NCBI RefSeq assembly: GCF_947492455.1
Contig: NZ_CANLNB010000004.1
Span: 62,001-126,000 of the forward strand
DNA: 64,000 bases
Reading direction: 5' to 3'
From: an uncultured Aliiroseovarius sp.
Lineage (GTDB): Bacteria > Pseudomonadota > Alphaproteobacteria > Rhodobacterales > Rhodobacteraceae
The notes below the pieces were generated by a model. It made no database searches and was not told the DNA's origin. It saw nothing but the letters and a program-made list of their open reading frames with translations. The position numbers and the translations under genes were made by a program. This document shows, piece by piece, positions 1-64,000 of this stretch (position 1 is the stretch's first letter; each line of letters opens with the position of its first letter).

Positions 1-144
1 ATACGCTTGGCGGGATTCTGCTTGTACCTGTCGCCAAATAGTCACATTCAAATGCTGCAGAAGCCTTAACATCTGTGCATTAGGGCTACATCTACTATGT
101 GTTGCCGGAATAAGCAGATAACACCAAGATTAGTGATAGTTCAC

Positions 145-888
145 GTGACGAAAAGAAATTCAAAATATGTGGTGGTGCTGGCCGGTCTGGCGCTGATGGG
201 GCTAAGTGCTTGTGCAACAGCGCCCACGCCTTCTGGCTATGACGATCCGCATGCGGAACAGAACCGCCGCACCCACCGTGCCAACATCAAGCTGGATCGC
301 GTGTTTGTGTCTCCCGCCTCTGACACCTATGGCACCGTGCTACCCCAACCCGTGCGCGACTCGGTCTCGGCGTTCTCGGACAATGCGTCCTTGCCGGGCG
401 TGGTCGCGAACAACCTGTTGCAGGGCAATGTCGAAGACGCCGTCCACAACACGGTCCGCTTCGTGTTCAACTCTACGTTAGGTCTGCTTGGCATTTTCGA
501 CGTAGCGACCGATATTGGTCTAGAAGAACGCGGCAGCGATTTTGGTGAAACTCTGCACGTTTGGGGTGTGTCGGAAGGGGACTATGTGGTTCTGCCCTTC
601 TTCGGCCCATCGACCGAACGTGACGCCGTCGGGATCGTGGTGGACTTCGCCTTTAACCCGCTCAGCTGGGCCTTGCCGACTGACGTGAAACACCTGCCCA
701 AAGCGGCTTGGGTTCTGTCTAAGTTTGGTGATCGCTACCAGTTCAGCGATACCGTGGATGAATTTTACGAGAGCGAAACCGGCTATGAGCTGATGCAACT
801 CTACTATCTGGACTCGCGCCGTTACGAGCTGGGCGTTGAAGTGGAAGATGACGAGCTTGAGGATATTTACGATGCGTATGATGGGTAA
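145..888 (+). CDS. mlaA: MlaA (VacJ) family outer-membrane lipoprotein
   Basis: Phospholipid-removal lipoprotein of the Mla system, expected at the inner face of the outer membrane. The N-terminus has a basic stretch, a hydrophobic segment and the lipobox LSAC, and the rest matches the MlaA family (NVxxAxxNTxRFxxNSxLGxxGxxDxA region, then a conserved ExxG...G.Y.VLPFFGPS segment). I prefer the GTG start at 145, which puts the lipobox Cys at residue 23. An ATG at 97 would add 16 residues before the signal peptide. No strong ribosome binding site is visible for either start. The C-terminal end is acidic. The next gene (MlaC-like) follows directly, as expected for partners in one pathway. The 144 bases before this gene hold nothing I can assign. 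Confidence 0.9.
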   Translation: MTKRNSKYVVVLAGLALMGLSACATAPTPSGYDDPHAEQNRRTHRANIKLDRVFVSPASDTYGTVLPQPVRDSVSAFSDNASLPGVVANNLLQGNVEDAVHNTVRFVFNSTLGLLGIFDVATDIGLEERGSDFGETLHVWGVSEGDYVVLPFFGPSTERDAVGIVVDFAFNPLSWALPTDVKHLPKAAWVLSKFGDRYQFSDTVDEFYESETGYELMQLYYLDSRRYELGVEVEDDELEDIYDAYDG

Positions 889-898
889 CGAGACCTCT

Positions 899-1486
899 AT
901 GACACGCCGCGCCTTTGTTGGTGGGTTGGCTGGACTGGGCGTTTTGGCTGCGATGCCGGGGCGTGCCTTGGCCGCGATCTCTGCGTCTCAGGCGGAAAGC
1001 CTGATCGGCAAGGTTGTGCGTGACATCAACGCGATCATCAACTCGGGCGCACCCGAGGCGACGATGATCAAGCGTTTCGAAGATGTGTTCGCACAATATG
1101 CCGATGTGAACTTCATCGCCCTGTCCGCGCTCGGCCCCGATGGCCGGTCGGCCAGCGCCGCGCAGAAAAGCGCCTTCGTCAAAGCCTTCCGCACCTATAT
1201 GGCACGCCGTTATGGCAGCCGCTTTCGCGAGTTCGAGGGCGGGCGCATTGATGTTGTCAGCACAACTCAGGTGAAAACCCGGTTTGAAGTTCTGACCAAG
1301 ACAACGCTGCGGGGGCATTCGCCCTTTGACGTTGTGTTTGTCGTTGCTGCCAAGAATGGCAAATTCATCGACATGCAGGTCGAAGGCATCTCGATCGTGA
1401 AGTCCGAGCGTAAGGAAATCGGCGCGATGCTGGACCGTCGCAAGGGGGATTTGGACCGGCTGATCGCAGATCTGAAGAAGGGCTGA
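899..1486 (+). CDS. mlaC: MlaC/Ttg2D-like phospholipid-binding periplasmic protein
   Basis: Periplasmic lipid carrier of the Mla (ABC toluene-tolerance) family. The N-terminus has a twin-arginine-like signal: TRRAF followed by a Gly/Ala/Leu-rich stretch ending in GRALA. Export by Tat is therefore likely. The mature part is about 170 residues of alternating helix and strand with RYGSRF and a VKTRF segment, as in MlaC. In-frame ATG codons at 872, 878 and 881 overlap the end of mlaA. I chose 899 because it places the twin arginines at residues 3-4. The tight coupling to mlaA supports a shared role in outer-membrane lipid asymmetry. The mlaFED genes are not in the window. Confidence 0.82.
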   Translation: MTRRAFVGGLAGLGVLAAMPGRALAAISASQAESLIGKVVRDINAIINSGAPEATMIKRFEDVFAQYADVNFIALSALGPDGRSASAAQKSAFVKAFRTYMARRYGSRFREFEGGRIDVVSTTQVKTRFEVLTKTTLRGHSPFDVVFVVAAKNGKFIDMQVEGISIVKSERKEIGAMLDRRKGDLDRLIADLKKG

Positions 1487-1507
1487 TCTTCGCCCCATAG
1501 AATAAAG

Positions 1508-1536
1508 AAAGCCCCGGCCAATGTGCCGGGGCTTTT
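1508..1536. terminator. Bidirectional intrinsic terminator
   Basis: AAAGCCCCGGC and GCCGGGGCTTT pair around a 6-base loop. There is a T run on the plus side and an A run on the other side. It lies between the convergent mlaC-like and penicillin-binding protein genes and can serve both. Confidence 0.85.
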
Positions 1537-1555
1537 ACTTTGAGTGTCTCTTGGA

Positions 1556-3778
1556 TCAGTTGCCTTGGCCGAAGATGGACCGGAGCACGCCGATAAATAC
1601 ATCTTCGACGGCCTCGCCCACCGATCCGCCGCCCTGACCATTCTGTGGGCTGACTTGGAAGCCGGGTTCGCCCGAGTTCATGGTGCGCCCGTCGAACTGG
1701 GGCACGAAATCTGGGCGGATCATCGGCAGCGGCGTTGGGACCAGTTGTGATTGGATGTTCACCATCGCTTCGCGCCACATCTCGGCGGGAAGGCCGCCGC
1801 CGGTCACGCCTTTCAGGGGCGTGTTGTCGTCATAGCCCATCCAGATGCCCATCACATAGTCCGCCGTGAAGGCGATGAACCACGCATCGCGCGCCGATTG
1901 GCTTGTGCCGGTCTTGCCTGCGATCTCAAGCCCGTCGATCCGCGCGCGCGTGCCGGTACCTTCCTCGATCACGCGGTTCATCATATATGTCAGCTGTGCG
2001 GCCGCCTCGCGCGAGATCACGCGCTCGCCGATGCCGCCGGTCTGGGTCATCAGGGGATCACGGTCGCCGACAAGGCTTAGCTCGGTCAGGCCATAGGGCG
2101 TCACCGATGATCCACCATTTAGGATGCCCGCATAGGCGCCGGTGGTTTCCAGAAGCGTCCCGTCCGAGGCGCCAAGCGCCAGCGCCGGACCCGCGGCCAG
2201 ATCGCTTTCGATGCCAAACATCGACGCGACCGAGCGCACAGCCTCGCGCCCGACTTCTTCCGAAACCTTCACGGCGGGGATGTTCAGGGACTTGGCCAAG
2301 GCTTCGGTGAAGCTGACCGGGCCATAGAATTTCTTCGAATAGTTCTTGGGGCACCATTCGCCCGAGCCTGCGATGTTCAGGCAATAGGGTTCGTCGACAA
2401 CGAAATCGTTCCACTGATACCCCATGTCCAGCGCGGCGGCATAGACGAAGGGCTTGAAGGCTGATCCGGTCTGGCGTTTCGCCTGCGTGGCGCGGTTGAA
2501 CGCGCCCGTCACACGGGTTTCACGCCCGCCGACCAGACCACGCACCGCGCCATCGGCGCTCATCACCACAATCGCGGCCTGCGCTTTTGACCCTTCCGAG
2601 ACCTTTTCGTCAAAGACCTTGGCCATCGCATCTTCCGCCGCTTTCTGAATGCGCGGGTCGAGCGTGGTTTTGATGATGACGTCCTCGGTCGTCTTGCGGG
2701 TCAGGAAGGCGGGCAGGTCGCCCATGATCCAATCCGCGAAATATCCACCCGCCTGCGCCTTGGCGGCTTTCGACAGAACAGCGGGGTTCGCTTGATACTG
2801 CGCGGTTTCCTTGTCCGACAAATAGCCCTGTTCGTTCATCAGGCGCAAAACCGTTGCTGCCCGATCCTGCGAACGTTTCAGGTTGTTGGTCGGTGCAAAG
2901 CGTGACGGGGCGGTCAGCATCCCCGACAGCATCGCGGCCTGCGCCGGGTTCAGATCGGATGCGGGGATGGCGAAATAACGCTGCGAGGCCGCGTCAAATC
3001 CGAACGAGCCCGCCCCCAGATAGGCGCGGTTCATATAGATCGTCAGGATCTCGTCCTTGGTGAACTTGGTTTCCAACGCCATCGCATAGACGGCTTCTTT
3101 CATCTTGCGCCACAGCGATCCTTGGCGGCAGTCAGCCTCGTAGGCGGCTTCGTTCTTCCATTGGTCGGGATCATACGGCACGCCCAAGCACAGAAGCTTG
3201 GCGACCTGCTGGGTCAGGGTCGAGCCACCGTGACCCGACAAAGGCCCGCGCCCTTCGCGCAAGTTGATCCGCACCGCGCTGGCGATCCCGCGTGGGCTGA
3301 GGCCAAAGTGACCGTAGAACCGTTTGTCTTCGGTTGCGACCACCGCATTCTTCAGATGCGGGCTGACGGTTTCGGTGGTGATGGTGCGTCCGCGCTGATC
3401 CCCGCGCCAGGCGTAGACCTCGCCATAGCGGTCCAGAATGGTGACAGACCCCTTGGCCCGACCGTCCAGCATTGCGTTCAGTTCGGGCATGGTGGATGCG
3501 AAGTAGAACACGGCAAGCCCGATGATCATCGCCGTGACCACCGCGCCCTTCCACATCAAACGCCAGAACAGCCGGAACACCCAACCGATCAAGACGAAAG
3601 GCCACATCAGGATCGAGCGTGGCTTCTTCGGCCCGCCGCCGCCCCCACCGCGCCGCTTGGGGGCTGCCTTGCGCTTGGTGGTCGTAGCCTTGCGCGCGGG
3701 CTTCTTGGGCGCCGCCTTTTTCGCAGGATAACGCTTGTCTGCCACCAAAGGGGGGCGTTTCTGGCCAGATTGGCTCAT
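1556..3778 (-). CDS. Class A penicillin-binding protein (transglycosylase/transpeptidase)
   Basis: Bifunctional peptidoglycan synthase anchored in the inner membrane. It has 740 residues. The first 55 are Lys/Pro/Ala-rich with a poly-Gly run, a cytoplasmic tail followed by a transmembrane helix at about 75-95. The glycosyltransferase domain follows, with the catalytic Glu in EDKRFYGH (near residue 150) and GGSTLTQQ. The transpeptidase domain has the active-site SAFK, the SLN motif and KTGTS. It resembles PBP1A/PBP1C-type enzymes, but I cannot assign the exact subtype. It is convergent with mlaC and appears to be transcribed alone. Confidence 0.93.
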   Translation of the reverse strand: MSQSGQKRPPLVADKRYPAKKAAPKKPARKATTTKRKAAPKRRGGGGGGPKKPRSILMWPFVLIGWVFRLFWRLMWKGAVVTAMIIGLAVFYFASTMPELNAMLDGRAKGSVTILDRYGEVYAWRGDQRGRTITTETVSPHLKNAVVATEDKRFYGHFGLSPRGIASAVRINLREGRGPLSGHGGSTLTQQVAKLLCLGVPYDPDQWKNEAAYEADCRQGSLWRKMKEAVYAMALETKFTKDEILTIYMNRAYLGAGSFGFDAASQRYFAIPASDLNPAQAAMLSGMLTAPSRFAPTNNLKRSQDRAATVLRLMNEQGYLSDKETAQYQANPAVLSKAAKAQAGGYFADWIMGDLPAFLTRKTTEDVIIKTTLDPRIQKAAEDAMAKVFDEKVSEGSKAQAAIVVMSADGAVRGLVGGRETRVTGAFNRATQAKRQTGSAFKPFVYAAALDMGYQWNDFVVDEPYCLNIAGSGEWCPKNYSKKFYGPVSFTEALAKSLNIPAVKVSEEVGREAVRSVASMFGIESDLAAGPALALGASDGTLLETTGAYAGILNGGSSVTPYGLTELSLVGDRDPLMTQTGGIGERVISREAAAQLTYMMNRVIEEGTGTRARIDGLEIAGKTGTSQSARDAWFIAFTADYVMGIWMGYDDNTPLKGVTGGGLPAEMWREAMVNIQSQLVPTPLPMIRPDFVPQFDGRTMNSGEPGFQVSPQNGQGGGSVGEAVEDVFIGVLRSIFGQGN

Positions 3779-4065
3779 GATACTCGTCCGGGTCTGCTCG
3801 GTGTCTGCTCTGGGCTTGTCATTTGTGACTTAGCGATTCGTTACGGGCAAGTGTAGCCCCAAGCCTGTTAGCGCGCGACTTTTCGCGCTGCCGCATTTTT
3901 CATCACTGCCCTAGGCAACCGCGTCAATTTCCGGGCGTGACCGGTTTTCAGGTCAGCTTTCCTGCCCAATTTATGCCCGTTCTCGTGCATTTTGCTGCGC
4001 TGCGGCGTCTGACTTGCCTCAAGCGCATGGTGACCACGCCATGCCGAGGAAGGAAAGGAAAGAAC

Positions 4066-4404
4066 GTGAAACTGATCATTGCAGCGATCAAACCGTTCAA
4101 GCTGGAAGACGTACGCGAGGCTCTGACCACCGTAGGCGTCACCGGCATGATGGTTTCTGAAATCAAGGGCTTTGGCGCCCAATCCGGTCACACCGAGATC
4201 TATCGCGGCGCGGAATACGCCGTGAACTTTTTGCCGAAAATCAAGCTTGAGATCGTCGTGAATGACGATCTGGCCGCCGAGGTCGTCGAGACCATCGCCA
4301 AGGCCGCGCACACCGGCAAGATCGGTGACGGTAAGATCTTCACCCTCGACGTGTCGGACGCCATGCGCGTGCGTACGGGCGAAACCGGCGCTGACGCCGT
4401 ATAA
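4066..4404 (+). CDS. glnK: Nitrogen regulatory P-II protein (GlnK)
   Basis: Trimeric signalling protein that senses 2-oxoglutarate and ATP/ADP and plugs the ammonium channel AmtB. Starting at GTG 4066, preceded by a GGAAAGGAAAG ribosome binding site, the product is 112 residues, the standard P-II length. Tyr51, the uridylylation site, lies in the T-loop sequence RGAEYAV. The TGKIGDGKIF nucleotide-binding motif is present. Longer in-frame starts upstream (from 3937) give an N-terminal extension not found in the family. amtB begins 17 bases after the stop, the conserved glnK-amtB operon order. Confidence 0.96.
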   Translation: MKLIIAAIKPFKLEDVREALTTVGVTGMMVSEIKGFGAQSGHTEIYRGAEYAVNFLPKIKLEIVVNDDLAAEVVETIAKAAHTGKIGDGKIFTLDVSDAMRVRTGETGADAV

Positions 4405-4421
4405 GCGTGAAAGGACAGACG

Positions 4422-5729
4422 ATGACACGCAAACTTCTGATTTCGACGGCCCTGCTGGCCGCACTGCCGGGGCTGGCTTTCGCAGAAGGCGAAGCGGCCG
4501 CACATACCGGCTTTATTCTGACTTCGGTCCTATTCCTGGTCGGTGGCTTCCTGGTCTTCTGGATGGCCGCGGGTTTTGCCATGCTGGAAGCTGGTCTTGT
4601 GCGATCCAAAAACGTGACCATGCAGCTGACCAAGAACATCGCGCTCTTCTCGATCGCGGCGATCATGTACTGGCTGGCCGGTTACGGCATCATGTATCCC
4701 GGCGACTGGCTGATCGAAGGCTGGCTGGGTCCGTTCTTCGCTGTCACCTCGCTTGATCCGGTTGGCGTTGCTGCTGATGCCGTAGACGTCGGCTATGCCT
4801 CGGGTGCGTCGGACTTCTTCTTCCAGCTGATGTTCTGTGCCACCACGGCCTCGATCGTATCGGGTACGCTGGCTGAACGTATCAAACTGTGGCCCTTCCT
4901 GGCCTTCGTTGTTGTTCTGACCGGCTTCATCTATCCCATTGAGGCAAGCTGGCAGTGGGGCGGCGGCTGGTTGTCGGTAGCTGGCTTCTCGGACTTCGCG
5001 GGTTCGACACTGGTGCACGCTGCGGGTGGCTTCGCTGCACTGGCGGGTGTCCTGATCCTTGGACCGCGTATCGGCAAGTATAAAGACGGCCGCACGATCC
5101 CGATGCCGGGTTCGAACCTGCCGCTGGCAACTCTGGGTACGTTCATCCTGTGGCTGGGTTGGTTTGGCTTCAACGGCGGCTCGCAGCTGGCCATGGGCAC
5201 CATCTCGGACGTCTCGGACGTGGCACGTATCTTCGCCAACACCAACATGGCTGCTGCTGCAGGTGCTGTTGTCGCGATGATCATGACCCAAGTGATGTTC
5301 AAGAAGGTCGACCTGACGATGACCCTGAACGGCGCACTGGCTGGTCTGGTCTCGATCACCGCCGAACCGCTGGCACCCTCGCTGTTCCAAGCGCTGATCA
5401 TCGGCGGCATCGGTGGCGCAATCGTAGTCTTCGTGGTCCCGCTGCTGGACAAGCTGAAGATCGACGACGTGGTTGGTGCCATCCCGGTACACCTGGTTGC
5501 AGGTTTCTGGGGTACGTTCATCGTAGCTTGGACCAACACCGACGCCAGCTTTGGCACCCAGATCATGGGCTTTCTGGCAATCGGCATCTTCGTCTTCGTC
5601 GTAAGCTACATCTTCTTCTCGATCATCAAGGCCACCATGGGTCTGCGTGTCAGCGAAGAGGAAGAAGTGAATGGCTTGGATATGGCCGAGCTGGGCATGG
5701 AAGCCTACCCGGAATTCACCAACGGGTAA
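4422..5729 (+). CDS. amtB: Ammonium transporter AmtB
   Basis: Inner-membrane ammonium channel of 435 residues, with a cleavable signal peptide (MTRKLL...AFA) followed by about 11 membrane helices. The family motifs GGFAALAG and FGFNGGSQL are present, as is a conserved pore histidine in PVHLVAGFWG. The ATG at 4422 has AGGA eight bases upstream and is preferred over an in-frame GTG at 4407. The gene is cotranscribed with glnK. The last roughly 32 codons and the sequence around the terminator occur again at 6701-6892 (see the remnant there). Confidence 0.96.
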   Translation: MTRKLLISTALLAALPGLAFAEGEAAAHTGFILTSVLFLVGGFLVFWMAAGFAMLEAGLVRSKNVTMQLTKNIALFSIAAIMYWLAGYGIMYPGDWLIEGWLGPFFAVTSLDPVGVAADAVDVGYASGASDFFFQLMFCATTASIVSGTLAERIKLWPFLAFVVVLTGFIYPIEASWQWGGGWLSVAGFSDFAGSTLVHAAGGFAALAGVLILGPRIGKYKDGRTIPMPGSNLPLATLGTFILWLGWFGFNGGSQLAMGTISDVSDVARIFANTNMAAAAGAVVAMIMTQVMFKKVDLTMTLNGALAGLVSITAEPLAPSLFQALIIGGIGGAIVVFVVPLLDKLKIDDVVGAIPVHLVAGFWGTFIVAWTNTDASFGTQIMGFLAIGIFVFVVSYIFFSIIKATMGLRVSEEEEVNGLDMAELGMEAYPEFTNG

Positions 5730-5738
5730 GACATAAAC

Positions 5739-5759
5739 GCCGGGGGACAAACCCCCGGC
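5739..5759 (+). terminator. GC-rich hairpin after amtB
   Basis: GCCGGGGG and CCCCCGGC are perfect 8-base arms around ACAAA, ten bases after the amtB stop. No T run follows. It may protect the 3' end or act with the second hairpin at 5798. Confidence 0.6.
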
Positions 5760-5797
5760 ACACGCTGGCCGCGCAAATGCCAAGGCCAACAGGGTGG

Positions 5798-5823
5798 AAA
5801 AGGGGGCTGAAAGGCCCCCTTTT
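5798..5823 (+). terminator. Intrinsic terminator of glnK-amtB
   Basis: AAAAGGGGGC and GCCCCCTTTT pair around a 6-base loop and are followed by more Ts. This is a classical terminator 70 bases after amtB. Confidence 0.85.
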
Positions 5824-5868
5824 CTTTTGCGCGATGCCCGTAAGAATTTGATGTTTGCATCGAGTCAC

Positions 5869-5897
5869 AAAAAAAGCCCTCGGCGAATGCCGAGGGC
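5869..5897 (-). terminator. Intrinsic terminator of the outer-membrane protein gene
   Basis: GCCCTCGGC and GCCGAGGGC are perfect 9-base arms around GAAT. Seven As on the plus strand give a T run on the minus strand. It lies 57 bases beyond the stop of the minus-strand barrel gene. Confidence 0.85.
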
Positions 5898-5953
5898 CGA
5901 ACTGTGACAGGCGAATATGAAGCTGGGTGTTGTGCCTGTCTTAAAGCATAGCT

Positions 5954-6601
5954 TTAGAATTTATAGCTGACCCTCAGCTGAACCATTCCGAAATCGGCTT
6001 CGATTCCATTGGAATTTTCGTTGAAGCCCGCATCCATTTTGCGATGGATGTATTCCGCGCCTACGGTCCAGTCGTTGATCTTATAGTCGATGCCTGCTCC
6101 GTAGTTCATTCCGGACAGGTTTGGGTTGGTCAACGGGTTGGAGGGTGCATTGGTCCAATCGCCTGAACTGTAACCGACAAACCCATATGCCAATGCGTTG
6201 CCAAAGACGTAGCCAAGGCGTCCTTTCAAGTCGATAGCGCTCTTCAGGAAGGTGCCCGGATCGGCGGATGGCATTTCGCCATTCATTGAGGTGAGTGCAA
6301 TCTCCGCACCATAGACAAGAGCTCCTCGTTGCCAGTTGTGGCCAGCGAAGAGACCATAGCCATTACCCTCCAAAGCATAGAAGTCACCGGGCACGCCATC
6401 GTACATGTAGGTTCCTTCGCCGCTTGTGATCGAGCCCACGGATGCACCTACATAGGAGCCAGAAAAGTCGGTCACGGCAGCTGCTTCAGGCGCGACGCGC
6501 GCATCAGGAGTTGGCGCTTCGAGAGAGCCCGCAAATGTTGCCGTGCCGGTCAGTGCCGCAGCTAAGGTAAGCGATGTCAGCGCGGAGTATTTATGAGTCA
6601 T
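5954..6601 (-). CDS. Outer-membrane beta-barrel protein (OmpA/Omp25-like porin family)
   Basis: Small exported barrel of 215 residues. The signal peptide (MTHKYSALTS...FAG) is followed by amphipathic strands with typical motifs: GSYVGASVG, GLFAGHNWQRG, VYGAEIAL, LKGRLGYVFG, YGAGIDYKI and VGAEYIHRKM. The C-terminus ends RVSYKF, with the terminal Phe used for barrel assembly. The start at 6601 has AAGGAT upstream. An in-frame ATG 14 codons earlier has no visible binding site. The gene sits between amtB and a decayed second amtB tail, so it may have entered, or remained in, a former amtB duplication. Its specific function is unknown. Confidence 0.85.
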   Translation of the reverse strand: MTHKYSALTSLTLAAALTGTATFAGSLEAPTPDARVAPEAAAVTDFSGSYVGASVGSITSGEGTYMYDGVPGDFYALEGNGYGLFAGHNWQRGALVYGAEIALTSMNGEMPSADPGTFLKSAIDLKGRLGYVFGNALAYGFVGYSSGDWTNAPSNPLTNPNLSGMNYGAGIDYKINDWTVGAEYIHRKMDAGFNENSNGIEADFGMVQLRVSYKF

Positions 6602-6700
6602 AATTAGATCCTTTTTAGAAAACTTTCTTCGTACTGGTAACAAAGTGATTCAGGCCTTTGTATACTGCATTAATGCTTTTCTTCTGGTTGTATTAGAAAT

Positions 6701-6797
6701 GCCACGTATCGGTCTGCGTGTCAGCGAAGAGGAAGTGAATGGCTTGGACATGGCCGAATTGGGCATGGAAGCCTACCCGGAATTCACCAACGGGTAA
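6701..6797 (+). pseudogene. Remnant of a second amtB (C-terminal tail only)
   Basis: This stretch matches the amtB 3' end at 5631-5729 almost base for base. It reads in frame as GLRVSEEEVNGLDMAELG and then MEAYPEFTNG before a TAA stop. Compared with amtB it lacks one GAA codon. It also has a few changes, and those inside the common reading frame are silent (GAT to GAC, GAGCTG to GAATTG). Similarity stops upstream of about 6701, and no start codon or channel body is present. The silent pattern suggests that a working paralogue once existed and lost its body. Confidence 0.85.
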
Positions 6798-6852
6798 CAC
6801 GAAACAACTGCGCCGGGTTGGCTCGGCGCGGTTTTCTAAGGCCGGCACTAGA

Positions 6853-6892
6853 CCAAGGCCAACAGGGTGGAAAAGAGAGCCAAGGGGCTCCG
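6853..6892 (+). repeat. Second copy of amtB downstream sequence with hairpin
   Basis: Twenty-three bases (6853-6875) are identical to 5780-5802 downstream of amtB. They are followed by a GAGCC...GGCTC hairpin in the place of the amtB terminator. Together with the coding remnant at 6701-6797, this shows that the duplication included the terminator region. The rest of 6602-7012 holds the omp promoter region and nothing else I can identify. Confidence 0.7.
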
Positions 6893-7012
6893 TTCTTTAC
6901 GTTCTCCCTTGCCGTTTTACTGACCGCGCTGCGACAATGGCAAGTCTTCACATTCGGAAATTAATATGTGATAGAGGGGAAACTCGGTCACAAAGATACT
7001 GGATAGCGAAAA

Positions 7013-7225
7013 ATGAATGCACAACGCGCAACAATGTCCATCGCAGGACTGTTCGTTCTGATCAGCCTTGGACTGGCTCAGGCCAATGGGCAGATCGATA
7101 TCACCTCGGTGAGCTGGCTTTGGTTCACGGCATTCGTTGGCCTGAACCTGTTCCAAGCCGGACTGACGGGCTTTTGCCCTCTGACGATTATCCTCACGAA
7201 ACTCGGGTTGAGACCCGCCACGTAA
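7013..7225 (+). CDS. DUF2892 (YgaP-like transmembrane domain) protein
   Basis: Small inner-membrane protein of 70 residues with two predicted helices (about 7-23 and 35-60). The signature FVGLNLFQAGLTGFCPLTIIL is the DUF2892 pattern found alone or fused to rhodanese domains. The conserved Cys lies in GFCP. The exact role is unknown; relatives are linked to sulfur or thiol handling. It is followed by a strong hairpin at 7290. No partner rhodanese is adjacent. Confidence 0.75.
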   Translation: MNAQRATMSIAGLFVLISLGLAQANGQIDITSVSWLWFTAFVGLNLFQAGLTGFCPLTIILTKLGLRPAT

Positions 7226-7289
7226 TACGCGGGAACGGGTTATCGGCCGTCCTAGCGACAGGGCGATGTGGACTGGATGTTAGAATTCG

Positions 7290-7314
7290 AAAGGGGGCTG
7301 GAAAGCCCCCTTTT
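7290..7314. terminator. Intrinsic terminator after the DUF2892 gene
   Basis: GAAAGGGGGC and GCCCCCTTTTC pair around TGGAAA, with a T run on the plus side and As on the other. It lies between the convergent DUF2892 and SnoaL-like genes, about 65 bases from each. Confidence 0.75.
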
Positions 7315-7378
7315 CTTTGTGTTGCCCCGGACAAGTCCAAGCTGCCCTATGCTGGACTTGCCGACGGAAAAGGGCGGC

Positions 7379-7849
7379 TTAGCCCTCAAACGGCAGGGAC
7401 GAATGGTGCACTACCACGCGCAGCGTCCCTTCTGTGTCTTTCTGATAGCCGAAGGTTTTGTCTGCCTTCGTAGTGTTGCCATCCTTATCAGTGAAATAAG
7501 CCCAGCCCATCCACATGCCAACATTGCCGTTAATGAAGCTGGCCGCTGTTTCAAAGCGTACCTCGCGCCAGTTCCGCAGTGCAAAACCGCCATCTTGCGG
7601 GTAGGTGTCATCATGCCCTACGAAATAGGACAAGGCGCCTTGCTGAGTGGTGCGGAAGGTTTGCGCGCCGCCGCTGAGCGTTGGCTTGAACAGAACTGGT
7701 CCCATGTTGTAGCCATAGGCCGCATCAAGGGTTTGAGTGGCAAGTGTGCGAGCGGCTTCGATTCCGTTTTCCTCGTAAGCCTTAGAAATCGCAATCAGCG
7801 CGTTCCCCCATGCTGTGCGTGCGGCCAACAGGTCGTCTTCAGTGATCAT
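7379..7849 (-). CDS. SnoaL/NTF2-like protein of unknown function
   Basis: Soluble 156-residue protein with no signal peptide. The pattern of an N-terminal helix bundle followed by strands with SYFVGHDDTY, NWREVRFETAASF, NVGMWMGWAYFTDKDGN and LRVVVHHSSLPFEG resembles the cone-shaped NTF2/SnoaL fold. As I recall, roseobacter relatives are often labelled phosphoribosyl-AMP cyclohydrolase, but the metal-binding motifs of HisI are absent here. No operon partners are seen. Function is not assigned. Confidence 0.65.
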   Translation of the reverse strand: MITEDDLLAARTAWGNALIAISKAYEENGIEAARTLATQTLDAAYGYNMGPVLFKPTLSGGAQTFRTTQQGALSYFVGHDDTYPQDGGFALRNWREVRFETAASFINGNVGMWMGWAYFTDKDGNTTKADKTFGYQKDTEGTLRVVVHHSSLPFEG

Positions 7850-7992
7850 TTTCGCGCTTCCCTTTCACATTCGGTCTTAGCTGGGTCGACGTCAGTTTAT
7901 ATAGGGTTGGGAATGCCTTGGGGAAGACCCTATGGGGATTCCGCTGTGAATATTGGCAAATTTACGCTACGGCAGTTTGCGCGGGGTGTGTG

Positions 7993-8019
7993 CTGAACCC
8001 ACAGCTTCGGTGGGTTCAG
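7993..8019 (-). terminator. Perfect hairpin downstream of the aminotransferase gene
   Basis: CTGAACCCAC and GTGGGTTCAG are perfect 10-base arms around a 7-base loop, 26 bases after the minus-strand aminotransferase stop. No T run is present. Confidence 0.6.
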
Positions 8020-8044
8020 TGTTTTCAACAAGGGAAGGGGTAAT

Positions 8045-9229
8045 TTACACCCCAACCTTCGCAATCGCTTCCGCCAAGATCGGCACGGTCTCTTCATTCA
8101 ACCCCGCGATGTTCATGCGCGAGTCTCCGACCATGTAGATGCCGTGGTCGACGCGCAGGGCTTCGACCTGTTCGGGCGTGGCGCCGAGGCGCGAGAACAT
8201 GCCGCGGTGGTCGGCGATGAAGCCGAAGCGGTCCGATCCTGTGCGGGCGCGCAGCTCGCCGGCCAGTTGTTCGCGCAGTCCCAGCATACCGGTGCGGACC
8301 TCTTCCAGTTCGGCCATCCAGTCTGCTTTCAGACCTTCATCCTCAAGGATCATGGTCACCAGACGGGCGCCGTGATCGGGCGGGAAGCTGAAGTTTTGAC
8401 GGTTCAGGTGGGTCAGGTTCTGTTGGGTCACGCCCGCTTGCTCGGCGTTTTCCGAGATACAGGTCAGCAGCCCGGTCCGCTCGCGGTAGATCCCGAAGTT
8501 TTTCGAGCAGCTGGCCGCGATCATTGCTTCAGGCACGGCCTGCGCGATCAGGCGCACGCCAGCGGCGTCTTCTTCCAAACCGTCACCGAAGCCCTGATAG
8601 GCAATGTCGATCAGCGGGGTCGCGCCTTTTTCAACGATCAGCGCAGCGACCTCTTTCCACTGGGGCAGGGTCAGGTTCGCGCCGGTCGGGTTGTGGCAGC
8701 AGCCGTGCAGCAGCACCGCGTCGCCCGCCTTGATGCTCTTCAGGTCTTCCATCATCCCGTCGAAATCAACCGCGCGGCTTTCATTGTCGAAATAGCGGTA
8801 CTCGGCCATGTTCATGCCAAGGTGCTTGATGATCGAGGGGTGGTTCGGCCAAGTCGGCGCCGACAGCCAGATCGTCGCGTCGGGCGAAGCCATCTTAATC
8901 AGCTCGACCGCTTGGTGGATCGCGCCGGTACCGCCGGGTTGGGCAGCCATCGACAGACGACCGGACGGCACAGCATCGCCCAGAACCAGCTTGGTCAGCG
9001 CGTTGCCATAGGCCGGATCACCAGCAAGGCCGGTATAGGCTTTGGTGCCTTCGATATCCCACAGCACCTTCTCGGCCGCTTTGATGGCACGCATCACGGG
9101 GGTGATGCCCTGCGCGTTCTTGTACACGCCAACGCCAAGGTCAATTTTGCCTTCGCGCGGGTCTTCGCGGTACTGCTGCATCAGCGCCATGATCTTGTCT
9201 TTGGGCTGGGCTTTCAGGTTGGTGAACAT
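8045..9229 (-). CDS. Aromatic/aspartate aminotransferase (class I)
   Basis: PLP-dependent transaminase of the AspC/TyrB type, cytoplasmic, 394 residues, the standard length. The PLP lysine is K243 in CSKNFGIYRE. The PHNPTG-like loop is CCHNPTGANL and the N-terminal KIDLGVGVYKN motif is present. Substrate choice between aspartate and aromatic acids cannot be told by eye. It starts 3 bases after the mercaptopyruvate sulfurtransferase stop, so the two are cotranscribed. The pairing would suit cysteine catabolism: transamination of cysteine gives mercaptopyruvate for the sulfurtransferase (inference). Confidence 0.92.
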   Translation of the reverse strand: MFTNLKAQPKDKIMALMQQYREDPREGKIDLGVGVYKNAQGITPVMRAIKAAEKVLWDIEGTKAYTGLAGDPAYGNALTKLVLGDAVPSGRLSMAAQPGGTGAIHQAVELIKMASPDATIWLSAPTWPNHPSIIKHLGMNMAEYRYFDNESRAVDFDGMMEDLKSIKAGDAVLLHGCCHNPTGANLTLPQWKEVAALIVEKGATPLIDIAYQGFGDGLEEDAAGVRLIAQAVPEAMIAASCSKNFGIYRERTGLLTCISENAEQAGVTQQNLTHLNRQNFSFPPDHGARLVTMILEDEGLKADWMAELEEVRTGMLGLREQLAGELRARTGSDRFGFIADHRGMFSRLGATPEQVEALRVDHGIYMVGDSRMNIAGLNEETVPILAEAIAKVGV

Positions 9230-9232
9230 CGT

Positions 9233-10087
9233 CTACTCTCCGGTTTCGACTTTCAGGTCGGAATACATGCCCCATTCGGACCAGCTGCCATCATAGACCG
9301 CGTGGCGGTCATGGCCCTGCCGTTCCAGCGCAAGCGCAAGGATCGCGGCCGTCACGCCCGAGCCGCAGCTAAGGATGGCGGGTTTGTCCAAATTGACATT
9401 CGCAGCCTCGAACACGGCGCGGGTGTCTTCGGGGGATTTCATCGTGCCATCCGCATTCAGCAGCGTGGCAAACGGTACGTTTTTCGAGTTCGGGATGTGC
9501 CCGGCGCGCAGACCCTCGCGCGGTTCCGGCACCTCGCCACGGAAACGTTCGGCGCCGCGGGCGTCAATGATCTCGTAATCACCAAGTTTCGAGGCCGCCG
9601 CCACCTGCGTGACGTCCTTAACCATATGCGCCTGACGCGTAACCGTCATGTGGCGGTCACGGATGACGGGGGGCATATCTTCGACCGGGTGACCTTCGGC
9701 CTGCCATTTCGGCAGACCACCATCCAGAACCGCGATGTCCTTGTGGCCCATCAGGCGGAACATCCACCAGACGCGGGCAGCGGAAAACAGGCCCATGCCG
9801 TCATAGACAACAATCTGGTGCCCATCGCCCACGCCCATCGCGCGCACGCGGGACATGAATTTCTCGACAGGAGGCATCATGTGCGGCAGGTCCGAGCGCA
9901 GATCCGCGATCTCGTCAATGTCGAAGAAGCGCGCACCGGGAATGTGGGCCGCGTCATATTCGGCCTTCGCGTCCCGGTTCATATCCGGCAAGTACCAGCT
10001 GGCATCCAGGATGCGCAGGTCGGGATCTTTCAAATGTTTCGCCAGCCAGTCGGTCGAGACCAGCGTTTTCGGGTCGCTATGCGGCAT
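9233..10087 (-). CDS. sseA: 3-mercaptopyruvate sulfurtransferase
   Basis: Two-domain rhodanese-family enzyme of 284 residues that moves sulfur from 3-mercaptopyruvate to thiol acceptors. The active-site Cys is residue 241 in the mercaptopyruvate-type loop CGSGVTA, which separates it from thiosulfate rhodaneses. The inactive N-terminal domain carries the interdomain patterns HIPGARFFDID and DGG. It is the first gene of a two-gene operon with the aminotransferase that follows 3 bases after the stop. Confidence 0.94.
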   Translation of the reverse strand: MPHSDPKTLVSTDWLAKHLKDPDLRILDASWYLPDMNRDAKAEYDAAHIPGARFFDIDEIADLRSDLPHMMPPVEKFMSRVRAMGVGDGHQIVVYDGMGLFSAARVWWMFRLMGHKDIAVLDGGLPKWQAEGHPVEDMPPVIRDRHMTVTRQAHMVKDVTQVAAASKLGDYEIIDARGAERFRGEVPEPREGLRAGHIPNSKNVPFATLLNADGTMKSPEDTRAVFEAANVNLDKPAILSCGSGVTAAILALALERQGHDRHAVYDGSWSEWGMYSDLKVETGE

Positions 10088-10167
10088 GGCTTGCCCTCCG
10101 GTCAGTGTTCATTCCTGCCTAGTCCCGGACGGTCCGATAGGCAAGCAATTGCGTTGAATTGCCCAAG

Positions 10168-10195
10168 AAAAAAGGGGAAAGCGGTTGCCTTCCCC
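10168..10195 (-). terminator. Intrinsic terminator, minus strand
   Basis: GGGGAA and TTCCCC pair. Six As at 10168-10173 give a T run on the minus strand. It lies about 200 bases beyond the UPF0178 stop and 80 bases before sseA. It could end the fghA transcript or a separate small RNA. Confidence 0.6.
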
Positions 10196-10388
10196 CGGTG
10201 TTTGAAAATGGTTTTGGCACAAATGTCGCCAGCATGATGTGCATAACGCCTACCACAGCACGCATCATGCTGCCGCCAACCCGGCCCGCAAGCATGCAGA
10301 AGGGCTGTCCTTAATAAGATCAGCGAAGCACGGTGACGCAAGGTCAATTAAGGGGAAAACTTGGCAAAAACCGACGCTGACGTTTTGG
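10196..10388 (-). other. Gap with a long inverted repeat; possible small RNA
   Basis: No gene is visible here. AGCATGATG (10231-10239) and CATCATGCT (10263-10271) are perfect 9-base arms of a stem-loop. On the minus strand this stem precedes the T-tract terminator at 10168. That arrangement would fit a small RNA, or a long structured 3' end of the fghA-UPF0178 transcript. No strong promoter is obvious. Confidence 0.35.
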
Positions 10389-10841
10389 TCAACCCGCCGA
10401 GGCGCAGCGGCGCAAGGCGGTGTCCAACGCCTGCCGGAACCGCGCGCGGTCGGCTTTCGAGAACGCTTTGCCGCCGCCCTGACGGAAGGGATCGGCCGCA
10501 CGCAGGTCGGCCATCAGGTCGCGCATGGCAAGCTGTTCGCGCACATTGGCTTGGGTGAAGCGCTCGCCGTTATGGCGCAACACCTCGGCCCCGGCTTCGA
10601 CGCATTTGGCAGCAAGCGGGATGTCCCCGGTCACCACCACGTCACCCGGCCCCGCACGGTCGGCGATCCACATGTCGGCCACGTCTGGGCCGTCGGGGAC
10701 ATAGATCATCTCGACCAGAGGGTTCGGCGACGGCCGCAGCCCGCCATTCGACACCAGAAACATTTGGGTCTTATAGCGGGTCGCGACGGCCTCGGCCTCG
10801 GCCTTCACCGGGCAGGCATCTGCGTCGATATAAAGGGCCAT
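10389..10841 (-). CDS. UPF0178 (YaiI/DUF188) family protein
   Basis: Cytoplasmic 150-residue protein of the DUF188 family, which has a PIN-like fold. The family signature is clear: [10 protein letters not shown] at the N-terminus, then [29 protein letters not shown] and [17 protein letters not shown]. The acidic residues of a nuclease-like site are present, but no activity is established for the family. The start at 10841 is four bases beyond the fghA stop, so it is cotranscribed with fghA. A longer frame up to 10868 would overlap fghA. Confidence 0.9.
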
Positions 10842-10845
10842 CAGG

Positions 10846-11676
10846 TTACGCCCACAGCGCCTCGGCATGGAAACTCACGTGGTCTTCCATGAAGGTCGAG
10901 ACAAAGAAATAGCTGTGGTCATAGCCCGGCTGCATGCGGAACACGGCCTCTTGCCGACGGGCGGCGATGGCGCTGGCCAGCGTTTCGGGCCTCAGAAGGT
11001 CGATGAACTGGTCCTTGGTGCCGGTGTCGATCAGCATCGGGCCGTCGAAGCCCACATTCTTCATCAGCAGGCTGGCATCATGCGCGACCCATTTGGTCGT
11101 GTCGTCACCCAGATAGGCGCCCAGCTGCTTCTTACCCCAATCCGAAGCAGTCGGATTGCAGATCGGCGAGAAGGCCGAGACCGAGCGGAAGCGTTCCGGC
11201 AGGGTCATCGCGATGGTCAACGCGCCGTGGCCGCCCATCGAATGGCCGGTGATGCCTTGGCGTTCCGCGTCCAGCGCGAAATTGTTGAAGACGAGGTCGG
11301 GCAGATCCTCGGTGATGTAATCCCACATCTGGAAATGCGGCGCCCACGGATCCTGCGTGGCGTTCACATAGAACCCGGCACCTTGGCCCAGATCATAGGC
11401 ATCGTCATTGGCCACACCCTCGCCACGCGGGCTGGTGTCGGGGAAGATCAGCGCGATGCCTTGTTCGGCGGCCCACGCCTGTGCGCCCGCCTTGGTCATG
11501 GCGTTTTCATGGGTGCAGGTCAGGCCCGACAGATACCACAGCACGGGCACGGGGCCGTCCTGCGCTTCGGCGGGTTGGAACAGGCCAAAGGTCATGTCCG
11601 TACCGCTTGCCTCCGAAGCGTGTTTATAGACCCCTTGGGTGCCGCCGAAACAGGCGTTTTCCGAAATCGTTTCCAT
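10846..11676 (-). CDS. fghA: S-formylglutathione hydrolase
   Basis: Esterase of the alpha/beta-hydrolase fold that splits S-formylglutathione into formate and glutathione, the last step of glutathione-dependent formaldehyde oxidation. It has 276 residues, the usual size. The nucleophile is Ser146 in GHSMGGHG. The oxyanion region SGLTCTHEN and the terminal PGYDHSYFF with the catalytic His are present. The partner dehydrogenase is on the same strand at 15292-16404, not in the same operon. The UPF0178 gene follows 4 bases downstream. Confidence 0.95.
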
Positions 11677-11713
11677 GGCGCGTTCCTTTTCGAAAGATGT
11701 TGTCCCGACCTAA

Positions 11714-12825
11714 CTAGAGGCGCGGCGCGATGGCAATGGGGAAAGCGCGCAATGCAAGTGCGATCATGGCCACTGCCCAGAACAGCCCACCCGCGTGATA
11801 AAGCGGTGTGGGGTCGTCAACCCAGCCTGCACAGACGCGCAATGCGGCCCCCAGATGAAGCACGATGAAGAGCAGCGTGTCGGCGCGGGTCGCCTCGATC
11901 GGGCGGCCCGAGTGACCCAGAAGCGCACGCAGCATGACGATGGCGGTCATCGTGCCAATGGCGCCAGCCCCCAGCGCATGATGGGTCTGATCGCTGCTGG
12001 CCCAACCGCCAAGGCTGGTCGCTGCCAAAAGGCCCAGCCCGATCATCAGCCACGCATAGGCCGCGTGTTGGGCAAACAGCAGCGGTTCTTTCAAAACGCC
12101 GAGCCCGCGCCACCGCGATAGGCGCAGGGCTTGCGCCAACGCGGCGAGGGCCGCAGAGATGCCCGTCAGCATGCTGGTGTCGGTTGCGATCCACAGAAGT
12201 GCGGTCGCGACTGTTAGGATCAGGGCGGATTTGTCGACCGTGCCGAACTCGGGTGGCAGGCGTGTCGCGCCGCGTTTCTTCAACCAGTTGCGGCTGAAGG
12301 CGGGGGTGACGCGGCCTCCGATCAGGGTCATGAGGACAAGCGACACAGCAAAACCTGCGGTCACGCCGATCTGCGCATCTTGCCACAGGAACACAAGCTG
12401 CGCGGCCCAGAAGGCAGCGATCATGGCGGCCACGACGATGTTGCGTTTGTTGCCTGCGGCGATGATTCGCGCAGGGCCAAGGTTGCTGCGACGGGAAGGA
12501 AGCTGGCGGTCAGAATCTGCGCGGCCAGCGCGTCCGAGGCCGCGAACATCGCTGCACGCCCTGCCAGCCAAAGGACGAACAATGCCAGCAAGGCCATCGG
12601 GGACAGAGCAGGGCGGCCCGTCCAGTTGGGGATCGCGGTGAACAGAAATCCGGCCAGAGCGGCAGGCAAATATCCCCACAGCATCTCGTGCTGGTGCCAC
12701 AGGTAGGCGTCGGTGACCGGGGTCTCGGCCCCGGCGTGGGCGATCAGCCACAAGGGGATCGACACCCCGGCGAACAGGGCCGCGGCGGGGAAGAAGAGGC
12801 GGTAGGCTCCGGTCAGAAGGATCAT
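11714..12825 (-). pseudogene. nnrS: NnrS family membrane protein, frameshifted
   Basis: NnrS is a haem- and copper-containing membrane protein linked to nitric oxide tolerance. The N-terminal part (frame ending at 12421) carries GAYRLFFPAAALFA, WHQHEMLWGYLPAALAGFL and IPNWTGR. The C-terminal part lies in another frame: RIIAAGNKRNIVV, GGRVTPAFSRN, HHALGAGAIGTMTAIVMLR. The switch happens at about 12470-12490, where TLALRE of one frame overlaps LGPARII of the other. Joined, they give about 370 residues, close to the family length. The start at 12825 overlaps the AEC transporter stop by 4 bases. Either a real inactivating indel or a sequencing error explains the break. Confidence 0.8.
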
Positions 12826-13748
12826 GAGGTTACCCAAGCGATGATGGCTGACACGGTCAGTACAGAAATGAGGGTCGATAGCAAAATGGCCGAAGACACC
12901 CGTTGCGGCGCCACGCCGTAGTGCTGCGCAAGGATATAGACGTTGCCCGCCACCGGCAGGCCCGCTGCGGCCACCATGACGCCTGCCATGAAGGGCTCGA
13001 CATCGAACACCATGAAGGCAAGAACGCCCACGGCCAACGGATGCAGGATCAGCTTGGCGAAGCTCAGCCAGCCCGCGACGGACAGGCGTTCCGCGGATTT
13101 CGAGGCCAGAGACGCCCCAATGGCAAACAGCGCGCCGGGAGTCGAGGCCCCGGCCAGAAGGTCAAGGAAACGCTGCACGGGGTCTGCCAAATCCCACCCT
13201 GTCGCGGACCACGCGAAGCCAAGTGCCATCGAGACAATCATCGGATTCGACACCAGCCCTTTGCCGACCGTCCCCAGCACCGCGGGGCTGACCCGCCCGT
13301 CGCGCGTGCCGGTGATGATGATCACGATCAGGCTGCTGAACAGAAACAGGTCGACGGCCAGCACCAGCATGACAGCGGGGATCGCGGCCTCGCCCAGCAG
13401 AAGCGCCAGCATGGGCACGCCCAGAAAACCTGTGTTGCCGATCACGGCGCATTGCGCTTCGACGGCAGCTTCCTGCGCGCCGCGTTTGCGGACAAGCGCC
13501 ACTACGGTGGCAAGGATATAGACCCCCAATCCCCCCAGCGCATAGGCCCAGATGAAGGGCCAGTTGATCACCTCGGCCAGCGACAGGTTCGCGGAAAAGC
13601 GAAACAGCATGGCGGACAAGGCGAAATAGAAGACGAAGCGGGTCAGATAGGCCGTGGCTTCGGGTGGGAAGAAACCCCGCGCGGCGGCGCCAAAGCCCAG
13701 CCCGATCAGGGCGAAGAACGGAAGGGTTTGAAGCAGCACGTCGATCAT
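12822..13748 (-). CDS. AEC (auxin efflux carrier) family transporter
   Basis: Inner-membrane carrier of 308 residues with about ten hydrophobic helices in two halves. The family features are an N-terminal helix with ALIGLGFGAA, a VIGNTGFLGVPM motif in the middle and AAGLPVAGNVYILAQHYG near the end. Members export organic acids or related anions; the substrate here is unknown. It overlaps the start of the frameshifted nnrS by 4 bases, so the two were translationally coupled. Confidence 0.88.
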   Translation of the reverse strand: MIDVLLQTLPFFALIGLGFGAAARGFFPPEATAYLTRFVFYFALSAMLFRFSANLSLAEVINWPFIWAYALGGLGVYILATVVALVRKRGAQEAAVEAQCAVIGNTGFLGVPMLALLLGEAAIPAVMLVLAVDLFLFSSLIVIIITGTRDGRVSPAVLGTVGKGLVSNPMIVSMALGFAWSATGWDLADPVQRFLDLLAGASTPGALFAIGASLASKSAERLSVAGWLSFAKLILHPLAVGVLAFMVFDVEPFMAGVMVAAAGLPVAGNVYILAQHYGVAPQRVSSAILLSTLISVLTVSAIIAWVTS

Positions 13749-13792
13749 ACGCCAAGCCCTAGCACGGAGAATTTCACTTGACCATGCGGCGC

Positions 13793-14107
13793 TTAGGTTG
13801 GCTTGGCGTCTTCAAGCAACTCGACCTCAATAAATGCGCATTCGAAGTCATTTCCATTGATCACGTCATGCTCGACACCAGCCTTGCGGTCATAGGGAAC
13901 ACCGTTCCTGAGCGTCGCCTCGACACGCGTTCCATCTGGCAGGTCGATCTCTAGAATTCCGTCAAACATTGGAATGACAAGATAGTCATAGGCGTGCCGA
14001 TGCCAGCCGGTATTGTCGCCCCTTTTGGCAAAACGCCATTCGGTGACGCGCATCCGGCCGTTTTCAAGCAGCACCGTTCCCACGGCGGTTCCATTTGCGT
14101 CGCACAT
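13793..14107 (-). CDS. Cupin-domain protein
   Basis: Small cytoplasmic beta-barrel protein of 104 residues. The cupin metal motif is seen as GWHRHAYDYLVIP (His, His and an acidic residue nearby), followed by the second half with EHDVINGNDFECAFIEVEL. No partner domain is present. The substrate cannot be predicted. It is transcribed alone between the AEC transporter and mbfA, both also on the minus strand. Confidence 0.8.
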   Translation of the reverse strand: MCDANGTAVGTVLLENGRMRVTEWRFAKRGDNTGWHRHAYDYLVIPMFDGILEIDLPDGTRVEATLRNGVPYDRKAGVEHDVINGNDFECAFIEVELLEDAKPT

Positions 14108-14188
14108 GATTGCCTCCTTCTGTAAGGCAATCCTGCGCGCGGAGCGCTGTTTCGGTTATCGCCAGTCGCGATGAAACGTCGGACCAGC

Positions 14189-15166
14189 CTAGCCGCCGCC
14201 AATAAGCGCGCCGGCCGCGAAGACCAGTGCGCCGCCCACGACAACTTGCAGTGTCGCGCGCATGAAGGGGGTTTGCATGAAGCGGTTCTGGATCCACACA
14301 ATTGCCCAAAGCTCGACGAAGACGACGAGGATCGCGATGGTCGTGGCGGTCCAGAAATCGGTGATCAGATAGGGCAGCGCGTGGCCCAAGCCACCCAGCG
14401 TGGTCATGATGCCTGAGGCAAAGCCGCGTTTCACAGGGCTGCCGCGCCCCGACAGCTCGCCATCATCCGAGGCCGCTTCGGTGAACCCCATCGAGATCCC
14501 GGCACCCACACTGGCCGCCAGACCCACAAGGAAGGTGGTGTGCGTGTCCTGCGTGGCGAACGCCGTGGCGAAGATTGGCGCGAGGGTCGAGACCGAGCCG
14601 TCCATTAGCCCGGCCAGACCCGGCTGCACCCATGTTAGAATGAACTGACGATGGGCGGCCTCGTCTTCGCTTTCGCGGGCGCTGGCATCCAGATGTTTGG
14701 TCTCCAGATCGACAGCGGCATGGGCGTGGTCGGCTTCAGCAGCGGCCAGATCGCCCAAAAGCTTGCGGGTGTTTGCATCCGATGTGCGGTCCGCAGCCTT
14801 ACGATAAAACTGCTCGGCTTGGCGTTCCATCTCGCGAGCCTCGCCCCGGATGGTTTCTAGGCCAAGGTTCTCGACCAGCCAGATCGGGCGGCGGGCATAG
14901 AAGCCTGCCACGTGTTCGCGGCGGATCAAGGGGATGACGTCTCCGAAGCGCGCTTTGTGGGCCTCGATCAGTAGGCGGCGATGCTCGTCCTCTTCCTCGG
15001 CCATGCCATCGAACACCTTCGCGGACGAAGGGAATTCCTCGCGCAGATGCTCTGCGTACTGCCGATAGATCCGCGCGTCGTCTTCTTCGTTCGAAATGGC
15101 CAGCGCCAGAATTTCCTGTTCGGATAGGTCCGAGAAGCGACGGCGATACAAAGTAGAGGACAGCAT
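14189..15166 (-). CDS. mbfA: MbfA-type ferritin-like/VIT1 iron exporter
   Basis: Membrane iron exporter with two fused parts. Residues 1 to about 140 form a rubrerythrin-like domain with the Glu-rich metal motifs EEDDARIYRQYAEHL, EEEDEHRRLL and later EADHAHAAV. From about residue 170 a CCC1/VIT1 transporter domain with several helices begins (GLAGLMDGSVSTLAPIFA, VGLAASVGAGISMGFTEA). This fusion is MbfA, known in Agrobacterium and Bradyrhizobium as an exporter that protects against excess iron and peroxide and is repressed by Irr. An Irr-like palindrome lies just upstream at 15179. Confidence 0.93.
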   Translation of the reverse strand: MLSSTLYRRRFSDLSEQEILALAISNEEDDARIYRQYAEHLREEFPSSAKVFDGMAEEEDEHRRLLIEAHKARFGDVIPLIRREHVAGFYARRPIWLVENLGLETIRGEAREMERQAEQFYRKAADRTSDANTRKLLGDLAAAEADHAHAAVDLETKHLDASARESEDEAAHRQFILTWVQPGLAGLMDGSVSTLAPIFATAFATQDTHTTFLVGLAASVGAGISMGFTEAASDDGELSGRGSPVKRGFASGIMTTLGGLGHALPYLITDFWTATTIAILVVFVELWAIVWIQNRFMQTPFMRATLQVVVGGALVFAAGALIGGG

Positions 15167-15178
15167 GGAAAGCTCCTG

Positions 15179-15197
15179 AATTAGAATGGTTCTAATT
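15179..15197. promoter_or_regulatory. Irr/ICE-like operator before mbfA
   Basis: AATTAGAATGGTTCTAATT is a perfect palindrome with 8-base arms and a 3-base centre. The TTAGAA-N3-TTCTAA pattern resembles the iron control element bound by Irr in alphaproteobacteria. It ends 12 bases before the mbfA start, a position suited to repression when iron is low. Confidence 0.78.
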
Positions 15198-15247
15198 TAT
15201 GAGTTTAAATTGGGAAGGCAAGTCTACATTCTGTCGCGCCTGAAATG

Positions 15248-15271
15248 AAAAAGGGGGCCGAGGCCCCCTTT
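15248..15271 (-). terminator. Terminator of the alcohol dehydrogenase gene
   Basis: GGGGGCC and GGCCCCC pair around GA, with five As on the plus strand giving a minus-strand T run. It lies about 20 bases beyond the stop of the dehydrogenase gene. Confidence 0.85.
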
Positions 15272-15291
15272 GTGTTTGATGGTCGTGTGGA

Positions 15292-16404
<1,113 letters not shown>

Positions 16405-16575
16405 GTTCATACTCCTCTGTTGGTTGTCGCAAGAGTGGGCGAAAAACCGATGACGTTTCAAGCAACCAGCGACACGCATTTGTACAAGCGCGACATTGAA
16501 AAGGAAATCCTTTGCTGTTCGGGGATGGTCGCGTTTGACGAAGCCGCGCTAAGGCGTTTTCTAATCCCCGAAACG

Positions 16576-16605
16576 AAAAGGGGCGGCGCACCTTGCACCG
16601 CCCCC
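16576..16605 (-). terminator. Terminator of the cytochrome c' gene
   Basis: GGGGCGG and CCGCCCC pair around an 11-base loop. Four As at 16576-16579 form the minus-strand T run. It lies 19 bases after the cytochrome stop. Confidence 0.7.
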
Positions 16606-16623
16606 GTCCTGTTCGCTCCGCGC

Positions 16624-17070
16624 TTATTTTTTGCGGTAGTCGTCGTGGCAGGCTTTGCAGGTGCCGCCGATCTGACCCAAAGCCGCGCCAATCGCGCCTT
16701 GTTCGGTGATCTCGGCAACGCCTTTGGCCGCCACAACCATGTCGTCGGCTTTCTTGGCGAAATCATCCCAGTTTTCCCAGATTGCGGGCAGGGCTTCGGT
16801 TGCGGGATCGGTTTCGTTGGCTTCGAACACAGCGGGGACCATCATGCCTTGATCAGCGATGGTCGCGACGGCTGCGTTGGCCTTATCCGCGTCAAACGCC
16901 ATCTCGCCTTTGGCCATGCCCGCCAGCGTCTTCATCGAGCCGCCAATGGCCTTCATTACCTCCATCCGCTTGATCACGGCGGGGTTTGTGGCGTCTGTGT
17001 GTGCGGCAAGTCCGCTTGCCATAGTGATGCTGGCGAGGGTTGCGAAAGCGAGAATGCGTGCAGAATTCAT
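16624..17070 (-). CDS. Cytochrome c' (c-556 type)
   Basis: Periplasmic four-helix-bundle haem protein of 148 residues including the signal peptide (MNSARILAFATLAS...GLAAH). The single haem site CKACHDDYRKK is at the extreme C-terminus, as is standard for cytochrome c'/c556. RMEVMKAIGGSMKTLAGMAKG near the mature N-terminus matches the family's helix A. AAGGA lies six bases before the start at 17070. Family members bind NO or CO or shuttle electrons; the role here is unknown. It is next to adhI but separated by a terminator. Confidence 0.9.
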   Translation of the reverse strand: MNSARILAFATLASITMASGLAAHTDATNPAVIKRMEVMKAIGGSMKTLAGMAKGEMAFDADKANAAVATIADQGMMVPAVFEANETDPATEALPAIWENWDDFAKKADDMVVAAKGVAEITEQGAIGAALGQIGGTCKACHDDYRKK

Positions 17071-17205
17071 ACCTAGTCCTTTCAGGCGATGGTGACTCGT
17101 TTCCTCAATTGTATGCATATGCATCTATTTTCGAAATCACAGGATCGTGATCTGCATAGATGTGGGGGAAGTTTGCCGAAAGGGGCGTATCAGACAGGGC
17201 CGAAT

Positions 17206-17784
17206 TTACAGGGCGTGGACGCCGCCCAGAACCAGATCTGTCACCAGATCGGCATAGTCTTCGCGGTTCAGCCCTTTTCCGGGGCGGTTCCACATATAGT
17301 ACCAGTTCAGTATGCCGAAAACTGACATGGTCACAGCGCGCAGGTTGGCGCCGTTTTCAAAACGTTCAGGCGCTTCGGCCTTCAACGCCGCGCCCATCAT
17401 GTCGATCAGGCGACGCTGCAAATCCACCAGAGGCGCCTGTTGTTCGGGCTCTAGAACGGTCAGGCTGTCCAGCTGCAATTTGTGCTCGGCATCCGCGCCT
17501 TTATAGGCGACCAAAATGGCGCGGACCAAACCCCTCAGCCCATCGGTTTCAGGGGCGGCTTCAACGTCGGCCACCAATTTGGACAGATGGTGGTCGAGAA
17601 TGTCGTAAAGCAGGGCCTCTTTGCTGTCGTAGTAATGATAGATCAGCGCCTTCGAGACCCCGCAATGCTTGGCGGCAGCCGTCATGGACGCGCGATCAAA
17701 CCCGTGCTCTGCGAAATAGGCCGCTGCCCCCTTGCGGATGGCAGCGCGTTTTTCTTCGTGATCACGGGCGATCCCACGTGGCAT
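17206..17784 (-). CDS. TetR family regulator (candidate PaaR)
   Basis: DNA-binding repressor of 192 residues. The N-terminal helix-turn-helix reads MTAAAKHCGVSKALIYHYYDSKEALL. The C-terminal ligand-binding half has TVLEPEQQAPL and GILNWYYMWNRPG, typical of TetR regulators that sense acyl-CoA-like ligands. It begins 3 bases after paaK and ends the paaI-paaK group, so it probably controls phenylacetate degradation in response to phenylacetyl-CoA (inference from position). A candidate operator lies upstream of paaI at 19604. Confidence 0.85.
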   Translation of the reverse strand: MPRGIARDHEEKRAAIRKGAAAYFAEHGFDRASMTAAAKHCGVSKALIYHYYDSKEALLYDILDHHLSKLVADVEAAPETDGLRGLVRAILVAYKGADAEHKLQLDSLTVLEPEQQAPLVDLQRRLIDMMGAALKAEAPERFENGANLRAVTMSVFGILNWYYMWNRPGKGLNREDYADLVTDLVLGGVHAL

Positions 17785-17787
17785 GGA

Positions 17788-19095
17788 TTACTCCTTCGGG
17801 CGGTTATCAACGACCCTTACAGCCTTACCCTCGCTTCGTGCAACCTTACCACCGTCGGCAACATGCACTTTGGCGCTGACGCCCACGTTGGATTTGATCT
17901 TGCCAGACAGGGCGCGGGCGGCGGCTTCGGCACCTTCCTGTGACTGTCCCTCGGCCATTTCCACGTGCACGTGCATCTCGTCCATGCGGCCCGGGCGGAC
18001 CAGCTCGATCTGGAAGTGTGGTGACAGGGCGGGCACGTCCATCAGCTGTTCTTCGATCTGGGTCGGGAAGACGTTCACGCCGCGCAGGATGATCATGTCA
18101 TCCGAACGGCCGGTGATCTTCTCCATCCGGCGCATCGAACGAGCGGTGCCCGGAAGCAGACGTGTCAGGTCGCGGGTGCGGTAGCGGATGATCGGGAAGC
18201 CTTCTTTGGTTAGCGAGGTGAACACCAGCTCGCCCAGTTCACCATCTTCGCAGACCTCGCCGGTCTCGGGGTTGATGATCTCGGGATAGAAATGGTCTTC
18301 CCAGATGTGCAGACCGTCCTTGGTTTCCACACATTCGTTGGCCACGCCCGGTCCGATCACTTCCGACAGGCCGTAAATGTCGACCGCGTGCATGTCGAAC
18401 GCGTCTTCGATTTCGCGACGCATGTTGTTGGTCCATGGCTCGGCGCCGAAAATGCCGACCTTCAGCGGGCTTTCGCGCGGGTCCAAGCCCTGCTTGGCGT
18501 ATTCGTCCAGAATGGACAGCGCGTACGAGGGCGTCACGGTGATGCCGTCGGCGCGGAAATCTTCGATCAGGCGCACCTGGCGCTGGGTCATCCCACCCGA
18601 GACCGGAACCACAGTCAGGCCAGCGGCTTCCGCACCGCCATGTACGCCCAGACCGCCGGTGAACAGGCCATAGCCATAAGCGTTGTGCAGCACGTCACCG
18701 GGGCGCAGACCCGAGGCGCGCATGCAGCGGGCCACAACGCCGGCCCACATGTTCAGGTCGTTCTTGGTGTAACCCACAACAGTCGGCTGACCCGTGGTGC
18801 CCGAGCTGGCGTGGATGCGCGAAATCTGCTCGCGCGGGACGGCGAACAGGCCGAACGGATAGTTGTCGCGCAGGTCCTGTTTGACGGTGAACGGGAACTT
18901 GGCCAGATCCGCTAGCGTCTTCAGGTCATCAGGATGCACACCCGCGTCGTCAAAGCTTTTGCGATAGAACGGCACGTTCTCATAGGCGTGTTTCAACGAC
19001 CATTTCATACGCTCCAGCTGCGTGGCGGCGATTTCGTCGCGGGAAGCGATTTCGATCGGGTCAAGGTCTTCCTTGCGAGGTGTCAGGTCTTTCAT
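17788..19095 (-). CDS. paaK: Phenylacetate-CoA ligase
   Basis: Adenylate-forming enzyme that activates phenylacetate with ATP and coenzyme A, the first step of the aerobic phenylacetate pathway. The 435-residue length is typical of PaaK. The AMP-binding motif is SSGTTGQPTVVGYT. Later motifs are DIYGLSEVIGPGVANEC, YRTRDLTRLLPG and GRSDDMIILRGVNVFPTQIE. It lies between paaI and the TetR gene in one operon. The paaABCDE epoxidase genes are not in the window. Confidence 0.95.
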   Translation of the reverse strand: MKDLTPRKEDLDPIEIASRDEIAATQLERMKWSLKHAYENVPFYRKSFDDAGVHPDDLKTLADLAKFPFTVKQDLRDNYPFGLFAVPREQISRIHASSGTTGQPTVVGYTKNDLNMWAGVVARCMRASGLRPGDVLHNAYGYGLFTGGLGVHGGAEAAGLTVVPVSGGMTQRQVRLIEDFRADGITVTPSYALSILDEYAKQGLDPRESPLKVGIFGAEPWTNNMRREIEDAFDMHAVDIYGLSEVIGPGVANECVETKDGLHIWEDHFYPEIINPETGEVCEDGELGELVFTSLTKEGFPIIRYRTRDLTRLLPGTARSMRRMEKITGRSDDMIILRGVNVFPTQIEEQLMDVPALSPHFQIELVRPGRMDEMHVHVEMAEGQSQEGAEAAARALSGKIKSNVGVSAKVHVADGGKVARSEGKAVRVVDNRPKE

Positions 19096-19128
19096 GTCTC
19101 TCCTCCGACGGGGCAGCGCCCCGTGCTA

Positions 19129-19563
19129 TCATCCGTCTTGTTCGTCAAAATGTGTGCCGCTGACCTGCCGCGAATGCCCGCGGAAAATCACCACTGTACG
19201 CCCGTCTTCCCCTGTGACGGTCACGTCATAGATGCCCGAACGGCCTGCGCGGCTAACTTCGGTGGCGGTGGCGGTCAGGCGTTCGCCCAGTTTGCCTGGG
19301 CTCAGATACGTGATCGAGCAATGCTGCCCGACCACGCGGTTGTTGTAGCTGTTGCAGGCGAAGGCAAAAGCGCTGTCGGCCAGCGTAAACGAGAAGCCGC
19401 CGTGGCAGGTGCCGTGCCCATTCACCATGTCGCGGCGCACCTCCATCGACAGGACGGCTTCGCCCGGTGCGATGCGGTCGATCGTCATGCCCAGTTCCTG
19501 ACTGGCGGGATCGTCGGCCCACATCACGTCGGCGCTTTTCTCTGCGATTTCCTGCGGCGTCAT
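19129..19563 (-). CDS. paaI: Hydroxyphenylacetyl-CoA thioesterase PaaI
   Basis: Hotdog-fold thioesterase of 144 residues that rescues coenzyme A from dead-end phenylacetate-pathway thioesters. The motif HGTCHGGFSFTLADSAFAFACNS includes the conserved Asp of the active site and matches PaaI closely. The start at 19563 is preceded by GGGAGG. A longer frame to 19620 would run through the candidate operator. paaK follows 33 bases after the stop. Confidence 0.92.
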   Translation of the reverse strand: MTPQEIAEKSADVMWADDPASQELGMTIDRIAPGEAVLSMEVRRDMVNGHGTCHGGFSFTLADSAFAFACNSYNNRVVGQHCSITYLSPGKLGERLTATATEVSRAGRSGIYDVTVTGEDGRTVVIFRGHSRQVSGTHFDEQDG

Positions 19564-19603
19564 GTGGCCTCCCCCAAGATCACTCGGGTCTAGGATGCAC
19601 AAA

Positions 19604-19620
19604 ACCGACCGCACGGTCAA
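19604..19620. promoter_or_regulatory. Candidate TetR/PaaR operator before paaI
   Basis: ACCGACCGCACGGTCAA contains the inverted repeat GACCG-CA-CGGTC, 41 bases upstream of the paaI start. ACCGACCG/CGGT half-sites are common for TetR-type acyl-CoA regulators. The link to the TetR gene at the end of the operon is inferred. Confidence 0.4.
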
Positions 19621-19770
19621 TAATGCGTTTCAATTTTCCAGAAGGCAGGCACGCTGCGTCACGAATGAAGGTGTGCAAGCGGGGCGGCATTGTGGGGAAA
19701 GTTGTCGATTCCGGCGCCGCTTACTGGATGGGGGCTGTTCGCGCGGCGCCGGAAGAGCCCTCGCTCGTGA

Positions 19771-19807
19771 CGTGTTAAGATTTCCCTACTTTGGCGGCGT
19801 TAACACG
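19771..19807. promoter_or_regulatory. Inverted repeat upstream of the DUF2794 gene
   Basis: CGTGTTAA and TTAACACG are perfect 8-base arms 21 bases apart, ending 65 bases before the DUF2794 start. They could form a cruciform or be a pair of half-sites for a regulator. Nothing else is recognisable between paaI and DUF2794. Confidence 0.35.
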
Positions 19808-19872
19808 GTCTCTGAAAGGTAACTTACCGGTCATTTCTGGGCAAAACTGGGGCAGGTATTGATTTGTTTACC

Positions 19873-20241
19873 ATGTCGGTCCACTCTGAATTCATGAACT
19901 GGCAGACAACGACGCCCTTCCAAGGGACGGGCAAACCGGCCGAGCAGGTCGCCTTTAATCGCATGGAACTTGGCGCCATCATGGGGCTGTATGGCCGCAT
20001 GGTTGCCGCAGGTGAATGGCGCGATTACGGGATGAGCTTTCTCAGTGATGTTGCGATCTTTTCGATCTTCCGGCGCACCGCAGAGCACCCCATTTACCGA
20101 ATCGAAAAGCGCCCCAAGCTGCGGAACAAGCAGGGGCAGTATTCCGTGATCGGCATGGACGGGCGCATCTTGAAGCGCGGCAGCGACCTGCGCACCGTGC
20201 TGCGTGTGCTGGAGCGCAAGCTGATCCGCGCGGTCAAATAA
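19873..20241 (+). CDS. DUF2794 family protein
   Basis: Small 122-residue protein conserved in alphaproteobacteria and of unknown function. It carries the family pattern with VAFNRMELGAIMGLYGRMVAAGEWRDYGM, FSIFRRTAEHPIYRIEK and a basic C-terminal helix (RTVLRVLERKLIRAVK). There is no signal peptide or membrane segment. The ATG at 19873 is preferred over a TTG three codons earlier. It ends two bases before the convergent NlpC/P60 stop. Confidence 0.85.
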   Translation: MSVHSEFMNWQTTTPFQGTGKPAEQVAFNRMELGAIMGLYGRMVAAGEWRDYGMSFLSDVAIFSIFRRTAEHPIYRIEKRPKLRNKQGQYSVIGMDGRILKRGSDLRTVLRVLERKLIRAVK

Positions 20242-20243
20242 GC

Positions 20244-21092
20244 CTATAGCCGCTTGCGTGCGGTGACGGGGCCATCGCCCTGAGCGCCAATGCGCGCGAT
20301 GGCGTCCGCTGTATTCTCATACACCACCGACATGTGATGCGCGTTGGCGTGAATGATCCGGTCGGCATCCACCACCATCGCCACATGACCTTTCCAGAAC
20401 AAAATGTCCCCACGTTGAAGCGGCGTGCCCTCGAGGATGTCGTGACCCAACGCGGCCTCTTGCAGGTCGCTGTCGCCGGGGCAGGGGATGCCGCAGGCCA
20501 GAAGGGCGGCCTGCACAAGGCCGGAACAATCGATGCCAAAGCCAGAGTTGCCCGCCCAGACATAGGGCGTGTCCAAAAACTGCTCGGCAATCGCGACCGG
20601 GTCCGAGGCGTAATCGTTGATCGGGCGCAGATGCGTCGCCGGGATAAAGCCGTGTTTTGGGGCGGACATCGGGGTCTTTGGAAGTTTCACCTCGGCCCAT
20701 TTATCCTGCTGAGACACCACCTGCACCGTGCTGTTCAGGTGGAACGCGCGGCTGTAGGGCGTTTTGAAATCCGGCTCGCGATACATGTGTGTTGTGCGCC
20801 GGACTACGCGGTGGGTCAGGGGCTGCGGATCGCCCAGACTCCACGCTTCAAGGTACCCAACATACCCGTCTTTCAGAGACTGCCCGAACACCATGTGATC
20901 GTCGCCGTCCAGAATGTTGAACTGATCGCCGGACAGAACCTGCCGGTCCCGGTTGCCGCTGGGCGCATCCAGCAGGAAGCTGTCTCCGACGACCTGTTTC
21001 ACCGTGCCTTCCGTAAAGCGCGGGGCATCAACCTTCCCGCGCAGGCTTTCATGCGCAACGTGGTCGTTGGCGGGGGTCAGGCGGCGATCCAT
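20244..21092 (-). CDS. NlpC/P60 family cell-wall peptidase with SH3-like domain
   Basis: Peptidoglycan endopeptidase of 282 residues. The first 150 residues have the N-terminal SH3b-type segments of the gamma-D-glutamyl-L-diamino acid endopeptidase group. The NlpC/P60 domain follows, with the catalytic Cys in GIDCSGLVQAALLACGI and the His in GHVAMVVD. No clear signal peptide is visible. The ATG at 21092 overlaps the leucyl aminopeptidase stop; a GTG at 21095 is also possible. The coupling suggests joint processing of murein-derived peptides in the cytoplasm. Confidence 0.9.
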   Translation of the reverse strand: MDRRLTPANDHVAHESLRGKVDAPRFTEGTVKQVVGDSFLLDAPSGNRDRQVLSGDQFNILDGDDHMVFGQSLKDGYVGYLEAWSLGDPQPLTHRVVRRTTHMYREPDFKTPYSRAFHLNSTVQVVSQQDKWAEVKLPKTPMSAPKHGFIPATHLRPINDYASDPVAIAEQFLDTPYVWAGNSGFGIDCSGLVQAALLACGIPCPGDSDLQEAALGHDILEGTPLQRGDILFWKGHVAMVVDADRIIHANAHHMSVVYENTADAIARIGAQGDGPVTARKRL

Positions 21093-22459
21093 CACAACTC
21101 CAGCATCTCAGGCAGTGCGTCCAGCAGCGCCCGGGCGCCCATACCGACGCCGCCTTTCGGGCGGGCAGGAGCTGCGGTCGGGTTCCAGCCGTAGATGTCG
21201 AAATGCATATAGCGTGGGGTGTCGGTGACGAAGCGTTTCAGGAACAACGCGGCGGTGATCGAGCCCGCGAATCCGCCCTTTGGTGCGTTGTCCAGATCGG
21301 CAATGCCGGGTTCGATCATTGCCTCGTAGGGTTCCCAAAACGGCATCTCCCATACCGGATCGGCGCTGCTCTCTGCGCCCTTGCGTAGGGCGTCGGCGTC
21401 GTCGGTTGCGGTCGCATAGAAGGGCGATAGGTCCGGCCCGACGGCGACCCGTGCGGCCCCGGTCAGTGTCGCCATCGACACGATCAGATCCGGTTTTTCC
21501 TCGTCCGCCAGCGCCAGCGCGTCGGCCAGCACAAGGCGGCCTTCTGCGTCGGTATTGTTGATCTCGACCGTCAGGCCCTTGCGTGAGGTCAGGATGTCGC
21601 CGGGACGGAACGCATTGCCCGCAACGGCATTTTCCACCGCCGGGATCAGCACCCGCAGGCGCAGTTTTAGGCCCAGCGTCATGATCATCTGCGCCAACCC
21701 CAGCACGGTCGCCGCTCCGCCCATGTCTTTCTTCATCAACCCCATCGAGCCACCGGGCTTTAGGTTCAACCCGCCCGTGTCAAAGCACACGCCCTTGCCA
21801 ACCAAGGTCAGCGCGGGGCCTTCGTCACCCCAGCGGATATCGATCAGACGCGGCGCGCGGGTGGCGGCGCGGCCAACGGCGTGGACCATCGGGAAGTTCT
21901 GATCCAGCAGTGCTTTGCCCAAGATGGTCGAGATCGTTGCCCCATGCGCCTCGGCCAGTTTGCGGGCCGCCAGTTCCAGCTCGTCTGGCCCCATGTCCTC
22001 GGCCGGGGTGTTGATCAGATCGCGCGTCGTCAGCTCGCCCGCAGTGATCGCCTCCAGCTGTGCAGCGTCCACGCCGTCAGGGGCGACAAGCTGCGCTTTC
22101 GGGAAGGATTGTTTGGCGTAGCGGTCAAAGCGATAGCCCTCGAGCAGCCAGCCAAGGGCAAACTCTTGCGTGATCTGCTTAGGCTGCGTGCTGGCCAGTT
22201 GATACACGCCGTCGGGCAGCTTTCCGCGTGCCGCAACCGCGCCGAAACGCTTGCGTTTGCGCGCCTGCGCGGTGCCCAGCCCTACCAGAGCCATCTCGAC
22301 CATGCCCGACGCCGACGGCACGACCAAGCTCTGCCCCAGCGCGCCGGTAAACCCGTTGGCTTCGGCCCAAGTTTGGGCTGATTGCGGCAGCGCTTCGCCC
22401 TTTTCGATCAGGTAAAGCGGAATGGCAGCGTCCGTTTGGGGGGCGAAAGTCAGGGTCAT
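21092..22459 (-). CDS. Leucyl aminopeptidase family (M17) protein
   Basis: Cytoplasmic metallo-aminopeptidase of 455 residues. The M17 signature NNTDAEGRLVLADAL is intact. The metal-binding Lys/Asp region VGKGVCFDTGGLNLKPG and MKKDMGGAATVLG are also present. The N-terminal domain is the variable macro-like part. I chose the ATG at 22459 because the longer frame begins with unlike sequence. It overlaps the following NlpC/P60 gene by one base, so they form an operon. Confidence 0.92.
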   Translation of the reverse strand: MTLTFAPQTDAAIPLYLIEKGEALPQSAQTWAEANGFTGALGQSLVVPSASGMVEMALVGLGTAQARKRKRFGAVAARGKLPDGVYQLASTQPKQITQEFALGWLLEGYRFDRYAKQSFPKAQLVAPDGVDAAQLEAITAGELTTRDLINTPAEDMGPDELELAARKLAEAHGATISTILGKALLDQNFPMVHAVGRAATRAPRLIDIRWGDEGPALTLVGKGVCFDTGGLNLKPGGSMGLMKKDMGGAATVLGLAQMIMTLGLKLRLRVLIPAVENAVAGNAFRPGDILTSRKGLTVEINNTDAEGRLVLADALALADEEKPDLIVSMATLTGAARVAVGPDLSPFYATATDDADALRKGAESSADPVWEMPFWEPYEAMIEPGIADLDNAPKGGFAGSITAALFLKRFVTDTPRYMHFDIYGWNPTAAPARPKGGVGMGARALLDALPEMLEL

Positions 22460-22541
22460 CGGGGCCTTTGTCCTTATCTGTGCCGGTTCTGACTGGCAGA
22501 GTAGCGCGCCCCGGCGCAAGGGCAATCCCCGAATGGCCTTC

Positions 22542-22922
22542 CTAAAGCGACATGTCCTGATGATCCCACACAGCGATCAGACTGCGTTCCCCCACGCGGT
22601 TCAGGCGGGCCACCGTTGCGGGCAGGGCTGCTGGATCCTGTGCCACACATTGTTCCGCTACATCACGCGCTACGCGGGCCAATGTGGTCATGCCCAGCCG
22701 CTGCGCGATGCGTTTCAGATCCTCGGCCCCTTGTCGCAGATCCCCGTATCGACGGGTCTTCTGCGCATGTTGCAGGCGTCCCAGCCAAAGCGCCAAATCC
22801 TCGAGCGATTGGTTCAGGTTACGATCCGCCTGCACCGGCCCAAAGCGTACATACAGCGCACGCAGCTGATCCCGATCCAGTTGGATGTCTTCGAAATGGG
22901 TTAATGTCGCAATGTCACTCAT
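22542..22922 (-). CDS. Hypothetical helical protein, HPt-like without the phospho-histidine
   Basis: A 126-residue soluble protein predicted to be all helical. Residues 60-110 (DLRQGAEDLKRIAQRLGM followed by LARVARDVAEQC) resemble the helix pair of histidine phosphotransfer domains, where A-H-x-L-K-G is expected. Here the histidine position is Glu67 (A-E-D-L-K-R). It may be a degenerate HPt protein or an unrelated bundle. It reads away from the flavodoxin gene across a shared 212-base gap and lies upstream of the M17 peptidase gene. Confidence 0.55.
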   Translation of the reverse strand: MSDIATLTHFEDIQLDRDQLRALYVRFGPVQADRNLNQSLEDLALWLGRLQHAQKTRRYGDLRQGAEDLKRIAQRLGMTTLARVARDVAEQCVAQDPAALPATVARLNRVGERSLIAVWDHQDMSL

Positions 22923-23049
22923 ACCAGCACCCCGGTTGTCTCTTTCCCTCAGGGGCAGAATGACCGCAGGGCCTCAAGAAATCGTATATGGATGCGTTGA
23001 AATTACCTCGAATTGCGCGGGATTTCGGGCCGGTCCGCGTCCGCCCGTA

Positions 23050-23063
23050 ATTGACGCGCGTCA
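23050..23063. promoter_or_regulatory. Fnr/Dnr-type binding site
   Basis: TTGACGCGCGTCAA is a perfect palindrome with the Crp/Fnr-family TTGAY-N4-RTCAA spacing. It ends 71 bases before the flavodoxin start and lies about 128 bases from the divergent HPt-like gene. It suggests control by oxygen (FnrL) or nitric oxide (NnrR/Dnr). Confidence 0.68.
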
Positions 23064-23134
23064 ATGAAGCCGCCTTGGAAATCATGTCAGAATGAACGTG
23101 GTTTGCACGGTCATTGATGCCAAAGGAGGTTCCT

Positions 23135-23671
23135 ATGAAAATTCTTGTTTCCTATGCCACAAGCGAAGGCCACACGCGCAAGGTCGCCCGGTGGGTTGCT
23201 GATGGCATCTATGATCAGGGCCACTCTGTAGAGCTGCTTCGGCTGGCGGATGCGAAGGACATCGATCTTGATCGGTACGATGGTATGGTCATGGCGGGGT
23301 CGGTGCATGTTGGGCACTACCAGCCAGAGGTGGCCGAGTTCGCCAGTGAACATGCGTCAAAGCTTGGGAACATGCCGACCTTGTTTCTGTCCGTATCGCT
23401 AGCCGCGGCCGGGCATGACGCCGAAGACTGGCGTGGGCTGGAACGTATTCTCAGCGAGTTCACCGATGCCACCAACTGGACGCCCGACCGTGTGGTCCAA
23501 GTGGCCGGAGCCTATATGCCGTCCGCCTATGGCGTCCTCAGCCGCTTTGTCATGCGCCGGATCATTGCCGAGAAAGACCCCGAGGCCGATCTGGACACGG
23601 ATCACGACTATACCGATTGGAGCGCGCTGCGCCGCGAGCTGGACAGCTGGCTTGTCGAGTCCGAGGCGTAG
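23135..23671 (+). CDS. Flavodoxin-domain protein (HemG-like)
   Basis: FMN-binding protein of 178 residues. The phosphate-binding loop is ILVSYATSEGHTRKVARWVADG at the N-terminus. YDGMVMAGSVHVGHYQPEV and LFLSVSLAAAGHD follow the pattern of menaquinone-dependent protoporphyrinogen oxidase HemG. The C-terminal third (YGVLSRFVMRRIIAEKD, DHDYTDWSALRREL) also matches HemG-type proteins. AAAGGAGG lies five bases before the ATG at 23135. The Fnr-type box upstream suggests anaerobic or NO-responsive expression, fitting an oxygen-independent haem or redox role (inference). It could also be a general flavodoxin. Confidence 0.8.
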   Translation: MKILVSYATSEGHTRKVARWVADGIYDQGHSVELLRLADAKDIDLDRYDGMVMAGSVHVGHYQPEVAEFASEHASKLGNMPTLFLSVSLAAAGHDAEDWRGLERILSEFTDATNWTPDRVVQVAGAYMPSAYGVLSRFVMRRIIAEKDPEADLDTDHDYTDWSALRRELDSWLVESEA

Positions 23672-23740
23672 TCAAACCTCACTGTGGGGACAGCGGCCCG
23701 TCGCCGCTGCCCATTTCTTTGAGGCCGTCACCCGTGGCGT

Positions 23741-23890
23741 TTAAGGTGTCCACGAGAGGGTCTTACCCTCGGGCCAGCGCAGAGTGGTTCCGATGCTGAT
23801 CTCGGATTGCCCGTTGGCGGGGATGCTTAGATGCCAGACGGACACACCCTTGCGAGCGTCATGATGAATATGTCCTCTCTGGTTCATGTT
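23741..23890 (-). pseudogene. Remnant of a DUF4139/MuiA-like protein (C-terminal end)
   Basis: The last 40 or so codons before the stop at 23741 read KGVSVWHLSIPANGQSEISI and then GTTLRWPEGKTLSW. This is the usual C-terminal strand pattern of DUF4139 (mucoidy inhibitor A-like) proteins. Upstream the frame turns into a Lys/Arg/Gln-rich stretch with no family similarity, so the body of the gene is gone. The rest of 23672-24095 has no gene that I can recognise. Confidence 0.5.
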
Positions 23891-24095
23891 TTTTGTGTGG
23901 GGCAAAGTGAGCTTTCGCTGCTCTTGCTTCAATGACTGCCTTTGGTTTTCGTTCTGCGTCCTACTACGCTTCTGTTTGCGGCCGCGCACTCCATCAAATC
24001 GAGGCAACCGCGCAAGGCGCCAAGGGCAGAAGGAACAGAAGCGGCCACGACTAAAACGGGATCAGGGGTTGGAGCCGTAGGATAACGAAGTATGG

Positions 24096-24491
24096 CTAAT
24101 TAGTTCTGATAATGGGAAGGAAAATTTCAATCATTTCGGTGATGATGGAGTTGGCTAGTTCCCAATCTTTTTCAATGCCGGAATCAGACAATGCGACACT
24201 TGCAATGCCAATTGTGAAGTCCCATGAAGGAACTGCCTCACATCGCATTTGGACAAATATTCGACCATCTTCCGTTCTGTGGAATATGCCGACTAAGTTA
24301 CCGGAGCCGTATCTTCTTACACTGAAACCCATTCTTGCAAACGTCTGCCTAGCGGCATCTTCACAATCTCCTAGATCCGCTTGATCAATAATTACAAAAT
24401 TCGTTAGCGCGTTAGCTCGATCAGCAAGAGCTGGCTGAATTTGAAGTGCAAGCATTGCAAGAATTAGATTCAACTTTAGAGAACTGAACAT
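24096..24491 (-). CDS. Exported hypothetical protein in an AT-rich cassette
   Basis: A 131-residue protein with a signal peptide (MFSSLKLNLILAMLALQ...ALA) and a mature part with two Cys (GDCEDAARQ and VQMRCEA). Its predicted alternation of strand and helix matches no family I recognise. The ATG at 24491 is preferred; a GTG at 24506 would overlap the stop of the preceding gene. Base composition is clearly more AT-rich than the flanks, as in the partner gene upstream, which suggests transfer of both together. Confidence 0.6.
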   Translation of the reverse strand: MFSSLKLNLILAMLALQIQPALADRANALTNFVIIDQADLGDCEDAARQTFARMGFSVRRYGSGNLVGIFHRTEDGRIFVQMRCEAVPSWDFTIGIASVALSDSGIEKDWELANSIITEMIEIFLPIIRTN

Positions 24492-24499
24492 AATTTTCT

Positions 24500-25441
24500 T
24501 TACCACTTACCTAACCACATCAATTGACCAGCCATTTGGACGCCGGGGTTTTGATCTATATTTGGGGGTTGATAAGCGCCGCCGCCACTGGCCGCATTTC
24601 CTAGTCCAGCTGCTAGAGTTAGGGTTCCTAGCCCAATTAATGCGAGTATTGCGTAGGTCTGTTCTTGCTCCCTGCGATCTCTGTCTTGAATCTGCACCCT
24701 TGTGCTATTCAACTCAACCGTCGCCTGTTCGCATATATTCTGATCATAGCTATAGAATTCTAGATTTCTCTCAGAGCAGTAGGACGCACCAAGAAATTGC
24801 GCTTCCGCCCATTTGAGATTTTGCGGAGTTCCGACGCCATTGAGATACATGTAACCAACAGCCATGCTGGCGTGCTGTATACCAGCTTCGGAAGCCATAA
24901 AGTAGTGTTCGAATGCGTTCTCAAAATCACTATTTTTCGCAAATTCGACAGCCTTGTTCAAGGCTAATGATCCAAGCACCGGATGCAGAACTAGATTCAG
25001 GTTGTCCCACTCTTGAAAGGTGATTTCGTTGGAGTTTCTCATGTCGTTTGCTTGGCGTCTTGCGTCCAAAGCTATCTGGTAAGCACGCTCTTGATCCGCT
25101 GAGCTGCCAGTGGAGAGCAATCTTGCTCTTGCAACTTGACCAAGCCATGATCCTTCTTCGTCTGAAGCTGTGAAATGGGCTAGAGCCTGTTCCGAGTCTT
25201 GAGGAAACCATACCCCATCCTCATATAGGCTCCCGAGGATAAGATGCGCCGTAGCGGGGTCTTCGTTCTCTAGGCTTGATATGGCCTCAAGAAGCGCAGC
25301 AAGATTATCGTCGTTAACGGGTGCTGAAATAGCCGAGTTTGCTGCGCTTAAAGTGGGGCTTATGGATTGGGCTAACACAGATTGGAACGTAAACGTCAAA
25401 ATTGTCGTAGATAGTGCGACCATTCTCAGCTGCTTTTTCAT
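24500..25441 (-). CDS. Exported Sel1/TPR-repeat-like protein
   Basis: A 313-residue protein with a signal peptide (MKKQLRMVALSTTIL...LAQ). Sel1-like repeat pieces are seen as AHLILGSLYEDGVWFPQDSEQALAHF and AFEHYFMASEAGIQHASMAVGYMYLNGVGTPQNLKWAEAQF. Near the C-terminus a hydrophobic stretch (YAILALIGLGTLTLAAGLG) could be a membrane anchor, followed by a short Gly/Pro/Asn-rich tail. Such repeats bind other proteins. The gene is AT-rich and adjoins the exported hypothetical protein downstream; the pair looks like an acquired cassette. Partners are unknown. Confidence 0.7.
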   Translation of the reverse strand: MKKQLRMVALSTTILTFTFQSVLAQSISPTLSAANSAISAPVNDDNLAALLEAISSLENEDPATAHLILGSLYEDGVWFPQDSEQALAHFTASDEEGSWLGQVARARLLSTGSSADQERAYQIALDARRQANDMRNSNEITFQEWDNLNLVLHPVLGSLALNKAVEFAKNSDFENAFEHYFMASEAGIQHASMAVGYMYLNGVGTPQNLKWAEAQFLGASYCSERNLEFYSYDQNICEQATVELNSTRVQIQDRDRREQEQTYAILALIGLGTLTLAAGLGNAASGGGAYQPPNIDQNPGVQMAGQLMWLGKW

Positions 25442-25670
25442 AAAAGTACTTAGCCTCTTTGGAAATCCATGCGCTTGTCGCCATTGGTTGCAGAAACGGT
25501 GGTTTTTGTCACCCCCTACCTTGCCATAGTGGATTCAGGGCTTTGGCGTGCCACTAACCCATTCCAAAGGTGTAATGGGTTTCGGTACGTTTCAGACCGA
25601 ACCGTGGAAGCCGACTTTCGTGCGATGTGCAACATCCGGTAAAACGGCCTCAAAGCAGACACCACCCCAC

Positions 25671-25700
25671 AAAAAAGCCCCGCCAAATGGCAGGGCTTTC
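25671..25700 (-). terminator. Intrinsic terminator of asd
   Basis: GCCCCGCC and GGCAGGGC pair with one mismatch around AAAT, with six As on the plus strand as the minus-strand T run. It lies 22 bases after the asd stop. Confidence 0.8.
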
Positions 25701-25721
25701 TCTTAATCTATCGAGGGTCAA

Positions 25722-26744
25722 TCAGCCCTTCTTCAGAACCTCACGGCCCAGCAGCTCGGCGATCTGGACGGCGTTCAGGGCAGCGCCTTTGCGCAGGTTG
25801 TCCGAGACACACCACATGTTCAGGCCGTTCTCGACCGTGACGTCCTGACGGATGCGGCTGATGAAGGTGGCGAAGTCGCCTACGCATTCAACCGGGGTGA
25901 CATAGCCACCGTTCTCGCGCTTATCCACGACCAGAATGCCGGGGGCAGTGCGCAGGATATCGCGGGCTTCGTCTTCGTCCAGGAACTCTTCGGTTTCGAT
26001 GTTGATCGATTCCGAGTGGCCCACGAAGACCGGCACACGCACGCAGGTGGCGGTGACTTTGATCGACGGGTCGACGATTTTCTTCGTCTCGGCGATCATT
26101 TTCCATTCTTCTTTCGTGTCGCCCGAGTCCATGAAGACGTCGATATGCGGGATCACGTTGAAGGCGATCTGTTTGGGGTAAACCTTCGGCTCGACTTCCT
26201 GACCCGGGACATACATGCCCTTGGTCTGGTTCCACAGCTCATCAATCGCGTCTTTGCCCGAGCCCGATACCGACTGATAGGTCGACACAACAACGCGCTT
26301 GATCTTGGCGCGGTCATGCAGGGGCTTCAGCGCCACAACCATCTGCGCGGTCGAGCAGTTGGGGTTCGCGATGATGTTCTTGTTTTTATACTCGTGAATC
26401 GCGTCCGGGTTCACCTCGGGCACGATCAGCGGGATGTCGGGGTCGTAGCGGTACAGCGACGAGTTATCGATCACCACACACCCAGCCGCAGCCGCTTTCG
26501 GTGCGTATTCCTTGGTTGCTTCCGAACCCACGGCAAACAGCGCCATGTCCCAGCCAGTGAAGTCGAAGGTGTCCAGATCCTGGGTGGTCAGGGTCTTGTC
26601 ACCAAAGCTGACTTCAGTACCGAGCGAACGGCGCGATGCAAGCGCTGCGATCTCGTCTACAGGAAACTGGCGTTCTGCCAGGATGTTCAGCATTTCGCGG
26701 CCCACGTTGCCCGTGGCGCCTACGACGGCGACTTTATAGCCCAT
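25722..26744 (-). CDS. asd: Aspartate-semialdehyde dehydrogenase
   Basis: NADPH-dependent enzyme that makes aspartate semialdehyde for lysine, threonine and methionine. It has 340 residues. The Rossmann motif GATGNVGREML is at the N-terminus. The catalytic Cys130 lies in NPNCSTAQM. The substrate-binding segments STYQSVSGSGKDAIDEL and CVRVPVFVGHSESINIE are intact. GGAGG precedes the start. It is transcribed alone, with its own terminator. lysA, which also serves lysine synthesis, is elsewhere in the window. Confidence 0.96.
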   Translation of the reverse strand: MGYKVAVVGATGNVGREMLNILAERQFPVDEIAALASRRSLGTEVSFGDKTLTTQDLDTFDFTGWDMALFAVGSEATKEYAPKAAAAGCVVIDNSSLYRYDPDIPLIVPEVNPDAIHEYKNKNIIANPNCSTAQMVVALKPLHDRAKIKRVVVSTYQSVSGSGKDAIDELWNQTKGMYVPGQEVEPKVYPKQIAFNVIPHIDVFMDSGDTKEEWKMIAETKKIVDPSIKVTATCVRVPVFVGHSESINIETEEFLDEDEARDILRTAPGILVVDKRENGGYVTPVECVGDFATFISRIRQDVTVENGLNMWCVSDNLRKGAALNAVQIAELLGREVLKKG

Positions 26745-27096
26745 TACGGCCTCCTATAATGTTGTTGTCTTTGAACCACCCAAAGACGGAGGCCTCTTAG
26801 ATCAATTCCGCCTTGCAGAAAAGGCTTTTCGCGGCGATGTGCCATCATTTGTCGTTGACTTGTGTGCTTTTCGCTGTGATACGCGCGCTAACTGTCCGGT
26901 CGACGCGTGAGCGACCCGCCCCAGATGTGAGGCAGACAGTCCTTCCTACAAGTTCCCAAATCACGCGGGGTTCTAGCGGTCAGATCGGCGCTTGGGCATT
27001 CGGCCTTTGTGCGAGCATCCGCCGCAAACCTAAGCGATGGGCGCAACAGCCCCACCCGCGTGATAGCGGTGCACCCTTGCGTGTGCCAGAAAGACG
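26745..27096. other. Gap between divergent asd and rhlE
   Basis: About 350 bases with no gene that I can support. It must hold the asd and rhlE promoters. No clear operator or hairpin is recognisable. Open frames here lack ribosome binding sites and family similarity. Confidence 0.5.
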
Positions 27097-28413
27097 ATGA
27101 TGACAAAATTTGCAGAGCTCGGGCTGAACCCGAAGCTGGTAACCGCCGTGTCTGACGCCGGTTACGAAACCCCGACCCCCATTCAGGTTCAGGCCATTCC
27201 GTTGGTGCTGGAAGGCCGCGACGTGATGGGTTTGGCCCAGACCGGCACTGGTAAAACCGCGGCCTTTGGCCTGCCGCTGATCCACCAGCTGCTGAACAGT
27301 CATGACAAGCGTCAGCCGAAGTCGGTCAAGGCGCTTGTGTTGGCCCCCACCCGCGAGCTGGTGAACCAGATCGCCGACAACCTGCGCCTTTATGTGCAGG
27401 GCACCCACCTGAAGGTCCGCACTGTTGTGGGCGGCGTGTCGATCAACAAACAGATCAGCATGCTGGCGAATGGGATCGATATTCTGGTCGCCACGCCGGG
27501 TCGATTGATTGACCTGATGGACCGCGGCTCGATCCGTTTGGATACGGCAACCTTCCTTGTGCTGGACGAGGCCGACCAGATGCTGGACATGGGCTTCATC
27601 CATGCGCTGCGCAAAATCGCGCCCGAGCTGGGCGAGCCGCGCCAGACCATGCTGTTTTCGGCCACCATGCCCAAGCTGATGGCCGAGCTGTCGAAGGCCT
27701 ATCTGACGAACCCAGCCCGTGTGCAGGTGTCGCCTCCGGGTAAGGCCGCCGACAAAGTCACGCAAGGGCTCTATTATTGCCCGGACCGCGGCGCAAAGAT
27801 CACACGATTGGTTGATCTGCTTCGCCATGATGAACAGGCGCTGTCGCTGGTCTTCTCGCGCACCAAGCATGGGGCCGAGAAGCTGATGAAGCATCTGGTG
27901 CATGAAGGTTTCGCGGCGGTGTCCATCCACGGCAACAAAAGCCAGGGCCAGCGTGACCGCGCCCTTGCCGCCTTCCGCGCGGGCGAGGCACGTATTCTGG
28001 TCGCCACCGATGTGGCCGCCCGTGGGATCGACATTCCCGGCGTCAGCCATGTCTACAACTTCGACCTGCCCGAGGTCGCCGACAACTATGTCCACCGTAT
28101 CGGCCGCACCGCGCGTGCAGGCGCGGATGGGGATGCGATTTCCTTCGTGTCGGGCGTCGAGCTGGGCCTTCTGCGCGACATCGAGAAAGTCATGAAGATC
28201 GAGATCCCCGTGCTGGGCGGCAAACGCCCGGCCGAGGAAAAACGCCCGCAGCGCGGCCAAGGTGGCGGCGGTGGCGGAGGCGGTCGCCGGGGTGGTGGTG
28301 CTGGCGCAGGTGGTGGGCGCAAGCCGCGTGGTGCACAAGGGGCGAAACCTTCGGGCAATCCCGGTGGCGTATCTAAACAGCGTCGCCGTCGCAGGCCCCG
28401 CAAGTCCGCTTAA
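27097..28413 (+). CDS. rhlE: DEAD-box RNA helicase (RhlE-like)
   Basis: ATP-dependent RNA helicase of 438 residues. The Q motif is at FAELGLNPKLV...PTPIQ. Motif I is AQTGTGKTAAF, motif II DEAD, motif III SAT, and motifs V/VI are VATDVAARGIDIPGV and YVHRIGRTARAG. The C-terminal 80 residues are Gly/Arg/Lys-rich low-complexity sequence, typical of RNA-binding tails in the RhlE group. It probably acts in ribosome assembly or mRNA decay, often induced by cold (family knowledge). The stop overlaps the convergent MFS gene by two bases. Confidence 0.92.
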   Translation: MMTKFAELGLNPKLVTAVSDAGYETPTPIQVQAIPLVLEGRDVMGLAQTGTGKTAAFGLPLIHQLLNSHDKRQPKSVKALVLAPTRELVNQIADNLRLYVQGTHLKVRTVVGGVSINKQISMLANGIDILVATPGRLIDLMDRGSIRLDTATFLVLDEADQMLDMGFIHALRKIAPELGEPRQTMLFSATMPKLMAELSKAYLTNPARVQVSPPGKAADKVTQGLYYCPDRGAKITRLVDLLRHDEQALSLVFSRTKHGAEKLMKHLVHEGFAAVSIHGNKSQGQRDRALAAFRAGEARILVATDVAARGIDIPGVSHVYNFDLPEVADNYVHRIGRTARAGADGDAISFVSGVELGLLRDIEKVMKIEIPVLGGKRPAEEKRPQRGQGGGGGGGGRRGGGAGAGGGRKPRGAQGAKPSGNPGGVSKQRRRRRPRKSA

Positions 28414-29597
28414 TCGGTGCGGTCCTGACTGAACAGATACAGCAGGCAGCCGATTAGACCCGGCACAGCAAAGAACAGGAACACGGCCTGATAGGGGGCC
28501 GTGACCGACACGTCAGGCCCCTGCGCTGCGCGATAGACGCTTGCCGAGGCGTATTGGAAAACGCCTACGCCACCGATCCCAAACATATTCATCAACGTCA
28601 CGCCCCGTCCAACAAGGTGGGGTGGATAGAAGCTGCGCCCGTGCGCCATGAGCAGCGGGAAGCTTGCGGCAAACAATCCGATTGCGGCCATGGTCAATGA
28701 AATTTTCAGGACGCCCGACTCGGGGAAGGCCCACAACAGGAATACCATACCAACCGCGATCATGTTGCCAGTGAAGATCACCCATTTTCGGGTGCCAAAG
28801 ATGCGGTCCATCGGCCCATAGGCAAAGCTGCCCACCACCATGGCCAGAGCAATCGCCATTGTGACCCAGCCGATACCTGTCGTGTCCAACCCATAGACAT
28901 CACGCAAGAACGGCCCCGCCCAGCTGCCGCGCAGCCCGGCTGCTGCTGCATAGTTGACAAACATCAACGGGAACAGCGCCCACAGCGCGGGCATCTTTAG
29001 CAAATCCAATACGGACCCTTTTGACTGCCCCTCTTCGACCTCGACTTTCGGCGGGTTGTCGACTGTGACCATGATCAGCGCCGCGACCACCAGCGTCACT
29101 GCCGCCAAGGCCCACAGGCACGTACGCCAGCCGAACTGTTCAACCGCAAGTGCCAAGGGCAGGGCACCTGCGATGTTGCCCAGCGATCCAAAGCCGATCA
29201 CCATCCCGGCCAGTGTGCCGAAGACAGCGGGCGAATACAGGCGCGCGAAGATGAAATAGCTGGCCATCAGGACAGGAGAGCACCCGATCCCGATCAGCAC
29301 CATCGCATACAGGATGTGATCCGGGCTTGAGGCCATGGCGAACATCGCGGCCCCTCCGGCCCCGCCTAGCGCCAGAAGGCCGGCGGCCACTTTGCGCGGG
29401 CCGATATTGTCCAGCGCCCAGCCCACGGGGATTTGCATCAGGGCAAAGACAAGAAACCACGCACCCGATGCTTGGGCCAGATCCTCGGGCGTGGCGCCCA
29501 GATCTGTTTTCAGCGCAGGCGTCATCACCGCCAGAAAGGCGCGATAAAACTGGCTTAATACGTAAGCCACGATCAATGTGATGATACCAACCCGCAT
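28410..29597 (-). CDS. Major facilitator superfamily transporter
   Basis: Inner-membrane carrier of 395 residues with about 12 hydrophobic helices. The first-half motif QIPVGWALDNIGPRKV matches the MFS signature between helices 2 and 3. GSFAYGPMDRIFGTRKW matches the second-half repeat. The substrate is not predictable. GGGAGG lies five bases before the start at 29597. It reads away from nothing divergent and ends tail-to-tail with rhlE. Confidence 0.88.
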   Translation of the reverse strand: MRVGIITLIVAYVLSQFYRAFLAVMTPALKTDLGATPEDLAQASGAWFLVFALMQIPVGWALDNIGPRKVAAGLLALGGAGGAAMFAMASSPDHILYAMVLIGIGCSPVLMASYFIFARLYSPAVFGTLAGMVIGFGSLGNIAGALPLALAVEQFGWRTCLWALAAVTLVVAALIMVTVDNPPKVEVEEGQSKGSVLDLLKMPALWALFPLMFVNYAAAAGLRGSWAGPFLRDVYGLDTTGIGWVTMAIALAMVVGSFAYGPMDRIFGTRKWVIFTGNMIAVGMVFLLWAFPESGVLKISLTMAAIGLFAASFPLLMAHGRSFYPPHLVGRGVTLMNMFGIGGVGVFQYASASVYRAAQGPDVSVTAPYQAVFLFFAVPGLIGCLLYLFSQDRTD

Positions 29598-29674
29598 GCG
29601 GACCTCCCAATCTCAACCCGCGCAGAAGACACGGGCCGGGGTGATTTGGCAAGCGGGCTGGTAGTTCTACCTGA

Positions 29675-30709
29675 TCAGCCGTTGCGAACCGTATCGATCA
29701 TCAGCTGCACATTTTCAGGATCGGCGTCCGGTGTGATCCCGTGGCCAAGGTTGAAGATATGCGGGCCGTTCTTGAACGCCTCGACGATGGCGCGGGTCTC
29801 GTCGACCAAGGCCTGACCGCCCGTAACCATGTGGCTGGATTTCAGATTGCCCTGCACGCAGCCATCGACTTGCACGTTGGCAGCAGCCCATTCCGGACTG
29901 ACCGAGTTGTCCAGCGCGACGCAGTCCACGCCGGTCGCCTTGGCAAAGCCAACATAGCCCTCGCCCGCTTCGCGCGGGAAGCCGATGACCGGAATGCCGG
30001 GGTGACGTTTCTTCAGTTCTTGGGTGATCACACGGGCAGGTTCGACCGCGTATTTCTGGAAGTCTTCGCCCTTCAGCGATCCGGCCCAGCTGTCGAACAA
30101 CTTCACCACTTCGGCGCCTGCTTCGATCTGCTTGGACAGATACTCGATGGTGCCTTCGGTCAGACGGTCCATCACCGCCTCGAACAGCGGACGGTTCTCG
30201 GCCTTCAGCGCGTGTGCCGGACCCTGATCTTTGGTGCCTTGCCCCGCGATCATATAGGTCGCAACCGTCCACGGCATGCCAGCGAAACCGATCAGCGTGG
30301 TCTCTTCCGGCAGCTCACGACGCAGGATGCGGACGGTTTCATAAATCGGGTTCAGCGTCTCGTGAATGTCATCCTTGCCCGACAGTTTGTCGAAGTCAGC
30401 TTGTTCAGTGATCGTGGACAGACGCGGGCCTTCGCCGGTCACGAACCACAGATCCGCACCAAGCGCTTGCGGCAGCAGCAGGATGTCGGCAAACAGGATC
30501 GCCGCGTCAAAGCCGTAACGGCGGATTGGCTGCAATGTGACCTCGGCGGCCAGCTCCGAGTTATAGCACAGCTTCAGGAAATCCCCGGCCTGTGCACGCG
30601 TGGCGCGATACTCGGGCAGATAGCGCCCCGCCTGACGCATCATCCAGATCGGAGGGGTCGGAAGGGTCTCGCCTGCAAGTGCGCGCAGAATGGTCTTTTG
30701 CTGGGTCAT
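29675..30709 (-). CDS. hemE: Uroporphyrinogen decarboxylase
   Basis: Cytoplasmic enzyme that removes four carboxyl groups from uroporphyrinogen III to give coproporphyrinogen III. The 344-residue product carries the signature [16 protein letters not shown] near the N-terminus. The active-site loop is [16 protein letters not shown], and FDSWAGSL is conserved. The start at 30709 is preferred over a frame extended to 30748. It is divergent from hemC with a 115-base gap, so the two share a control region. hemF is 3 kb away on the same strand. Confidence 0.96.
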
Positions 30710-30824
30710 AAGGTGGCCTTTCCTGTCTGGTTCCAAGCCTCGTCCCAAAGCAGCGGCAAGATGTCAAGCGTTGGGGGTGTCGCAGGCATGGACAGAGGGG
30801 GGCTTCGCGCGTAAACCAAACGCC

Positions 30825-31781
30825 ATGACTTACACGCTTCCGACCCCCGACGCCCCCCTGAACATCGGCACACGTGGCAGCCCATTGGCGCTGGCGCAGG
30901 CCTATGAAACGCGCCGCCGCCTGATGGCTGCGTTTGATCTGCCGGAACAGGCGTTCGAGATCGTGGTGGTCCATACCACAGGCGACAACCGCTCGATGAT
31001 CGACGCGGACCGCCCGCTGAAAGAGATCGGCAATAAGGGCCTGTTCACCAAGGAAATCGAAGAGGCGATGCTGGATGGGCGCATCGACATCGCGGTGCAT
31101 TCGATGAAGGACATGCCGGTCGAGCAGCCCGAGGGGTTGGTGCTGGACTGCTACCTGCCGCGCGAAGACACGCGCGATGCGTTCGTGTCGCTCAAGTACA
31201 ATTCGATTGCAGAGCTGCCGGAAGGCGCCGTCGTCGGCACCTCGTCCCTGCGCCGCAAGTCACAGCTTTTGAATCGCCGCCCGGACCTGAACGTGGTCGA
31301 GTTCCGCGGAAATGTTCAGACCCGCCTGAAAAAGCTGGGTGCGGGTGTGGCCGAAGCGACCTTCCTTGCGATGGCAGGCCTGAACCGTTTGGGCATGGAC
31401 GACGTCCCCGCCACGGCGATCGAGACGGCAGATATGCTGAACGCCGTTGCTCAAGGTGCCATCGGGATCGAACGCCGCGCCAACGATGCCCGCGCGAAAG
31501 ACATGCTGGATGCGATCCACGATCTGGAAACTGGCCAACGTCTGGCCGCCGAACGTGCCTTTCTTGGCGCGCTGGACGGGTCGTGTGAAACCCCGATTGC
31601 AGGGCTTGCGACGCTGGACGGCGATACCCTGACCCTGAAGGGCGAGATCCTGCGGACGGATGGGTCGGAAAGCGTGGCTGATCAGGTCTCGGGGCCGATT
31701 GCAGATGGGCGAGAGTTGGGGCGAACGCTGGCTGAAAAGCTGTTGTCGCAAGTGGACGACGATTTCTTCGATTGGAAATAG
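30825..31781 (+). CDS. hemC: Hydroxymethylbilane synthase (porphobilinogen deaminase)
   Basis: Polymerises four porphobilinogens into hydroxymethylbilane. The product from ATG 30825 is 318 residues. The dipyrromethane cofactor attaches to Cys254 in GALDGSCETPIAG. Other motifs are GTRGSPLALAQA, DIAVHSMKDMP and TSSLRRKSQLL. A 45-residue upstream extension in the same frame has no family support. It is divergent from hemE, an arrangement that would allow joint control of tetrapyrrole synthesis. Confidence 0.96.
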   Translation: MTYTLPTPDAPLNIGTRGSPLALAQAYETRRRLMAAFDLPEQAFEIVVVHTTGDNRSMIDADRPLKEIGNKGLFTKEIEEAMLDGRIDIAVHSMKDMPVEQPEGLVLDCYLPREDTRDAFVSLKYNSIAELPEGAVVGTSSLRRKSQLLNRRPDLNVVEFRGNVQTRLKKLGAGVAEATFLAMAGLNRLGMDDVPATAIETADMLNAVAQGAIGIERRANDARAKDMLDAIHDLETGQRLAAERAFLGALDGSCETPIAGLATLDGDTLTLKGEILRTDGSESVADQVSGPIADGRELGRTLAEKLLSQVDDDFFDWK

Positions 31782-31782
31782 G

Positions 31783-31813
31783 AAAAAGGCCCGGCATCGC
31801 GACCGGGCCTTTC
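31783..31813. terminator. Bidirectional terminator between hemC and thiolase
   Basis: GGCCCGG and CCGGGCC pair around an 8-base loop, with As before and a TTTC run after. It sits two bases after the hemC stop and 20 bases from the convergent thiolase stop. Confidence 0.85.
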
Positions 31814-31830
31814 TTCTTTCGGGTGCGTGC

Positions 31831-33006
31831 TTACAGACGCTCGATGGCCAGTGCGATGCCTTGACCGCCGCCAATGCACATGGTGATCAGCGCTTTCGAG
31901 CCGCCGATGCGTTCCAATTCATACAGCGCCTTCACTGTGATGATCGCGCCCGTTGCGCCGACCGGATGACCCAGCGCAATCGCGCCGCCATTCGGGTTCA
32001 CCTTGGCCGTGTCCAGACCCAACCCGTTGTTCACGGCGATGGCTTGGGCGGCAAAGGCTTCGTTCGATTCGATCACGTCGAAATCGCTGACCGACAGCCC
32101 GGTGCGCGCCAACAGGTTCTCGACCGCCGGGACGGGGCCGATGCCCATGACCTCGGGCCGCACGCCTGCATGGCCATAGCCAATGATGCGCGCCTTGGGT
32201 TTCAGGCCAGCGGCCTCGGCGGCGTCCGCGCGGGCCAGAACCAGCGCTGCCGCGCCATCATTGATGCCCGAGGCGTTGCCCGCCGTCACGCTGCCATCTT
32301 TCTGGAACGCAGGGCGCAGACCGGCAAGCGCGTCGGCGGTCGTCGGCTTGGGGTGCTCGTCGCGGGCGAAGGCCACCACCTCGCGGCGCTTCTTCACCTC
32401 GACCGGCACGATCTGGCTGTCGAAATACCCGGCCTCGATCGCAGCAGCGGCGCGGCGCTGGCTTTCCAGTGCAAAGGCATCCTGATCTTCGCGGGTGACG
32501 TTGTTTTCAGACGCGACGTTTTCAGCGGTGATGCCCATGTGACCGGTGCCAAACGGGCAGTTCAGCGCGCCCAGCATCATGTCCTGCGCACCGGTGTCGC
32601 CCATCTTCTGACCCCAGCGTGCCTGCGGCAGGATGTAGGGCGAGCGGCTCATGTTTTCGGCCCCGCCTGCGACGGCGAAATCAGCGTCGCCCAGCATCAG
32701 GTTCTGGGTGGCGGACACGATGGCCTGCAGGCCCGAGCCGCACAGGCGGTTCACGTTCATCGCGGGGGTGGTGTCGGGGATGCCGGCCTCGATCATCGCC
32801 ACACGCGACAGGTACATGTCGCGCGGTTCGGTGTTGATCACATGGCCGAATACCACATGGCCGATCTGTTCCGGGGAAACACCAGCACGGGCCATTGCCT
32901 CGCGGGTGACGGTTGCGCCAAGCGCGCTGGGCGGGGTTTGGGCAAGGCTGCCGCCAAAGCCACCGATTGCAGTGCGTACGCCGTCAAGAATGACAATATC
33001 GGACAT
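31831..33006 (-). CDS. Acetyl-CoA C-acyltransferase / beta-ketothiolase (BktB-like)
   Basis: Thiolase of 391 residues that condenses or cleaves acyl-CoA units. The acylated Cys is in NRLCGSGLQAIVSATQ. The C-terminal GHPVGATGA and CIGGGQGIA motifs hold the catalytic His and Cys. The sequence pattern (VVFGHVINTEPRDMYLSRVA, GITAENVASENNVTREDQD) is very close to BktB of Cupriavidus, which also uses C5 substrates. AGGAGG precedes the start. A MarR gene lies directly upstream on the same strand. Confidence 0.92.
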   Translation of the reverse strand: MSDIVILDGVRTAIGGFGGSLAQTPPSALGATVTREAMARAGVSPEQIGHVVFGHVINTEPRDMYLSRVAMIEAGIPDTTPAMNVNRLCGSGLQAIVSATQNLMLGDADFAVAGGAENMSRSPYILPQARWGQKMGDTGAQDMMLGALNCPFGTGHMGITAENVASENNVTREDQDAFALESQRRAAAAIEAGYFDSQIVPVEVKKRREVVAFARDEHPKPTTADALAGLRPAFQKDGSVTAGNASGINDGAAALVLARADAAEAAGLKPKARIIGYGHAGVRPEVMGIGPVPAVENLLARTGLSVSDFDVIESNEAFAAQAIAVNNGLGLDTAKVNPNGGAIALGHPVGATGAIITVKALYELERIGGSKALITMCIGGGQGIALAIERL

Positions 33007-33091
33007 GTCAGAACCTCCTGTTTTGAGTTGGCAACACTGTGCCGCAAAGCAGAAGACCTGTCTTGTGTAACGCTCCGTCAGAGGAGCGGGA

Positions 33092-33541
33092 TCAACTGTC
33101 CGCGGTGGTGTCGGGGTCCAGTTTGTGCAGCAAACCGGTCAGCGCTTCACGAAAACTGGAATCTTCCGCCCCCAGAAGCGTCGATAGCTGCGCCTCATAG
33201 TCATCGGCAATAGGCGCCAAAGCTTCGATCATCGCCCGGCCCTTGTCGGTCAGGCTGAGTTCGACCAGACGGCGGTCCGAGGGATTGATGGTCTTGGTGA
33301 CATAGCCCGCCGCCTCAAGCCGAGACGCCGCCCGACTGACCTTGGGTTTGTCCATGTCCACGCGTTTATGGATCTCGCGTACGCTGACGCTGTCGGCTTG
33401 GCTTAGATGCGCCACGACCCGCCATTCGGACACCGAAATCCCATAGGCCTCGCGATAGTGTTTGGCAAACTCCGCGCTGACACGGCTGGACAGAACAGCA
33501 AGCTGATAGGGCAGGAAATCGTCAAGTTTAAAGCTGGTCAC
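33092..33541 (-). CDS. MarR family regulator
   Basis: Winged-helix dimeric regulator of 149 residues. The DNA-binding part reads VREIHKRVDMDKPKVSRAASRLEAAGYVTK, followed by the wing with NPSDRRLVELSLTDKG. I chose the GTG at 33541 with AAAGG upstream. The longer frame to 33664 begins inside the repeated 3' element and is artificial. It sits 85 bases upstream of the thiolase on the same strand and may control it. The ligand is unknown. Confidence 0.85.
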   Translation of the reverse strand: MTSFKLDDFLPYQLAVLSSRVSAEFAKHYREAYGISVSEWRVVAHLSQADSVSVREIHKRVDMDKPKVSRAASRLEAAGYVTKTINPSDRRLVELSLTDKGRAMIEALAPIADDYEAQLSTLLGAEDSSFREALTGLLHKLDPDTTADS

Positions 33542-33613
33542 GCCGGGGCCTTTCGGGTTTTCCACACAGCTTGCCCCGACACGTGCGCCAAGGCAAGCCA
33601 AAGCCCACCTGCG

Positions 33614-33691
33614 CATTTTCTTGTCATAAATATCCTGGGGTGAGCCCGAAAGGGCGAGGGGCAAAGCCCCTCAGGCTCGCGCCAGCGAGCC
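33614..33691 (-). repeat. Modular hairpin 3' element, copy 1 (after hemF)
   Basis: Read on the minus strand, 11 bases after the hemF stop: the hairpin GGCTCGC/GCGAGCC, the hairpin GAGGGGC/GCCCCTC, the hairpin GCCC/GGGC, then CCCCA and the core GGATATTTATGACAAGAAAA. The same order of parts follows rsgA (51187) and, in a shorter form, the argH-lipoprotein pair (58561). It may act as a non-canonical terminator or 3' stabiliser. Confidence 0.75.
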
Positions 33692-33701
33692 ACCGAAGTC
33701 T

Positions 33702-34592
33702 TTAGACCCACTTCGCCATCGGCGGCAGGCTCATCAACACCGCATTTGCGTCGTGGCCGGTGGCTAAGCCAAACTTGGTGCCGCGGTCATAGACAAGGTT
33801 ATATTCGGCATAGAGTCCGCGATGCACGAGTTGCGTGTCCTTGTCAGCCTCGTTCCACAGTGTGTTGCGGCGCTTTTCGGTCACTGGCACGAAGGCGGGC
33901 AGGAAGGCGCGGCCAATGTCTTGGGTCAGGGCGAAATCCGTTTCCCAATCGCCTGTGTTGCGGTCGTCCATAAAGATCCCGCCGACACCGCGGGCGCGGC
34001 CACGGTGGGGGACATAGAAATACTCGTCCGCCCATTCCTTTAGCTTGCCGTAAAGCGTGGGGTCATGGGGATCCAGATGCTCTTTCTGAATGTTGTGGAA
34101 ATGCGCGGTGTCCTCGTCATACTCGATGCAGGGGTTCAGGTCAGACCCACCGCCGAACCACCACGCGCCGGGGGTCCAGAACATGCGGGTGTTCATGTGT
34201 ACTGCAGGGCAGTGCGGGTTCTGCATGTGGGCGACCAGAGAAATGCCCGAGGCCCAGAACCGCGGATCGTCTTCGATCCCCGGCACGCCGCGTGCGGCCA
34301 TAGCCTGCTGGGCGGGCTTGCCCAAAGTGCCGTAGACGGTCGAGATGTTGACGCCCACTTTTTCAAACACGCGTCCTCCTCGCATGACGCTCATCAGTCC
34401 GCCACCGGCATCCGATCCGTCATCCGACTTGCGCGTGGTTTTCGTAACCTCGAACCGACCGGCAGGTTGATCCGACAGGGGACCGTCCGTCTGGCTGTCT
34501 TCCAGCGCCTCGAACGCGGCAACGATCTGGTCGCGCAGCTCGTGGAACCACTGGCTGGCGCGTGCTTTTTGATCGGTCATCTGGTCGGTCAT
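33702..34592 (-). CDS. hemF: Oxygen-dependent coproporphyrinogen III oxidase
   Basis: Aerobic haem enzyme of 296 residues. Family blocks are GVNISTVYG, MNTRMFWTPGAWWFGGGSDL, CIEYDEDTAHFHN and the terminal EYNLVYDRGTKFGLATGHDANAVLMSLPP. GGAG lies six bases before the ATG at 34592. The start region has two near-repeated MTDQ units, so the ATG at 34580 is also possible. It is on the same strand as hemE, 3 kb upstream of it. The repeated 3' element follows the stop. Confidence 0.96.
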   Translation of the reverse strand: MTDQMTDQKARASQWFHELRDQIVAAFEALEDSQTDGPLSDQPAGRFEVTKTTRKSDDGSDAGGGLMSVMRGGRVFEKVGVNISTVYGTLGKPAQQAMAARGVPGIEDDPRFWASGISLVAHMQNPHCPAVHMNTRMFWTPGAWWFGGGSDLNPCIEYDEDTAHFHNIQKEHLDPHDPTLYGKLKEWADEYFYVPHRGRARGVGGIFMDDRNTGDWETDFALTQDIGRAFLPAFVPVTEKRRNTLWNEADKDTQLVHRGLYAEYNLVYDRGTKFGLATGHDANAVLMSLPPMAKWV

Positions 34593-34688
34593 CTGGGGCT
34601 CCGGGTGTCAAAGGTTACGGCTGTCCTGACCAGCTATCAAAGCTGGGCGGGTTTGGCAAAAGGCAGGATGTCGCGACGGCGCGCGCGG

Positions 34689-35516
34689 TCAGTGCGCCGG
34701 ATTACCCACCACGTCCAGCAAGCTGCGTCCGCCATCGACCTGCAAAATATGGCCGGTCATAAAGCTGGATCCTTCCGAGGCCAGGAATTGCACAGCGTCC
34801 GCGATTTCCGAGGCCGAGGCGATCCGCCCAAGAGGTGTGCCCTCGATGATGTCCCCGCGGGTCTCGGGGTTGGCGCGGATTGTGTTGCGCAGGCTTGCGC
34901 TCATCAATGATCCAAAGGACACGGCGTTCACGCGGATGCGATTGGGGGCAAGCGCCACGGCCAAAGAGCGAGTCATCTGATCCACCGCTGCCGAGGCGAT
35001 CGAATAGGCCATCAGCCCCGGTTGCGTGCGTGTTGACGCGATCGAGGACAGATTAACGATGGCCCCCAGCGGGGTTTCGGTATCGTCCTCGTCCAGATCC
35101 TGACCTTGCAGGATCATGCGTTTCGCGACCAATTGGCTTAGGCGCAGGCTGGTCATCAGGTTCTGATCCAGCAAGGATTTGACGGATTTGTCATCCACGT
35201 CCAGAGGGTCCGCCAGCGTCACCTGACGCGAGGCGTTGATCAGAATGTCCACCCGTTCAAAGGCATCGATCGTGGCCGACAGCAGGTTCGCAAGGGTCAG
35301 TTTCTCGCGCAGGTCGCCAGCGAAGATGCGGGTGTTTCCGGCCTCGTCACTGTCTTCGTCCGGGTTCGGGCCCCATTGATCCAGAAGCCCCGCTTCGTCC
35401 ATATCGGCACAGACCACATTGGCGCCGTGATCTGCGAAGTGGCGGGCAATGGACAGGCCGATGCCATTGGCGGCACCAGTAATGATGGCGGTCTTGCCTG
35501 CGATATTGAAAGACAT
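34689..35516 (-). CDS. SDR family oxidoreductase
   Basis: NAD(P)-dependent short-chain dehydrogenase of 275 residues. The cofactor loop is TGAANGIGLSIARHFA, and DMDE after strand 2 suggests NAD preference. The catalytic site is seen as LSSIAS and YSIASAAVDQM; the Tyr is kept but the usual YxxxK lysine position is Ala (YSIAS) and needs care. The C-terminal GRIASASEIADAVQFLASEGSSFMTGHILQVDGG is classical. GGAG precedes the start. Substrate unknown. Confidence 0.88.
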   Translation of the reverse strand: MSFNIAGKTAIITGAANGIGLSIARHFADHGANVVCADMDEAGLLDQWGPNPDEDSDEAGNTRIFAGDLREKLTLANLLSATIDAFERVDILINASRQVTLADPLDVDDKSVKSLLDQNLMTSLRLSQLVAKRMILQGQDLDEDDTETPLGAIVNLSSIASTRTQPGLMAYSIASAAVDQMTRSLAVALAPNRIRVNAVSFGSLMSASLRNTIRANPETRGDIIEGTPLGRIASASEIADAVQFLASEGSSFMTGHILQVDGGRSLLDVVGNPAH

Positions 35517-35562
35517 AAGCTCTCCTGTCTCTGGGCGATTCCCCGCGCCAGACTAGCGGAAG

Positions 35563-36552
35563 TTACCGCGCCGCGCGATGAGGTTTCAGCCCGGCCAGAA
35601 GCTTGAAGCCCGGCGTGCCGCCCAGATCCTCGACCACGCGGAAATACTTGGCCAGTGCGTCTTCGTAGGGCAGGTGGCGATTTGCGACCATGACGAAGCG
35701 GCCCGAGGGCTTCAGGATGCGTGCGGCCGACTGGATGAAAGCCTGCCCCAGTTCGGGACGGCCCGCACGGCTGGTGTGGAATGGTGGGTTCGAGATCACA
35801 ACATCATAGGGCTGTTCAGGCGTGAACGCGGTGGCGTCGTCCCAAAGGAACCGAGCGCGCGGGTCGTCGATGTTGCGGCGGGCACAGTCCAGTGCAACCT
35901 TGTCCGCTTCGATCAAGTCCAGCGCATCGACCCCGTCACGCAACAGGATGTGGTGCGACAGATATCCCCAGCCCGCGCCCAAATCGGCCACACGGCCATT
36001 GATGACGTCGGGCATAACGGCGGCCAGAACCTCGGACCCTTTGTCGATCTTCTCGGCAGAGAATACGCCGGGGCGGGTGACAAAACCATCGGGTAGGGTG
36101 ATGTCATTGGCCACCCACTCGGGCGCGTCCAGCCCTTGGAACCAGACGATCTTGCCATGCGCTTTCGACAAGTTGCCCAGAAGATCCGCGCGCTTCTTTA
36201 GTGCCTTCAGATGGCTATCCATCCCGTCGGTCTTCTGACCGTCCAGAATAACCAACCCGCCACCCGTGGCGCGGTCAGCGGCATGCAGCCACGCCTGCGC
36301 TTGCGTCTTCGACCGGGGCGCACAGACCAGCGCGGCGGCGAAGCCCGCGTCCGGCAGATCATTGACAACGTTGTATCCGCGCGCGCTCCAGTACTGCACA
36401 TCGGGATAGAAATGGCTGTAGATCGTCACGCGATCCTTGGGCAGCGCCGAGATATCGTGATCCGGCGTCGGGCCAATCACCAGAAGCGCACCGTCTTCAG
36501 GCAGCGCAATCAGCCCATCATCAAGGGCAATGGACAAACGTGTGTGAAGCAT
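35563..36552 (-). CDS. RsmC-like class I SAM-dependent methyltransferase
   Basis: Methyltransferase of 329 residues with the two-domain RsmC layout. The N-terminal half is a degenerate domain. The C-terminal half has the SAM motif VADLGAGWGYLSHHIL, the acidic LIEAD and the catalytic SNPPFHTSR typical of base N-methyltransferases. RsmC modifies G1207 of 16S rRNA. The specificity here is inferred from architecture only. It is upstream of the SDR gene on the same strand, 46 bases from it. Confidence 0.85.
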   Translation of the reverse strand: MLHTRLSIALDDGLIALPEDGALLVIGPTPDHDISALPKDRVTIYSHFYPDVQYWSARGYNVVNDLPDAGFAAALVCAPRSKTQAQAWLHAADRATGGGLVILDGQKTDGMDSHLKALKKRADLLGNLSKAHGKIVWFQGLDAPEWVANDITLPDGFVTRPGVFSAEKIDKGSEVLAAVMPDVINGRVADLGAGWGYLSHHILLRDGVDALDLIEADKVALDCARRNIDDPRARFLWDDATAFTPEQPYDVVISNPPFHTSRAGRPELGQAFIQSAARILKPSGRFVMVANRHLPYEDALAKYFRVVEDLGGTPGFKLLAGLKPHRAAR

Positions 36553-36573
36553 CTTGAACCCCGCGCGCGGCGG

Positions 36574-36915
36574 TCATTCCTTTTCCATGGTGCATTGCAG
36601 CGGATGCTGGTGTTCGCGCGCCAGCTGCATCACCTGAGTGACCTTGGTTTCGGCAATCTCGTACGAGAAGACCCCCGCCACGGCCAGACCCTTTTTATGC
36701 ACGGTCAACATCAGCTCGAACGCTTGCGAGTGGTTCAGGCCAAAGAAGCGCTCCAGTACCATGACGACGAACTCCATCGGGGTGAAATCGTCGTTCAAGA
36801 GCAGCACCTTGTACATCGGCGGTCGCTTGGTCTTCGGCTTGGTTGCAACCGCAAGGCCGGCGTCACCGTCATCATCGGGACCACCCGAGGACAGGATGAA
36901 GGGTGATGTTGTCAT
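36574..36915 (-). CDS. clpS: ATP-dependent Clp protease adaptor ClpS
   Basis: N-end-rule adaptor that feeds substrates to ClpAP. The product from ATG 36915 is 113 residues. The core [24 protein letters not shown] holds the substrate pocket residues (NDD, M), and the later [12 protein letters not shown] segment is conserved. The first 30 residues are the flexible linker. A frame extended to 37227 has no family support. clpA is not adjacent in this window. Confidence 0.95.
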
Positions 36916-37310
36916 GTCGACATCGCTCCGTGGGTTGCAGTCAAAAGCGTCCGGGACACACAATATAAGGCTTGCCCGTTGATAGAAAAGGGGCAGGGGA
37001 CCGCGCATCCGGGACCGCTCATACAAAATGGGGGCGAAAGTCTCAACAATTGGTTTCATTGGGCTGGTCGGATGCGACAAATCCGCTGTCTGCACGATCC
37101 TGTGCGGCCACAGTTTGCGTGCAGATCTAGTAAGTGCGCCGCGCCATGCGCCCCATATCTTGCGGTTGGGGATGTGCCGTGGCCCTTTAGACACGCAATC
37201 GGGCGAAGTAAATAAGCGGTTTCCCAAACGAAATCCGCGTGCTAGCCTGAAAAAAACAAATCAGCTGGGCGAAAAAAGATCCGGCGATTGAGGCAGAAAA
37301 GGTAACCGTC
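36916..37310. other. Gap between divergent clpS and carboxypeptidase genes
   Basis: Nearly 400 bases with no recognisable gene. It carries the promoters of clpS and the D,D-carboxypeptidase. Open frames on both strands lack ribosome binding sites and family similarity. I see no clear operator. Confidence 0.5.
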
Positions 37311-38819
37311 GTGATGACGCGTTTTAAGCAGTTGGCCCGTTTTGGGTTCATTCTCGCAGTTATTGGCTGTTTGGTGGCGCTTGCCCCCATGCGTGCGCAG
37401 GCCGCGCCCTATGCGGCGATGGTGATCGATGCGCGCACCGGCAAAGTTTTGCATTCCAGAAACGCGGATACCCGGTTGCACCCGGCCTCTTTGACCAAAA
37501 TGATGACGCTTTATGTGGCGTTTGAAGCGATCAAGCATGGCGAGATTTCGGCCGATACGGTCGTGACGATCTCGGCCAAAGCGGCTGCTGAACCGCCGTC
37601 CAAGCTGGGCCTGCGTAAGGGTCAGAAGATCAAACTGCGCTATCTGATCCGCGCCGCCGCCGTGAAATCCGCCAACGACGCCGCCACCGCAATTGGAGAG
37701 GCGATCTCGGGCTCGGAAGCCGCGTTTGCGCGCCGTATGAACCGCACCGCCAAAGCGCTGGGCATGACGCGCACGCATTTCAAGAACGCCCACGGGCTGA
37801 CCGAAAGCGGTCACCTGTCGACCGCGCGGGACATGACCACGCTGGGCCGTCACATTTTCTATGACCACCCGGACTACTACAACCTGTTCTCGCGCCGCTC
37901 GACCCATGCTGGTGTGAAAGCGGTCAACAACACCAACCGCCGTTTTCTGAACGCCTATAAGGGCGCGGACGGGATCAAGACTGGGTATACCAACGCCGCC
38001 GGGTTTAACCTTGTGGCCTCGGCAGAACGTGGGCAAGAGCGGATTATCACGACCGTTTTCGGTGGCCGTTCGACCGCGTCGCGCAACGCCAAAGTGGCCG
38101 AGTTGATGGACCTTGGATTCCGCCGCGCGCCCAGCCATGCCGCGGTGCGTAAGCCTGCGCTGCCCGCCTATGCGGGCAATGTGGGAACGGACACGCCCGA
38201 GCCCGGCGCGGCTGGCAAAATTATCCGTCTGGTCACAGCCGTCAAACGTAGCCCGCGCCCCGCGCCCCGTCCGGGTGCGCAGGAACCGGTGGTTGATACC
38301 CAACTGGCCAGCCTGACCGACAGCATCAAAGACGCCGTGGTCGCGGTGACAGAAGACGGCACCACCACGCCCGAGGCTGAGGCCGTTGCGTTGGCTCCGG
38401 CGATCGAAACGACACCAGTGCCGCCCACCGCCCAGCCCTTCGGTGGCGAGGCGACCGTCGCTTCGGCAGCCATGACCTCTCCGCCACCGCGTCCCGCCGC
38501 GATCATTCTGGCTTCGCTGGAACCCGCCGCGCAGCCCGCCGAGGCCGCACCCGAGATCGTGACCCGTATGTCCACGTCAGGTGGGCGGCACTACGCGATC
38601 AACGTGGGCGTTCTGGGTACCCGCTATCACGCCGAGCGGCGCTTGCTGAAAACCGCATTGCGCGAGCTTGATACGCTGGACGAGGCCCTGCGCAAAGTCG
38701 TCAAACGCTCGGACGGGTGGCATGCGAATTTCGTCAGCCTGACGCAGGAACAGGCCGATCTGGCCTGCCGTCGCTTGAATGCCCGCAACACGCGGTGCAA
38801 GGTAATTGGGCCGTCCTAA
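37311..38819 (+). CDS. D-alanyl-D-alanine carboxypeptidase with C-terminal SPOR domain
   Basis: Periplasmic low-molecular-weight penicillin-binding protein of 502 residues. A signal peptide (ending QAAP) precedes the S11 peptidase domain with S60-LTK63, the SAND motif and KTGYT. From about residue 280 there is a Pro/Ala/Thr-rich linker. The last 75 residues form a SPOR domain (GRHYAINVGVLGTRYHAERRLL...CKVIGPS) that binds denuded glycan at division sites. AAAAGG lies eight bases before the GTG at 37311; ATG at 37314 is the alternative. Confidence 0.93.
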   Translation: MMTRFKQLARFGFILAVIGCLVALAPMRAQAAPYAAMVIDARTGKVLHSRNADTRLHPASLTKMMTLYVAFEAIKHGEISADTVVTISAKAAAEPPSKLGLRKGQKIKLRYLIRAAAVKSANDAATAIGEAISGSEAAFARRMNRTAKALGMTRTHFKNAHGLTESGHLSTARDMTTLGRHIFYDHPDYYNLFSRRSTHAGVKAVNNTNRRFLNAYKGADGIKTGYTNAAGFNLVASAERGQERIITTVFGGRSTASRNAKVAELMDLGFRRAPSHAAVRKPALPAYAGNVGTDTPEPGAAGKIIRLVTAVKRSPRPAPRPGAQEPVVDTQLASLTDSIKDAVVAVTEDGTTTPEAEAVALAPAIETTPVPPTAQPFGGEATVASAAMTSPPPRPAAIILASLEPAAQPAEAAPEIVTRMSTSGGRHYAINVGVLGTRYHAERRLLKTALRELDTLDEALRKVVKRSDGWHANFVSLTQEQADLACRRLNARNTRCKVIGPS

Positions 38820-38825
38820 TCTGAT

Positions 38826-40433
38826 CTACTGAGAAACAGCGTCGCTGGCTTTCATGTCGAAGGCCGCGGCCATCAGCGCGCGAGTATAGTCCGTCGCGGG
38901 CGCATCAAAAATCTGATCCGCGTCACCGCTTTCCACCACGTCGCCCGCCCGCATCACCAGCACCTTGTGGCTGAGCGCGCGGACCACGCGTAGGTCGTGC
39001 GAGATGAACAGATAGGCCAGCCCGTGCTTCCGTTGCAGGTTGCGCAGAAGCTCGACGATCTGCACCTGTACGGTCATATCCAAGGCCGAGGTCGGTTCGT
39101 CCAGCACCACCAGCTTCGGGCGTAGGATCATGGCGCGGGCGATGGCGATGCGCTGACGTTGACCGCCCGAGAACTCGTGCGGATAGCGGTGCATGGTGCC
39201 GGGGTTAAGGCCCACTTCTTCCATGATCTCCGCCACCATCTCGCGCCGGTTGCGGCCCGGTTCCAGCCCGTGCACGGATAGACCCTCGGCGATGATTTCC
39301 TCGGCGGTCATGCGGGGGGACAGCGATCCATAGGGGTCTTGGAATACGATCTGCATGTCGCGGCGCAGGGGTTGCAACTGGCGGGATTTCAGCCCCTGAA
39401 TGCCGTCGCCCATAAAGACAATCGGCCCGTCCGAGCTGATCAATCGCATCACGGCCAGCGCCAACGTGGTCTTGCCTGATCCGCTTTCGCCCACGATGCC
39501 GATCGTTTCGCCCGCGCGGACGTTGAAGGTGGCGGCGTTCACCGCCTTGATGTGTCCCACGGTGCGGCGCATCAAGCCGCGTTGGATGGGGAACCAGATG
39601 CGCAGGTCTTGGGCGCTCGCAATCTCGGGTGCGTCGGCGGGGACGGGATCGGGGCGGCCATGTGCCTCGGCGCCTAGCAGCATCTTGGTGTAGTCGTGCT
39701 GCGGGTTCTCGAAGACTTCGGCAGTTGGGCCGGTCTCGACAATCTCGCCGTCTTTCATGACGCAGACGCGGTCCGCGATTTTACGCACGATGCCAAGGTC
39801 GTGGGTGATGAACAGAAGGCTCATCCCCTCGCTTTCCTTCAGATCCGCCAGCAGGTCGAGGATCTGCGCCTGAATGGTTACATCCAGCGCGGTGGTGGGT
39901 TCGTCTGCGATCAACAGCTCGGGCCCATTGGCCAGCGCCATTGCGATCATGACACGCTGCCTTTGCCCGCCGGACAACTGGTGCGGATAATTCTGCAACC
40001 GCGTTTCCGCGTCGCGAATTCCGACCTTGTCCAGCAGCTCCAGAATGCGGGCACGGACGGCGTCTCCGGTCAGGCCCTGATGCAGCTGGATCGACTCCGC
40101 CATCTGCTTTTCGATCGTGTGCAGCGGATTCAGCGATGTCATCGGCTCTTGAAAGATAAAGCTGATGTCGTTGCCGCGCACGTCGCGCAGGTCAGAGGGC
40201 GAGGCGCCAATCATCTCGCGCCCTTCATAGGTGATGGACCCTGTGACCTCGGCGCTGTCTGGCAGAAGGGATACGGTGGACAGGGCGGACACGGATTTCC
40301 CCGACCCGCTTTCGCCGACCAGCGCGACGGTCTCGCCCTTCTCGACGGTGAAGCTGATCCCACGCACGGCAGGGTGGCTTTGCCCGTCTTGGCGGAACGA
40401 GACGCTTAGGTTGTTGACTGTCAGAAGGCTCAT
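38826..40433 (-). CDS. yejF: Peptide ABC transporter, double ATP-binding protein (YejF)
   Basis: ATPase of 535 residues with two ABC cassettes in one chain, as in YejF. Cassette 1 has [27 protein letters not shown] and [12 protein letters not shown]. Cassette 2 has [27 protein letters not shown] and [12 protein letters not shown]. It drives import of oligopeptides (microcin C-type peptides in E. coli). It overlaps the yejE stop by four bases. The stop lies 7 bases from the convergent carboxypeptidase stop. Confidence 0.94.
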
Positions 40434-41536
40434 TGGAAGGTCTTTCTTGGGTCAAACGCGTCCCGCACGCCTTCGAAGATGAAGACAAGCAGCGACAGAA
40501 GGATCGAGAAGGTCATGAAGGCGGTAAAGGCCAGCCACGGGGCTTGCAGGTTTTGCTTTGCCTGACGGGTCAGTTCACCCAGTGACGGGGCCGAGGACGG
40601 GAGGCCGAAGCCAAGGAAGTCCAGCGTTGCCAGCGTGGAAATCGTGCCGGTAATGATGAAGGGCAGCATGGTCAGCGTGGCAACCATCGCGTTGGGCAGC
40701 ACGTGGCGGAACATAATCACGCGGTTCGAGACCCCCAGCGCGCGGGCGGCGCGGACGTATTCGAAGTTACGCGCGCGCAGGAATTCAGCGCGGACCACGC
40801 CGACCAGCGCGGGCCAGCCAAACAGCACGGTGACAAAGACCAGAAGCCAAAAACTTCGCCCAAGGATCGCGAAGAGGATGATGATCACGTAAAGCGACGG
40901 GGTCGAAGCCCAGATCTCCAAAATCCGTTGGAAGATCAGGTCGATCCAGCCGCCGAAATAGCCCTGAATGGCACCCGCCGTGATCCCGATGATCGAGGTC
41001 AGGATAGTGACGACCACGGTGAAGAACACGGACAGACGGAAACCATAGATCACGCGGGCCAGCACGTCACGCGCGGTGTCATCGGTGCCCAGAAGGTGCT
41101 GCGCATCGGGCGCGCTGGGGGCGGCGCCGTCGATGTCGTTGATGGTCGTGTAGCTATAGGGGATCGGTGGCCAGATCAGCCAACCTTTGTTGATCGGTTC
41201 GCCTTCGACGGTGCCGGTCTTGGCCTCGGCAATCACGCCTTCGGGGTCGTCCCAGCAGGCCTCGGACCCTTGGGCGATGATCAGGCATTGCACCTCGATA
41301 TCCCCATAGACGGCCTCGGTCTTGAAGTCGCCGCCGAACGCGGTTTCGGGGTAGAACTTGACCACGGGCATGTAGAAGCCGCCGTCATATTTCACCAAGA
41401 TCGGTTTGTCGTTGGCCAGAAGCTCGGCAAACAGCGACAGGCCAAACAGGATCGCGAACAGGATTAGCGACCAGAAGGCGCGGCCGTTGCGGCGGAAGTT
41501 GCGCCAGCGGCGTTGGTTGAGGGGGGACAGCGCCAT
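40430..41536 (-). CDS. yejE: Peptide ABC transporter permease (YejE)
   Basis: Inner-membrane permease of 368 residues. The N-terminal helix (FWSLILFAILFGLSLFAELLAND) is followed by a large periplasmic loop with TAFGGDFKTEA, specific to the YejE/OppC-type group. The core has the EAA loop EFLRARNFEYVRAARALGVSN. It starts two bases after yejB and overlaps yejF by four bases, so expression is coupled. Confidence 0.94.
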   Translation of the reverse strand: MALSPLNQRRWRNFRRNGRAFWSLILFAILFGLSLFAELLANDKPILVKYDGGFYMPVVKFYPETAFGGDFKTEAVYGDIEVQCLIIAQGSEACWDDPEGVIAEAKTGTVEGEPINKGWLIWPPIPYSYTTINDIDGAAPSAPDAQHLLGTDDTARDVLARVIYGFRLSVFFTVVVTILTSIIGITAGAIQGYFGGWIDLIFQRILEIWASTPSLYVIIILFAILGRSFWLLVFVTVLFGWPALVGVVRAEFLRARNFEYVRAARALGVSNRVIMFRHVLPNAMVATLTMLPFIITGTISTLATLDFLGFGLPSSAPSLGELTRQAKQNLQAPWLAFTAFMTFSILLSLLVFIFEGVRDAFDPRKTFQ

Positions 41537-41538
41537 CG

Positions 41539-42621
41539 TTAAACCTCGCGCCCTTCAAAGTCGATGCGGGGATCGACGAAGACATACATGAGGTCCGACA
41601 GGATGCCGACCAGAAGGCCCAACAGTCCGAAAACGAAGAGTGTGCCGAAGATCACCGGATAGTCACGGGCCAGCGCGGCCTCGTAGCCCAGACGGCCCAG
41701 ACCATCGAGCGAGAAGAGCGTTTCGATAATGACCGAGCCGCCGAAGAACACGCCCAAGAAGACCGAGGGGAAACCGGCTATCACGATCAGCATCGCGTTG
41801 CGGAAGACATGGCCGTAAAGCACGCGGTTTTCGGCCAGACCCTTGGCGCGGGCGGTCACGACGTATTGCTTCTTGATCTCGTCCAGAAAGCTGTTCTTGG
41901 TCAGCAGCGTCAGGGTCGCGAAGCTGGCAATTGTGGATGCCAGCACCGGCAATGTGATGTGCCAGAAGTAATCCACGACCTTGCCCCAAAGCGACAGCTC
42001 CTCCCAATTGTCCGAGGTTAGGCCGCGCAGCGGGAACCACTGCAAATACGAGCCGCCTGCAAACAGCACCAGCAGAAGGATCGCGAACAGAAAGCCCGGG
42101 ATGGCATAGGCCACGATGATCATGCCCGAGGTCCAGGTGTCGAATTTCGACCCGTCGCGCACCGCCTTCTGAATGCCCAGCGGGATCGAGACCATGTAAG
42201 CAATCACGGTGGACCACAGCCCCAGCGTGATTGACACGGGCATCTTTTCGGCCACCAGTTCGAAGACGCCGATAGAGCGGAAATAGCTTTCGCCGAAATC
42301 CAGCCGCATATAGTTCCAGATCATCGTGAAGAACCGCTCAAGCGGGGGCTTGTCGAAGCCGAATTCTTTCTCAAGTTCGGCAATGAATTCCGCAGGCAGG
42401 CCGCGTGCACCCAGATAGCTTTCGTCGCCGCTGCTGGCCTCGATCCCGGCGTCCCCGCCGCCCGAGATCGTTTCAAACACGTCCCCGCCGCCTTCCATTT
42501 GGGCGATGATCTGTTCGATCGGGCCTCCGGGCACGAATTGCGTCAGCGTGAAATTGATCACCATGATCCCGAAAAGGGTCGGGATGATCAAAAGCAGTCT
42601 TCGCAGAATATAGGCGCCCAT
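41539..42621 (-). CDS. yejB: Peptide ABC transporter permease (YejB)
   Basis: Inner-membrane permease of 360 residues. The N-terminus [24 protein letters not shown] is the OppB-type start. A Gly/Glu-rich periplasmic insert (residues 40-75) follows, as in YejB. The EAA-like loop is [30 protein letters not shown]. It lies 39 bases after yejA and two bases before yejE. Confidence 0.94.
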
Positions 42622-42660
42622 ATGCGGTCCTTGGTTTTGTGCTCGGTTGTGCGGCTTAGT

Positions 42661-44559
42661 TTATTTCAACACGCCCGCCGCTTCCAACTTGGCGGCTTTG
42701 TCTGCGTCGTACCACCAGAAGGACAGTTCGCCCAGAGACAACGGCGGCAGATTCTCCGGGTAGCCGAAGATGTCATAGAAGGCCACGGTGTGCTTGTTCT
42801 TGTACCATTGCGGAATGGTGAAGCCGATATGGCGCAGCACGCGATCCAGCGCGTTGGTCGAGGTGCGCAGCTGATCCAGCGTTTCCGACTGCGCCACGAT
42901 GGGCAGCAAGGCGTCGACCGCAGGATCGCGCAGACGCATCAGGTTGCGCGAGCTGTCATCGGCGGTTTTCGAGTGGAACCATTGCTCCAGCCCCGTGCCG
43001 GGTTCGAACCCCATGCCAATCGAATGGGTCACAAGGTCGAAATCGCCCGAGCGGGTGCGCTCGATATATTGCGGGATGTCCACGCGGTCGAGTTTGGCAT
43101 CCACCCCCAGCTGTTTCAGGTTCTCGACGATGGGGTTGATCACGCGGTCAAACGCCGGGCTGTAGGTGACGAAGGTTGCGGACATGCGCTGGCCGTCTTT
43201 TTCAAGGAAGCCGCTCGATCCGATCTCCCACCCGGCGTCTTCCAGCAGCTTGTTGGCCTGACGATAGAAATTGCGCGAAGGGCGGTTTTCGTCGGCGTCG
43301 TGGACCGGCGGCATCACGGCGTCGGCGGTCAGGATGGTTTCGGGCAGCAAGCCTTGATCGACCAGCGGCTGAAGGATCTCGACCTCGCCCGCGCTGGGAG
43401 CACCCTTGGCACCCAGATCAATGCCGGGCCAGAAGCTGTCGACACGGCTGTAGAGCCCGCGGAACAGGGCCTCGTTCGACCATTCGAAATTGAACATCAG
43501 CCCAAATGCGTCACGCACGTTGGGATCCTGCCAAACACCTTTGTCCAGATTGAAGATGAAGCTTTGCGCGGTGCCGACTGATCCATCGGGGAACTCGGCC
43601 TTGATTGCATATCCGTTGCGCAGGTTCGGGAAATCGTAATCCTCGGCCCAGATTTGCGAGGAGTTCTCGGTGCGGAACGTGTAGGTGCCTGCCTTGAAGC
43701 CCTCCATCGCGGCGGTGCCGTCTGCGAAATAGATCGCCGTGATCTCGTCAAAGTTATTCTGCCCGACCGACAGCGGATGATCCGCGCCCCAATAATTCGG
43801 GTCGCGCACATAGGTCACGTGGCGGCCATAGTCGAAACTGCCGAGCTTGTAGGCTCCGGTGGCCATGAACGGCGCGTCCGAACGTTCGTCCACGCGTGCG
43901 CCAGTTTCTTCGAACCACGCTTTCGACAGGGCCATGCTGCTGCCCGCAAAGCTGATCCGGTCGCGTTTCGGGGCATCCTCGGTGAAGGTGTATTTGACCT
44001 GCAGCGGGCCAGTGACTTCGACGCCCGCTACGATTTCCGTGATGATGGCGCGGTATTCAGCGATGCCTTGCTCGACAAACAGGTTGTGGCTGAAGGCGAT
44101 GTCCTCTGCCGTCATCTTGGTGCCGTCCCAGAAGGTCACATCGTCGCGCAGATTGAAGATGACCCAAGACAGATCGTCCGGATACTCCATCGTGGTGCAC
44201 AGGAAGCAGTAGGTGCCATAGGGGTCGTCTGCGGTCGAGGTCAGGATGCTTTCATACCCAATCGTCGCCATCGAGGCCGTCGTCCCCTTGCGGGTGAACT
44301 GGTTGAAGCTGTCAAACGTGCCCTGCGCCCAGATCGAAATCTCGCCACCCTTTGGGGCGTTCGGGTTTACGTAATCCAGATGTGTGAAATCCGGGCCGTA
44401 TTTCAGCTCGCCGAAATTGGAATACCCGTGGCTGACGGTGGTCTCGGCCTTGGCAGCCAAAGGTGCCAGCGCCAGCAAGGCCCCCGCGGCCAGTCCGAAC
44501 CCAAATGTCAGGGCGCGGGTGTCAGGTCGGGTCATGGTCTTGGTCTGTGCGTCGCGCAT
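42661..44559 (-). CDS. yejA: Peptide ABC transporter substrate-binding protein (YejA)
   Basis: Periplasmic solute-binding protein (SBP_bac_5 family) of 632 residues from ATG 44559, which has GGAGG seven bases upstream. The signal peptide ends near AAKAE. The mature protein starts with SHGYSNFGELKYGPDFTHLDYVNPNAPKGGEIS, the typical YejA opening. FNLRDDVTFWDGTKMTAEDIAFS and the C-terminal YWYKNKHTV-like IPQWYKNKHTVAFYD are conserved. It is the first gene of yejABEF. Confidence 0.94.
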   Translation of the reverse strand: MRDAQTKTMTRPDTRALTFGFGLAAGALLALAPLAAKAETTVSHGYSNFGELKYGPDFTHLDYVNPNAPKGGEISIWAQGTFDSFNQFTRKGTTASMATIGYESILTSTADDPYGTYCFLCTTMEYPDDLSWVIFNLRDDVTFWDGTKMTAEDIAFSHNLFVEQGIAEYRAIITEIVAGVEVTGPLQVKYTFTEDAPKRDRISFAGSSMALSKAWFEETGARVDERSDAPFMATGAYKLGSFDYGRHVTYVRDPNYWGADHPLSVGQNNFDEITAIYFADGTAAMEGFKAGTYTFRTENSSQIWAEDYDFPNLRNGYAIKAEFPDGSVGTAQSFIFNLDKGVWQDPNVRDAFGLMFNFEWSNEALFRGLYSRVDSFWPGIDLGAKGAPSAGEVEILQPLVDQGLLPETILTADAVMPPVHDADENRPSRNFYRQANKLLEDAGWEIGSSGFLEKDGQRMSATFVTYSPAFDRVINPIVENLKQLGVDAKLDRVDIPQYIERTRSGDFDLVTHSIGMGFEPGTGLEQWFHSKTADDSSRNLMRLRDPAVDALLPIVAQSETLDQLRTSTNALDRVLRHIGFTIPQWYKNKHTVAFYDIFGYPENLPPLSLGELSFWWYDADKAAKLEAAGVLK

Positions 44560-44684
44560 GGCGGTACCTCCGTTCATCAGCGGAATGCGTTGATCCGAGT
44601 AAAAAGCGCTGCCCGATAACATTCAAGGCGCGAATTGGTGAACTGGGTGTTAATCCGCCGTACGCCGCCTGAAACCGCGCAACG

Positions 44685-44714
44685 AAAAAGGCCGCCCGGA
44701 ATACCGGACGGCCT
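44685..44714 (-). terminator. Terminator of the cytochrome c gene
   Basis: GGCCG-CCCGG and CCGG-ACGGCC pair with one interruption around AATA. The five As on the plus strand form the minus-strand T run. It separates the cytochrome gene from yejA. Confidence 0.8.
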
Positions 44715-44739
44715 TTCAAATTCTTCACCGAAGGGGGGC

Positions 44740-45288
44740 TTAGCCGCCGATGGTGGCCAGATACGCAACCAGGTTTGCGCGGTCTTTGTCTTTCTTCAGA
44801 CCCGAGAAGGTCATCTTGTTGCCCGGCGCAAAGGCTTTCGGGTTGGCCAGCCATGCGTCCAGCGCTTCGATGGTCCAGGTATCGGCGCTCATGCCGGCCA
44901 GAACGTCCGAGTAGCCGAAGCCAGCAACGCCAGCGATCGGGCGATCAACCAGACCGTACAGGTGCGGGCCGGTGCCGTTGGCGCCGTCTTCCAGCTTGTG
45001 GCAGGCTTTACACTTGCCCCAGACCTTTTCGCCTTTGGCGGGGTCGGCGGCTGCAACCAGATCTGCGAAGGGAACGGCTTCTTCCTCTTCTGCGGGGCCA
45101 GCGTCGCCGCTTTCAACCGCGATGACATAGCCGGTGGCGGCTGCGTGTGCTTCATCGCCGTGTCCGGCGTCGTGGCCGCCGCCGCTGGTGTTATACAGCG
45201 CGCTGCCGGCCCAGTTGCCAAGCAGAAGTACCAAGAGCGTGCCAATCACAGCGGCGCTCGCTTTCGTAAAGGTCATTGTGTCGAACAT
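44740..45288 (-). CDS. cycM: Membrane-anchored cytochrome c (CycM/c552 type)
   Basis: Class I cytochrome c of 182 residues held by an uncleaved N-terminal helix (ASAAVIGTLLVLLLGNWAG). A hinge rich in His, Ala and Glu (residues 35-75) separates it from the haem domain. The haem site is CKACHKLEDG, with GPHLYGLVDRP, and the Met ligand near GNKMTFSGL. Relatives pass electrons from the bc1 complex to aa3 oxidase. It is divergent from pheA and ends in its own terminator. Confidence 0.92.
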   Translation of the reverse strand: MFDTMTFTKASAAVIGTLLVLLLGNWAGSALYNTSGGGHDAGHGDEAHAAATGYVIAVESGDAGPAEEEEAVPFADLVAAADPAKGEKVWGKCKACHKLEDGANGTGPHLYGLVDRPIAGVAGFGYSDVLAGMSADTWTIEALDAWLANPKAFAPGNKMTFSGLKKDKDRANLVAYLATIGG

Positions 45289-45407
45289 GTCGCGTTCCGT
45301 CTCATCCAAAGTCAGAAGCCTTCTAGCCGCTTCCCTTGTGTCTTTTCAAGCGATATGACGCGCGACTTATAGTCCTTTAACGCTAACCCGCAGGGAGGGT
45401 CCGCAAA

Positions 45408-46241
45408 ATGACCAGCCGAATCGCCTTTCAAGGAGAGCCAGGCGCCTATTCCCACGAGGCATGTCAGGCCGCCAGACCGTATATGGAAGCCATGCCCTGC
45501 GAATCCTTTGACGAGGTCATCGCGGCCGTGCGCTCGGGGCAGGCGGATCAGGCGATGTTGCCGATCGAGAACACGACCTATGGCCGGGTTGCGGATATTC
45601 ACCGTCTGCTGCCGGAAAGCGGGCTGCACATTCTGGACGAGGCTTTCGTGCGGGTTCGGATCAGCCTGATGGGGCTGCCGGGCGCCAAAATCGACGACAT
45701 CAAGCTGGTACGCGCCCATCCCGTGTTGCTTCCGCAATCAGCAAACTTCCTGAAGATGCACGGCATGCGCGGTGTTGGTGCTGCGGACAGCGCCGGGGCG
45801 GCAGCGCATCTGGCGAAGGCCAAAACGCCGGGCGAAGGGGTTCTGGCGTCCGCGCTGGCGGCGGATATCTACGGCCTCGATCTGCTGGCCGAGGATGTCG
45901 AGGATCACGGCCACAACACCACCCGTTTTGTGATCATGGGCCGAGAACCCAATTTGGAACGTCGTGGCGAACACGGCATGATGACCACATTCGTCTTCGA
46001 AGTGCGCAACATCCCTGCTGCGCTTTATAAGGCGATGGGTGGCTTCGCGACCAATGGCGTAAACATGACCAAGCTGGAAAGCTACATGGTCGACGGCTCG
46101 TTCAACGCGACGCGGTTCTATGCGGATATTGAAGGCCACCCGGATGACCGGGGCGTTCAGTTGGCTTTGGAAGAGCTGGCCTATTTCACCTCGACGCTGG
46201 ACATTCTTGGGGTCTACCCCCGCGATCCCGCCCGCGACTAA
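45408..46241 (+). CDS. pheA: Prephenate dehydratase
   Basis: Converts prephenate to phenylpyruvate for phenylalanine synthesis. The 277-residue protein has the catalytic dehydratase domain first (IAFQGEPGAYSHEA, PIENTTYGRV, and NTTRFVIMGR with the catalytic Thr-Arg-Phe). A C-terminal ACT domain follows (FEVRNIPAALYKAMGGFATNGVNMTKLESY) that binds phenylalanine for feedback inhibition. There is no chorismate mutase domain, so mutase must be encoded elsewhere. It is divergent from cycM. Confidence 0.95.
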   Translation: MTSRIAFQGEPGAYSHEACQAARPYMEAMPCESFDEVIAAVRSGQADQAMLPIENTTYGRVADIHRLLPESGLHILDEAFVRVRISLMGLPGAKIDDIKLVRAHPVLLPQSANFLKMHGMRGVGAADSAGAAAHLAKAKTPGEGVLASALAADIYGLDLLAEDVEDHGHNTTRFVIMGREPNLERRGEHGMMTTFVFEVRNIPAALYKAMGGFATNGVNMTKLESYMVDGSFNATRFYADIEGHPDDRGVQLALEELAYFTSTLDILGVYPRDPARD

Positions 46242-46260
46242 GGTTGATTATGGGGCGCGG

Positions 46261-46725
46261 TCAGGCTTTGTACCGGGCCTCGATCGTGGCAGCGTATTCC
46301 GAGACGCGCTTGCGGAAGCGGCGCAGCATCGTCGTGCGCGCCAGTTTCAAGGACTGAACCAGCAGCCGAGCCGGAATGGTCTTGGGGCGCATGTCGACGC
46401 TTAGGGTCATGCGTGTGCGCGTGCGGGACAGGGGCACCAATTCGACATCAACATCAGCAGTTAGCCCCGAGACTTTCGACCAGACGCGCAGCTGGTTCGG
46501 ACGCTCGAACTGTTCAAGATTGATGTCGGCAACCCGCTGACGGCCACGATGGGCAAACTTTGCCTGCCAGCTCATGCCCTGACCGGGCTGGGTCAGCGTG
46601 TCGACGCGGCGCACCTCGGCCCCGCGGCGCAAAGCGGCAAGTTCAAAGCCTTCAAAATCAGTGACAGCGTCGAATACCTGATCAATTGTGGCTTCGATGT
46701 CTTCGTGGGTCTTGATTTTCATCAA
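46261..46725 (-). CDS. SRPBCC family protein
   Basis: Cytoplasmic 154-residue protein with the START/SRPBCC helix-grip fold. The N-terminus (IKTHEDIEATIDQVFDAVTDFEGFE) and the later strands (VSGLTADVDVELVPLSRTRTRMTLSVDMRPK) fit the pattern. A C-terminal long helix (ARLLVQSLKLARTTMLRRFRKRVSEYAATIEARYKA) closes the cavity. The ligand is unknown. It is 36 bases after the NudC gene on the same strand, so they may be cotranscribed. Confidence 0.75.
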   Translation of the reverse strand: MMKIKTHEDIEATIDQVFDAVTDFEGFELAALRRGAEVRRVDTLTQPGQGMSWQAKFAHRGRQRVADINLEQFERPNQLRVWSKVSGLTADVDVELVPLSRTRTRMTLSVDMRPKTIPARLLVQSLKLARTTMLRRFRKRVSEYAATIEARYKA

Positions 46726-46761
46726 TCGCTCCTGCCGTTCGCGTCTGGGGTGAAAATGAAG

Positions 46762-47724
46762 TTAGTCCAAGCGATCCGCAAGCCAGTTCTGCATCAAAAA
46801 ATGCGCAATTGCACCTTTTCGGGCGGGTTTGATCGCGGGATTGCGACCGGCAAAGATGTCCAGCATGTCCTCACGCGTGATCCAAAGGGCGTCGGCCAGT
46901 TCCGCCGGATCCAGCTTGATCTCGGTGGTTGTCGCATGCCCCCATGTGCCAACCATCAATGATGACGGGTAAGGCCAGGGCTGAGACGCCAGATAACCAA
47001 TCGGCCCAACGCGCACGCCTGATTCTTCGTAAACTTCGCGCCGTGTGGCGGCTTCAATGGTTTCGCCGGGCTCGACGAATCCTGCCAGCAAGGAATACAT
47101 GTCCTCGGGCCAGCCGATCCCGCGCCCGACCAAAACCGAGTTTCCATGCGTGATCAGCATGATCACCACCGGATCGGTCCGGGGAAAATGCGAGCGCCCG
47201 CAATCCCCGCAATCCCGTTGCCAGCCTGCCATCGCAACATGTGTCTTCGCGCCGCAATTGGCGCAAAATCCGTGGATGCGGTGCCACTCCAAGATCGAGC
47301 GCGCGGTGGCCGCGACCTCGGCCTCGTCCGGGGTCAGGCCCGCCATCGTTGCGCGCAGTTCGGCAAAGCCAAAGTCTGCGGGCAGATTGGGGTGGCGCTG
47401 GATGCTGCGATCCACGAACTGCGTTGCGTCCGGCAGTTCGTCCTCGGGTTCCCACCATGAAACATCCAAGGCAAACAGCGGCACATCGTTCTGAAGGCCA
47501 AGATAGACGCGCGGGGCGGCTTCGAAATCAGTGGGAAGCGTAGCTTGGGTCAGATAGGCCAGATCCCAACCGTCCCCCTCGGGCTTCAGCAAGATCTTCC
47601 CGCGCCACAGGGGCAGCAGATGCGCAGTCTGCGCCAATGCGGCAAGCTTTTCTGGGTGTCCACGGCTTTCGGCATCCCGATTCAATTTGCCTGCTGCAAA
47701 CGTGACCTGTTCGGCGATTTTCAT
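46762..47724 (-). CDS. nudC: NADH pyrophosphatase (NudC)
   Basis: Nudix hydrolase of 320 residues that cleaves NAD(H) and removes NAD caps from RNA in E. coli. The zinc ribbon has two pairs, CANCG and CGDCG. The Nudix box is GFVEPGETIEAATRREVYEESG. The NudC-specific SQPWPYPSSLM motif follows. The N-terminal half is the variable domain of the family. The start at 47724 lies about 180 bases from the divergent phosphodiesterase gene. Confidence 0.95.
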   Translation of the reverse strand: MKIAEQVTFAAGKLNRDAESRGHPEKLAALAQTAHLLPLWRGKILLKPEGDGWDLAYLTQATLPTDFEAAPRVYLGLQNDVPLFALDVSWWEPEDELPDATQFVDRSIQRHPNLPADFGFAELRATMAGLTPDEAEVAATARSILEWHRIHGFCANCGAKTHVAMAGWQRDCGDCGRSHFPRTDPVVIMLITHGNSVLVGRGIGWPEDMYSLLAGFVEPGETIEAATRREVYEESGVRVGPIGYLASQPWPYPSSLMVGTWGHATTTEIKLDPAELADALWITREDMLDIFAGRNPAIKPARKGAIAHFLMQNWLADRLD

Positions 47725-47951
47725 GGGCTGTCCTGCGCTGGTTCGTTGCCGCGCACGCTATCAGAGCCCACCCAACTGTCCAGTTTTGAATCTTGCCGTT
47801 ATCGGGTCATTAAATTGACATTATACAACATTAGCGAGAAATAGCGCGACACAAACACTTATAAGAAGAGTGGGGCAAGTGGCCGAGACAAAGAAATGGT
47901 AGCGGAATGAGGCATTTCGTTCGGAATCCGGTTGCGGATCAAGGAGTTCGC

Positions 47952-49736
47952 GTGCGCCTGCGGATCTTGGCCACAACCGATTTGCACATGAACATCCTAC
48001 CTTATGACTATCACGCGGACCGGTCTGTCAGCGGGTGGGGACTGTCGCGGACGGCACAGCTGATTGACCAAGCGCGTCGGGAAGCGGCCAATGTGATCTT
48101 GGTGGATAACGGGGATTGCCTGTATGGCTCGGCGCTGGGCGAGCGCCTGCCCCATGTGGGTGGCGATCCAGTGCATCCCATGATCCGCGCGATGAACCAT
48201 CTGAACTATGATGCCATGAACCTGGGCAATCATGATTTTGATCAGGGGTGCGATGCGGCGTTGCGGTCCATTCGCGGGGCGGATTTCCCCGTGCTGACGG
48301 CGAATGCGGACCTGCCAGAGGGGGCGGGGGTTGCGCCCTATGTCTTGCTGCGGCGGCAGGTGGAAGACGATCTCGGCCGGGTGCAGGTGCTGACAATTGG
48401 CGTGATTGGTTTCCTGCCGCCGAACTCTTTGCATCAGGCGCAGATCGACACGCGTGATATACTGGACGCCGCCCTTCGCTATGTGCCTCAGATGAAGGCG
48501 GAAGGCGCAGATGTAATCATCGCGCTGGCCCATAGTGGGTTGGGGGACACAGCGCATAGTGCGGATATGGAGAACGTTCTGCATCCGCTCTCGGCCATTC
48601 CGGGGATCGACGCGCTGGTTGGCGGGCATACGCATCAGGTGTTCCCTGCCGATGGCGCCGAGGATGACGGCTTTCTAAACGGCGTTCCTACGGTCATGCC
48701 GGGGTTCTGGGGGTCTCATCTGGGGGTGATTGACCTGTCGATGACACGTCTTGATGGGCAGTGGAGTGTGTGCACTGGCGCGGCCAGCCTGCGCGCGGTG
48801 TCGGACGATCCCTGTTGCGCGGCTCTTGAAAACAACACCATTGAGGCGCTGTTTTCGGATCTGCACAACAGCACCCGCGCGGCGATGCAGGCAAGGGTGG
48901 GGGAAACGGTGCGCCCGCTGAACAACTACTTCACTCTGGTGGGGGCGGACAGCGCCACGCGGTTGGTACAGCATGCCATGTTGGACCACGCTCGTTTGTG
49001 CAAAGATGCGCTGGGCTTGCCCGATCTGCCGCTTCTGGCCGCCAGTGCGGCCTTTAAGTCGGGTGGCTTTGGCGGGCCGGACTATTACACGGCCCTAGGT
49101 GCGGGAACGCTGACGCAGCGGTCCTTGGCGGACCTTTATATGTTCCCCAACAGTTTTGCGCTGGTAAAGGTGACGGGCGCATTCCTGCGCGATTGGCTTG
49201 AGCGGTCCTGTAGCATCTTCAATCAGGTTCTGCCGGGACAGACCGCAGTGCAGCTGAAAGATGACGGCGTGCCGGGCTATATTCACGAGAGCATTTTGGG
49301 GCTGACCTATCAGGTTGATCTGACCCAGCCGTCGCGGTTTTCGCCCGCGGGGGCTCTGCGGTCGGCCACCGCAGGGCGCATCAGGGCGCTGTGTCACGAG
49401 GGGCGTGCAGTCCGGGATGACGACCAGTTCCTACTGGCCACGACGGATTATCGCGTGTTGGGCGGGGGGAATTATCCTCTGCCCGCGGCTGAGGACATTC
49501 TTCCAGTCGTCCCGGTCGAGATTCGCGAGCTGTTGACGGATTATGTTGCCAATCAGGATTGTCTCGCGGTCGAAGCGTCTCCGATCTGGCAGTTTGTGCC
49601 CGTCGACGGTGCATCTGTCTGGTTTCGATCCTCGCCACAAGGGCGCGAGGTTGTCAAAGAGTATCCGTGGCTTCGTCTGAACGAACTGGCCGCATGTGAT
49701 GCGCGTGGATTTACCTGCTACGAGCTACCGCTCTGA
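47952..49736 (+). CDS. CpdB-like 2',3'-cyclic phosphodiesterase/3'-nucleotidase, no signal peptide
   Basis: Two-domain metallophosphoesterase. The N-terminal domain has the di-metal motifs TTDLHMNI, DNGDCLYG, LGNHDFDQG, ALAHSG and GGHTHQVF. The C-terminal 5'-nucleotidase domain has the substrate-binding segments AASAAFKSGGFGGPDYYT and ATTDYRVLGGGNYPLP. The GTG at 47952 has AAGGAG five bases upstream and gives 594 residues; an ATG at 47907 has no good site. Neither start gives an export signal, unlike E. coli CpdB, which is periplasmic. It may act on cyclic nucleotides in the cytoplasm. Confidence 0.88.
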   Translation: MRLRILATTDLHMNILPYDYHADRSVSGWGLSRTAQLIDQARREAANVILVDNGDCLYGSALGERLPHVGGDPVHPMIRAMNHLNYDAMNLGNHDFDQGCDAALRSIRGADFPVLTANADLPEGAGVAPYVLLRRQVEDDLGRVQVLTIGVIGFLPPNSLHQAQIDTRDILDAALRYVPQMKAEGADVIIALAHSGLGDTAHSADMENVLHPLSAIPGIDALVGGHTHQVFPADGAEDDGFLNGVPTVMPGFWGSHLGVIDLSMTRLDGQWSVCTGAASLRAVSDDPCCAALENNTIEALFSDLHNSTRAAMQARVGETVRPLNNYFTLVGADSATRLVQHAMLDHARLCKDALGLPDLPLLAASAAFKSGGFGGPDYYTALGAGTLTQRSLADLYMFPNSFALVKVTGAFLRDWLERSCSIFNQVLPGQTAVQLKDDGVPGYIHESILGLTYQVDLTQPSRFSPAGALRSATAGRIRALCHEGRAVRDDDQFLLATTDYRVLGGGNYPLPAAEDILPVVPVEIRELLTDYVANQDCLAVEASPIWQFVPVDGASVWFRSSPQGREVVKEYPWLRLNELAACDARGFTCYELPL

Positions 49737-49771
49737 GGCTTGCATCCCTCAGCGCAGCCTCATATATGGAA

Positions 49772-49870
49772 GGCGAGAGGTTGGCGCGGGTAGGCGCCTC
49801 GCCAATCTGGTCAGGTCCGGAAGGAAGCAGCCACAACGAGCCCCGTCTGGGTCGTGTTCAGCCTCTCACC
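49772..49870 (+). ncRNA. ffs: 4.5S signal recognition particle RNA
   Basis: The invariant SRP RNA tetraloop region GGTCAGGTCCGGAAGGAAGC is present, with both sides of the asymmetric loop. The ends pair as GGCGAGAGGTTGG with CAGCCTCTCACC, giving the expected near-100-base hairpin. It binds Ffh for co-translational targeting. rsgA and dnaX are downstream; ffs near dnaX is common in bacteria. End positions are accurate to a few bases. Confidence 0.95.
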
Positions 49871-49872
49871 CA

Positions 49873-49963
49873 GCTTCAAATCCGCAGGATTTGAAGCACC
49901 CGACAGGGGAAACGCAGTTTCCCCGAGAGGGACACCAGCCCCGACACATGAAACACCGTTTCA
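49873..49963. repeat. Three consecutive palindromes with 5-base loops
   Basis: Hairpin 1 (49873-49897) has arms GCTTCAAATC/GATTTGAAGC and loop CGCAG. Hairpin 2 (49906-49924) has arms GGGGAAA/TTTCCCC and the same loop. Hairpin 3 (49949-49963) has arms TGAAA/TTTCA and loop CACCG. The arms differ while the loop format is shared. They lie just after ffs; the rest of the 190 bases before rsgA holds nothing that I can assign. Confidence 0.6.
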
Positions 49964-50155
49964 CACAGTCGGACCAAAGCCCGCGCGGCGATCCCCGATA
50001 TTCGCCACGCATTCGAACGGAGGGATTTTATGAGTGTCGTCACCGCCTTTCAGGCAGGTTGTCGCCCGTCGGAGTGATCCGGCCCTGCCTGACCCCATGC
50101 ACCCTACGCCGCGTCTGCGCGATGGGTGTTCTTTTGTGCTAAATCAGGCAGATCA

Positions 50156-51187
50156 ATGACTTTGACACTTATGGACCTTGGCTGGTCCGCATCCTTCGAA
50201 CAGGCGCGCGCCGAATACCCGGACACGCTGACCCCTTACCGATTGACCGAAATCCACCGCGCGCAGATGAATGCGCTTGGCGCGGATGGCCCCGTGATTC
50301 TGACCACGCCGAAGTTCTCGGCTGGTGAGCTTGCGGTGGGCGACTGGGTTCTGGCGGACCCGGAAATGCGCATTCAGCATATCCTTGAACGCCGGTCGTT
50401 GCTTCAGCGACGTGGCGCGGGCACCGATGCTCATGTGCAGCTGATCGCGGCCAACGTGGACACGCTGTTCATCGTGACTTCGTGCAACGATGATTTCAAC
50501 GTCGCGCGTCTGGAACGCTTTCTGGCATTGGCGCACGAGGCCGGGTGCTATCCGGTTCTGGTACTGACCAAGGCCGACCTCTGCGATGACCCGCGTGAGT
50601 ACGAGCGCGAGGCGCAGGCGCTGGATCCGATGTTGACGATTCTGACTGTAAACGCGCGGGATCCCGAAAGTGCGGCCGAAGTGGCTGCGTGGTGCAAGGC
50701 GCCGCAAACCGCTGCCTTCATTGGCTCGTCTGGTGTGGGGAAAACCACGCTGACCAATGCGCTGACCGGCGGCGATGCGGCCACAGGCGGGATCCGCGAG
50801 GATGACGCCAAGGGCCGTCACGTGACCACGGCACGCTCGATGCGACCCATGTTGCAGGGCGGGTGGATCATCGACATGCCGGGCATGCGTGCGCTGCGGC
50901 TGTTGGACTCGCGCGAGGGCATCGACAACGTCTTTGACGATCTGGCCGAGCTGGAAGCGCAGTGCCGCTTTTCCGATTGCGCCCATGAGACCGAGCCAGG
51001 CTGTGCTGTTCAGGCGGCGATTGCGGCGGGGGATCTGGATCTAGAACGGTTGGATCGCTGGATGAAGCTGCGCAAGGGCGAGAAGAAGAACTCGGAAACC
51101 GTGGCGCAGTCGCGGTCGCGGGAGAAGAAGTTCTCGAAGATGGTCAATGCGCATGTGCGTGGGGCCGGTAAGCGCAAAGGTCGATAG
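50156..51187 (+). CDS. rsgA: Ribosome small-subunit-dependent GTPase A
   Basis: Circularly permuted GTPase that checks 30S maturation. The N-terminal OB-fold domain (residues 1-95) is followed by the GTPase motifs in permuted order: G4 TKADL, then G1 GSSGVGKTTL and G3 DMPGM. The zinc knuckle at the C-terminus is seen as CRFSDCAHETEPGC. The start at ATG 50156 fits family length (343 residues). The C-terminal tail is Lys/Arg-rich. The stop codon itself is part of the first hairpin of the 3' element at 51187. Confidence 0.94.
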   Translation: MTLTLMDLGWSASFEQARAEYPDTLTPYRLTEIHRAQMNALGADGPVILTTPKFSAGELAVGDWVLADPEMRIQHILERRSLLQRRGAGTDAHVQLIAANVDTLFIVTSCNDDFNVARLERFLALAHEAGCYPVLVLTKADLCDDPREYEREAQALDPMLTILTVNARDPESAAEVAAWCKAPQTAAFIGSSGVGKTTLTNALTGGDAATGGIREDDAKGRHVTTARSMRPMLQGGWIIDMPGMRALRLLDSREGIDNVFDDLAELEAQCRFSDCAHETEPGCAVQAAIAAGDLDLERLDRWMKLRKGEKKNSETVAQSRSREKKFSKMVNAHVRGAGKRKGR

Positions 51188-51272
51188 CTCGCTTCGCGAG
51201 CCTGAGGGGCTTCGCCCCAGAGGGAAAGCGGGTGCTTTCCCTCTTCCCCAGGATATTTAGGACAAGAAAATG
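51187..51272 (+). repeat. Modular hairpin 3' element, copy 2 (after rsgA)
   Basis: Read on the plus strand: hairpin GCTCGC-TTC-GCGAGC, hairpin GGGGC-TTC-GCCCC, hairpin AGAGGGAAAGC/GCTTTCCCTCT, then CCCCA and the core GGATATTTAGGACAAGAAAA. The order and core match the copy after hemF. The third hairpin differs in sequence, so the part seems exchangeable. Confidence 0.78.
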
Positions 51273-51276
51273 CGGG

Positions 51277-51762
51277 TTAGGGGCTGCTGGCCCAGTTTTT
51301 CTGTGCGTCGGTCTCGACGGCGCAGGGACGCACGGCGCGTAGGCGGTTGAGGGCCTTGTTCGGGGCTTCTCCGGTTTCACACAGGATACGCAGAAGCATC
51401 ATGCCGGACCGTCCGCAGCCGCCTTTGCAATGGGCCAGCACTTTGCCGCCTCGGGCGAGGGTGCGGTGGGCTTCGGGTGAGATACCTTCCCAGCTTGCAA
51501 TGATTTTCGCAGAGGGGGCGCCGAAATCCTGAATGGGGAGGTGGTGCCAGATGACGCCCGCCTGTGTCAGGTCGCGGCCCAAATCGGCAGCGCCAAAACT
51601 ATCCATTTCGCGCGTGGTGGTCATGGTCAGAACCATGTCTGGTGCCCAATCAAGCAGCGTTTCCAAGTCTTCGCGGTAAACTCCGCTTCGGCCGGGGATG
51701 GGGCAGATGCCAAGGATGCCGTTGCCTGCGGGCAGGTGTGCGATGGGAAAGAGCGGTTCCAT
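51277..51762 (-). CDS. Dual-specificity-type protein phosphatase
   Basis: Cys-based phosphatase of 161 residues. The P-loop is HCKGGCGRSG with Cys112 and Arg118. The general acid is probably Asp79 in PIQDFGAP. The WEGISPEAHRTLARGGKVLAHC context matches small bacterial dual-specificity phosphatases. No signal peptide or extra domain is present. The ATG at 51762 is preferred; longer frames overlap dnaX. It is divergent from dnaX. The substrate is unknown. Confidence 0.88.
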   Translation of the reverse strand: MEPLFPIAHLPAGNGILGICPIPGRSGVYREDLETLLDWAPDMVLTMTTTREMDSFGAADLGRDLTQAGVIWHHLPIQDFGAPSAKIIASWEGISPEAHRTLARGGKVLAHCKGGCGRSGMMLLRILCETGEAPNKALNRLRAVRPCAVETDAQKNWASSP

Positions 51763-51870
51763 GCGCTTGGCGTAGCACGCAGAAAGCCATCCGCCAATTG
51801 GCTTTCGGTGGACGGCGCGGCTTTGGCCGCATAGTCTGGCCCGGACACGAATCCGGCCCGAAGGCATTCC

Positions 51871-53631
51871 ATGACCGACACGCAATCCGACGCCCCCGCC
51901 TATCAGGTTCTGGCGCGTAAATATCGCCCTGAAACCTTTGCCGATCTGGTCGGGCAAGAGGCGATGGTCCGCACGCTGAAGAATGCGTTCGAGGCGGATC
52001 GGATTGCGCAAGCCTTTGTGATGACCGGCATTCGCGGGGTCGGTAAGACGACCACGGCGCGGATTATCGCCAAGGGGATGAACTGTATCGGTCCGGATGG
52101 GCAGGGCGGCCCGACGGTTGAGCCCTGTGGCGAGTGTGAGCACTGCGTCGCGATTGCCGAAGGGCGGCACGTGGACGTGATGGAGATGGACGCCGCATCC
52201 CGCACCGGGGTTGGCGACATTCGCGAAATCATTGAAAGCGTGCACTACCGGGCGGCCTCGGCCCGGTACAAGATCTATATCATCGATGAGGTGCACATGC
52301 TGTCGACCAGTGCGTTCAACGCGCTGTTGAAGACGCTGGAAGAGCCACCGGCACATGTGAAATTCATCTTCGCGACGACCGAGATTCGCAAAGTTCCGGT
52401 GACCGTGCTGTCCCGTTGTCAGCGTTTTGACCTGCGTCGGATTGAACCTGAAGACATGCTGGCCATGCTGCGCCGGATTGCCGATGCCGAGAAGGCCGAG
52501 ATTGCAGATGATGCGCTGGCGCTGATCACGCGGGCCGCCGAGGGATCTGCCCGTGATGCGCAGTCATTGCTGGATCAGGCGATTTCGCACGGGGCGGGGG
52601 AAACCACCGCCGATCAGGTGCGCGCGATGCTGGGCTTGGCAGACCGTGGCCGGGTTTTGGACTTGTTTGATATGATCCTGAAGGGTGACGCTGCGGGTGC
52701 GTTGACCGAGCTGGGCGCGCAATATGCCGACGGGGCCGACCCGATGGCGGTGCTGCGCGATTTGGCCGAGGTTTCGCACTGGGTCAGCGTCATCAAGATC
52801 ACGCCGGAAGCGGTCGAGGATCCGACGGTCTCGCCCGACGAACGCACGCGCGGGCAGCAGATGGCGCAGGCTTTGCCAATGCGTGTGCTGGCGCGGATGT
52901 GGCAAATGCTTCTGACCTCGATCGAGGAAGTTGGCCGTGCGCCCAACGCGATGATGGCGGCGGAAATGGCGGTTATTCGTCTGACCCATGTGGCAGATCT
53001 GCCCTCGCCCGAGGAACTGGTGCGCAAGCTGAAAGATAGCCCCACGCCGCCTGCAGGCCCGGGTGGTGGTGGCGGGATGCCAGCGGGCAATGGCGCGCCG
53101 ATGGGAGCGCCGGCCATGTCGACGCAATCTATGCCTTCAGGACCGGGCGGCGGGGCGACGGCCTTGGCCGTGGCGGCGGATGCCGAAACCTCGCTTGCGC
53201 GATATGCGCGGTTTGAGGATGTGGTCGAGTTGATCCGCACCAACCGCGACGTGAAGCTGTTGGTTGAGGTCGAAGGCGGAGTGCGTTTGGCCGCATACCA
53301 ACCGGGACGGATCGAATTCACGCCCTCGGACAGTGCCCCGCAGGATCTGGCGGCGCGTTTGGCGCAGCGCCTGCATGGCTGGACTGGTGTGCGCTGGGGC
53401 GTGACGCTGGTCAATGGCTGCGAGGCGCCGACCATCACCGAAACCCGCGATGGCGAAAAGCTGGCGCTGGAGGAAGAGGCCAAGGCGCATCCCTTGGTGC
53501 AGGCCGTGATCGCCGCCTTCCCAAAGGCGCGCATCACCGAAATCCGATCTGCCGAGGATATGGTGCAAGAAGCCGCCGAAGAGGGTCTGGCCGAGGTCGA
53601 AGACGAATGGGATCCGTTCGAGGAAGACTAG
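51871..53631 (+). CDS. dnaX: DNA polymerase III subunits gamma and tau
   Basis: Clamp-loader ATPase of 586 residues. The Walker A motif is GIRGVGKTTTARIIAKG. The zinc module is CGECEHC with an earlier Cys. Walker B/DEVHMLS, FIFATTEIRKVP and the SRCQRFDLRRI sensor region follow. The C-terminal part after residue 390 is Gly/Pro/Met-rich and ends in an acidic tail, the tau-type interaction region. No slippery heptamer with a downstream hairpin is obvious. It is the first gene of dnaX-ebfC-recR. Confidence 0.96.
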   Translation: MTDTQSDAPAYQVLARKYRPETFADLVGQEAMVRTLKNAFEADRIAQAFVMTGIRGVGKTTTARIIAKGMNCIGPDGQGGPTVEPCGECEHCVAIAEGRHVDVMEMDAASRTGVGDIREIIESVHYRAASARYKIYIIDEVHMLSTSAFNALLKTLEEPPAHVKFIFATTEIRKVPVTVLSRCQRFDLRRIEPEDMLAMLRRIADAEKAEIADDALALITRAAEGSARDAQSLLDQAISHGAGETTADQVRAMLGLADRGRVLDLFDMILKGDAAGALTELGAQYADGADPMAVLRDLAEVSHWVSVIKITPEAVEDPTVSPDERTRGQQMAQALPMRVLARMWQMLLTSIEEVGRAPNAMMAAEMAVIRLTHVADLPSPEELVRKLKDSPTPPAGPGGGGGMPAGNGAPMGAPAMSTQSMPSGPGGGATALAVAADAETSLARYARFEDVVELIRTNRDVKLLVEVEGGVRLAAYQPGRIEFTPSDSAPQDLAARLAQRLHGWTGVRWGVTLVNGCEAPTITETRDGEKLALEEEAKAHPLVQAVIAAFPKARITEIRSAEDMVQEAAEEGLAEVEDEWDPFEED

Positions 53632-53697
53632 GCCCTGCCTTGTATCCGGTGCCTGCGCCCCGTATCTAAAGCTCAAGTGACATAACAGGAGCATCAC

Positions 53698-54042
53698 ATG
53701 TTCAAAGGACTGGGCGGTCTCGGCGATATGGCCGGGATGATGAAGAAAGCGCAGGAAATGCAGGCCAAGATGGCCGAGCTGCAGGAGAACCTCGAGACGA
53801 TGACCGTCGTGGGCGAAAGCGGCGCGGGTCTGGTCAAGGCGACCGCTACTGCCAAAGGTGTGCTGACCGGTCTGGACATCGACCCCACCATCTTCAATCC
53901 GGATGAAAAAGAAGTGGTTGAGGATCTGATCCTTGCCGCGATCAAGGATGCTCAGGCGAAAGCTGCACAGCGTTCGGAAAGCGAAATGTCGCGTCTGACG
54001 GAAGAGCTGGGCCTGCCTAAAGATATGAACCTGCCGTTCTAA
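53698..54042 (+). CDS. ebfC: YbaB/EbfC family nucleoid-associated protein
   Basis: Small DNA-binding protein of 114 residues that forms tweezer-like dimers. The Met/Lys/Gln-rich N-terminal helix (MAGMMKKAQEMQAKMAELQENLETM) and the strand segment VTATAKG-like VKATATAKGVLTGLDIDP match the family. AGGAG lies nine bases before the ATG. It sits between dnaX and recR, the widespread arrangement. Confidence 0.94.
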   Translation: MFKGLGGLGDMAGMMKKAQEMQAKMAELQENLETMTVVGESGAGLVKATATAKGVLTGLDIDPTIFNPDEKEVVEDLILAAIKDAQAKAAQRSESEMSRLTEELGLPKDMNLPF

Positions 54043-54045
54043 CGC

Positions 54046-54642
54046 ATGTCAGAAGCACCGCGCGATATCGAGAACCTGATCGAGCTGATGGCGAAGCTGC
54101 CGGGGCTGGGTCCGCGCTCGGCGCGTCGGGCGGTGCTATATCTGATCCGCAAGCGCGCGCTGGTGCTGACGCCTTTGGCGGATGCGATGCAGGCGGTGGC
54201 GGAAACCGCGCGGGAATGCGTGACCTGCGGCAATGTCTCGACCTCGGATCGTTGCGACATTTGCGTGTCGGAAAAACGTGCGACGGGCGAGATCTGCGTG
54301 GTCGAAGATGTGGCCGACCTGTGGGCGATGGAGCGCGCGGGCCTGTTCAAGGGCCGCTATCATGTGCTGGGCGGCACGTTGTCGGCGCTGGACGCCGTTG
54401 GCCCCGATGATCTGGGCATTCCGCGTCTGGTGCAGCGGGTGGTTGATGACAACATCAGCGAGGTCATCTTGGCCCTGAACGCCACCGTCGATGGCCAAAC
54501 CACCGCACATTATATCGCGGATGAACTCGAAGGCCGCTGCGTGGTGTCATCCCTTGCGCAGGGTGTCCCCATCGGGGGCGAGCTGGATTATCTGGACGAG
54601 GGCACGATCTCGGCCGCGTTGTCTGCACGCAAGCGGATGTAA
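54046..54642 (+). CDS. recR: Recombination protein RecR
   Basis: DNA repair protein of 198 residues that works with RecF/RecO. The helix-hairpin-helix [18 protein letters not shown], the zinc cluster [16 protein letters not shown] and the Toprim domain ([23 protein letters not shown]) are all present. It starts 4 bases after ebfC and is convergent with the TIGR02302 gene. Confidence 0.96.
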
Positions 54643-54649
54643 CTGCGGA

Positions 54650-57205
54650 TCAGAACTGATCCAACAGACGTTCCAAATAATCGCGTTCCAATTGCGGGCG
54701 GTCTGACTCGCCCGAGCGTTTGCGCAATTCCTGCATCAACTCTTCGGCCCGGCGATAGATCTCGTCCGTGTCCCCCAAAGGACTGTCGGTCGAGGTCGCG
54801 CCGCCGCGTCCTGATGCGCTGCGTCCCAGCGGATCCTGATCCGAGGCCTGATTGCTTTCGCCCGGGTTTTCACCCTGCTGACCGTTCTCGCGGGCTTGTT
54901 GGTTTGCCATCGCCTGATCAAACTGGCGCAGGCCTTCGCGCATGGCTTCCATCGCGTCCGCTTGTTGGTTCAAGGCTTCGGGGATGTCGCCTTGTTCCAG
55001 CGCATCGGCGGCTTCTCCCATGGCGCGGCCCGCTTCGTCCAGCGCGTCACGGGCGGCTTGTCCTGCGGGATCGCCCGCGCCGGGCAGGTTGCGCCTTTGG
55101 GCGTCTAGCTGGTCTTGCAGTGCGCGTTGCCGGTCGGCAAGGCTGGTGCCCGGATCGCCGCCACGGCCTTGACTGTCTTGACCTTCCTGCGCGCCGCCCT
55201 GTCCATCCTGACCCTGCTCGCCGCCCGATCCCTCGTGGCTCTGCCCGCGCCCCTGACCGCCATCGCGCCCTTCGTTCTCTTGGTTTTCACCGGCGGCGGA
55301 CCCTTGCCCTTGTTCCTGAAGATCGCGGAAGGCCTGATCCGACAGGCCCTGCTGCTGGCGCATGGTCTCGCGCAGTTCGTCGCGCGCCGCTTCGCCGGGG
55401 CGCTGGCTTTCGCCGCCGCGCTGGGCCTGCATGTTCTCCATCATCCGGCGCATCTGATCGAGCAGCTCCATCGCTTCGTCGGTGCGGCCTTCACGCATGA
55501 GTTCCTCGATCCGGTCCATCATCGCGTCCAGATCGGATTGGCTGAGTTCGATCATATTGTCAGGCTGCGGCGCGTTGGGATCGCCTTCCGGGGCTTGCTG
55601 GGCCAACTGGTCCATATAGTCCCGCATCGCGTCGCGGTATTCGTCCATCAGCTCGGCCAGTTCCTCGGGTGTAGCCCCGTCGCGCATGGCTTGTTCCAGA
55701 CGCCGCTGCGCCTCTTCCATGCGGGCGCGGGCGTCGTCCAGCTGACCGTCTTCCAGCTCGACCGCTACATCCCAAAGAACCTGCGCCACCTCGTCGCGAA
55801 GATCGCCGGGGACGCCGCCCGCCACATCGGTAAAGGCCAGCCCCGCCTCGAGCCGCCGGATCGCGCCGCGAAGTTGTAGATAGATGCCTTCGGGCAGGGA
55901 CAGGTCTTCGGGCTGAAACAGCGTGGCGCGCAGAACTTGCGTGACACGTCGGGCGTTGGCGCGGTTCCACAAGAGGTCGCGGCGCTGTTCGATCAGCGCC
56001 TTGGCCATCGGGTTCAGAAAGCGCCGGGCGGGCAGGATCATCGGGTAGGGCTGGCTGTCGCCTTCCTGACCCGCCCCGTCCTGCGCGACAAAGGTAAGCG
56101 TCACGGGCAGGCCTGCGAAAGGGTGTTCGACCAGATTCTCCTGAAGCGTCCCTTCGATCAATTTGCGCGCCCCGCGATAGGGCAGGGGCAGGTCTACAGC
56201 GACTTCGGTCCGGGGTTCTGGATCGATGGACAGCCCATACGCCCGTGTCACATCGTCCAGCGACAGGGTGATGATGACGGCACCTCCTGTGATGCCATAG
56301 TCATCGGTGGCCACGAAATTGAGCGTGAAATCCCCGTTCAATTGCCGGGTCAGCGGTCCGCTTGGGCGGATGGTCGGGGGCGTATCCTGTAGCGCAGTCA
56401 GCGTCCAACTGCGCGCCGTTGGGCCATCGATGGACAACGTACCGCTGCGGGTGATCCGTTGGCTGAGGCTCGAGGCCGCGCCCGCTTCACTGTCCAGAAC
56501 TGATCCGGTGAAAGCCAAGGCCAGAGGGTCGCCATAGCGGCGCAGGGTCAGACGGCTGTCCTTCGGGATGGTCAGTGCGCCATCGGGTTGGTCATCAAGA
56601 TAGAGGCTGGGTTGCCCGGTATAAGACGGCGGCTCGATCCAGCCTTCCCAACTGGCGGCAATTTGCGCCGCCGCACCGGGTGCGCCCGTGGGCGCCGTGC
56701 TGTTCCACGAGCCGAACCCAATCGCCATGACCGCCCCAGTCGCTGCGATCAATCGCAATGCATAGGGGTCTTTTTCCGCCACCCGCAGATCGGGCGGGGC
56801 CGCCTTTACATCGCCCAGCCGCGCCAGCATCCGATCCTGATGCGCGTGCCACAACTGGGCCGAGGCCGCGTCGCCCACACCCGTTGCCTGATCATCTTGA
56901 ACCGCAGCAATCGGGTGGCCGGTCAGGCTGTCATCTAATCGCCGGAGCGCATGGCCTGACGTGGGCCAGACAAAGCGGCGCGTGGCGCGGATAAGGAAGA
57001 TCAGCGCGGCAAGGACAAGCACCACAGGCGCCGCCCAGCCCCGCAACCCACCGAAGCCTGCCAGCGCAATCGTGACCAAGACGACACTCGCCAAAGGCCA
57101 TCCGACCTGCCAGAGCCGCTCCAAAACCATCCCGCCCCTTGTCAGTGCCAAGGGCCAACGAAGGCGCTTTTGCACCTTCTGGGACAGGTCGGGCCGGGTC
57201 ACCGG
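54650..57205 (-). CDS. TIGR02302 (DUF4175) family membrane protein
   Basis: Large alphaproteobacterial protein of about 850 residues with no known function. Two or three N-terminal helices lie at about residues 30-80. A periplasm-like beta-rich region follows. The C-terminal third is Gln/Gly/Glu/Asp-rich, with long helical stretches (ARMEEAQRRLEQAMRDGATP, EELMREGRTDEAMELLDQMR) and low-complexity Gly-Gln runs, ending DYLERLLDQF. I place the start at the GTG at 57205, 13 bases after the lysA stop; longer frames overlap lysA. It is probably cotranscribed with lysA. Confidence 0.88.
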   Translation of the reverse strand, partial: PVTRPDLSQKVQKRLRWPLALTRGGMVLERLWQVGWPLASVVLVTIALAGFGGLRGWAAPVVLVLAALIFLIRATRRFVWPTSGHALRRLDDSLTGHPIAAVQDDQATGVGDAASAQLWHAHQDRMLARLGDVKAAPPDLRVAEKDPYALRLIAATGAVMAIGFGSWNSTAPTGAPGAAAQIAASWEGWIEPPSYTGQPSLYLDDQPDGALTIPKDSRLTLRRYGDPLALAFTGSVLDSEAGAASSLSQRITRSGTLSIDGPTARSWTLTALQDTPPTIRPSGPLTRQLNGDFTLNFVATDDYGITGGAVIITLSLDDVTRAYGLSIDPEPRTEVAVDLPLPYRGARKLIEGTLQENLVEHPFAGLPVTLTFVAQDGAGQEGDSQPYPMILPARRFLNPMAKALIEQRRDLLWNRANARRVTQVLRATLFQPEDLSLPEGIYLQLRGAIRRLEAGLAFTDVAGGVPGDLRDEVAQVLWDVAVELEDGQLDDARARMEEAQRRLEQAMRDGATPEELAELMDEYRDAMRDYMDQLAQQAPEGDPNAPQPDNMIELSQSDLDAMMDRIEELMREGRTDEAMELLDQMRRMMENMQAQRGGESQRPGEAARDELRETMRQQQGLSDQAFRDLQEQGQGSAAGENQENEGRDGGQGRGQSHEGSGGEQGQDGQGGAQEGQDSQGRGGDPGTSLADRQRALQDQLDAQRRNLPGAGDPAGQAARDALDEAGRAMGEAADALEQGDIPEALNQQADAMEAMREGLRQFDQAMANQQARENGQQGENPGESNQASDQDPLGRSASGRGGATSTDSPLGDTDEIYRRAEELMQELRKRSGESDRPQLERDYLERLLDQF

Positions 57206-57218
57206 ACCCGTGGGGTCA

Positions 57219-58484
57219 TCAGAGCCATTCTGGAATGGTATCGCGTCCCAGCATTTCTTCATAGGTGGGACGTGCGCGGATGACGGCATATTGATCGCCC
57301 ATCACCAGCACTTCGGGGATCAAGGGGCGCGAGTTGTACTCGGACGCCATCACCGCGCCATATGCGCCTGCCGAGCGGAAAGCGATCAAATCGTCAGGCT
57401 TCAGACTGTCCAGATCGCGGCCTTTGGCGAAGGTGTCGCCGGTCTCGCAAATCGGTCCAACGATGTCGTAGCGCGACTTGTCCTCGCCGGGGGCGGCCTC
57501 CACCACGGGGATGATGTCGTGATGCGCCTCGTACATGGCCGGACGTACAAGATCGTTCATCGCAGCGTCCACGATTAGGAAGTCCTGACCTTCGCCCTCT
57601 TTCACATAGATCACGGATGTGACCATGATCCCGGCATTGCCCGAGACCAGACGCCCAGGCTCGATCTCGATCTCGCACCCCAGATGGCCAACTGTTTCCT
57701 TCACCATTTGGCCGTATTCGATGGGCAATGGCGGCGCTTCGTTCGAGCGTTCATAGGGAATGCCAAGCCCACCGCCCAAATCCAGACGCGTGATGTCGTG
57801 CCCGTCTGCGCGCAGGGCTTCGGTCAGTTCGGCCACTTTCTGATAGGCCTGACGGAACGGCTCCAACTCAGTCAGCTGCGAGCCAATATGCACGTCGATG
57901 CCGACGGCCTTCAGCCCGGGCAGGGATGCGATTTCTGCATAGACCTCGCGCGCGCGGGCGATCGGGATGCCGAACTTGTTCTCCGATTTCCCGGTCGAGA
58001 TCTTGGCGTGGGTCTTCGCGTCCACATCCGGGTTCACGCGCACGGTGACGGGGGCGACGACGCCCATTTCACTGGCCACTTCGGACAGAACCCGCATTTC
58101 CGGTTCGCTTTCCAGATTGAACTGGCGGATGCCACCCGTCAGCGCCAGACGCATCTCCTCGCGGGTTTTGCCAACGCCGGAAAAGACGATCCGATCCCCC
58201 GGTACGCCCGCCGCAATCGCCCGGCGGTATTCCCCGCCCGAGACAACGTCCATCCCTGCGCCCATCTCACCCAGCAGTTTCAGCACGGCAAGGTTCGAGT
58301 TCGATTTCACGGCGAAACAGACCAGATGATCGGCCCAGTCTAGCGCTTCATTGAACAGCCCGATATGACGTTTCAACGTGGCCGCGGAATAGACATAGAA
58401 GGGCGTGCCAACTTCGGCAGCGATCTCTTCAATCGATACGTCTTCGGCGTGCAACACGCCGTCACGGTAAAGGAAATGGTCCAT
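57219..58484 (-). CDS. lysA: Diaminopimelate decarboxylase
   Basis: PLP enzyme that makes L-lysine from meso-diaminopimelate. It has 421 residues. The PLP lysine is K60 in CFAVKSNSN. The glycine loop GGGLGIPY and the C-terminal CETGDTFAKGRDL with the active-site Cys are present, as is GAYGAVMAS. GAGG lies six bases before ATG 58484. Frames extended to 58700 begin inside the repeated 3' element and are artificial. asd, serving the same pathway, is at 25722. Confidence 0.95.
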   Translation of the reverse strand: MDHFLYRDGVLHAEDVSIEEIAAEVGTPFYVYSAATLKRHIGLFNEALDWADHLVCFAVKSNSNLAVLKLLGEMGAGMDVVSGGEYRRAIAAGVPGDRIVFSGVGKTREEMRLALTGGIRQFNLESEPEMRVLSEVASEMGVVAPVTVRVNPDVDAKTHAKISTGKSENKFGIPIARAREVYAEIASLPGLKAVGIDVHIGSQLTELEPFRQAYQKVAELTEALRADGHDITRLDLGGGLGIPYERSNEAPPLPIEYGQMVKETVGHLGCEIEIEPGRLVSGNAGIMVTSVIYVKEGEGQDFLIVDAAMNDLVRPAMYEAHHDIIPVVEAAPGEDKSRYDIVGPICETGDTFAKGRDLDSLKPDDLIAFRSAGAYGAVMASEYNSRPLIPEVLVMGDQYAVIRARPTYEEMLGRDTIPEWL

Positions 58485-58560
58485 CTTGGGCCTCGTCTGT
58501 CTGCGCTTCCCGACTGCCCTAGCGGAACTGCGCCTGCCGCTCAACCCTCCGGGCCTGCTC

Positions 58561-58604
58561 TTTTTCTTGTCATAAATATCCCGGAGCGCGAGGCAGAGCC
58601 TCGC
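58561..58604 (-). repeat. Modular hairpin 3' element, copy 3 (after argH-lipoprotein)
   Basis: Read on the minus strand: hairpin GCGAGGC-TCT-GCCTCGC, then GCTCC and the core GGGATATTTATGACAAGAAAA (20 of 20 core bases as in copy 1). It has one GC hairpin of its own; another hairpin (58611-58637) lies between it and the lipoprotein stop. lysA starts 77 bases beyond the element. Confidence 0.75.
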
Positions 58605-58610
58605 AAAAGC

Positions 58611-58637
58611 AAACGCCGGCCACGTGGACCGGCGTTT
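58611..58637 (-). terminator. Hairpin after the small lipoprotein gene
   Basis: AAACGCCGG and CCGGCGTTT are perfect 9-base arms around a 9-base loop that itself contains CCACGTGG. It lies 4 bases after the lipoprotein stop. On the minus strand it is followed by GCTTTTGC, a weak T run. Confidence 0.6.
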
Positions 58638-58641
58638 GAAG

Positions 58642-58746
58642 CTACTCTGCTTGGGTATCCTCGGGCGATCCCGGACGGATTGGCTCGCCATCCGCGCCAC
58701 AGGCCGCCAGCCCCAAAAGGGCGGTGATCAGAAGCGCGCGGATCAT
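58642..58746 (-). CDS. LptM-like small lipoprotein
   Basis: A 34-residue lipoprotein, [20 protein letters not shown] followed by [14 protein letters not shown]. The lipobox is LAAC with Cys16. The [10 protein letters not shown] segment resembles the CGxKGPLxxP start of LptM (YifL), which helps LptD assembly in E. coli and lies beside dapF there. Its ATG overlaps the argH stop by four bases, and lysA follows. In E. coli the gene also sits by diaminopimelate/lysine genes. The size is too short for most gene callers. Confidence 0.8.
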
Positions 58747-60155
58747 GCCAGCACCTCTTTCCCCAGTTTTTCTTTCCAACGTGCGATCTGCTTGCGTACT
58801 TCCGACGGTGCAGTGCCGCCATAGCTGGTGCGCGAGGCGACCGAGTTGTGGACGCCCAGAACCCCGAAGACTTCCTCGGTGATTTGCGCGTTGACCGACT
58901 GCATGTCTTCCAGCGACAGGTCCGGCAGGTCGCAGCCGCGATCCTCGGCCATCGCGACCAGCGATCCGGTGACGTGGTGGGCGTCGCGGAACGGCATGTT
59001 CAGCGCACGCACGCACCAATCGGCCAGATCGGTCGCGGTCGAGAACCCAGACGAGGCCGCAGCCTCAAGGCTTTCGGTGTTGGCGGTCATGTCGCTGACC
59101 ATCCCGGTCATCGCGGCCAGCGCCAGCATCAGGTTGTCGGCTGCGTCAAAGACTTGCTCTTTGTCTTCCTGCATGTCCTTGGAATAGGCCAGCGGCAGCC
59201 CCTTCATCACGGTCATCAGGCCGATGTTGGCGCCCATGATCCGGCCGATCTTGGCGCGGATCAGCTCGGCGGCATCCGGGTTGCGTTTCTGCGGCATGAT
59301 CGACGAGCCGGTCGACCATTTGTCCGACATGCGCACGAAGCGGAACTGGGCCGAGGACCAGATCACCAGCTCTTCAGCGAAGCGCGACAGGTGCATGGCG
59401 CAGATGGTGGCCGAGGACAGGAATTCCAGCGCGAAATCACGGTCGGCCACAGCGTCCAGCGAGTTCGCGGTCGGGCGGTCAAAGCCAAGCGCCTCGGCGG
59501 TCATGTGACGGTCGATGGGGAAGGACGTGCCTGCAAGCGCAGCAGATCCCAGCGGGCTTTCGTTCATCCGGGCGCGGGCGTCACGGAAGCGGGACATGTC
59601 GCGGCCAAACATCTCGACATAGGCCATCATGTGGTGGCCCCATGTCACAGGCTGTGCGGTTTGCAGGTGCGTGAAGCCGGGCATGACCCAGTCGGCACCC
59701 GCTTCGGCCTGCCCCAAAAGCGCGCGGATCAGGGCTTCGAGCCCATCAATCGCGGCGTCCATCTGGTCGCGGACCCACAGTTTGAAATCGGTGGCGACTT
59801 GGTCGTTGCGTGACCGCGCGGTGTGCAGACGGCCAGCGGGTTCGCCGACGATTTCTTTCAGGCGCGCTTCGACATTCATGTGGATGTCTTCCAGCGCGGT
59901 CGAGAAGGCGAAATTGCCCGCTTCGATCTCGGCCAGCACGGTCAGCAGGCCTTCGCGGATGACCTTGGCGTCGTCCTCGGTGATTACACCCGTCGCGGCC
60001 AGCATCGCGGCATGCGCGCGCGAACCTTCGATGTCCTGTCGCGCCATGCGCTGGTCATAGCCGATCGAGGCGTTGATTGCCTCCATGATCGCGTCGGGCC
60101 CTGCCGAGAACCGGCCGCCCCACATTTCATTCGCGGATTTCGTGTCGTCGCTCAT
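58743..60155 (-). CDS. argH: Argininosuccinate lyase
   Basis: Last step of arginine synthesis: splits argininosuccinate into arginine and fumarate. It has 470 residues from ATG 60155, with AAAGG upstream. The superfamily signature [16 protein letters not shown] contains the catalytic Ser loop. [16 protein letters not shown] and [14 protein letters not shown] (catalytic His) are present. The stop overlaps the lipoprotein start. A longer frame to 60191 has no binding site. Confidence 0.96.
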
Positions 60156-60335
60156 GATCTGCCTTTCAGGACATATTTCTGCTGACTGCATGCTATACGC
60201 GGCAAGGCGGGTAGGTGCAATTGCTGTAGCTCTGCTTGTTCATGGCACGCTTTTGCCGATCGGGCCGGATTGCCTTTGTGTCGTCATGGACTGTCCCTAA
60301 AGTGGCCGGACACGCTGCTGCCAACAGGATCCCCG

Positions 60336-61538
60336 ATGACCCGACCTATCCCGTCCTTGAGCCGCCGTATGGCGATGGCCACGCTGACCGCTGCGGCGGT
60401 GATGCCGGGGCGCGTGCTGGCCGATAGCGGGTTCACGGGGTGGCTGTCGGGGTTTTCATCCAACGCACGTTCGGCGGGGGTGAGTGATGCGGCGCTAAAG
60501 GCGCTTGGACGGGCGGAGTATTTGCCCTCGGTCATCAAGTCGGACCGCCGACCGGCGGAAACCGCGCGCAGCTTGCAGGACTATATTTCGTCGGCGGCCT
60601 CGCCCCAGCGGATCAAGGGCGGGCAGAGGGCACTGTCGCGCTATCCGACGCTTCTGAAGAAGATTGAGCGGAAATACGGTGTTCCGAAAGAGGTCATCGT
60701 TGCGATCTGGGGTATGGAAAGCAGCTATGGTGCGGTGCGCGGATCGGCCTCGGTGCTGTCGACGCTGGCTACACTTGCCTATGAAGGCCGCCGCCGCGAT
60801 CTGTTCGAGGCCGAGCTGTTGGCCGCCTTGCAGATCCTGACCGCGGGTGATGTGTCGCCATCCCGCATGAAGGGGTCCTATGCCGGGGCGATGGGGCACA
60901 CGCAGTTCATGCCCAGTTCGTATCTGGCTCATGCCGAGGACTTCAACCGTGACGGTGCGCGCGACATCTGGTCGGATGATCCGACAGATGCGCTGGCGTC
61001 AACGGCAGCCTATCTGCGCGCCAAGGGGTGGGTGAAAGGCCAGCCCTGGGCGATTGAGGTCCGCTTGCCCAAAGGGTTTGATCTGGCCCTGACCGGGCGG
61101 ATCTATTCGCGCCGGTTGCGCGATTGGGGGAAGTTGGGCGTGACGAATGTAGCTGGGCACCCGCTGACCGGTGCCGCCAGCGGCGCACTGATTCTGCCAG
61201 CTGGTCCGAGTGGTCCCGTCTTTATGATCTTCCAGAATTTCCACGTTCTGAAGACCTATAACTATGCCGACAGCTATGTGATCGGTGTGGGCCACCTGTC
61301 CGACCGTCTGGCGGGGGGCAGTGCGATCCGGGCCGGCTATCCCAAGAAGCCTTGGGGGATGAGCACCGCCGAACGTCAGGCGCTTCAGAAGCGTCTGAAC
61401 GAACTGGGGTTTCAGGCAGGGCGCCCAGATGGCGTGATCGGAGAAAAAGGCCGCGCCGCCATCCGCGCCTACGAGGCGTCGCGCGGCATGCCCGTAACCG
61501 GCGTGCCCAGTACCCAGCTTTTGGCGAGCCTCAGCTAG
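60336..61538 (+). CDS. Lytic murein transglycosylase (MltB-like) with peptidoglycan-binding domain
   Basis: Exported enzyme of 400 residues that cleaves glycan strands to anhydromuropeptides. A signal region (LSRRMAMATLTAAAVMPGRVLA, possibly Tat-type with SRRM) is followed by the SLT_2 domain. The catalytic Glu lies in AIWGMESSYGAVRG. AMGHTQFMPSSYLAHAEDFNRDG is the family's second signature. A C-terminal peptidoglycan-binding domain (ALQKRLNELGFQAGRPDGVIGEKGRAAIRAYEASRGM) completes it. AGGA lies before ATG 60336. Confidence 0.93.
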   Translation: MTRPIPSLSRRMAMATLTAAAVMPGRVLADSGFTGWLSGFSSNARSAGVSDAALKALGRAEYLPSVIKSDRRPAETARSLQDYISSAASPQRIKGGQRALSRYPTLLKKIERKYGVPKEVIVAIWGMESSYGAVRGSASVLSTLATLAYEGRRRDLFEAELLAALQILTAGDVSPSRMKGSYAGAMGHTQFMPSSYLAHAEDFNRDGARDIWSDDPTDALASTAAYLRAKGWVKGQPWAIEVRLPKGFDLALTGRIYSRRLRDWGKLGVTNVAGHPLTGAASGALILPAGPSGPVFMIFQNFHVLKTYNYADSYVIGVGHLSDRLAGGSAIRAGYPKKPWGMSTAERQALQKRLNELGFQAGRPDGVIGEKGRAAIRAYEASRGMPVTGVPSTQLLASLS

Positions 61539-62119
61539 ACCTGATCGTGCCGATGGCAGCTGACCAGATGGTTGTTGAACAGCCCGCAGGCCTCCATCCA
61601 CGCATAGACAATTGTCGGACCACAGAACTTGAACCCGGCTTTCTTCAGGTCTTTCGAGATCTGTGTCGACAACGGGGACGAGGTCGGCACCTCGTCGAGC
61701 GCCTTGTAGCGCCCGTTCAGCGGTTTCCCATCCACATAGCCCCACATCATATCCCGAAAGGCGTCCGCGCCGCCCAAATCCAGATAGGCCTGTGCATTGG
61801 TGATGGCCGCTGCGATCTTCCCGCGGTGCCGAATGATGCCTTTGTCCTGCAAAAGGCGCTCGATCTCGGGCTCGCCCCACGTGGCGATGCGCTCGGGATC
61901 AAACCCTTCAAACGCTGCGCGAAAATTATCTCGCTTTTTAAGGATCGTGATCCAGCTGAGCCCGGCCTGAAAGCCATCAAGGATTAACTTTTCCCAAAGT
62001 GCGCGTCCGTCCCATTCCGGCACGCCCCACTCAAGGTCATGATATTCCTGATAAATCGGCTCGCTCCCGCACCAAGAACAGCGGATCAAGTCAGTGGTTT
62101 GCGCGTGGGAGTCGGTCAT
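61535..62119 (-). CDS. tag: DNA-3-methyladenine glycosylase I
   Basis: Base-excision repair enzyme of 194 residues that removes 3-methyladenine. The zinc site starts with CSWCG. YQEYHDLEWGVP, FQAGLSWITILKKRDNFRAAF (recognition pocket) and the C-terminal IVYAWMEACGLFNNHLVSCHRH (further Cys/His ligands) are intact. Its stop overlaps the transglycosylase stop by four bases. It is divergent from the EAL gene. Confidence 0.95.
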   Translation of the reverse strand: MTDSHAQTTDLIRCSWCGSEPIYQEYHDLEWGVPEWDGRALWEKLILDGFQAGLSWITILKKRDNFRAAFEGFDPERIATWGEPEIERLLQDKGIIRHRGKIAAAITNAQAYLDLGGADAFRDMMWGYVDGKPLNGRYKALDEVPTSSPLSTQISKDLKKAGFKFCGPTIVYAWMEACGLFNNHLVSCHRHDQV

Positions 62120-62216
62120 GTTCTCGGATCCATTACACTTTTAGACAAACTATCTGATTTACGTCTCGTTAGCACTGAATTGCCACTTATGGTCGTACGG
62201 CAGCACAGGTGACACC

Positions 62217-63059
62217 ATGTTCAACTTCGGAAGTAAGACATCCCCGGACACACAGATGCAAGACCCTGTGGGTGGGCCAGTGGGCGATCCGCTCAGCTCG
62301 GCCATCGGGATGCGGGACAAGGACGCGATCAACCTTGTGCGCGAGGCATTGCGCAAAAAACGCGTCCGGCTGGCCTTTCAGCCTGTCGTGCAAACGACCA
62401 AGCCAGATCGCCGTGCGTTTTTCGAAGGGCTGATCCGCGTTCTGGATCCAAACGGGCGGGTGATTCCCGCAAAGGACTTCATCGACTCGGTCGAAGATAA
62501 AGAGATGGGGCGCAAACTGGATGCGCTTGCGCTGGAAAAAGGGCTGGAGGCGCTGCAGGCCGAACCCAACCTGCGTTTGTCCATCAACATGTCTGCGCGG
62601 TCGATTGGGTATCCGGGGTGGAAGAAGGTGTTGGAGCGTGGGCTGGAAGACGACCCGCATCTGGGTGAACGTCTGATCCTTGAGATCACCGAACGCACTG
62701 CCATCACCATGCCCGAACTTGTCCGCGTCTTCATGGCCGAGATGCAAAGTCACGGTATCAGCTTTGCGCTGGATGACTTTGGGGCAGGCTATACCTCGTT
62801 CAAATACCTCAAGGATTTCTATTTCGACATCATCAAGATTGATGGCGAGTTCATCCGCGGGATCCACAGCGACCCGGACAATCAGATCCTCACACAGGCG
62901 ATGGTCTCGGTCGCGCGGCATTTTGATATGTTCACCGTGGCCGAAAGCGTCGAAACGGCCGAAGATGCGGCCTTTCTGACCCAGATCGGCGTGGACTGCA
63001 TGCAGGGCTATTATTTCGGCGTGCCGACCTTGGATCCCTATTGGCGCAAAGCGGCCTAG
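62217..63059 (+). CDS. EAL-domain cyclic-di-GMP phosphodiesterase
   Basis: Stand-alone EAL protein of 280 residues with no GGDEF, PAS or membrane part. The signature is E70-G-L-I-R, which fits the ExLxR form. Other metal and substrate residues are in place: N124 (INMSA), E156 (EIT), D186-D187 (DDFG), K207 (KID) and E243 (AESVE). Activity is therefore likely. The first 30 residues are a polar linker. It would lower c-di-GMP, affecting motility or attachment. It lies between tag and a thiolase gene. Confidence 0.88.
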   Translation: MFNFGSKTSPDTQMQDPVGGPVGDPLSSAIGMRDKDAINLVREALRKKRVRLAFQPVVQTTKPDRRAFFEGLIRVLDPNGRVIPAKDFIDSVEDKEMGRKLDALALEKGLEALQAEPNLRLSINMSARSIGYPGWKKVLERGLEDDPHLGERLILEITERTAITMPELVRVFMAEMQSHGISFALDDFGAGYTSFKYLKDFYFDIIKIDGEFIRGIHSDPDNQILTQAMVSVARHFDMFTVAESVETAEDAAFLTQIGVDCMQGYYFGVPTLDPYWRKAA

Positions 63060-63218
63060 GTGGGCGTGATAACGCTACCACATTCACGCCGCTTGATTTT
63101 CTCTGCAATGCAGCACAGGATGCGCTCAGCAATGATCGTGCATGATGGCGTGTGTTTTGGAAATTTCTGAAATTCGCGGTGGCGTGCTGATCGTAAGTCT
63201 GGAGGAAAAGGAAGCATC

Positions 63219-64000
63219 ATGACCAATGTCGTAATCGTATCGGCCGCGCGCACCGCCGTGGGCAGTTTCTCGGGTTCGTTCGCGAACACGCCCGCCCATG
63301 ACCTCGGCGCAGCCGTTCTGGCCGAGATCGTCGCCCGCGCAGGGATTGACCCGTCCGAGGTCAGCGAGACCATTCTGGGTCAGGTGCTTCAGGCCGGTCA
63401 GGGTCAGAACCCGGCACGTCAGGCGCATATCAACGCTGGTTTCGCGAAAGAGGCATCGGCTTGGGGCATCAACCAGGTCTGTGGCTCGGGTCTGCGTACC
63501 GTTGCGCTGGGCGCACAGCACGTGCAATTGGGCGACGCTGCCATCGTGGCTGCTGGTGGCCAAGAGAACATGACCCTCAGCCCCCACGTCGCGCACCTGC
63601 GTGCCGGGCACAAAATGGGCGACATGAAATTCATCGACTGCATGATCAAAGACGGTCTGTGGGATGCGTTCAACGGCTACCACATGGGCCAGACCGCTGA
63701 AAACGTGGCCGAGCAGTGGCAGATCACCCGCGAGATGCAGGACGAATTCGCTGTTGCCTCGCAAAACAAGGCGGAAGCCGCTCAGAAAGCCGGCAAATTC
63801 GCGGACGAGATCGTGCCCTTCACCGTGAAAACTCGCAAGGGCGACATCATCGTGGACCAAGACGAATACATCCGTCACGGCGCCACCATCGAAGCCATGC
63901 AAAAACTGCGTCCGGCCTTCACCAAAGACGGTTCGGTCACCGCTGCAAACGCCTCGGGCATCAACGACGGCGCGGCTGCCGTGCTGCTGATGTCGGCTGA
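63219..64000 (+). CDS. phaA: Acetyl-CoA C-acetyltransferase, cut by window end
   Basis: Thiolase that condenses two acetyl-CoA. Only the first 260 codons are in the window. The N-terminus [20 protein letters not shown] and the nucleophile Cys in [16 protein letters not shown] are clear. [11 protein letters not shown] and [17 protein letters not shown] are typical of the PhaA/AtoB type. AAGGA lies six bases before ATG 63219. The C-terminal catalytic motifs are beyond the window. A phaB gene next to it would support a polyhydroxybutyrate role. Confidence 0.9.

What the first reader, a model, noticed from the sequence alone, without database searches (positions are those of the whole stretch)
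51187..51272. Repeated modular 3' element: GC hairpins plus a GGATATTTATGACAAGAAAA core
Three copies (33614-33691, 51187-51272, 58561-58604) share a core of about 20 bases. In all three the core comes after one to three GC hairpins with 3-4-base loops, directly downstream of a gene (hemF, rsgA, argH-lipoprotein) and in that gene's orientation. Hairpin sequences vary while order and core are kept. In copy 2 the stop codon's last base is inside the first hairpin. This fits a non-canonical terminator or 3'-end stability module for a GC-rich genome. A small dispersed palindromic repeat is the other reading.
Basis: seen in the sequence. Interest (0 to 1): 0.72.

Follow-up and report, generated by a model that had tools for sequence, protein, structure and literature searches.

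The report
Gene-end repeats matched to guide-like RNAs
Short hairpin-plus-core repeats sit just after about ninety genes in this marine bacterium, and in most relatives examined the variable letters of their core match small RNA-like genes of the same genome, as if a family of tiny guide RNAs marked the ends of genes; no experiment has tested this yet.

Summary
The three copies are real, with no match expected by chance. The genome holds 92 places under a relaxed pattern, reversed-pattern control 0. They lie behind gene ends: upstream gene on the same strand in 81 of 91, next gene convergent in 57 of 91. Some copies point the other way, and copy 3 follows an ordinary terminator.

The larger result lies outside the window. 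The core is bipartite: a tetrad, TAYTT, three spacer bases, then about 10 bases. Both variable parts recur, sense strand, in a conserved RNA-like cassette bracketed by facing modules: the tetrad as its hairpin tetraloop, the 10 bases behind its stem. Listed modules match cassettes of their own genome in 79/85 here, 41/41, 64/65, 94/100 and 46/50 elsewhere, but 0/26 exactly in G005. Rfam shows no such family. I read this as guide-like RNAs that mark gene ends. Transcription, action and termination are inferred, not shown.

The parts
51187..51201 (+). Copy 2, first hairpin (GCTCGC-TTC-GCGAGC); shares its first base with the rsgA stop codon
51206..51218 (+). Copy 2, GGGGC-TTC-GCCCC hairpin (H2)
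   Evidence: a hairpin of this type with a terminal C run is in 73 of 91 copies of the genome
51219..51244 (+). Copy 2, variable 11-bp hairpin (H3); replaced as a whole in some close relatives
51246..51249 (+). Copy 2, terminal C run, same length as the H2 C run
   Evidence: rank correlation 0.82 over 84 copies
51250..51253 (+). Copy 2, left tetrad AGGA, counterpart of the cassette tetraloop
51254..51258 (+). Copy 2, TATTT (nearly invariant over the copies)
51262..51271 (+). Copy 2, 10-base right half ACAAGAAAAT, counterpart of the cassette guide-like stretch D
33674..33691 (-). Copy 1, first hairpin (GGCTCGC-TGGC-GCGAGCC)
33658..33670 (-). Copy 1, GGGGC-TTT-GCCCC hairpin (H2)
33644..33655 (-). 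Copy 1, GCCC-TTTC-GGGC hairpin (H3)
33615..33636 (-). Copy 1, bipartite core AGGA-TATTT-ATG-ACAAGAAAAT behind hemF
58588..58604 (-). Copy 3, GCGAGGC-TCT-GCCTCGC hairpin
58561..58582 (-). Copy 3, bipartite core GGGA-TATTT-ATG-ACAAGAAAAA
58605..58637 (-). Ordinary-looking intrinsic terminator (A-tract, GC stem, T-tract) between the lipoprotein gene and copy 3
   Evidence: read from the sequence
51277..52356 (-). Reading frame with a dual-specificity-phosphatase-like domain, convergent with rsgA; ends 6 bases after the core of copy 2 (true start not determined)

Best explanation
The three copies belong to a dispersed family of gene-end modules in one family of Alphaproteobacteria (Rhodobacteraceae by the named genomes): GC hairpin(s), then a bipartite site (tetrad - TAYTT - 3 spacer bases - about 10 bases). 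They act at 3' ends, most likely as a substitute for ordinary terminators and often for both of two convergent genes (inferred). The site is read in trans by small structured RNAs from a few cassettes per genome. Each RNA carries a sense copy of the tetrad in a hairpin tetraloop and a sense copy of the 10 bases just behind the stem; something common, probably a protein, reads TAYTT. Being sense copies, the two stretches can pair only with the complementary strand: the DNA bottom strand, or an antisense transcript. Shown: position, hairpin conservation, mutual exclusion with ordinary terminators (this genome), the match of modules to cassettes in five of the six genomes scored, change of core in place at orthologous loci. 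Inferred: that the cassette is transcribed, that it pairs, that a protein partner exists, and that the outcome is 3'-end formation.
For: Location: 57 of 91 copies are followed by a convergent gene, against 30 of 201 gene gaps in an unselected 224-kb sample. Terminator substitution. Cassettes: D matches a flanking core at 9/10 or better in 32 of 36; mean 8.83 against 7.24 (largest 7.61) in 200 shuffled pairings. Tetraloop equals the tetrad: mean 3.46 of 4 against 2.48 (largest 2.79 of 5000 shuffles), with rare GACA, GGCG and GGGG loops following too. Guide length: D positions 0-9 are 91-98% identical (position 5 aside), positions 10-13 43-67%. Genome by genome: own cassettes match 9/9 in 79/85, 41/41, 64/65, 94/100, 46/50 (the lists include the few modules that flank cassettes); for G026 and G023 the cassettes of the other five genomes match 0. 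Predictions: a G026 cassette with D near ACCAGGAGAAG was written down and found; in G022, whose guides were known (prediction not noted beforehand), a scan blind to the right half found 7 of 28 sites with GACAGAAGA at 9/9 and GGA before TATTT. Change in place: rsgA, G005, nearly the same hairpins, new core. RNA strand: stem pairs G.U 18, A.C 3 over 30 distinct handles.
Against: No expression data. G005: the one cassette found differs from its modules at the first guide base, 0 of 26 exact. G002 has ACAAG modules but only GCAAG cassettes were seen. The 17 listed G030 modules read mostly GCAAGATGA, which neither of its two read cassettes matches (two of four unread). G022: 7 sites match the first cassette, none the second, at least 6 carry a right half without a known cassette; and guides of other genomes reach 8/9 at the same 7 sites, so the specificity there rests on one base. 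G032: 11 of 18 sites do not match the CTGAAGCA cassette. G004 (57 module places) shows no cassette at one mismatch; 400 kb of G035, which has three cassettes, gave no clear module. In the own genome two of the four cassettes match only the two modules that flank them. The terminator exclusion is weak in relatives and copy 3 has an ordinary terminator. Antisense copies exist. Hairpin mismatches show no RNA-strand preference. The shuffles do not allow for relatedness of the genomes.
Confidence: 0.55

Rival explanations
1. A REP-like selfish repeat system. The cassette with its two facing modules is the master unit and the single modules are its dispersed, non-autonomous copies, as REPs are of RAYT units, but with an RNA gene in place of the transposase gene.
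For: The layout resembles that described for RAYT units in PMC2817692 (abstract read): flanked by two repeats in inverted orientation, co-evolving, abundance tied to the unit. Modules are present or absent between relatives at hemF and hairpin sub-families recur at several loci.
Against: No Y1 transposase in this genome and in 18 of 20 same-genus relatives. At rsgA the core changed in place while the hairpins stayed nearly the same, which a relic of insertion would not do. The RNA lacks the TATTT-NNN stretch between its two copies, so modules are not plain copies of it.
Confidence: 0.2
2. The cassette RNA base-pairs with antisense transcripts that carry the complement of the core, chiefly the 3' untranslated parts of the convergent genes, and tunes their stability.
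For: Both guide-like stretches are sense, so they fit the complement of the core; 57 of 91 modules have a convergent next gene, whose stop mostly lies a few to about 30 bases beyond the core (58 loci).
Against: 21 co-directional sense modules have no convergent gene to supply the antisense RNA.
Confidence: 0.12
3. The cassette RNA is a decoy, as CsrB is for CsrA (recalled): one RNA-binding protein reads core RNA in mRNA 3' ends and the same letters in the small RNA.
For: The RNA carries sense copies of both parts of the core.
Against: 31 distinct right-hand sequences, and up to four different ones in a genome, would need as many proteins.
Confidence: 0.08
4. Only a non-canonical intrinsic terminator with a conserved tail; the cassette is a local composite of cores without a role in trans.
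For: two own cassettes match only their own flanks.
Against: Modules far from any cassette match the cassettes of their own genome; for G026 and G023 no cassette of the other genomes matches; predictions met in G026 and, for one of two guides, in G022.
Confidence: 0.05

Closest known systems
REP/BIME repeats with RAYT transposases (PMC2817692, abstract read)
   Same: Dispersed extragenic palindromes; central unit flanked by two inverted repeats; co-evolution; abundance tied to the unit.
   Different: Central unit is RNA-like, not a transposase gene; no Y1 transposase here; the conserved part is a bipartite core, the hairpins vary.
IS110-family bridge RNA (PMC11208160, passages read)
   Same: Bipartite programmable guide (nine-base LTG and four-base RTG there; about 10 and 4 here) that co-varies with the DNA site.
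   Different: In bridge RNA the two guides pair with opposite strands; here both are sense and fit one strand. No recombinase of that kind among 15 cassette neighbours.
TnpB-derived RNA-guided repressors (TldR; recalled, paper not held)
   Same: Short guide behind an RNA scaffold, T-rich motif 5' of the target, binding without cutting proposed.
   Different: Bipartite guide; many gene-end sites per guide; no protein identified.
Canonical intrinsic terminators
   Same: GC hairpin then an AU-rich stretch at gene ends; tends to exclude the module here.
   Different: No U-run behind the hairpin; a 20-base sequence-specific tail is conserved.
CsrB/CsrA-type decoy RNA (recalled)
   Same: Small RNA holds sense copies of mRNA sites.
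   Different: Several orthogonal sequences per genome.

Membership tests
Canonical intrinsic terminator | GC stem followed directly by a T-rich tail (5 T or more in 8-9) | tested here: not met
   39 of 53 element-bearing convergent gaps have no such site on either strand; the core itself has only TATTT (copy L039 and L092 passed the T-tail test by their own core)
Canonical intrinsic terminator | transcription ends there | not testable with these tools
   no expression data
REP/RAYT | Y1 (RAYT) transposase in the genome | tested here: not met
   PF01797 absent in G000 and in 18 of 20 same-genus genomes; G019 has 8 matches, G006 one weak
REP/RAYT | central unit flanked by two repeats in inverted orientation | tested here: met
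   98 of 112 flanks of 56 cassettes carry a matching core; 18 of 30 loci with a core on both sides, 5 on one; the unit is RNA-like
IS110 bridge RNA | two guides pairing with opposite strands of the site | tested here: not met
   both stretches are sense copies of one strand
IS110 bridge RNA | IS110 recombinase beside the RNA | tested here: not met
   15 proteins beside 8 cassettes, none a recombinase of this type; the rest of the genome was not searched
TnpB/TldR guide RNA | TnpB-like protein | not tested
   no genome search left; none among the 15 neighbours
Any Rfam family | match to a covariance model | tested here: not met
   eight loci, six of them with cassettes, E up to 1: only the SRP RNA; window, gathering scores, only the SRP RNA

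The most novel reading that the evidence does not exclude
An RNA-programmed gene-end marking system: a few small RNAs per genome, each with a 4-base loop guide and a 10-base linear guide, direct an unknown protein to tens of DNA sites behind genes, where the bound complex blocks RNA polymerase from either side and leaves a hairpin-protected 3' end. Sites can move from one guide to another over evolution.
Probability: 0.25. Interest if true: 0.97.

Novelty: categorically new. Interest (0 to 1): 0.88.

Why it matters
If right, bacteria use small RNAs with bipartite guides to address tens of chromosomal sites at gene ends, a use of RNA guidance outside defence and transposition. It would explain how a GC-rich genome ends many convergent genes without U-tract terminators, and give a naturally orthogonal set (31 right guides seen) with many natural target pairs to read the rules from. 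Even if it proves to be a repeat system, it would be a REP-like system whose specificity resides in RNA.

Tried and rejected
REP/RAYT membership: no Y1 transposase here. Plasmid or phage origin: no blastn match, one module tried against each collection. Alternative pairing of the G run with the terminal C run: the terminal run tracks the hairpin's C run (0.82) better than the shorter of the G and C runs (0.61), so it looks like a direct repeat; unexplained. Local folding of the core: none consistent in the third or so of copies printed. Strand preference of the hairpins: none. RNase E cleavage motif (AU-rich, PMC6238624, passages): would not explain the dialects. Hfq ARN motif (recalled): broken by dialects with U or C. 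Literature: ten paper runs were accepted; the titles and abstract starts listed named no such repeat or RNA. Passages of PMC7866481 and PMC12306157 and the other papers named above were seen, no paper in full. Searches for core and cassette letters in the held library gave three irrelevant papers and none, a weak test, since sequences are rarely in the text.

Full report
OBSERVATION. The core is at 33616-33635 (-), 51251-51270 (+, one mismatch) and 58562-58581 (-), with none expected by chance. Hairpins precede each copy. The window is C4:62001-126000 of a 3.09-Mb genome; the same core occurs at 59 places with up to 3 mismatches and at 92 with a relaxed pattern; the reversed pattern gives 0 both times. 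Of 50 named stretches with an extended form of the core, 42 are called Aliiroseovarius and 8 are unnamed metagenome assemblies, so the genus is most likely that one. In the 61 genomes, all 20 same-genus relatives have matches (3 to 162 places, control 0 to 2; the lowest, 3 in G020, hardly above control), the 16 other genomes of the family are mixed (seven with 17 or more), and the 24 genomes of other families are near control level.

PLACE. My own gene caller, which has errors (it missed the phosphatase-like gene beside copy 2), puts the upstream gene on the module's strand in 81 of 91 copies, a convergent gene next in 57 of 91, and the core inside a called frame in 4 of 91. One of the 91 (L095) has neither hairpin type and is probably a chance match. 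In an unselected sample of 224 kb, 30 of 201 gene gaps are convergent, 30 divergent, 141 co-directional. In convergent gaps orientation carries no information; in co-directional gaps there are 21 sense and 6 antisense copies, with 53 convergent and 1 divergent (81 copies counted, those in called frames or in gaps over 500 bases left out). Relatives: 14 sense and 5 antisense, and none in 42 divergent gaps.

TERMINATION. Element-free convergent gaps of this genome usually hold an A-tract/stem/T-tract terminator. In the strand-split count, 14 of 17 element-free gaps have one and 10 of 42 gaps with one module do (Fisher p=6.6e-5; one of the three element-free gaps without terminator, L020, in fact holds a variant module); in relatives 5 of 9 and 5 of 22 (p=0.10). 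An earlier count with other length limits gave 15 of 17 and 14 of 53; a first count in relatives without quality limits gave 8 of 17 and 11 of 31, p=0.54. So the module tends to replace the terminator in this genome; the support elsewhere is weak. Copy 3 itself follows an ordinary terminator.

ANATOMY. 73 of 91 copies have G(n)-loop-C(n)-[usually a variable hairpin]-C(n) before the core; 11 have GCCTYCGGC there instead; 7 neither. The variable hairpin has a stem of 4 or more pairs in 64 of 65 (shuffled mean 13.5, largest 22) with 33 different arms; 8 of the 73 have no room for it. Mismatches in stems: GT 3, AC 5, other 18 over 179 stems: palindromes good on both strands.

ORTHOLOGS. rsgA and hemF were found in 20 of 21 same-genus genomes, own included. 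At the rsgA end (20 read) the module is present in 12 and absent in 8; the variable hairpin is exchanged as a whole between close species. At hemF (20 read) it is present in 5; eight relatives whose next reading frame begins like this genome's (by eye) lack it. In about 400 kb of G005, 6 of 9 orthologous modules read GTAAG where this genome reads CAAG, with hairpins nearly the same at rsgA; over all of G005, 19 of 26 read GTAAG, 5 GCAAG, 2 ACAAG. The core changed in place.

CASSETTES. Pairs of cores facing each other at 114-127 bases bracket a conserved stretch; other facing pairs stand 12-21 bases apart with nothing conserved between. On the RNA strand the stretch reads CGGTACAGGC-N6-GCCGATGACCG followed by D. 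The pattern occurs 4 times in this genome (C2, C2, C3, C4:138170, the last 12 kb beyond the window), one to five times in 28 of the 36 relatives of the family, and in 1 of 24 other genomes. Of 30 loci read, 18 had a general core on both sides and 5 on one. The stem shows G.U 18 against A.C 3 over 30 distinct handles and a compensatory pair next to the loop (GC 19, TA 6, AT 4, GT 1), which favours the RNA strand named. Rfam: none.

MATCH. In 36 cassettes D agrees with a flanking core at 9/10 or better in 32; mean 8.83 against 7.24 (sd 0.13, largest 7.61) for shuffled pairings. In 56 cassettes, 98 of 112 flanks had a core with D match 6/9 or better (14 dropped). In these the tetraloop equals the tetrad before TAYTT at positions 1-3 in 92, 92 and 97 of 98, position 0 in 58; mean 3.46 of 4 against 2.48, largest 2.79 of 5000 shuffles. 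The tetrad was not used in the selection. D positions 0-9 agree in 89-96 of 98 except position 5, where the RNA has G and the core A in 86 of 98; positions 10-13 agree in 42-66 of 98. Differences outside position 5 in 67 unique combinations: RNA G/core A 34, RNA A/core G 8, transversions 30; the surplus is wobble-compatible with pairing to the complement of the core, but a good part of it comes from one loop position (33 of 98 flanks before merging). The shuffles do not allow for relatedness.

IN TRANS. The 9-base right half of listed modules, position 5 allowed as A for RNA G, matches a cassette of its own genome exactly in 79 of 85 (own genome; 85 of the 92 places, seven one-mismatch variants left out), 41 of 41 (G009), 64 of 65 (G019), 94 of 100 (G026), 46 of 50 (G023), 0 of 26 (G005, whose cassette differs at the first base). 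The lists include the few modules that flank cassettes. For G026 and G023 the cassettes of the other five genomes match 0; within Aliiroseovarius dialects are shared, and the own genome's modules match G019's cassettes in 81 of 85, though with the left dinucleotide only 43 against 68 for its own. The left dinucleotide follows the right half: in G019 40 of 41 and 23 of 23, in G026 57 of 62 and 32 of 32, which explains the linked positions inside cores. These lists come from patterns near this genome's dialect and, for G019 (65 of 162), G026 (100 of 133) and G023 (50 of 56), are the first places printed. Listed modules of G003 (62), G004 and G030 were not scored; those of G030 read mostly GCAAGATGA, which its two read cassettes do not match (two unread). 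Tests with less bias: G026 had to hold a cassette with D near ACCAGGAGAAG (written down) and does. In 348 kb of G032, scanned by the left half only, 7 of 18 sites read CTRAAGCA like cassette L302, 5 of them away from it, 3 of the 7 with a spacer of 2 or 4. In 400 kb of G022, 7 of 28 sites match the first cassette at 9/9 with GGA before TATTT (ten guides of other genomes reach 8/9 there, none 9/9), none matches the second cassette, and at least 6 carry a right half for which I saw no cassette. In 400 kb of G035 no clear module was seen. G002 has ACAAG modules, yet only GCAAG cassettes were seen.

NEIGHBOURS. 15 proteins beside 8 cassettes are ordinary (13 with Pfam matches, one of them RuvX; 2 without); no transposase or Cas protein. 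Own L084 and G030's L274 lie between the same two kinds of gene, acyl-CoA dehydrogenase and a CoA-ligase-like gene, with different dialects in both cores and D: the three change together in place.

READING. One RNA gene per dialect is simpler than one protein per dialect, so I favour RNA-directed recognition. As both stretches are sense, the partner is the complementary strand. DNA fits best because co-directional modules have no regular antisense transcript; this is inference. The roadblock idea accounts for gene-end position, use between convergent genes, tolerance of both orientations and the missing U-tracts, but nothing here tests it.

Noticed in passing
window 49774-49871 (+): Bacterial small SRP RNA gene (Rfam RF00169, 59.5 bits), upstream of rsgA.
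   Followed up: no
cassettes, e.g. L084, L094, L172, L280: A TTAAC(C) motif mostly stands 22 bases before the cassette stem, with no clear -10 box: possible unusual promoter element (38 cassettes aligned).
   Followed up: no
L172, L182, L280, L285, L289: Behind D a small hairpin, in some with a GNRA-like loop, and a GC terminator whose T-tract is the complement of the facing core.
   Followed up: partly
84 modules: The C run before the core mostly has the same length as the C run of the preceding hairpin (correlation 0.82); no explanation found.
   Followed up: partly
G049 (another family), L273: Three places match the cassette stem pattern although this genome has module hits only near control level.
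   Followed up: no
L164, L171, L189, L205: In some convergent gaps the complement of the core serves as T-tract of an ordinary terminator for the opposite gene.
   Followed up: no
L279, L291, L298: Cassettes followed not by a facing module but by an ACCGGAT...ATCCGGT-like inverted repeat.
   Followed up: no
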